Virus record (IMG/VR): IMGVR_UViG_3300021139_000198
Coordinates: 1 to 20,354 of that record
Strand: one strand, 5' to 3'
DNA from: a virus
Length of the DNA stretch: 20,354 nt
Shown: positions 1 through 20,354 of the stretch, piece after piece
Numbering within the stretch: the first letter of the stretch is position 1
How the letters are laid out: each line of letters starts with the position of its first letter
Program-made: the position numbers and the translations under genes
The notes under the pieces: generated by a model
What the model was told of the DNA's origin: nothing
Database searches by the model: none
What the model saw: the letters and a program-made list of their open reading frames with translations, nothing else

Positions 1-1067
1 GTTGGGGTACATCCGTAAATTGTTCCTGAAGTTGTTCCAGATGGCAATCCATGAGGAGAAGCCGTTGTAACTGTGACCGTTCCACCTGACCAAGTTATGG
101 TTGAAATTTCTACATTAAGACTAAAAGTTTTTTCATCAACAACAATAGCAACAAAATTATTACCGTTGACGTTTGACATCCCAGTTTCGCCAGTAATTTG
201 AACGATTTGACCAGTTGTATATCCATGATTCAAATTAATTGTCACTACGGCAGGATATGCGTTTGTAATTCCAGTTACTAAAAATGTTGAACCTGTTAAA
301 TTAGAAATATCAAATAAACCTGTATAAATGGCGTTTGCTACTTCGTAAGGGTCTCCACCGCCAACTATTATTTCCCAAGCCGTACCAGATGGTTGTCGTA
401 CAGAAATTAAATTTGGTTGAACACCAGAAACTTTTTGAAGTTGAGTTTTCAAAAATGTTGGCATACCTGTGGCAATTGCTTGCCCCGCCTGAATGACTTG
501 TGCTTGATAGCTTTGAATTGTTTGAGCAGTAGCCCCTGGAACTCCCGCAGATTCATTTGTGCAGGTTAGGGTAACTCCCGATGGTATTGAAGTAATGATA
601 GTCGTGACCGTTCCTACTGGAACTGCCCAAGAACCTGCACTATTAGCCAAGCAATAAAGTGCCGCACTTTGACCGCTTGCAGAAACAATACCACCATCCC
701 TAATCGTATATTGATGCGTTCCATCGGAAACAACAAATCCTGCGCTAATTACAAATCCAGGCGTACCAATAAAAGTTACATAAACCGATGTATTACTTCC
801 TATTCCTTGTGGAACGCCGTAAACCGCACCCAATTCGTAAAGAATAAATGGGTTAGCGGTATAGGGAGAAATCGAATTAACCAGGTCAACAAAGGCTTGG
901 TCTTGAATAACTACCGCACCAGTTGCGGTTGATGCCATATCTTCAACAAGTGAACCAGGCAGATTTGCGGTCAATCCTGGAGATAATGCGGTTGCCGCCG
1001 CTATTTCGGCGTTTAATAAATCCGTTGGGCTAGTTGGTACTGCACCTGCCGTTGTTAGTTGTGCCAT
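1..1067 (-). CDS. Baseplate J-like protein, C-terminus beyond window
   Basis: A 355-codon open frame starts at an ATG 3 nt after the preceding stop and runs off the left edge, so the gene is partial. The N-terminal region (about 1-250) has the look of the Mu gp47 / P2 gpJ baseplate wedge family: DLLNAEIAAA, then ...LVEDMASTATGAVV... and YELGAVYGVPQ, then a beta-rich part. From about residue 265 there is a repeat of a short beta module (HGYTTGQIVQITG ... NGNNF ... FSLN), and a second copy begins near 323 (ITWSGGTVTVTTASPHGLPSG). Modules of this kind resemble the FCCH-type beta domain often seen in phage structural proteins. The gene follows the spike and small wedge genes, as expected for a baseplate J component that joins wedge to sheath. 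The family call rests on pattern and position; the module identity is an inference. Confidence 0.75.
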   Translation of the reverse strand, partial: MAQLTTAGAVPTSPTDLLNAEIAAATALSPGLTANLPGSLVEDMASTATGAVVIQDQAFVDLVNSISPYTANPFILYELGAVYGVPQGIGSNTSVYVTFIGTPGFVISAGFVVSDGTHQYTIRDGGIVSASGQSAALYCLANSAGSWAVPVGTVTTIITSIPSGVTLTCTNESAGVPGATAQTIQSYQAQVIQAGQAIATGMPTFLKTQLQKVSGVQPNLISVRQPSGTAWEIIVGGGDPYEVANAIYTGLFDISNLTGSTFLVTGITNAYPAVVTINLNHGYTTGQIVQITGETGMSNVNGNNFVAIVVDEKTFSLNVEISTITWSGGTVTVTTASPHGLPSGTTSGTIYGCTP

Positions 1068-1070
1068 TTT

Positions 1071-1391
1071 TTAACTCACTACCGTAGTTTGGATTGTCGT
1101 TCCATTTTGGAAAACCGCCTTAATATTGTAAGTTGGTTGCGTTGCGTTTTGTTGTCTAAGAATTGTTAAACTTGCAAAATAAGGTGCGAATTGGGATTGT
1201 GTTCTATTTAAGGCAACATCAGGCGCAATTTGGGTCATAACAGAATTTTGCCCTGGTATGCCGTAATTTCCATAAACTGGGCTTTCCCCTTGGGTTAAAC
1301 GCAAAGTTTGAATTAATGTTGCCAACCAAATATAAGACGTTTCGGTAATTTCTACCCAATTGCCGTTTGAATCTTGTCCATAGCTTCTCAT
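1071..1391 (-). CDS. Small baseplate wedge-type protein
   Basis: A 106-aa protein whose ATG overlaps the stop of the spike gene (ATGA), so translation is probably coupled. It lies between the spike and the baseplate J gene. In P2, Mu and Pam3-like phages that place holds the small gp25/gpW-like wedge protein or an equivalent. The sequence shows an aromatic helix-like segment near the N-terminus (ETSYIWLATLIQTLRLTQGE), then GNYGIPG and a C-terminal beta-rich end. This agrees with small wedge proteins but no diagnostic motif is visible. The start is fixed by the overlap; no strong Shine-Dalgarno is needed. Coding is secure, the specific role is positional. Confidence 0.6.
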   Translation of the reverse strand: MRSYGQDSNGNWVEITETSYIWLATLIQTLRLTQGESPVYGNYGIPGQNSVMTQIAPDVALNRTQSQFAPYFASLTILRQQNATQPTYNIKAVFQNGTTIQTTVVS

Positions 1392-2032
1392 GGTGATACT
1401 CCCCCTGAAACACCGCTTCCTGTGGTAACTCCAGTATGTTGATGCGCTAAGAATGGTTTACCGTTTATAGTTAAAGTGCCAGTAATACTTATTCCCGATG
1501 ATGTTATTGAGATTGTATTAGAACCTACCGACAAAGTAAGACTTGTTGAACTAGATACTTGAATACCAGTATTTGTAACCACAATAGAATTATCACCTGC
1601 GGTATCTGCAAGACTTGCCCCATCTGGTGCTTGAATAACTACCGCTTGAGGATTAACCGTTTCCCATGTAAGATTACCAATAGGCACAAAAACCAGAGCA
1701 CCTAAATTACTTGCAGGAGAATTTAAGGGGGCTAAACCTTTGCCCAAACCATTTATTCCACCAAGTCTGGTATCAGCTGAAATACAAATTCCCAAGTCAC
1801 CCACTTGAATAGGTGTACGAATGTATTGACTGCCAATAGTTGCGCAAGTTACTGGAGGAAGTGGAATGTTGGAAGTGCTATAAACTTCAAAGTTGACTGT
1901 GACAATTGCGCCATTAACTTCAACAACTACGCAAGGCAAAACTTTACCAAGGATGCTTAAATTATTCTCAATTTTCTGTTGAGAAAAATCATTCATCGTC
2001 CTTGCAAAAGGGGTTTTTTGTGCTTGACTCAT
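1388..2032 (-). CDS. Baseplate spike protein, gpV/gp5-like
   Basis: A 214-aa protein. I take the ATG at 2032 because it overlaps the stop of the hub gene (ATGA) and gives an ordinary Met-Ser-Gln-Ala start; longer readings upstream use a non-ATG start inside the hub gene. Residues about 30-120 fit an OB-fold domain (VVVEVNGAIVTVNFEVYS, then VGDLGICISAD). The C-terminal part is a repetitive Ser/Thr/Ile beta-prism-like stretch, followed near residues 197-199 by an HQH motif and a Gly-rich tail (HTGVTTGSGVSGG). In P2 gpV and phi92 gp138 an HxH motif at the trimer tip binds iron, so this is probably the membrane-piercing spike. Domain order and position between hub and wedge agree with that role. 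Confidence 0.82.
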   Translation of the reverse strand: MSQAQKTPFARTMNDFSQQKIENNLSILGKVLPCVVVEVNGAIVTVNFEVYSTSNIPLPPVTCATIGSQYIRTPIQVGDLGICISADTRLGGINGLGKGLAPLNSPASNLGALVFVPIGNLTWETVNPQAVVIQAPDGASLADTAGDNSIVVTNTGIQVSSSTSLTLSVGSNTISITSSGISITGTLTINGKPFLAHQHTGVTTGSGVSGGVSP

Positions 2033-3030
2033 AGTTCTTCTAATGTTAATGGCAAGCCAGGAATAACACAATCGACAATTGTTACCCAACTATTGGCATC
2101 AGCTTGCCTACTATTACCCACATGACGAATTTGCGTAATTAAAAAAGTACCGTCAAAAGACACTTGATTACGATATTGAGAAAAACTTGCAACAGTATTA
2201 GTTATGGGCGTTCCAGTTGGGAAAATAATAGTATCCCCAATATTCAAATCTGCCCTCATAACCAATTTGGCTTGAATCGTAGCAACATCAATCCAAGTAA
2301 TATTACCAATTAAATCAGAATAATTGATAACTGCCGAACCAGGAACTGGAACTGTTCCATCAGTTAAAACAAATCCAGTTGCCGTATTTGCTATGCTTGC
2401 ACCTAAATAATCAGGCAATTTCAAAATGTCTTTGCTTGTTTCATTAATCCATTTACCAAATGATTCAAGATTGGGATAATAACCTGTTACATCTTCGGTA
2501 TAAACCAAATTACCACTCCATTCACCATTAATTGGTACATCTGGATATACGTTTTGCAATGCTTTTTCTACTGCGGGTTGAAGTGGTTCACCCGCTTTCC
2601 AATCCAAAACCAAATTAACTTCAGCATTTGGCATATATGTAGCAGGTGCAATTTGCAAATTAAGAACTATTTGAGTTCCTTGCCAATTAGCAAAAGATTG
2701 CAAAATTGTGCCGTCAATAATTAATCCTGCTTGAAATTGATTGGCAAATGGCAAACCTGCTGACATTCCGACAGAAATTTGTACACTTGCACCATTAAAA
2801 TTAGCTGATTGGTTTATGTCCTGAAATGAAACTCCATAAATTCTGACAGTTCCAATTTGCGCAGGTTGATGATACAAAGTCTGAAATATGTCCAAATCCA
2901 CACGAAGCGCAGAAGTATTATCTAATCCAATAGGCACGATTCCAGGCGTAACCATTGATGAATAAGTGATTGGCGCAAAAACATTTGGGCTTGTTGTTCC
3001 TGCGTTAATAACAATATTGTAAAAACGCAT
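2029..3030 (-). CDS. Baseplate hub protein (gp27/gpD-like by position)
   Basis: A 333-aa beta-rich protein with its ATG directly adjoining the stop of the plug gene and its stop overlapping the spike ATG. The order plug - hub - spike is typical of small contractile baseplates, where the hub trimer holds the spike and caps the tube. Visible segments include LRVDLDIFQTLYHQPAQIGT near 43-62, WKAGEPLQPAVEKALQNVYP around 144-163, and a C-terminal region ending in FDGTFLITQIRHVGNSRQA that resembles the last domain of hub-type proteins, where ligand-like loops precede a final strand. No clear Shine-Dalgarno is visible, so translation is likely coupled to the preceding gene. The hub call is mostly contextual. 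Confidence 0.62.
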   Translation of the reverse strand: MRFYNIVINAGTTSPNVFAPITYSSMVTPGIVPIGLDNTSALRVDLDIFQTLYHQPAQIGTVRIYGVSFQDINQSANFNGASVQISVGMSAGLPFANQFQAGLIIDGTILQSFANWQGTQIVLNLQIAPATYMPNAEVNLVLDWKAGEPLQPAVEKALQNVYPDVPINGEWSGNLVYTEDVTGYYPNLESFGKWINETSKDILKLPDYLGASIANTATGFVLTDGTVPVPGSAVINYSDLIGNITWIDVATIQAKLVMRADLNIGDTIIFPTGTPITNTVASFSQYRNQVSFDGTFLITQIRHVGNSRQADANSWVTIVDCVIPGLPLTLEEL

Positions 3031-3303
3031 TTATGGATTAATCTCAAAATTTCCACTACTCGCCCTGTAAACCAGGGTTGAAGTCTTGAAATAACCAAAC
3101 ACCAAATTAATATCATAATCATCAGGCGATGCAATAATTGGTCTGCTGACAATTAAAGTCCTGAAATTATTATAAATATTAATGTAATACCTTTCGCCAT
3201 AAATATTCCAAGTACAAGTTGCAATATACGTTTGACCATCCAAAGTAGGATTAAATTGAAATGGCTGATTTGGCGATGGGGTAAAAGCAATTTTAGTTGT
3301 CAT
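3031..3303 (-). CDS. Baseplate plug-like protein (Pam3 gp18-like)
   Basis: A 90-aa protein. The ATG at 3303 is preferred because GGAG lies 8 nt upstream and the previous stop ends 1 nt before it; a longer frame to 3348 has only a non-ATG start inside the preceding gene. The sequence follows a familiar small beta pattern: NQPFQFNPTLDGQTYIATCT, then WNIYGERYYINIYNN, RTLIVSRPI and DYDINLVFGYF. Short proteins with the scheme L-D/G-Q-x-Y-x(3)-W-N ... W/Y-x-I-x-I form the plug or cap component in the cyanomyophage Pam3 baseplate and are widespread in compact myoviruses. The neighbour hub gene supports this. Role inferred from pattern, not from a database search. Confidence 0.62.
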   Translation of the reverse strand: MTTKIAFTPSPNQPFQFNPTLDGQTYIATCTWNIYGERYYINIYNNFRTLIVSRPIIASPDDYDINLVFGYFKTSTLVYRASSGNFEINP

Positions 3304-3304
3304 T

Positions 3305-3904
3305 TTAACCACTCCAACTTGCGGTAGAAACTGGATTACCTGCCCCAACTTTAGACAAAAAATTACCCAAAACCTGAAGTGCGCCAGAAACGGTAATTAA
3401 TGGTTGCACAAAGTCCCATTGATACATCAGTTGTACTTGCTTGTCACCTGCGCTACTAACGTCCCTGATGCCTGTTAAAAGGCAATTTGTATAGGTATAT
3501 GCAGGGGTGATAACCGTAAATGTACCGCCTTGGGATATATGAGTTTGAATTTCTGTTTGTAAAGCGGTCAAAATAGCTTGCTTGATTAAATAACCCCCAT
3601 CATTTTGGGCAGGGCAAACCATTAGCATACTAACTTTTAAAGGCATTTGAACAACTGCATTAGCCGCCATTTGCAAGTTAAAAAATGGATATTCCGCTAC
3701 CTGCCAATCTGCTAATGTGCTTCCAGGCAAAGGCTTGTAATGCGCAAAAAACTGTCCTTCCTCAATTCCTGGAATATCAAACATTTCTGTCAAAACTGTA
3801 ATTGGCAATAACCCACCAGGGATAAATTGCGCAATACCATTTTGCAAAATAATTGGTGATATTTCGTATGCGGTTTGAAATGCGGTTTGACCAAAAGAAC
3901 TCAT
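3305..3904 (-). CDS. Baseplate / tail-tip structural protein
   Basis: A 199-aa protein between the tape measure and the plug gene. The ATG has GAGG 6 nt upstream and follows the tape measure stop by 7 nt. It is rich in aromatic and beta-branched residues, with an N-terminal YEISPIILQNGIAQFIPGGL segment that recalls the first domain of tail-tip proteins sitting under the tube, and a middle region WQVAEYPFFNLQMAANAVVQ. It ends in a Gly/Ser-rich tail. The position directly after the tape measure is where the protein that initiates tube assembly, or a LysM-type tube/baseplate adaptor, usually lies. No LysM motif is clear, so only a structural role is claimed. Confidence 0.55.
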   Translation of the reverse strand: MSSFGQTAFQTAYEISPIILQNGIAQFIPGGLLPITVLTEMFDIPGIEEGQFFAHYKPLPGSTLADWQVAEYPFFNLQMAANAVVQMPLKVSMLMVCPAQNDGGYLIKQAILTALQTEIQTHISQGGTFTVITPAYTYTNCLLTGIRDVSSAGDKQVQLMYQWDFVQPLITVSGALQVLGNFLSKVGAGNPVSTASWSG

Positions 3905-3911
3905 TTAATCC

Positions 3912-5576
3912 TCACTTCATTGCATTGGTTGTAATAGTGACATTACCACCAGTTGCATCTTGAACCAAAATTCTTTGAATATCACTTGCGGTAAAGTTGC
4001 TTCTTGAGTTTTCTTGTTTTGTCATAGCTGACATTAAGTTAGAAAGAACCGCAGGATTTTCTAAGTTTAAGTGCTGACCAGGCGCAAATCCAGTTCTAGC
4101 CAAAACACTTTTAATATAGGCTTGAGTATTATTTTCGGAAGATGGCGCATATTTGCTGACGATACCTTCAACGGTATCTAACTTATCACGCCGTTCGTAG
4201 CGTAATAATTGTCTAGCCATTGCCCTTAATCCTTCTTCATTTGAAGAAAATTTTTGAAATTGTGTTGCACTTCCAGGAACTCTTAAATTACCAGGATTCA
4301 TAAACCTTTCAGCTATTGAACCGCCAGTAGGCGAAGTTTTTGCCATTTCCTGTTTAAATCTAGCCATTTCAGGGCTATCTTTTTGACCGCTTGCATAAAG
4401 ACCATGTTCGTACAAGAATTGAGCAAATCTTGTTGACATGGAATAATTCATTGTTTCAGGAGTTAATTTTCCCTTTGCTTTTAATTCTGCATTTCTTTGT
4501 TCAGGCGTTTTAAGCAAATCCTGAATGAAATTGACGGCGTTCATCACCGTAATTCCAAAACTTTTTATGGAATTGTAAAATTCTGCAACATCTTGCTTAA
4601 ATTCAGGCGATGTTAGATATTCGCCAAATTTACCAATATTTTCACCCAAGTTTTCAATCCATTTTTTTACATCTGGACTATCAAGCAAACTTGTTATGAA
4701 TTTTGTTATTCCTTCAGATACCTTTTCAAAAGCAGGTGCAAGGGCAACCAGTTTGTCAATTAGTTTAGTTTCAAGGTCATTACCAGATCGTTTGAGCTGA
4801 ACCCAAAAATTTTGCCATTTACGACTTGTTTCATCATCAACTGATAATGTATCCCTGTCTTGCTTTAATCTTTTAAAAGTCTCTTGTAATTCTTTTTGAC
4901 TAAGAGAAGATAAGCGGCGTAATTCCTCAAGACTAAAAACTTGAGTAAGACCCATTGCTTCGGCATATTGTTTTGTTCTTCCGCCTTGGTTGAACATCCG
5001 AATCGCATTGGTGATTATTGATGGTAATGCTTGCTCGGCATTTTGATTTGCACCAAGCCCTAAACGGCTCAAAATCGGTCTTCTTGATAAGTCTGACTGA
5101 ATGTCTGCTATGTTGCTTAAAACCTGTCCTGGGTTGATATAACGTCCCAAATTGACGTTTGCGGCTCTTAGTCCACCAGTAGAAACACCCAACCCTTGTG
5201 CTTGTCTGCGGTAATCACTTGCGCTTGCGCCTAATGCGCCCAATCCAAAGCCACCGCCAATTGAACCTAGCGTAACCCACCTGGCAAGCGAAACAACGCT
5301 ATTAGCCAAGTTTTGGGCAATATTACTTGTGGATTTCTCGGTTTCTTTTAAATCTTTGTTTGCATCTTTGACTTTTTTGTCAAATTCTTGCAAATTCTTT
5401 AAAGATTTTTCCAGGTGTTTATTTAGCGTTTGTGCGCCACCTGCTGATGCCTGATTGACTTTTTGCCAATCACCAGGCATTTTTTTAAGTGCGGCTTGAT
5501 ATTTCTCAAATGCTTGTTGAAACTTCTTAAAAGATTCGTCTAAAACGTCAATCTGAATAACACTTTTGGTTGCCAT
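3912..5576 (-). CDS. Tape measure protein with lysozyme-like C-terminus
   Basis: 554 aa. Residues 12-95 are a charged, coiled-coil-like helix (KKFQQAFEKYQAALKKM, LKNLQEFDKKVKDANKDLKE). A hydrophobic Gly-rich segment follows at about 92-118, then a long helical region to about 415. Together these are usual for a tape measure, which sets tail length and reaches the host membrane. The C-terminal part (about 424-525) differs: MNPGNLR, FQKFSSNEEGLRAMARQLLRY, IVSKYAPSSENNTQAYIKSV and a final helix. This NPGNxR ... YAPxxEN/T pattern is shared with virion peptidoglycan-associated modules annotated as lytic enzymes or P5-like structural domains, suggesting local cell-wall digestion during injection. 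A GAGAG box lies just before the ATG. At this length the tail would be fairly short for a myovirus. Confidence 0.82.
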   Translation of the reverse strand: MATKSVIQIDVLDESFKKFQQAFEKYQAALKKMPGDWQKVNQASAGGAQTLNKHLEKSLKNLQEFDKKVKDANKDLKETEKSTSNIAQNLANSVVSLARWVTLGSIGGGFGLGALGASASDYRRQAQGLGVSTGGLRAANVNLGRYINPGQVLSNIADIQSDLSRRPILSRLGLGANQNAEQALPSIITNAIRMFNQGGRTKQYAEAMGLTQVFSLEELRRLSSLSQKELQETFKRLKQDRDTLSVDDETSRKWQNFWVQLKRSGNDLETKLIDKLVALAPAFEKVSEGITKFITSLLDSPDVKKWIENLGENIGKFGEYLTSPEFKQDVAEFYNSIKSFGITVMNAVNFIQDLLKTPEQRNAELKAKGKLTPETMNYSMSTRFAQFLYEHGLYASGQKDSPEMARFKQEMAKTSPTGGSIAERFMNPGNLRVPGSATQFQKFSSNEEGLRAMARQLLRYERRDKLDTVEGIVSKYAPSSENNTQAYIKSVLARTGFAPGQHLNLENPAVLSNLMSAMTKQENSRSNFTASDIQRILVQDATGGNVTITTNAMK

Positions 5577-5587
5577 TTTTCTCTCTT

Positions 5588-5740
5588 TTAAAAAAGTGAT
5601 CTATTACTGATTGCTTTTATTAAATGACGATTCCTGTATTCATTAGCATCCGTCCATTTGCCGCCGCTTTCCTTGATGAATTCACCAAACCAAGCATTAC
5701 TTAACTTTTCTAAGCAATGATGGATGATTCCTTCGCCTTC
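5588..5740 (-). CDS. Chaperone frameshift extension (T-like), -1 frame
   Basis: An open -1 frame overlaps the chaperone gene and ends 11 nt before the tape measure ATG. It has no ATG and no convincing ribosome site, so it is more likely reached by programmed frameshifting than by its own start. If the slip occurs at the T_GGA_AAG heptamer at 5740-5746 (in the zero frame, one base different from lambda GGGAAAG), the extension is 50 aa (starting EGEGIIHHCLEKLSNAWFGE) and the fusion about 235 aa. The -1 frame is also open back to a perfect U_UUU_UUU heptamer at 5890-5896, so the slip point is uncertain. Coding of the extension is supported by lack of stops and protein-like composition. Confidence 0.55.
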   Translation of the reverse strand, partial: EGEGIIHHCLEKLSNAWFGEFIKESGGKWTDANEYRNRHLIKAISNRSLF

Positions 5741-6294
5741 TTTCCAGTAGTCTCTGGCTTTGTCTGTATCGGCAAGCCATTCTGAAACGCCGTACAGTCC
5801 AAGGACGAAATTTCCCAATTTCGTAACGCTCCTGCCATCTCCAAGAAAGAATTTTTCAAATCCTTCGGAGCAACCTTGGAGATTGCAGTAAAAAAAACCA
5901 AAGATGAAAGAGTTTCGGCTTCTTCATCTTCGTCTAAGATTTCTCTTTTTACCGCTACGTCAAAAGGAATGGTTTCCCAACCTTTTTCTGTACTCATGAT
6001 GACGTTGGTTAATCTGACTATTTCATTAATCAAACCAAACTTAACGCCACCATTTCCATCCCAATTACCCGCCTTTAAAGCCAAAGACTTCAAAGCAGGA
6101 TAAGCAAGTTGGGGGGCAGATAAAGCTAAGTGCGCCTGGTTAATTGAATCAAAGCATTGACTAAATACTTTGCCCAATTCAAGGTAAAACTGCTCAAATA
6201 CAGATCGACTAATTGAAGCGGAATGAATATAAACCAATCCGTTTCGACCAGTCTGAACTTGCATCACTAGGTTCAGATTCCTGTCGATTTTCAC
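5710..6294 (-). CDS. Tail assembly chaperone, zero-frame product
   Basis: 194 aa, located between tube and tape measure, the standard place of the G/T tail assembly chaperone that coats the tape measure before tube polymerisation. The start is GTG, with AAGGA 6 nt upstream. The protein is mainly helical, with a core LAYPALKSLALKAGNWDGNG near residues 64-83, an acidic patch DEDEEAE near 117-123, and a C-terminal tail rich in Lys, Thr and Ser. An open -1 frame overlaps the last part and continues 122 nt past this stop, as in G/GT pairs. Role is by position and by the overlapping frame; no motif is diagnostic. Confidence 0.72.
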   Translation of the reverse strand: MKIDRNLNLVMQVQTGRNGLVYIHSASISRSVFEQFYLELGKVFSQCFDSINQAHLALSAPQLAYPALKSLALKAGNWDGNGGVKFGLINEIVRLTNVIMSTEKGWETIPFDVAVKREILDEDEEAETLSSLVFFTAISKVAPKDLKNSFLEMAGALRNWEISSLDCTAFQNGLPIQTKPETTGKKAKESSIIA

Positions 6295-6306
6295 AATTTA
6301 TCCTTT

Positions 6307-6750
6307 TTAACCGATTGCAAATAAACTTGAGTTGATACTATAAACGCCACGCAAACGAACGATTAAACCCGCTTGTGTACCGTCAAAAGCTACTTCTTGA
6401 ATACTTGATAAAACACAATTGTTTAATTGAAATGAACTCAAAGCAACAGAATCAGGTATTACAGTAACTGACCCCATTGTTGTGTTTGTTTCAATTTGTT
6501 GCTTGTATGCGTTTCCAAGGGCTTGGGTTCTTAACAAGTGCATGGTTACTGTGCCGTAAATGTAAGGCTCTGGGCTTGTAACCGCACCTGTTAAAGTGCC
6601 AATCAGTTGAGAAGTGTCACCATCAAAACCAAGGCTAATCGCTTCTTTTGCAAGGTAAGCAGAAGTTACGTTTAGGTTGGTAAAGTTAGCAAATACTACG
6701 CTTGCAAGTAGTCTATTTAGTGTACCTTGTACGACTTGGGGATTTGACAT
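6307..6750 (-). CDS. Tail tube protein (probable)
   Basis: 147 aa, directly downstream of the sheath gene with AAGGAG before the ATG. Sheath followed by tube is the nearly universal order in contractile tails. The composition fits a compact beta-barrel tube subunit: VVFANFTNLNVTSAYL early, VTSPEPYIYGTVTMHLLRTQ in the middle (the segment where tube proteins show a strand and helix), and a final SIQEVAFDGTQAGLIVRLRG that resembles the closing strands. Tube subunits stack as hexamers inside the sheath and carry DNA. The length is within the usual 110-190 aa range. Assignment is by position and general fold pattern. Confidence 0.75.
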   Translation of the reverse strand: MSNPQVVQGTLNRLLASVVFANFTNLNVTSAYLAKEAISLGFDGDTSQLIGTLTGAVTSPEPYIYGTVTMHLLRTQALGNAYKQQIETNTTMGSVTVIPDSVALSSFQLNNCVLSSIQEVAFDGTQAGLIVRLRGVYSINSSLFAIG

Positions 6751-6760
6751 TTATTGCTCC

Positions 6761-8059
6761 TTAAACTGGAATATTACTTGCAGTCAAGTAAATGGTAATA
6801 GATGTAAATCCTCTGAGTGGCACAAATGTGCAACTTAGACCGTTATAAATACCTGCCGCATAGTTGCTTGGGTTTTCAGTAATATACGTTTGGAATGATA
6901 CTGCATTGACCGTTGCAGGTGACAGTATTAAACCAAATGAAATACCATTATTAACCGTAGCTTGTGCAACTTTTTGCAAGGTATTTATACCTGCTTGGTT
7001 GTAATACAAAGGATTTGTTGGCGTATTGCTACCGTTGATAATTGCGGCTGAAAGGGCAATTGCCACATTGATAGACAACCAATCAACGCAATACCAGTAA
7101 TTAAATGGGTTTAAATCCATGTAGCTACCAGTTTGAATCAAAGTATTGCTAATTTGACCTTGTGCGCCTGTTCCAACCCAATTTACACCTGCCGCACTCA
7201 ACGAAATTTGTTGCGCACTTGTTAGAGTTGAATAAGGAGTTACGCCATATAAGAATGTGTACTCAAGCGGTGAAGCCAAGTTTGTGCTACCAGGGTTGTA
7301 AGCCAAAGTAATCGCAAACATCGCCGCCGCATCAAATTCTGTAACTGGAGCAGTTGGCGTTTGAAGTGTCGCAAATACTGATTTGATACCTGTCCAATTG
7401 GTGTAAGTAGCAGTTGTTGTGGTTACATAAAAATATAACTCAGAAGTTGTACTTACATACAATCTTGCCATTGTTGGCGCAGTTGTTTCTACGTCCCATT
7501 GTGCAGGTAACAAGTAACTGTAAAACTTAACCGTTGGGTTAGCAATATAGGCTTCTAAAGCCGTTACACCCGCCGCAGGTGAACCAGTTCCAAGTTCTAG
7601 TACATAAACCGCATTTCCTGTGCCTTGTGCAAAATAAGTTGTAACTTGTGCAACCAATTCTGAAACATCGGACAAAGTAACTGCACCCTGAACAGTTGAA
7701 CTACCAGGATTAACACTTAAAGCATAAGTAAATGTATTAGCACCAGTTGAAGTAATCTGATAAGTACCGTTGTAACCCGATGGAGTTACTCCAGTAATTA
7801 TTGCAGATACTATTTGACCGTTTGGAATACCATGAGGAGTTGCAGTTGTTGCTGATACTACGTTTGCACTCCAAGTCATAGCGGAAAGAGTAATAGCACC
7901 ACTTAAAATGCTATTTAAACCGCTAACTGAAGTCAATAATTGCGTAGTACCCGAAGCCAGGGTCGTACCACCTTGGCTAACAATTGCCCCTGTTCTTTGC
8001 AAAGTCGATGGCGCACTCGCAACTTGCTGAGTGACCGAAACATTAACAATATTAGGCAT
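6761..8059 (-). CDS. Tail sheath protein, DUF3383-like, with inserted beta module
   Basis: 432 aa with a strong AAGGAGG site 4 nt before the ATG, as expected for an abundant product. The start (MPNIVNVSVTQQVASAPSTL) and the later segments VYVLELGTG, YLLPAQWD, TEFDAAAMFAITLAYNPGST, YMDLNPFNYWYCVDWLSINV and AAGIYNGLSCTFVPLRGFTS follow the DUF3383-type sheath family of compact myoviruses; the sheath contracts to drive the tube through the envelope. Residues about 56-130 look like an insertion: TWSANVVSATTATPHGIPNG ... GYNGTYQITSTGANTFTYAL. The sheath-like sequence resumes with VSELVAQVTTYFAQG. The insert resembles the module in the baseplate J protein and would probably project from the sheath surface. 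Confidence 0.83.
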   Translation of the reverse strand: MPNIVNVSVTQQVASAPSTLQRTGAIVSQGGTTLASGTTQLLTSVSGLNSILSGAITLSAMTWSANVVSATTATPHGIPNGQIVSAIITGVTPSGYNGTYQITSTGANTFTYALSVNPGSSTVQGAVTLSDVSELVAQVTTYFAQGTGNAVYVLELGTGSPAAGVTALEAYIANPTVKFYSYLLPAQWDVETTAPTMARLYVSTTSELYFYVTTTTATYTNWTGIKSVFATLQTPTAPVTEFDAAAMFAITLAYNPGSTNLASPLEYTFLYGVTPYSTLTSAQQISLSAAGVNWVGTGAQGQISNTLIQTGSYMDLNPFNYWYCVDWLSINVAIALSAAIINGSNTPTNPLYYNQAGINTLQKVAQATVNNGISFGLILSPATVNAVSFQTYITENPSNYAAGIYNGLSCTFVPLRGFTSITIYLTASNIPV

Positions 8060-8072
8060 GATGCCTCCTTAA

Positions 8073-8402
8073 TTAGTTGTAGCTTACAGAAACAACTTGA
8101 CCAGTTCCAGGCTCAACTACGATACCTGTAAGGCATGGGAAATCAATTGAGTATGCGCCAATTGTGTTTGGAATGACTGCAACCAATTTAGAAGCGGCAG
8201 TTGCAGTAGTAATACTTGCAACAGAAGCGGCATCATAAACTGCACCTGCGCCAGAACCTGCGGTAGTTACGTTTACGTTAGCGATGCGACCTTGTGAGCC
8301 TTTTACCAATGTGTTTGTTGTGATGTTGAGGACGTTTTTAATTCCTCTGCCTGTGATTGTTGCACCATTAATTACTGATGGTTGTCCTTGTCCTACTGCC
8401 AT
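8073..8402 (-). CDS. Small Ala/Thr/Gly-rich virion structural protein
   Basis: 109 aa with a strong ribosome site (AAAGGAG, 7 nt before ATG), next to the sheath gene whose site is also strong. The sequence is rich in Ala, Thr, Val and Gly and looks all-beta: INGATITGRGIKNVLNITTN, then IANVNVTTAGSGAGAVYDAA, ending VVVSVSYN-like strands after EPGTGQ. Small proteins of this type in head-tail regions can be decoration or connector-associated components. The strong expression signal suggests a high-copy virion protein. No family is recognised with confidence, so the role stays structural and unspecified. Confidence 0.6.
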   Translation of the reverse strand: MAVGQGQPSVINGATITGRGIKNVLNITTNTLVKGSQGRIANVNVTTAGSGAGAVYDAASVASITTATAASKLVAVIPNTIGAYSIDFPCLTGIVVEPGTGQVVSVSYN

Positions 8403-8419
8403 TTTGATTCTCCTTTAAA

Positions 8420-9409
8420 TTAATTAACCGTAACCGACATAAATGCACTTTCAATGGCTTTTTGAGCAATATTATTAACAGTTGATTGGTAATAACTCAC
8501 TTCAAAAGTGATTGACTTCTTCATCGCAATAATGCCGAATTCGGGCTGAGTTTCTTTTTCATCCTGAATAACTGGCATATTCATAATACCGATATTATCA
8601 GTATTTTGGCTATATTGGAACACATAATTTGCGAAATTCAAAGCATCGTGATTGCGCAAACCATAAATAGTAATTTTGACCGTATCGTGAACCAATTGAC
8701 TTGGATTTGATTCAGAATTAATCAAAGGAAATTGCTGAATCGCAGTTGTTTGTCTTGGGTCAATATCAATCGAAGCATAAGGGGGTGCTAAATTTTGACC
8801 AACCAAATAGCTTGGATACATTGGAAAAAATTGATTCAAGGTTAACCAAATTGGCAAACTATTACTAACAATAACGCTATTAGTATCAAATCCAGTCATT
8901 GAATTGATTAACTGCGTATCCATGATGGAGTAAAGCGCATCACCCCTGTAATGGTACAAATCGGCTTGCTTGTAATAGTTGTCTTTGCGACTAAAGGCAA
9001 ACTGAACGCCTTCGTAAGTAGCCACATAAATCAGATTTGGGCTTGTCAGGTTAAAGTCCTGAATGATCTGCATGGAAGTGAACAAAATATGGTTGTAAGC
9101 CGTATATCTGTCATCCCTTTGGTGCATATCAGTATTAAAGTGAAATGAACCTTTTACATTTAACTGCCTGGCGGGTAGGGTAGAACCCTTATTGTCAAAT
9201 TCAGCAAATCCATAAGTCAGGGCGTTATAAATTGCTGAATCGTTTAAAAGACTTGCATTTACCCAAAAAACGTAACCGTCTAATGGAAGTATTAGTTTTA
9301 CATAAAGTGTAAAAGTAACCGTTTCGTTTCCCGATAAGGTATTGACCCCATCTTGCAAACCAGAACCCAATTGGGTCTTTGCGGTAATTGTTTCAGCTAC
9401 TGTTGCCAT
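8420..9409 (-). CDS. Head-tail connector or tail adaptor protein, unassigned
   Basis: 329 aa, ATG overlapping the previous stop by one base (TAATG), so translation is coupled. It lies between a neck-type gene and the sheath block. The protein is rich in Tyr, Phe, Asn and Gln and mixes beta stretches (ETVTFTLYVKLILPLDGYVF, NLIYVATYEGVQFAF) with a C-terminal helix (VNNIAQKAIESAFM). The SMQIIQDFNL and KITIYGLRNHDALNFANYVF segments are protein-like but not diagnostic. By order it could be a tail terminator, neck-tail adaptor or fibre-attachment component. It is longer than usual stoppers or terminators (about 100-200 aa), so it may carry an extra domain. Confidence 0.5.
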   Translation of the reverse strand: MATVAETITAKTQLGSGLQDGVNTLSGNETVTFTLYVKLILPLDGYVFWVNASLLNDSAIYNALTYGFAEFDNKGSTLPARQLNVKGSFHFNTDMHQRDDRYTAYNHILFTSMQIIQDFNLTSPNLIYVATYEGVQFAFSRKDNYYKQADLYHYRGDALYSIMDTQLINSMTGFDTNSVIVSNSLPIWLTLNQFFPMYPSYLVGQNLAPPYASIDIDPRQTTAIQQFPLINSESNPSQLVHDTVKITIYGLRNHDALNFANYVFQYSQNTDNIGIMNMPVIQDEKETQPEFGIIAMKKSITFEVSYYQSTVNNIAQKAIESAFMSVTVN

Positions 9410-9834
9410 TATTCAAACCACGCTTTTAATGAGGATTCCAAGATTCCTGAATCTATGAAAGACGGTCTTCTTGCACCCTTTTTTGTCTTTAATCGCTTGT
9501 TTACGCCCATCAAAGCCGCTTGAGTTGGTACGCCTGGTATTCCAACCGATTCGACTTCCCTGGTATAAATAAACTTCTGAAAATCTTTTCCAATTGCATC
9601 AGCGGCTTGCGGCAACGGTTCAGCAGGAAATCGACCTGTCATTAAAAAAGTTTCCATCGAACCCGCCACATCTTCGCTAATGTGTTGAGCCATTACTTCG
9701 GCATATTGATCGGCATAAACCGAAAACAAACCGTATTTTTCTTCAAGAATTACGGCAACATCGTAGCTTGTTTTGTCCGAATCCAATTCTGGAACTTCTA
9801 AAACGCCGATGTTCAGTTTCAAGTTAAGCCCCAC
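9409..9834 (-). CDS. Tail completion / neck-type protein
   Basis: 141 aa. The start is GTG at 9834, overlapping the end of the preceding gene by 16 nt; only a weak CGGA precedes it, so coupling is likely. The C-terminal half carries GIPGVPTQAALMGVNKRLKT, then a basic KKGARRPSFIDSGILESSL. A basic tail following a short helical domain, with F-x-D-[ST]-G in the last third, is common in gpG-like or tail-completion proteins of compact myoviruses. The position between two connector candidates fits the neck. Alternative in-frame starts lie further in, so the exact N-terminus is uncertain. Confidence 0.5.
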   Translation of the reverse strand: MGLNLKLNIGVLEVPELDSDKTSYDVAVILEEKYGLFSVYADQYAEVMAQHISEDVAGSMETFLMTGRFPAEPLPQAADAIGKDFQKFIYTREVESVGIPGVPTQAALMGVNKRLKTKKGARRPSFIDSGILESSLKAWFE

Positions 9835-10277
9835 AATGTTCCGATGGATTGCATAAATCCTAATGCAGTCCTACCGTATGGGTCTTTAATTCTTTGTAAA
9901 TCCATCAGTTGCAAGTTTTGCAGTCCCTTGCCAATAGTTATGGATTCGCTTGTTGATACGTCAGAAGCTGAACTAATCACTCCTGCGGTGAAATTATTGA
10001 TTCCGTAGCCTTGTCTTGCATTTGCAAAGAAGTTTTGACCTGCGTAATCCTGTTGGAACTGGAGAAGTTGAGAACCCGCCCAGTTGTAAACCGTTAGCGT
10101 ATAAATATCTGGAACTTGAACCAGGAAATCTTGAGGAACAATATCCAAGGCAATTTGATACGCATACGCATAACCTGGGTCTGTTGGGCTAATTACGGCT
10201 GAAGTAAGCCCCATTACTGCTTGCGACCAAGCAACGAAACCTGTAAGGGATGGCGGGTTTGTAATGGGGTCACTCAT
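9819..10277 (-). CDS. Head completion / connector candidate
   Basis: 152 aa. The ATG is preceded by an AT-rich stretch without a clear Shine-Dalgarno. The sequence begins with SLTGFVAWSQAVMGLTSAV, followed by a helical region with YAYAYQIALDIVP and LTVYNWAGSQLLQFQQDYAG, then a Ser/Thr-rich part and a C-terminal LMDLQRIKDPYGRTALGFMQ. The helical layout and place, three genes after the capsid gene and just before neck genes, agree with a head completion protein that binds the portal (gp6/gp15-type). No motif fixes the family. Confidence 0.5.
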   Translation of the reverse strand: MSDPITNPPSLTGFVAWSQAVMGLTSAVISPTDPGYAYAYQIALDIVPQDFLVQVPDIYTLTVYNWAGSQLLQFQQDYAGQNFFANARQGYGINNFTAGVISSASDVSTSESITIGKGLQNLQLMDLQRIKDPYGRTALGFMQSIGTLWGLT

Positions 10278-10289
10278 AATTTTATTTTA

Positions 10290-10802
10290 TCAAGATTTGC
10301 GGGGTCTTCCTCTACCCTTGATTGGCGTAGTATTCTCTTTAACGACCTCAATTGTTTGCTCGAATTTGGCATCAGTATCCGCCAAGTTTTTCTTTTCTTC
10401 GGTAATCTCTACTTCTAGCCCCGATTTGATCTTTAAACCCATCTCCTGGGCTTTATCGGAAATAATCTTATCGGATGCTACCGCAGTTATTTTCCTCGCT
10501 TCTAAAGCCCTGTCAATCATTTCTTGCTCAGATTGACTTAATCCTTGCTCGATTGCGCTAATACTAATAGGTTTGTCAATGCGATACGCCAAATTGGTAA
10601 AGCCTTTGCCAATTTCTTCAATTTTTCTCATGCCGTAAATTGAATGTTGCTTGATGATAAAGTCAATATCTTCTTTAGCACCAGGGATTTCAATTTGTGA
10701 ACCTGCACGAATATGATGCGAAAACGGTCTTGGGTTTTCGGGCAACATATAGGTGAAGTGAAATTCTTGTTTAGAACAGTTAGCTACATAAAGTTTCATC
10801 AT
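10290..10802 (-). CDS. Structural-module protein with C-terminal AT-hook
   Basis: 170 aa (169 if the second of two adjacent ATGs is used; GGAG stands 4 nt before the first and 7 nt before the second, favouring the second). The N-terminal half is compact with YVANCSKQEFHFTYMLPENP and RAGSQIEIPGAKEDIDFIIK; such an opening followed by a Lys/Glu-rich helix is seen in small head-proximal proteins. The extreme C-terminus is GRGRPRKS, a near-perfect AT-hook core (RGRP flanked by basic residues), which binds the minor groove of AT-rich DNA. A promoter with good consensus lies 55-90 nt upstream, so the gene heads its own transcript. A role in packaging-associated DNA contact is possible but not shown. 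Confidence 0.55.
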   Translation of the reverse strand: MMKLYVANCSKQEFHFTYMLPENPRPFSHHIRAGSQIEIPGAKEDIDFIIKQHSIYGMRKIEEIGKGFTNLAYRIDKPISISAIEQGLSQSEQEMIDRALEARKITAVASDKIISDKAQEMGLKIKSGLEVEITEEKKNLADTDAKFEQTIEVVKENTTPIKGRGRPRKS

Positions 10803-10863
10803 TAAACTCCGATGGGATGAGGAGGCAGATGATGCGGCTACAAAAGAAAACTCAAAGAAATCT

Positions 10864-10892
10864 TTTATAACCCTGCCCCCTCAAAACGTCAA
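10864..10892 (-). promoter_or_regulatory. Consensus-like sigma70 promoter
   Basis: On the minus strand, TTGACG (10887-10892) and TATAAA (10864-10869) are separated by exactly 17 nt, each matching five of six consensus bases. The expected start near 10857 leaves about a 55-nt leader before the AT-hook gene. It lies in a 119-nt gap after the small Ala/Thr-rich gene. A 6-bp inverted repeat (10894-10899 / 10908-10913) ends 2 nt upstream of the -35 box and could be an operator or a weak terminator. Confidence 0.7.
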
Positions 10893-10893
10893 A

Positions 10894-10913
10894 ATCTTGG
10901 CATCACACAAGAT
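10894..10913 (-). terminator. Weak hairpin upstream of the promoter
   Basis: ATCTTG and CAAGAT are perfectly complementary arms with an 8-nt loop; on the minus strand the right arm runs into TTTT. The stem is short and AT-rich, so it could be a weak terminator for the small gene ending at 10922, or a protein-binding site next to the -35 box. Confidence 0.3.
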
Positions 10914-10921
10914 AACTGATT

Positions 10922-11161
10922 TTACTGGCTAACTGGCGTTGTTACGGTTGCAACCGATTGGTCAGGAACTGCAACGTCAGTTGTTGTAACTACTGTTGGT
11001 GCGCTTGCGGCATCAGTAGCAGTAACTGTAACCTGACTTGCACTTGCCGCAGGTGCAGAATCAGTTACCGCAGTAGTTGTGTTGTTAAAAGAAGCCATAA
11101 AAGAACGAACTTCGCCCATGAAAGAAACGATTTCTTCTTCGAGTGAACCAAATAAAGACAT
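10922..11161 (-). CDS. Small Ala/Thr/Val-rich protein after the capsid gene
   Basis: 79 aa. The ATG at 11161 is preferred: GGAG lies 7 nt upstream, while the longer frame to 11173 begins at a TTG inside that same ribosome site. The first 25 residues are amphipathic-helix-like with acidic and aromatic residues (LFGSLEEEIVSFMGEVRSFM). The rest is an extended Ala, Thr, Val, Ser stretch with few charges (TVTATDAASAPTVVTTTDVA), which resembles a linker or flexible arm. It follows the capsid gene after a terminator-like hairpin, so it is probably expressed by read-through. It could be a minor capsid or decoration peptide; no family recognised. Confidence 0.5.
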   Translation of the reverse strand: MSLFGSLEEEIVSFMGEVRSFMASFNNTTTAVTDSAPAASASQVTVTATDAASAPTVVTTTDVAVPDQSVATVTTPVSQ

Positions 11162-11183
11162 AATTTTCTCCAAGTTAAAGTAA

Positions 11184-11214
11184 GAAAACCCCGACCTTTT
11201 GAGCCAGGGTTTCC
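11184..11214 (-). terminator. Terminator after the major capsid gene
   Basis: On the minus strand an AAACCCTGGCT arm pairs with AGGTCGGGGTTT (with G-U wobbles) around a short A-rich loop, followed by TTTTCTTA. It starts about 20 nt after the capsid stop. The T-run is short, so it is likely partial, reducing downstream expression after the abundant capsid message. Confidence 0.55.
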
Positions 11215-11234
11215 ATTTGATTATCCCTTACCGC

Positions 11235-12260
11235 TTAATATGCGGCAGAAAGGATTGTCAATGCTTCAGGACGAATACCCCAACCAGAAGTTGAACGCAT
11301 TGTGTACAGAGTTGTAATACCGCCATCAGGGATGGGAGTAGGAATTTCTGTTGGTGCGCTAACATCTGTCAACATCAAAGAAGTTGCGGTGATATTAGGT
11401 GTCAATGTAGCAAATACGTTGGTGTTGATCTTGTTGTTGGCTTTAGGAATCTTGAGTTCAGGAGCAATCAAAATGATCGCATCTGTACCGCCAGAACCTT
11501 GACCAATTAAAGTGTCATCAGCGGCGAAAACTACGTCATCACCACCTGCCCACTTTGCAACAGTCTCAATCAAACCTGCGGCAGTCTCTACACCTGCGCC
11601 AATTCGTTGGAACTGGGTTAAAGAAACAACGCCAGAATATGAAATTTGGCTGATGAATCTTTGTGGTGCTAAGAATACTAAACGCAAAGGTTGACCGATT
11701 TGCAGGGTACGAACCTTGAGTGCGCCAATCATGTTCAGCATATACTGAGCAAGTTGACCGCTATCCCAAGTGGAATAACCTGTGTTACCGTTTGTATCAG
11801 AACCCAAATTAACTGCGGTTGCGCCTGATGTATTAATCAAGCCTTCGCCGTTTGCAGGGTTGAAACCGTATAACAACGCATTACGCATTTGTTGTGCAAT
11901 ACCTTGTCTTGCGCCTAAACGCATAGCTTCTGGAAGCGCATAGCCCCAAACGCCAGTTGCGGCTTCATCAAAGTTATCGTACTGAGCACGAGTTGACATA
12001 CGGTAAGTTGCGGTGCTAATCATTGATGGGATAACCGATGCGCTAGGCAGTTGGTTAAACTGTGATTGATTAGCTTGAACTTGTGAAGTTAACTGAATTT
12101 TCTTAGCATAAACATACAAGTCTGCTTCACCAAGGCGGGGCATTGGGTTTTCAGTTGCTAGTGTTGTAAATGCGCCAGAAGCCAAGCTATATTGCATGAT
12201 TAACTCAGGCAACATAAAGTGGGGGTTAACTGTGACGAATGACGGTGCAAATCCTGACAT
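11235..12260 (-). CDS. Major capsid protein, HK97 fold, DUF2184-like
   Basis: 341 aa with a strong AAGGAG site 7 nt before the ATG. The sequence follows the DUF2184 major capsid family of compact myoviruses: an N-terminal arm, then GEADLYVYAKKIQLTSQVQA (E-loop region), a long alpha-helix-like stretch ALPEAMRLGARQGIAQQMRN (spine helix), FNPANGEGLINTSGA, LRLVFLAPQRFISQISYSGV and a C-terminal IRPEALTILSAAY. The GVWGYALPEAM and NGEGLIN motifs are typical of this group. It assembles the procapsid on the scaffold encoded just upstream. A terminator-like hairpin follows, and the decoration candidate precedes it by 15 nt. The N-terminal arm shows no obvious long delta domain, so scaffolding probably comes from the upstream fusion protein. 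Confidence 0.88.
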   Translation of the reverse strand: MSGFAPSFVTVNPHFMLPELIMQYSLASGAFTTLATENPMPRLGEADLYVYAKKIQLTSQVQANQSQFNQLPSASVIPSMISTATYRMSTRAQYDNFDEAATGVWGYALPEAMRLGARQGIAQQMRNALLYGFNPANGEGLINTSGATAVNLGSDTNGNTGYSTWDSGQLAQYMLNMIGALKVRTLQIGQPLRLVFLAPQRFISQISYSGVVSLTQFQRIGAGVETAAGLIETVAKWAGGDDVVFAADDTLIGQGSGGTDAIILIAPELKIPKANNKINTNVFATLTPNITATSLMLTDVSAPTEIPTPIPDGGITTLYTMRSTSGWGIRPEALTILSAAY

Positions 12261-12275
12261 ATTAATTCTCCTTGA

Positions 12276-12896
12276 TTAGATTAGGCACAACGCCACGTTT
12301 TGGGTATAAATCCAATTGGCAAAGCCTGTTCCGCTTGAATAGCTAACAGTTTTGTTACCAGTTGTACTTACATTCAAAACTTTTACTGGAAGTGCAGGTT
12401 GAGTGCCAGGCTGAGTAACAGTAACCCAGTTATTCGTGTAATCGAAATAAACTGTTGTGCTAATCAATTGACCTTCGATTGTTAATGAAGCAGGTTCAAT
12501 AATCAAAGGAATTCTTGCGCCAGAACCAAAACGGTAATAGTTAACTGACATACCAGGAGTAAACAACGGCGCAGTTGACTGTGGAGTTGTAATTCCTTGG
12601 TAAGCCTGGTTGTAAACCAAAATACCTGTTGGTGCGGCACTTCCTGTTGCGGCAGAAATTGTGCTTCCAAGGGTATTAGTACCTGGCTGACCAGAAGCCC
12701 CAGGACTAAATTCTTGAATTGGAATACCACCCCAAATTGGGCTAGTTGCGGCGGCTGAATAAACGCCACCTGCTAAAGCAAACTTAACTGCGGGGTCATC
12801 TTGCGCATCACCCTGGGTATAACCCTGGGAATTTACGTTAAATAAACCTTGCGCATTTGTGGTCAGCATTGGGCTGAGAGCAATTGAACTTGACAT
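12276..12896 (-). CDS. Capsid decoration protein candidate
   Basis: 206 aa, GAGG 8 nt before the ATG, located between the scaffold/protease gene and the capsid gene, where decoration or head-stabilising proteins often lie. The sequence is rich in Gly, Ser, Thr and Pro, nearly without Lys and Glu, and beta-rich: YTQGDAQDDPAVKFALAGGV early, then WGGIPIQEFSPGASG, GILVYNQAYQGITTP, and FDYTNNWVTVTQPGT. The conserved-looking AYQGI and SVNYYRFGSGARIPL segments suggest a folded barrel. The role is inferred from place and composition. Confidence 0.58.
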   Translation of the reverse strand: MSSSIALSPMLTTNAQGLFNVNSQGYTQGDAQDDPAVKFALAGGVYSAAATSPIWGGIPIQEFSPGASGQPGTNTLGSTISAATGSAAPTGILVYNQAYQGITTPQSTAPLFTPGMSVNYYRFGSGARIPLIIEPASLTIEGQLISTTVYFDYTNNWVTVTQPGTQPALPVKVLNVSTTGNKTVSYSSGTGFANWIYTQNVALCLI

Positions 12897-12908
12897 AATT
12901 TAGTCCTC

Positions 12909-13751
12909 TTAGCGTTGGTTGTTAGGTGTATGGAAAGTAGTTGCTCTTTGTGGAGGAACTTTGAAATCACTAAGCCATGCTTCCATTGAACCACGATACT
13001 TAGTGATTGTACGACCGCTTGAATCTCTTGATTGAATAGCAATCAATTGATCTCCAGGAACATGACTAGATGTTCTTGCGGCAGTCATTGCATCATTCAT
13101 AATTTGCTTTTCAGCTAATTCGAGTAATTTTGCATCTTTTATAGTTGCAAGGTTAATATCCTTGTAGCTATCAGAATACGCTTGCAATCCTCTGAGAAGA
13201 CGTTTCCTGTAAGCCATCAATGATTCGCCTTGGAGTGGGCGGGAAGCTGACTTACCAAAAGCGGCTAAAACTGAATCGCATTTTGCTTGTGCATCTGCAT
13301 ATTCTGCGGCGGCTTCGTCCATCTTCATAGCTTCTTCATCCTTCTTGGCATCATCGTCATCAGGCTTCATTTCACCTGAGGGCATTTTTTCTTCGCCCAT
13401 GTCAGAGCCTTCGGCATCTTTCTTGGCTTTTTTCATGTCATCTTCATCATCATCTTTGCGCATTTTTTTGGATTCCATGTGCTTTTCTTCCATATCTTCA
13501 TCTTTACGCTTTTTGGAATCCATTTTGCGTTCCATGAAGTGTTTGGCTTCTGATTCTGATTCCTCATCATCATCGTCCATCTTCGCATCTTCGTCTTTGC
13601 GCTTTTTATCAGCGGCAGTAACGAGTGGAGGGGCGGGAAGATTTTTTTCCATCTCATCAATTCTCACACTCATGGAGCTGAGAGCCGAAAGAATGGCATC
13701 TAGTTTATCGCCTTGAGCATCTGCTTTCGGCTCTACTTTGTTGTCTGTCAT
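12909..13751 (-). CDS. Nested scaffold protein from internal start (candidate)
   Basis: Inside the 811-aa gene, in the same frame, an ATG at codon 532 is preceded by AAGAGG with an 8-nt spacer, better than the site of the full-length gene. It would give a 280-aa product containing only the charged repeat region and the helical C-terminus, beginning MTDNKVEPKADAQGDKLDAI. The boundary falls just after the end of the protease domain. Lambda C/Nu3 uses the same arrangement: a protease fused to the scaffold, plus an abundant scaffold-only product from an internal start. That parallel is established knowledge; use of this start here is inferred. Confidence 0.55.
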   Translation of the reverse strand: MTDNKVEPKADAQGDKLDAILSALSSMSVRIDEMEKNLPAPPLVTAADKKRKDEDAKMDDDDEESESEAKHFMERKMDSKKRKDEDMEEKHMESKKMRKDDDEDDMKKAKKDAEGSDMGEEKMPSGEMKPDDDDAKKDEEAMKMDEAAAEYADAQAKCDSVLAAFGKSASRPLQGESLMAYRKRLLRGLQAYSDSYKDINLATIKDAKLLELAEKQIMNDAMTAARTSSHVPGDQLIAIQSRDSSGRTITKYRGSMEAWLSDFKVPPQRATTFHTPNNQR

Positions 13752-15344
13752 TTCAGATACCTCTTGGTTAGTTAATAATACTCCTGCGGGTTCGCCACCC
13801 TTGTCCCATACTCCTTTAGAACCCCTTGCTTCAGTTACGATAGCAATATGATCTAAAAGAAATGGTACACCTTCGATCAAGAGTGGCTCTCCATTCTCAG
13901 TCGTTAGTGTCGTGTTACCTGCTGTTTGGTCAAAAACAACAGATGGGCTAGTGCTAACTTCTTCGGTCAAAATGGTGTCTACCGCATCTTGGTCGTAGAT
14001 TTTCGCAATACCCCAAACTTCATCTCCCTTGATATAAGGCAGAATAATACTTCCAACTGCTCTGTCCTTGAATTCCTTGGAAGTCAGAACCGCAGTTTCA
14101 GGGTGATCCATTATCACAATCAACCCATTACAACGCTTTAAAAAGTCATCATTCAAATATAAACTGGAATCACGCCAAACGTGCTCTCCAATACTTGAAC
14201 GATAAGCTAACCCTGTTCCTGTAATGCGAATAGCTAATAGCATAACATTAGCATACATTTGAGGGCTTGGCAATAAATCTTGCCTAATTAATTCAGCATA
14301 ATCAAATTCTGTTTTTGCACTTGCAATTTTGAAACAAATATCTTGTCCTGGATGCAAAGGCATTGGGGGATTGTCAACATGACACCAATCATAACCAGTT
14401 GATTCATGATTCAAAGTTACTGGCATTTGCTGAACATTTCGAGCAATGTAAGTACAAAATTGACCATCATCAAATAATACTTCTAACTTGCCATCGTATT
14501 TAATGCCTGTTTCTTCAAAGCACTCACGCCTAGCCGCTTCTTCTAAGTTTGCATCTTCTTTATTTTGATGACCGCCTGGTACTGCCCAAGTTTGTGGGTA
14601 ATCTCCACCATCGCCCCTGCGAATCAATAATACTTTGCCGTCATTGGTCAAAAACATTATTCCTGCGGCACGACCTAATGCCCCTGCATCTTTGTCAATT
14701 GGCATAGCATCGGATTTTGAACCAGTTGCAATTCTTTCAACGGCTAAATCATCAGCTTTTAAATTTGTAATACTTTGAGTAATTTCTGCTAATTTGGCTG
14801 ACAAGCCTTTTAATTCTGATTGAACTTTGGAACTATCCCAATCAGCATCGCATTTCCATTTTTTTAGTGCTAAATTAATCCTGGAATTTGGGTCGTGTTT
14901 TGTTTTGTCAGAAGTTAGCTTTTCTTTCATGCCTGACATTCGGGCACAAAATGATTCTTTTCTTGACCCGCCTTCAGGTTGGGGGGCTTTTAAATGCGCC
15001 CCATGCTCTTTGTTGTAAGAAGCCCTGCCTTTGGCATTTAAGCCGCCGTTTTTATTCTTACCTTCCTTGGTCTCCCAAGCCTCAGAATCATCCTCTGGAA
15101 CGCAATTGGGCACTTCTTTGCCGCCTTTTTGCTTCATTCCTAATTGTTTGTAACCTTCCCAACAAGGGTCAGCATCATCTTCTTTAAATTCGGGAGTTGA
15201 TAACGGCGTAGATTCTTCAGGAATATCGCCGTCTTCTGAGTGTTTAATAAATTTCTTTGCCACTTCTTTAGGGATGCCAATATTGCCATGACCGCTTGCG
15301 GCGGCATACATAGCTTTTCGTTGGGCTTCCGATTCAAATGGCAT
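12909..15344 (-). CDS. Head protein fusion: Nudix + DUF2213 protease + scaffold
   Basis: 811 aa, far longer than a usual prohead protease. Domains in order: residues 1-40 a short motif common in phage head proteins (FESEAQRKAMYAAASGHG); 55-85 Cys-containing DPCWEGYKQLGMKQKGG; 100-165 GLNAKGRASYNKEHGAHLK and DPNSRINLALKKWKC, a DUF6321-like segment; 225-345 a Nudix hydrolase with box GGHQNKEDANLEEAARRECF then EETG at 257-280, one residue longer than canonical; 370-520 DUF2213-type protease, with candidate His in MDHPE (414), Ser in STSPS (464-468) and Asp-His in LLDHIAIV; 532-811 a scaffold-like tail with strongly charged Lys/Asp/Glu/Met repeats (575-680) and a helical end. No Shine-Dalgarno; the start lies 3 nt past the preceding stop, implying coupling. 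The protease would mature the procapsid; the Nudix role is unknown. Confidence 0.8.
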   Translation of the reverse strand: MPFESEAQRKAMYAAASGHGNIGIPKEVAKKFIKHSEDGDIPEESTPLSTPEFKEDDADPCWEGYKQLGMKQKGGKEVPNCVPEDDSEAWETKEGKNKNGGLNAKGRASYNKEHGAHLKAPQPEGGSRKESFCARMSGMKEKLTSDKTKHDPNSRINLALKKWKCDADWDSSKVQSELKGLSAKLAEITQSITNLKADDLAVERIATGSKSDAMPIDKDAGALGRAAGIMFLTNDGKVLLIRRGDGGDYPQTWAVPGGHQNKEDANLEEAARRECFEETGIKYDGKLEVLFDDGQFCTYIARNVQQMPVTLNHESTGYDWCHVDNPPMPLHPGQDICFKIASAKTEFDYAELIRQDLLPSPQMYANVMLLAIRITGTGLAYRSSIGEHVWRDSSLYLNDDFLKRCNGLIVIMDHPETAVLTSKEFKDRAVGSIILPYIKGDEVWGIAKIYDQDAVDTILTEEVSTSPSVVFDQTAGNTTLTTENGEPLLIEGVPFLLDHIAIVTEARGSKGVWDKGGEPAGVLLTNQEVSEMTDNKVEPKADAQGDKLDAILSALSSMSVRIDEMEKNLPAPPLVTAADKKRKDEDAKMDDDDEESESEAKHFMERKMDSKKRKDEDMEEKHMESKKMRKDDDEDDMKKAKKDAEGSDMGEEKMPSGEMKPDDDDAKKDEEAMKMDEAAAEYADAQAKCDSVLAAFGKSASRPLQGESLMAYRKRLLRGLQAYSDSYKDINLATIKDAKLLELAEKQIMNDAMTAARTSSHVPGDQLIAIQSRDSSGRTITKYRGSMEAWLSDFKVPPQRATTFHTPNNQR
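13759..13765 (-). promoter_or_regulatory. Internal ribosome binding site for the nested scaffold
   Basis: AAGAGGT on the minus strand, 8 nt before the in-frame ATG at 13751. It lies inside the coding region of the protease fusion, so its good fit is not explained by the junction spacing. It decides the proposed scaffold start. Confidence 0.5.
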
Positions 15345-15347
15345 AAA

Positions 15348-16151
15348 TTATTTAAAAGTAATTTTGGCAGATTGTAATGCCTTTTCGCCCTTTGTTGTCA
15401 ACAAATCTTTTACTGAACTTAAATTGTAGATGTATTGATAATTGCACCTGCAAAATACTTCTTCGCCTGGTTGCGTTATTTCATCGGTATAACCATTGGG
15501 ATGCTTTAAATAACCTTTTTCATCCGCCCATGAGTTGCGAATAATATATATCTTATCGTCACGTTCTTTATGATCTTTTCTGTAATCATAGTTCACTTGC
15601 CGCCAATGACTATGCCATTTTGCCGCAATTGCGCCGTTATCAACCGCAACAATATCATTAATATTTGAAACCAATTTATGGGTTTGATCTATTACAACCC
15701 TGCGTTGTTCAAAAGTAATAGCACTCAAGGATTTTCTAATATCCTTTTTAGTTTTGTTCCTATCCGTTACTTTGCTACCGCCTGGGGGTATGGATGTTGC
15801 CCATCCTTGAAACCTGCGCAGGGTGTTGCTAATGGCTTCCTGGCGGTTTAATTTAATAAGGTTAGCCGCAGTTGAAATTCTGCGGTCTAGTTCGTTTCTT
15901 AATTTTGGTTTGAGCCGTTCAACATCGTATTTGGTGACGTTTTTTCTGACCAATCCGCCCTTTACGACCAATCTGGTATATGCGGCGGTCATTGCTTTAA
16001 TCATTTCCTGCTCGACCTGCGATTCAGGGATTAAACTGTTGTAGGCGGCAATTTTGATTGTTTCCATCCAATCCTGAAGTCTTTTTTCAGAATCGAATCC
16101 ATATTCCATTATGTCGTTAATTGCTTCGGTCAGAACTTCATAAAACGTCAT
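15348..16151 (-). CDS. Minor head protein, Mu gpF-like
   Basis: 267 aa. AAGG precedes the ATG, and the gene overlaps the end of the upstream HTH gene by 14 nt. The N-terminal two thirds are helical and basic. The C-terminal part has the pattern of the Mu gpF/SPP1 gp7 minor head family: QRRVVIDQTHKLVSNINDIV, AAKWHSHWRQVNYDYRKDHK with the W-x-S/T...H-x-D/E-R-D core, then YTDEITQPGEEVFCRCNYQY, where the C-R-C motif ends the domain. Such proteins sit at the portal and often affect DNA ejection or head assembly. Its place between portal/kinase and protease genes is usual for the family. The final residues (LTTKGEKALQSAKITFK) are a basic tail. Confidence 0.85.
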   Translation of the reverse strand: MTFYEVLTEAINDIMEYGFDSEKRLQDWMETIKIAAYNSLIPESQVEQEMIKAMTAAYTRLVVKGGLVRKNVTKYDVERLKPKLRNELDRRISTAANLIKLNRQEAISNTLRRFQGWATSIPPGGSKVTDRNKTKKDIRKSLSAITFEQRRVVIDQTHKLVSNINDIVAVDNGAIAAKWHSHWRQVNYDYRKDHKERDDKIYIIRNSWADEKGYLKHPNGYTDEITQPGEEVFCRCNYQYIYNLSSVKDLLTTKGEKALQSAKITFK

Positions 16152-16359
16152 TACTTAGCCTTTTTCGTTTTTCAAGAAATAATTCCCACATCGCAGGATG
16201 TATTCGACTTTTGCCGTTTTCGTAATTGCTCCAACGAACTTGGGTAGTATAAATTAAAGAAGCGCATTTGGCTTGGGATAAATTACCCCTGGCAAGTATT
16301 ATTTCGCTAGGATTTGGAACGTATCCAAATGCGCCCCTGTTTCGTGTTTTTGTTTCCAT
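16138..16359 (-). CDS. Small Cro/C1-type HTH regulator
   Basis: 73 aa. The core NLSQAKCASLIYTTQVRWSN followed by YENGKSRIHPAMWELFLEKR has the layout of Cro/C1-type HTH proteins: L-S-Q-A at helix 2, a recognition helix ending R-W-S-N-Y-E-N-G, and a short last helix. Close relatives with HPAxWELF are common in Burkholderiales phages and genomes, which is a weak host hint. The ATG lies 3 nt after the T-run of a strong terminator, and the only purine-rich ribosome site is in the 3' arm of that hairpin. It overlaps the Mu gpF-like gene, so it sits at the head of the head operon. It could regulate this operon or the repeats in the adjacent island. Confidence 0.72.
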   Translation of the reverse strand: METKTRNRGAFGYVPNPSEIILARGNLSQAKCASLIYTTQVRWSNYENGKSRIHPAMWELFLEKRKRLSNDVL

Positions 16360-16362
16360 AAT

Positions 16363-16384
16363 AAAAAGCCCCCACTTGGGGGGC
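16363..16384 (-). terminator. Strong rho-independent terminator
   Basis: On the minus strand GCCCCC pairs with GGGGGC (16368-16384) around a CAAGT loop, followed by five T's (16363-16367). It closes the island transcript about 17 nt after the LPD29-like gene stop. The HTH gene begins 3 nt later, so read-through is needed for that gene or another start site exists. Confidence 0.85.
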
Positions 16385-16401
16385 AGGTTGATTGTTAAAA
16401 A

Positions 16402-16899
16402 TTAAGCTACAAAAACTTGCTCAATACCTTTCGCAAAATTCCAGTAACCATCCCTCATATATTTGCCATCGAACAACCTGAAAATAATGGTGTTGCCGTA
16501 TTCATTCATTTGTGGGTTATAAAACTTGCTTGCCAGGGCTTGATCTTCTGGCGCATCTTCCATCCCTGCGTAATAGTTTCTGGCAAAGTTCCAAATTTCT
16601 TGACCAAGTTCAGGGCTAAGTTTGTTGTTAACAAAAACGTATTTGACTTGGGGCAGGTCATCTCTACTATTTGTATATTCGTAAAGGTCTTGCATACCGT
16701 CAAAACTACCGTATTGAAATTGATTAGCAAAGGTTTTTAATTTGTCTAATACTTCTGGCTCTAGGTCAGTAACGTAAACATTAACGCTACTGCCCATGCT
16801 ATAAATTTCACTTTTTACGCTACCTGCAATGTTGTTTGCTTTTAGATAATTTCTAATCATCGTAGCGGCTTGGGCGGGGATACTTGGTGTTCTTTTCAT
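16402..16899 (-). CDS. LPD29-like protein of unknown function
   Basis: 165 aa with AAAGGA 6 nt before ATG. The N-terminal part, AATMIRNYLKANNIAGSVKS then IYSMGSSVNVYVTDLEPEVL and FQYGSFDGMQDLYEYTNSRD, follows the LPD29 pattern (Ile-Arg-x-x-Leu-Lys, Y-S-M-G-S-S-x-x-V, G-x-F-D-G-M-x-D-L-Y) known from large polyvalent proteins and free-standing small proteins of phages and plasmids. The second half (VKYVFVNNKLSPELGQEIWN, then FRLFDGKYMRDGYWNFAKGI) is less familiar. It is the only gene of the unit headed by the third promoter-like repeat and is closed by a strong terminator, so it is an independent transcription unit. Molecular function is not known. Confidence 0.7.
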   Translation of the reverse strand: MKRTPSIPAQAATMIRNYLKANNIAGSVKSEIYSMGSSVNVYVTDLEPEVLDKLKTFANQFQYGSFDGMQDLYEYTNSRDDLPQVKYVFVNNKLSPELGQEIWNFARNYYAGMEDAPEDQALASKFYNPQMNEYGNTIIFRLFDGKYMRDGYWNFAKGIEQVFVA

Positions 16900-16940
16900 T
16901 TTATTTCCTTTGTTTGTTTGTTTAATTTCCTAACTCAGAC

Positions 16941-16998
16941 TTTATTTTATACCAAATTAGCATTGTTTATTCTAGTTTGGTATATTTACAACAAATTA
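16941..16998 (-). promoter_or_regulatory. Repeat A: promoter with inverted-repeat operator
   Basis: Minus-strand -10-like TATAAA (16946-16951), about 40 nt before the LPD29-like ATG. Perfect 8-bp arms ATACCAAA (16949-16956) and TTTGGTAT (16976-16983) with a 19-nt spacer flank and overlap the -10. Farther upstream lies TTTGTTGTAA. No TTGACA-like box is present. Shared with repeats B and C. Confidence 0.62.
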
Positions 16999-17001
16999 TT
17001 T

Positions 17002-17160
17002 TTAGTTTGCTAACCACTCCTCATAAGTTAAAAGCGGTTCACCATTTCTGCCGATGTCACCACCGTTACCGTCATCAGCACAAGCCAGGTAAATTTGATA
17101 TTCCTGGTCGTTTGTGCCCCTTGCTCTGGTTTGCCAAAATTGATTTTGTTGGAGTTCCAT
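17002..17160 (-). CDS. Small acidic protein, 52 aa, unknown
   Basis: 52 aa starting at ATG 17160, preceded by AAAAAGGAAATCAA, the uniform ribosome site of this island. The gene fills the space before repeat A. The sequence is Gln/Asn-rich at first (MELQQNQFWQTRARGTNDQE), then YLACADDGNGGD and a conserved-looking GEPLLTYEEWLAN end. The G-x-P-L-x-T/S-Y/F-x-E-W-L ending occurs in several small phage proteins. No function can be given. The stop lies 4 nt before the upstream end of repeat A. Confidence 0.65.
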   Translation of the reverse strand: MELQQNQFWQTRARGTNDQEYQIYLACADDGNGGDIGRNGEPLLTYEEWLAN

Positions 17161-17172
17161 TTGATTTCCTTT

Positions 17173-17358
17173 TTAAGTTTTTTCAACCACAATTACTAAA
17201 CCATATCTGATACCGAATTCGCCAATTGGAGGGGTGTAACCGTAAGTCTCCATGAAAGTTCTTTCGCCTTCGTTCCAAGTTCTTAATGTTGTTCCGTCAG
17301 GGGCGATACCGATTACTTGGCTGTTTGTTATTGGGAAGTGTTCAAAAATTGTTTCCAT
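17173..17358 (-). CDS. Small protein, 61 aa, unknown
   Basis: ATG at 17358 with AAAGGAAATCAA just before it; a longer frame to 17373 starts at TTG inside this site and is rejected. The protein is METIFEHFPITNSQVIGIAP followed by DGTTLRTWNEGERTFMETYG and a C-terminal beta-like IRYGLVIVVEKT. Balanced charge, no Cys, no membrane segment. It is the second gene of the unit headed by repeat B. I do not recognise a family. Confidence 0.62.
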   Translation of the reverse strand: METIFEHFPITNSQVIGIAPDGTTLRTWNEGERTFMETYGYTPPIGEFGIRYGLVIVVEKT

Positions 17359-17380
17359 TTGATTTCCTTTCAATAATTAA

Positions 17381-17647
17381 TTAAATTGCCCAAATAGTTG
17401 CATAAGCACTTGTATTTGGAATTTCTTTTTTAACCAAAATACCACTTGCAATTGCGTTATAAATTGCTTTATACCCAAACCCTTTCACTACATCACCATT
17501 TAAATCATAAACACGAATTTGAAATTTTTCTTGACCGAAATAGTTTTTTTCCAATTGATATTTAACGTATCCACCATTTCTACAAATTTCAATAACTTTT
17601 TGATTTTTTGCGTTTAATTGGATATTTGGTTCATAAACTACATACAT
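17381..17647 (-). CDS. Small protein, 88 aa, unknown
   Basis: First gene after repeat B, whose predicted start gives about a 32-nt leader. AAAGGA stands 8 nt before the ATG. The sequence MYVVYEPNIQLNAKNQKVIE, then RNGGYVKYQLEKNYFGQEKF and IRVYDLNGDVVKGFGYKAIY, suggests a small alpha/beta protein with Asn-rich loops. An alternative ATG two codons downstream exists. No family is recognised. Confidence 0.6.
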   Translation of the reverse strand: MYVVYEPNIQLNAKNQKVIEICRNGGYVKYQLEKNYFGQEKFQIRVYDLNGDVVKGFGYKAIYNAIASGILVKKEIPNTSAYATIWAI

Positions 17648-17680
17648 GATTAATTTCCTTTTTTTATTACCTTCTAAGCC

Positions 17681-17739
17681 TTTATTTTATACCTAATTGG
17701 CATATAAATATACTGATTAGGCATAATTGCAACAAATTA
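17681..17739 (-). promoter_or_regulatory. Repeat B: promoter with inverted-repeat operator
   Basis: Minus-strand TATAAA at 17686-17691. Arms ATACCTAAT (17689-17697) and ATTAGGCAT (17716-17724) match at 8 of 9 positions with an 18-nt spacer. TTTGTTGCAA follows upstream and overlaps the end of the 72-aa gene. No canonical -35. The 14-nt stretch around TTTATTTTATACC is identical in repeat A. Confidence 0.62.
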
Positions 17740-17955
17740 ATTTAAAGAATATTGGTAAAGTTTTTTGCAGTAATCGAAATAATCATTATTTTTTGCGTTG
17801 TCCTTCCAGGCAACAACTACAACTCCACTTTTCCGAACTCCGTAAAACCTACCTAAACTTGATTTTTCACCCGCATAAACCCATTGACCTTTTGGCAACT
17901 TTGCCATTTCATCTTTGGTCATTTGCCAAATATTTTTTGCTTTGGTAAATTTCAT
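17737..17955 (-). CDS. Conserved small GQWVY-type protein
   Basis: 72 aa. The ATG overlaps the stop of the 52-aa gene upstream (ATGA), and AAAGGAAATAAAG precedes it. Sequence: [20 protein letters not shown], then [20 protein letters not shown] and [12 protein letters not shown]. The layout L-x-x-GQWV ... GRFxGV ... G-x-V-V-V-A-W-x-x-N-A is a recurrent small family in phages and plasmids. It looks like a small beta barrel plus helices and is basic. No function is established to my knowledge. Confidence 0.68.
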
Positions 17956-18110
17956 TCTTTATTTCCTTTCAAGTAAATTTTGCAAGCCAGTAATCTTTCG
18001 TTGTCTTCATCAGTATTTAACCAGGGAAGCATTTGCAGGGCTTTGAGCATATTTTTAATTGCCCACTTGGGTTGTCTTCCAACTATTTTTTTTGCTTGTT
18101 CGTATGTCAT
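17952..18110 (-). CDS. Conserved small helical protein (PWLNT type)
   Basis: 52 aa, ATG at 18110, preceded by AAAAGGAAATCAA; the stop overlaps the next [23 protein letters not shown] followed by [20 protein letters not shown] is the pattern NMxxALxxxPWLNTxEDxxRLxAA of small phage/mobile-element proteins that are all-helical. It is very short and basic. The function is unknown; translational coupling with the GQWVY-type gene suggests joint expression. Confidence 0.65.
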
Positions 18111-18146
18111 TTGATTTCCTTTTAAAAGCCCCCGCAGGGGCGTTGA

Positions 18147-18500
18147 TTAATCTAACCTGCTTTCGGCATAAGCATTGATTCCGTTATCTACTAGAACTTG
18201 CGCAAACGCTTCTGCGTACTGCTCTTTTTTCTGCATACTCTGGTTGTAATCAAATACCCGCATTACATAACCGCCTTCGTATCTTTTGCGACCAACACCC
18301 ATTTTTTTCAGGAAGTTTGCAAACTTAATATCCCGAATAACAACCCAGGCAAATCCGCAAACACCATCAGGAACAAAATAATTTGTTGTGCCATTGTTGA
18401 CAATCATTGGCGTAACGTCCATGCCATTGACTGCCGCACAACCTGCACGAGTAGCTTCCATGTAAATTCCAAGGTAATTGATTTTTTCTGCAACTTTCAT
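18147..18500 (-). CDS. Conserved mobile-element protein (VPDGVCGFAWV type)
   Basis: 117 aa. ATG at 18500 with AAAGGAAATCAA; a longer frame to 18515 begins at TTG inside that site and is rejected. Landmarks: AAVNGMDVTPMIV, YFVPDGVCGFAWVVIRDIKF ANFLKKMG, then YEGGYVMRVFDYNQSMQKKE and YAEAFAQVLVDNGINAYAES RLD. The D-G-V-C-G-F-A-W-V block and the end A-Y-A-x-S/G-R-L-D mark a family common on phages, plasmids and conjugative elements, with unknown function. The protein is intact and near the usual length for the family. Confidence 0.72.
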   Translation of the reverse strand: MKVAEKINYLGIYMEATRAGCAAVNGMDVTPMIVNNGTTNYFVPDGVCGFAWVVIRDIKFANFLKKMGVGRKRYEGGYVMRVFDYNQSMQKKEQYAEAFAQVLVDNGINAYAESRLD

Positions 18501-18519
18501 TTGATTTCCTTTCAAAGTG

Positions 18520-18669
18520 TTAAAAATGACCTGTGGCTTCGTATCTTCTAATCATCGTTAAAGCGGCTCTCGCACGACCGTAATGCCTTTTGATTTTTGC
18601 CGCCAGGTATATCGCCCGAACTTCCGTAATTCCATGAATCACCAAGTAACCGTATCTTGCTAGTTCCAT
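18520..18669 (-). CDS. Small basic protein, 49 aa, unknown
   Basis: The first gene after repeat C. AAAGGA lies 9 nt before the ATG and the leader is about 34 nt. MELARYGYLVIHGITEVRAI followed by YLAAKIKRHYGRARAALTMI RRYEATGHF gives a strongly basic, mostly helical protein; the R/K spacing would suit nucleic-acid contact. It ends 20 nt before the next ATG. Not recognised as a family. Confidence 0.62.
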   Translation of the reverse strand: MELARYGYLVIHGITEVRAIYLAAKIKRHYGRARAALTMIRRYEATGHF

Positions 18670-18702
18670 GATTTTTTTCCTTTAATTTCCTAACCACCAC
18701 AA

Positions 18703-18765
18703 TTGTTATTCTATACCTATTAAGCATAAACACAATAGGATAAGTATTATTTATTTGCAATTTGT
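18703..18765 (-). promoter_or_regulatory. Repeat C: promoter with inverted-repeat operator
   Basis: Minus-strand TATAGA at 18710-18715, about 40 nt before the 49-aa gene. Arms ATACCTATT (18713-18721) and AATAGGAT (18734-18741) match apart from one missing T, with a 12-nt spacer. Upstream there is TTGCAAAT. It lies between the terminator and the first gene of its unit. Shares ATGC ... GGTATA(A/G)AATAA with A and B. Confidence 0.6.
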
Positions 18766-18778
18766 TGCTTTTTGGTCG

Positions 18779-18810
18779 AAAAAAAACCCCCAATATTTCT
18801 AAAGGGGGTT
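18779..18810 (-). terminator. Rho-independent terminator after the 59-aa gene
   Basis: On the minus strand AACCCCC and GGGGGTT pair around a 12-nt A/T-rich loop and run into eight T's. It lies 24 nt after the stop of the 59-aa gene and directly upstream of repeat C, so it separates that unit from the repeat-controlled island. A weaker signal exists on the plus strand. Confidence 0.85.
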
Positions 18811-18834
18811 ATTTGTGGTCTTTTGTTTTCTAAA

Positions 18835-19014
18835 CTATTCAGAATCTTCCATGCTTTCAGCTTCGTCCCATAGCTTTTTATTCTTGGGTTCGTTGCCGAT
18901 TTTCTCCATCGCAAGCAAAATGCGTTGGTCATTTTCGGCTTTGTATTGCTCCAAACTTTTACCGTTGAGAGTTTTTAACCATTCTGTTTTAGCTTTTTCA
19001 AAATCAATACTCAT
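18835..19014 (-). CDS. Small acidic protein, 59 aa, unknown
   Basis: 59 aa, ATG at 19014 with GAGAG 6 nt upstream; a perfect terminator follows. MSIDFEKAKTEWLKTLNGKS then LEQYKAENDQRILLAMEKIG and EPKNKKLWDEAESMEDSE is mostly helical and acidic at the end. It follows the kinase gene after a short gap that holds a TATAAT box (19056-19061). An acidic small protein beside a zeta-like kinase might be its partner (antitoxin-like or chaperone), but no sequence evidence links them. Confidence 0.65.
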   Translation of the reverse strand: MSIDFEKAKTEWLKTLNGKSLEQYKAENDQRILLAMEKIGNEPKNKKLWDEAESMEDSE

Positions 19015-19055
19015 AAGATACTCTCTTTCTGGTGAACTGAATCACCTTGTCTATT

Positions 19056-19061
19056 ATTATA
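19056..19061 (-). promoter_or_regulatory. Candidate -10 box upstream of the 59-aa gene
   Basis: Perfect TATAAT on the minus strand about 42 nt before the ATG. No good -35 at 16-18 nt spacing is visible. A 5-bp inverted repeat GGTGA/TCACC lies at 19031-19046, between the box and the ATG, and might be an operator. Confidence 0.35.
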
Positions 19062-19067
19062 ATACAT

Positions 19068-20240
19068 CTACCCTAGAAGTGTTTTCAGCTTGTCCTTACC
19101 TATTTCGCCTTTAGCAAACATTTCTTTAGCTTGGCGTTCCAATTTTTGCCTGGTAACTGCGGGGTCGTATTTAAATACGCCTTCTAATGTACCCAAATGC
19201 ACATTATGCGGTTCGTCAAAATTATTGATAATTTGCATCTTAACTCTTGGGTTGTCTTTGTAGTGTTCGTGCATTTCATGAATCGTCTTAGATGCGCCCA
19301 TGTGCGCTTCAATTAAAACGTCAATAGATACTGACCTGGAACGCATTGCATTGAACTTTAAAGCCCTTTCAATAGGCGTATTGGTGTAAACAATCACCGC
19401 ATCGCCTTCGGTCATATCAAGTGCTTCATTAACTTTGCGACTGGACGATTTGAATGTTGACATAACCGAATCGTAAACCAAGTTATCGTCTTTCAATCCA
19501 AACATGGATGCCGCAAGGGGTGAAGTAGCCGATTTTCCTGAACCGCTTCCACCTGCGGTAAACATTGTTGGGGTTTTGTCGTTTTCCCTGGCTTTTTTCT
19601 CTAATGCTTGCCTGTAAATAACTTTGGACAAATGAGAACTTGGCTCATGAACTGCACCAACCATCGACATATCTTTTCTGAACGCAGGGCTTAATTTCTT
19701 AACCTGGTCAGCATCAATAGTATTGAAAAACTTTTCTTTCTTCATTGCTTGCCAATAATCAGAAATCAATTGTTGCTGATTGGTTCTGATGGCGTTGTAA
19801 AAAGTTCCTTCAACTCGCCTTTGTTTTGGGGTTAGTCCTGGTGATCTTTCAAATCCATGCTTATCAACGCCGCCTTTTTCAAATCCTCTGCCTTTTTTTT
19901 CTGCGGGTTTTTCAGTTGGCGCAGGTTCAGAACTTCTCAGCTTTTCAATTTCTTGCAAAGTTTCCTTTTGCTTAGGCGAACCTGGCATTTCTTTCAAGCC
20001 TTTGTTATACGCTTTTAACAATTCCAAACTTGGCTTTTCTGTCTTGGTAGGCTCAACTGATGCGCCCCCACCACCACCGCCAGAAGTAAATTTTCCGCTT
20101 GGGTCTCTTGGGTGTTCGTGTTCTTTAAAATCATCGTTTACAAAAACATATTCGTCTGAACGAATTACAAACTTAAAAAGCGGCATAAGCCGTTCATGAA
20201 CATTAATAATATTTCCTGTTTTAATATTTTTAAATTTCAT
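19068..20240 (-). CDS. Zeta-toxin-like P-loop kinase fused to head-type domain
   Basis: 390 aa. AAGGG precedes ATG 7 nt downstream. The N-terminus (1-60) contains FKEHEHPRDPSGKFTSGGGG, a phrase common in virion-associated proteins, followed by a Glu/Lys/Pro-rich linker (60-145). Residues about 145-215 carry IDADQVKKLSPAFRKD and AVHEPSSHLSKVIYRQALEK, which match the zeta/PezT element that normally follows the P-loop. The Walker A motif GGSGSGKS stands at 230-237, then VYDSVMST, GDAVIVYTNTPIERALKFNA and R300/R302 like the zeta arginines. So the catalytic parts appear complete but in unusual order. Zeta kinases phosphorylate UDP-GlcNAc or other substrates; the substrate here is unknown. It lies between the portal and minor head genes, so virion packaging is possible. 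Confidence 0.72.
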   Translation of the reverse strand: MKFKNIKTGNIINVHERLMPLFKFVIRSDEYVFVNDDFKEHEHPRDPSGKFTSGGGGGGASVEPTKTEKPSLELLKAYNKGLKEMPGSPKQKETLQEIEKLRSSEPAPTEKPAEKKGRGFEKGGVDKHGFERSPGLTPKQRRVEGTFYNAIRTNQQQLISDYWQAMKKEKFFNTIDADQVKKLSPAFRKDMSMVGAVHEPSSHLSKVIYRQALEKKARENDKTPTMFTAGGSGSGKSATSPLAASMFGLKDDNLVYDSVMSTFKSSSRKVNEALDMTEGDAVIVYTNTPIERALKFNAMRSRSVSIDVLIEAHMGASKTIHEMHEHYKDNPRVKMQIINNFDEPHNVHLGTLEGVFKYDPAVTRQKLERQAKEMFAKGEIGKDKLKTLLG

Positions 20241-20242
20241 GC

Positions 20243-20354
20243 TTAATCCCTTGGCGCAGGTTCTTTAAGTTCAGGCATTGGGGTAGGCGGCTCATAATCC
20301 ATTAAATTCTCAATGTCCAAATCCAAATGGCTTTGGAACATATCAGGCATTTCG
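20243..20354 (-). CDS. C-terminus of upstream head gene, probably portal
   Basis: Only 36 codons and a stop are visible; the gene extends beyond the right edge. The tail is EMPDMFQSHLDLDIENLMDY followed by EPPTPMPELKEPAPRD, an acidic, Pro-rich end. In phages with this gene order (kinase and Mu gpF-like gene next) the upstream gene is usually the portal protein, whose C-terminus is often acidic or proline-rich. Stop to next ATG is 2 nt. The portal call is positional. Confidence 0.45.
   Translation of the reverse strand, partial: EMPDMFQSHLDLDIENLMDYEPPTPMPELKEPAPRD

Follow-up and report, generated by a model that had tools for sequence, protein, structure and literature searches.

Anti-CRISPR and other anti-defence genes have no sequence in common, and they are usually found by way of Aca regulators, which serve as bait. 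Aca10, whose structure is available as 7XI5, is a dimeric repressor of an anti-CRISPR operon; its 21-bp operator, AATACGCTCATTGAGCGTATT, lies within TTGCAA-N16-TATTCT ahead of acrIC7-acrIC6-aca10, and its residues Q22, Q37 and R44 contact the DNA (PMC9410881). Several Aca families, including Aca10, have one or two inverted repeats per promoter, the families tested act as repressors, and high acr transcription has been noted to interfere with later-required phage genes downstream (PMC9410906). In archaeal rudiviruses linked to Aca8, a conserved regulatory sequence precedes 11 of the 13 SIRV2 early genes; shut-off by Aca has been proposed for it, and it has been used to predict anti-defence genes (PMC11065993). 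Here we analyzed a stretch of 20,354 nucleotides from an uncultivated virus (IMG/VR record IMGVR_UViG_3300021139_000198, positions 1 to 20,354; hereafter, the window) and propose, with a probability of roughly 0.85, that an Aca10-like helix-turn-helix (HTH) protein represses several promoters of a swappable small-gene island through 17-bp operators.

The minus strand of the window encodes tailed-phage structural proteins with a contractile-tail-like gene set, and the capsid protein is ~50% identical to the capsids of Pantoea, Klebsiella, Yersinia and Rac-SA53 phages. IMG/VR contained 126 capsid relatives, of which 80 were retrieved for comparison. The small-gene island is positioned between the gene at 19068–20240 and the head gene at 15348–16151, both on the minus strand, and its transcription points into the late head genes (Table 1). 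Among close relatives, the gene directly upstream of the island slot (19068–20240 in the window; compared in L004:3757-5904 and L022, about 4700-6100) has a similar start and long C-terminal parts that are quite different, and the window copy has a P-loop kinase-like C-terminal part. An 811-aa ORF just upstream of the capsid genes (12909–15344, minus strand) carries a Nudix-like box, GGHQNKEDANLEEAARRECFEETG, read by eye.

Table 1 Operators, genes and other features of the small-gene island in the window.
Feature	Position	Strand	Remarks
Operator A-O1	16948..16964	-	AATGCTAATTTGGTATA; overlaps -10-like TAAAAT (16944-16949); without its own -35
Operator A-O2	16968..16984	-	TATACCAAACTAGAATA; centre 20 bp upstream of A-O1; -35-like TTGTAA 16986-16991
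Operator B-O1	17688..17704	-	TATGCCAATTAGGTATA; overlaps -10-like TAAAAT (17684-17689)
Operator B-O2	17709..17725	-	TATGCCTAATCAGTATA; centre 21 bp upstream of B-O1; -35-like TTGCAA 17727-17732
Operator C	18712..18728	-	TATGCTTAATAGGTATA; 16-bp spacer, -35-like TTGTGT 18730-18735, -10-like TAGAAT 18708-18713
HTH protein, 73 aa, proposed repressor	16138..16359	-	Aca10 relative; last island gene; overlaps start of 15348-16151
Terminator-like hairpin	16368..16384	-	GCCCCCCAAGTGGGGGC then TTTTTATTAT; between 165-aa gene and HTH gene
165-aa protein behind promoter A	16402..16899	-	weak LPD29 match, below Pfam cut-off
Unit behind promoter B	17002..17647	-	88-, 61- and 52-aa ORFs, no assigned function
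Unit behind promoter C	17737..18669	-	49-, 117-, 52- and 72-aa ORFs, no assigned function

A preliminary description of this DNA had reported three related minus-strand elements, A, B and C, and our search for repeat families in the window recovered them at the same places, with start codons ~34–42 nt downstream of each; the window contains GGTATARAATAA exactly three times, always within these elements. What repeats is a compact palindrome of 17 bp, TATRCY-N5-RGYATA (with TATRCYWAATWRGTATA as the consensus over 45 dereplicated sites), which we predict to be the operator of a dimer, and not the 37-, 38- or 32-nt inverted repeat previously taken as the unit. The motifs ATGC and GGTATA are the two halves of one such operator, and the arms of the supposed repeat are, in A and B, the outer half-sites of two operators, while the left arm of C is no site. 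The long inverted repeat was rejected as the binding unit, the left half of C scoring −13 bits and containing no operator. Two operators stand in tandem in A and in B, and a single one in C. The tandem centre distances are about two helical turns, a spacing that would let two dimers sit on the same side of the helix. By matrix score the five operators are the top five 17-mers of the window (17.0–25.5 bits, the sixth scoring 11.3), with 0.07 expected per Markov-simulated window at the operator-score threshold, values to be read with the caveat that the matrix training set included near-identical copies of the window sites.

In relatives, the operator occupies the 16-bp spacer between the -35 and -10 boxes (dereplicated elements), with TTGACA or TTGCAT followed after 16 bp by TATACT or TATTAT (e.g., TTGACA-16-TATTAT and TTGCAT-16-TATACT). 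Without any promoter filter, a TTG was found 7–8 nt upstream in 37 of 47 distinct sites, compared to ~7% expected. Element C matches this geometry. At A-O2 and B-O2, the -35-like boxes lie at the canonical distance but the -10s are weak, and A-O1 and B-O1 have a -10-like box with no recognisable -35; the TTTGTTG/TTGCAA part of the preliminary description is real in A and B, where it corresponds to the -35-like TTG upstream of the O2 operators. Because a generic sigma-70 scan of the window showed no excess (10 hits versus 9.9 in shuffles), the promoter claim rests on the relatives. The earlier view of A, B and C as related promoter/operators is supported, each being a putative sigma-70 promoter that heads a small transcription unit.

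In 40 of 45 promoters, a start-site box, TGTDG (mostly TGTAGT), lies at a fixed distance of 9 or 10 nt downstream of the operator; of 135 equally long control windows, 21 contain it at any position. The box sits at the predicted transcription start (e.g., L055:3874-3879, L118 and L142; about 18697–18702 on the minus strand of the window). Element C carries it as TGTGG; the versions in A and B are degenerate and positioned with respect to O1, a slight argument for a start governed by O1 in these two. No common fold of the 5′ leader was seen among these promoters, and the box could be a second, undescribed control element. Two other repeats accompany some of the promoters: an inverted repeat, TGCAACA...TGTTGCA, just upstream of the operator in 7 of the 45 (L102, L115, L123, L127 and others), its right arm containing the TTGCAT -35, and a palindrome, GTGTTG...ACAC, which precedes 7 promoters and is often situated between two that diverge. 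Both are possible candidates for second operators.

The further motif copies that the preliminary description had proposed to seek in related genomes are present, the 17-bp palindrome standing upstream of island genes in many related phages. Of the 80 capsid loci, 14 contain a relative of the HTH gene, and the total over all viral loci is 67. When the comparison was restricted to capsid relatives with 2.5 kb or more of slot sequence, promoter-embedded sites were found in 10 of 11 loci with the HTH gene and in 0 of 37 without it (Fisher test, P = 1.7e-9, which overstates the strength of the association because the loci are related). The one exception, L071, which shares a contig with L145, has a site with a 17-bp spacer. 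L004, whose capsid protein is identical, has neither HTH gene nor island, and L090–L092 carry the HTH gene beside other portal and head genes, with no island except one small divergent gene. In L090–L092 the HTH gene is immediately preceded by the best site (16.5 bits, the next 10.1), a placement that would fit autoregulation. In the longest records nearly all sites are in the island (5 of 6 in G001 and 5 of 6 in G002).

The HTH profile retrieved 7xi5_A from the PDB with E = 1.6e-14, the next PDB hit being at 0.011, and the window protein is 42% identical to Aca10 over 55 aa; the same PDB profile search detected no sequence relation to the other solved Aca structures. In the profile alignment, the contact residue Q22 of Aca10 is conserved as Q29 of the window protein, and at the aligned positions Q37 is replaced by Ser and R44 by Ser/Ala or similar, with conserved basic residues on both sides. 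Given these two replacements, a DNA specificity related but not equal to that of Aca10 is expected. When scored with our matrix, the Aca10 operator ATACGCTCATTGAGCGTAT aligned in the central register only, with 11 of 17 positions identical to a typical site, and in that register it scored above 99.3% of random palindromes (P about 0.007). The homology to Aca10 and the co-occurrence with sites agree with the earlier suggestion that the HTH protein is the likely binder. HTH relatives gave no hit in annotated phages or bacterial genome contigs. We call the protein Aca10-like, and not an Aca, because no acr gene was found beside it: no island protein matched an Acr model in the libraries used. The prediction that it works with the operators like an Aca-type repressor is well supported.

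We propose the following sequence of events. Upon infection, host RNA polymerase would read promoters A, B and C, producing strong early transcription of the island. The HTH gene, situated behind the terminator-like hairpin, would be reached by read-through from A, so that the HTH protein would build up slowly. Its dimers would then cover the -35 and -10 boxes and the spacer between them, exclude polymerase and shut off the island together with the HTH gene itself. Such a shut-off would keep strong early transcription from running on into the late head genes downstream, and the interference reported for high acr transcription (PMC9410906) would give the HTH repressor its purpose here.

The preliminary description had suggested that paired changes of the arms might reflect a structured promoter; on this reading, A, B and C would be hairpin or cruciform promoters whose arms are selected to pair, whatever their sequence. 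Complementary arms are kept in all three copies, and single-strand folding of A is better than that of its shuffles (z −3.04), but B and C are unremarkable (z −1.05 and +0.57). Across the 45 dereplicated operators, complementarity of symmetric positions does not exceed that of permuted ones, and for two symmetric position pairs it falls below that of permuted pairs; covariation of the arms across copies is not supported. Within N5, the stretch with arm variation, complementarity at four of five positions occurs in 23% of random site pairs, and three such matches (A, B and C), picked post hoc, would arise by chance in about 1%. The operator sequence itself is strongly conserved, with five invariant positions in the 45 sites (A2, T3, C5, G13 and T16, partly owing to the search pattern). 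The left half of C, moreover, is not a site. Hairpin promoters are very improbable, and the data are accounted for by a dimer that recognises specific sequence at sigma-70 promoters. Covariation of the wider flanking arms (upstream CAACA..., downstream ...TGTAGT) was also rejected, within-element scores equalling permuted ones (p 0.19–0.37), and the arms of L142, CAACAGTTC/GAACTGTTG, are a striking single case of such pairing.

The HTH protein might instead activate A and B by binding O2 and O1 and recruiting polymerase to a -10 that has no -35. The architecture of A-O1 and B-O1, each with a -10-like TAAAAT without a -35 and a second operator upstream, speaks for this reading; in relatives and in C, however, the site is inside the spacer of a near-consensus promoter, where a binder excludes polymerase, and the Aca proteins tested to date repress (PMC9410906), making activation very unlikely. 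The sites might also belong to another regulator, either a phage repressor encoded elsewhere or a host protein, with the HTH gene merely carried in the island, and co-occurrence alone cannot separate the HTH gene from another linked gene. We consider this improbable, since L090–L092 retain the HTH gene and a site when the island genes, save the small divergent one, are absent, and since the HTH protein is implicated by its homology to Aca10 and by the position and register of the Aca10 operator. Repression by the Aca10-like protein remains our preferred reading.

The 165-aa protein behind promoter A belongs to the commonest island family, found in 21 of 31 loci with the HTH gene. The LPD29 domain that it weakly resembles is named after large polyvalent proteins, a class that PMC5512222 places among the conflict proteins carried by phages and conjugative elements. 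The protein had no hit in annotated phages; bacterial genomes yielded 11 distant relatives (Nitrosomonas communis L150 among them), and no HTH relative was found in the fetched flanks of these 11. Searches of the island proteins against known Acr and defence families returned no match, as did those with the other sampled island families, an HD-domain family excepted. The HD-domain gene is of the RelA/SpoT alarmone hydrolase type (NCBIfam TIGR00691, 5e-23) and occurs at L145:3849-4385 and in seven other loci with the HTH gene; a phage-borne alarmone hydrolase is a plausible candidate for counter-defence. The unit behind C is split by a GC-rich hairpin followed by T's (18124–18143, minus strand; noticed by eye and absent from the terminator scan list) that resembles the hairpin splitting the unit behind A. 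We give an anti-defence role of the island about an even chance; it is our best guess because of the analogy with acr-aca loci and the archaeal Aca8-linked genes.

The broader reading is that these freshwater phages possess a bacteriophage Aca regulon, in which a single Aca10-like repressor governs the several separate promoters of a modular anti-defence island located between the portal and head genes, and we put it forward tentatively, at slightly less than even odds. If it is true, the operator can serve as bait, marking small unknown genes of dozens of families as candidates for anti-defence, and each gene behind an operator-bearing promoter is a testable one. In this uncultivated lake phage, a repressor related to anti-CRISPR regulators would flag the adjacent small genes as candidate counter-immunity genes. 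The analysis also defines an Aca10-like regulator branch with its operator across about 60 uncultivated phage loci. Placing several promoters under one regulator, an idea proposed for archaeal viruses, is here carried over to bacterial phages, where, as far as the papers we found show, it is a variant on a known theme.

The closest described system is the acrIC7-acrIC6-aca10 operon of Pseudomonas citronellolis (PMC9410881). Both regulators are small HTH proteins of dimeric type (~65–73 aa) whose own gene closes a series of small genes, and both systems place a palindromic operator in the 16-bp spacer of a TTG...-N16-TAT... promoter, as seen in the relatives and C and in part in A and B; the Aca10 half-site TACGCTCA is similar to TATGCTWA and in the same register. 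The two differ in regulator sequence, including the residues aligned with Q37 and R44, and in the AT-rich operator of the present phages; here there are three separate promoters in place of a single operon promoter, no known acr gene is adjacent, and a terminator-like hairpin precedes the regulator gene. Aca1, Aca2, Aca4, Aca5 and Aca9 (PMC9410906) differ in operator sequence and have no detected sequence relation to the HTH protein, but the arrangement is alike, with tandem operators in or beside the core promoter, a downstream regulator gene and, in our case by prediction, autoregulation. The rudiviral genes linked to Aca8 have archaeal BRE/TATA promoters, an unrelated wHTH regulator and a location near the genome ends, and are mostly single; what they have in common with the island is one regulatory sequence repeated before many small unknown genes.

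Follow-up and report, generated by a model that had tools for sequence, protein, structure and literature searches.

The classical zeta and PezT kinases (1GVN, 3Q8X and 2P5T; Pfam profile PF06414, Zeta_toxin) have the P-loop first, followed by the IDxD and HExSS elements. A departure from this order, named "topological rewiring", was described by Rocker et al. (2018) in ng_zeta1 of Neisseria gonorrhoeae (6EPG/6EPH/6EPI), where two blocks are shuffled (PMC5923241). ng_zeta1 is a UDP-sugar 4′-kinase with Asp56 as a catalytic residue, and zeta relatives vary in substrate, AvrRxo1 being one that phosphorylates NAD (PMC5923241). Concerning phages, a zeta-like kinase on the head protein MuF was already reported by Iyer et al. 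(2017), who proposed that domains of this sort aid injection or weaken the wall; the injection of MuF- and portal-fused effectors, the zeta kinase on MuF included, is an earlier proposal (PMC5512222). The passages of that paper on the zeta-like kinase do not mention a portal fusion, and no form of "permut" occurs in its text. As far as searched, the swapped block order is unmentioned in the three papers on MuF toxins and polyvalent proteins (PMC5576092, PMC5512222 and PMC11699363), and literature searches on permuted zeta toxins and on portal-borne zeta kinases returned no phage report.

The window analyzed here is an entire metagenome virus record of 20,354 nt (IMGVR_UViG_3300021139_000198), whose minus strand carries the head and tail module of a tailed phage. 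Its features relevant to this work are the following:

20243..20353, minus strand: portal gene, 3′ end, immediately preceding the kinase gene (translation EMPDMFQ...PAPRD*)
19068..20240, minus strand: block-swapped zeta-like kinase gene, 390 aa, ATG start (open reading frame; PF06414 in three swapped pieces; purifying selection)
20088..20117, minus strand: EHPRDPSGKF junction phrase, residues 42-51 (HPRxxxGxF separates the portal from the cargo where the kinase is portal-fused)
19071..19832, minus strand: modelled kinase domain, residues 137-390 (AlphaFold pLDDT 91.4, pTM 0.87; 6EPH matched end to end with TM 0.79)
19707..19718, minus strand: IDAD, residues 175-178 (profile alignment to 6EPH places D178 on catalytic Asp56 of ng_zeta1; D in 45/45)
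19635..19649, minus strand: HEPSS element, residues 198-202 (motif position; S202 conservation)
19530..19553, minus strand: P-loop GGSGSGKS, residues 230-237 (PF06414 profile 6-47; K236 at Lys115 of ng_zeta1, K in 45/45)
19467..19478, minus strand: VYDS, residues 255-258 (6EPH profile alignment places D257 at Glu133 of ng_zeta1)
19335..19343, minus strand: Arg pair, R300 and R302 (6EPH profile alignment, which puts them on Arg175 and Arg181 of ng_zeta1)
18835..19014, minus strand: small acidic protein gene, 59 aa (conserved kinase neighbour in several phage backbones, also in L111)
15348..16151, minus strand: MuF-like head morphogenesis gene, context (phrog_324, E 2e-26; weak PF04233)
12909..15344, minus strand: Nudix and DUF2213 head maturation protease-like gene, 811 aa, context (PF00293, PF09979, phrog_530, phrog_2229)
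11235..12260, minus strand: major capsid protein gene, context (phrog_6671, phrog_264, weak PF09950)

The kinase gene had been assigned to a head module from the sequence alone, and this placement holds, as the portal gene end at 20243 just precedes the kinase start. A near-identical phage (L004) shows the complete portal protein, with PF06381. The window kinase itself is not fused to any structural protein; its gene stands alone after that of the portal. As a separate observation, the 811-aa protein is unusual in joining DUF6321, Nudix and DUF2213 regions, and it carries a strongly charged Asp/Glu/Lys tract.

Block order and predicted fold of the kinase

In the window protein the order of the classical motifs is reversed: IDAD (175-178) and HEPSS (198-202) precede the P-loop (230-237), while VYDS (255-258) and the Arg pair (300/302) follow it, exactly as noted in the sequence-only reading. 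The PF06414 profile, which has the classical order, matches the window frame from N to C terminus as profile 48-95 (about residues 174-216), 6-47 (214-255) and 145-183 (294-334). The 879-aa protein of phage MW202577, 27% identical to the window kinase, gives pieces in the order 48-94, 12-40 and 98-177. When 15 records were scanned with PF06414, 14 matched, and the 48-95 piece lay upstream of the P-loop piece in all seven records showing that piece, the remaining matching records giving only non-discriminating pieces. Single pieces are weak (E about 1e-4 to 1), so that the claim of a swap takes its weight from the repeated complementary order of the pieces, together with a motif order that is regular in all the loci where both motifs were found, and with the predicted structure. 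In addition, only about 17 residues separate the P-loop from VYDS in the window kinase, which means that the classical block is missing there; that block sits upstream. Taken together, the sequence comparisons and the structural model confirm that the IDAD/HEPSS block stands ahead of the P-loop in a zeta-like kinase, and not by chance.

The sequence-only reading had suggested a circularly permuted or rearranged kinase core. The rearrangement stands, while circular permutation was rejected, as two adjacent blocks are exchanged and both ends of the domain are unmoved. The swapped order turned out to be common to the homologues, instead of the canonical order.

An AlphaFold model of residues 137-390, built from an alignment of 16 relatives, predicts with high confidence (pLDDT 91.4, pTM 0.87) a single intact kinase core, with the IDAD strand within the kinase fold and not outside it. 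A model of a whole portal-kinase fusion, based on only five sequences, was poor (pLDDT 49) and was left unused. With Foldseek, the best solved match of the kinase model was ng_zeta1 (6EPH; E 4e-12, TM 0.79, rmsd 3.3, 273 columns), aligned end to end. The match to the classical zeta structures 1GVN and 3Q8X gave TM 0.43-0.48 with rmsd 7.5-10.7, and the sequential TM across 1GVN, 3Q8X and 2P5T ranged from 0.28 to 0.48. Foldseek alignments follow the order of the sequence, and a block swap shared with ng_zeta1 predicts such a contrast. In the BFVD library of viral models four proteins matched end to end (TM 0.73-0.87), and the other zeta-like viral proteins among the matches listed reached TM 0.50 at most. 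One of these four is from a giant virus, Brazilian cedratvirus (BFVD entry A0A2R8FDL0), with a predicted fold that corresponds end to end to the rewired kinase (TM 0.75).

The comparison with ng_zeta1 is also consistent at the level of profiles, as the family profile matched 6EPH among the PDB sequences with E 4e-17, colinearly over 5-244. Both proteins have the same two-block swap and end-to-end topology, and the P-loop Lys, the catalytic Asp and the Arg pair are common to both. On the other hand, their identity is about 20%; ng_zeta1 is paired with an antitoxin and bears a C-terminal OB domain, whereas the window kinase has no recognised antitoxin and no OB domain, and is located in a phage head module. 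With the classical zeta and PezT kinases, the window kinase shares the elements of the kinase fold and the motifs, but not the P-loop-first order. As ng_zeta1 already has the swap, the rearrangement is real but not new. On alignment and model evidence, the window protein can be classed as belonging to a phage branch of the rewired, ng_zeta1-type zeta kinases.

The active site is conserved along with the swap. In 45 distinct phage kinase domain sequences, D178, S202, K236, D257, R302, H313 and N340 are invariant; position 300 is Arg in 38 of them, and position 181, which aligns to Lys59 of ng_zeta1, is Lys in the window and either Lys or Arg in all 45. The dN/dS of the kinase domain (0.06-0.13) indicates purifying selection. 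Asn75 of ng_zeta1, a contact of UDP-MurNAc, appears to fall on Val/Ala, in a register that is inferred because the position lies within an alignment insertion; the substrate may thus differ from that of ng_zeta1.

Portal and MuF fusions among the relatives

A scan of viral contigs located the domain at 63 loci, mostly C-terminal on portal proteins. The portal fusions involve at least two portal subtypes (PF06381, E 1e-16 to 1e-81) and carry the kinase at the C terminus, as do the MuF fusions (PF04233, E 4e-8). Further architectures are a stand-alone gene that follows the portal gene, which is the arrangement of the window, and proteins of about 900 aa, like that of MW202577, which was the sole match among annotated phages. 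In one case (L032) the kinase domain is at the N terminus of a 1,918-aa protein. The plasmid collection gave no match to the kinase, and the genome collection gave only a P-loop match to a uridine kinase that was judged spurious. None of 13 contigs showed a tyrosine integrase, which leaves a temperate lifestyle unsupported, in contrast to the MuF toxins of PMC5576092.

The phrase HPRxxxGxF and a glycine-rich stretch precede the kinase in nearly all its fusions to the portal and in the stand-alone genes, while the MuF fusions lack the phrase. The sequence-only reading had taken the EHPRDPSGKF phrase as typical of virion proteins, with the enzyme possibly entering the cell with the DNA. A link of the window kinase to the virion receives indirect support, inasmuch as HPRxxxGxF marks the junction of portal and cargo in the portal-fused relatives. 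Three other arrangements were observed around this phrase. Close relatives of the window phage differ in an entire HPR-tagged gene of 223 aa between portal and kinase (L004:5332-6000), which is present in L002-L005 and L008, and absent from the window and L006. The portal fusions L030:1024-4218 and L070:2024-5299 contain an extra domain between portal and kinase, with a separate HPRxxxGQF ahead of each domain. In L062:5610-7049 the HPR phrase is followed by a weakly GNAT-like stretch and then by the kinase.

The cargo placed behind the portal is not always the kinase. In L111 (3-1319) a Tas1-like alarmone synthetase domain (6OX6, E 8e-14) is C-terminal on the same kind of portal, after the HPR phrase, and a gene downstream has a hydrolase domain of the HD_4 type (PF13328, E 1e-16). 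Both also occur in L126, a truncated near-copy of L111, and in no kinase locus. From their sequences, the two could possibly form a toxin and antidote pair, parallel to the Apk2 MuF toxins with hydrolase immunity proteins (PMC11699363). The presence of the Tas1-like cargo in the same portal slot supports an effector-carrying slot behind the portal. The relatives resemble the MuF polymorphic toxins and polyvalent proteins (PMC5576092, PMC5512222, PMC11699363) in having a toxin-like C-terminal domain on a head protein, but here the portal is the carrier in most of them, and the window copy is separate. Judging from these sequences, what seems novel is the setting, i.e., a rewired kinase on or after a phage portal or on MuF.

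Proposed role of the kinase

We consider it somewhat probable that the window encodes a rewired zeta kinase of the phage head module that phosphorylates a UDP-sugar, is packaged in the head and acts as an effector. The strand and helix with the catalytic Asp and HEPSS come before, not after, the P-loop unit of what is otherwise, in the predicted fold, a normal zeta-type kinase. By analogy with ng_zeta1, the γ-phosphate of ATP would be transferred to a hydroxyl group on a UDP-sugar, UDP-GlcNAc or UDP-MurNAc for example, with D178 acting as the base and K236, R300 and R302 holding the phosphates; the dead-end UDP-sugar products would starve peptidoglycan synthesis. Since the relatives are built into portal and head proteins, the kinase is probably carried in the virus particle. 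We infer from those fusions that association with the portal would bring it into the head, and that it would most likely pass into the next host along with the DNA, with a possible additional action in the producing cell, late in infection.

It can tentatively be proposed, as a more general possibility, that these portals provide an exchangeable slot for C-terminal effectors, so that about a dozen wall-precursor kinases per virion (alarmone synthetases in sister phages) would be released with the DNA, the effector of the window having been split off as a tagged gene.

The action of the same rewired kinase might be confined to a late stage in the producing cell, where it would assist lysis or stop wall synthesis, the fusion only setting its amount or place. 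The late position of the head module fits this explanation, as does the lysis of E. coli caused by ng_zeta1 through draining of UDP-sugars (PMC5923241), but the many portal fusions, the other fusions to MuF and the exchange with Tas1-like cargo look more like packaged effectors, and we regard it as rather improbable. Another explanation, which we judge unlikely, is that the rewired zeta fold acts on another substrate (a nucleotide, an NAD-type cofactor or another sugar nucleotide), in metabolic takeover or counter-defence. It would agree with the NAD-phosphorylating activity of AvrRxo1 and with the apparent loss of the Asn75 position, whereas the closest solved whole-domain relative is a UDP-sugar kinase, with Lys59, both Arg and the base kept in the phage protein. 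Finally, that a classical zeta kinase is joined to an unrelated N-terminal domain with chance IDAD-like and HEPSS-like strings is hardly credible: the motifs are short and each Pfam piece is weak, but the short span between P-loop and VYDS leaves the classical block absent there, the N-terminal block is part of the core both in the model and in the crystal structure of ng_zeta1, and the end-to-end match of the model to 6EPH argues against it.

With the phage kinases, the rewired zeta class, so far one of bacterial toxin-antitoxin pairs, comes to include phage head proteins, and the block swap is seen to be stable in widely differing protein contexts. Should the portal-borne kinase enter the host at infection, it would directly exemplify a phage attack on the supply of wall precursors from the first minutes, and it would offer a testable system for the exit of folded enzymes from the capsid.

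The small acidic gene next to the kinase

The acidic 59-aa open reading frame (18835-19014) is below the usual size cut-off, and it is conserved across several backbones with head-bound effectors. Its relatives are found directly behind kinases of the window type, portal-fused kinases (L010-L012) and MuF-fused kinases, while other portal phages have them next to the MuF gene. The kinase is present at all loci that gave a clear match and include the kinase region, L111 being the exception; in this tally six loci were too short to tell, and the matches in L121 and L122 were weak. No sequence match was found between the 59-aa protein and ng_epsilon1 in the PDB. A kinase-specific antitoxin role was considered and is unsupported in that form, as L111 has the gene next to MuF together with the Tas1-like cargo; the gene also accompanies that other cargo, and it is thus not proven to encode an antitoxin. 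The 59-aa product may instead be a widely used immunity protein, a head factor or a chaperone.
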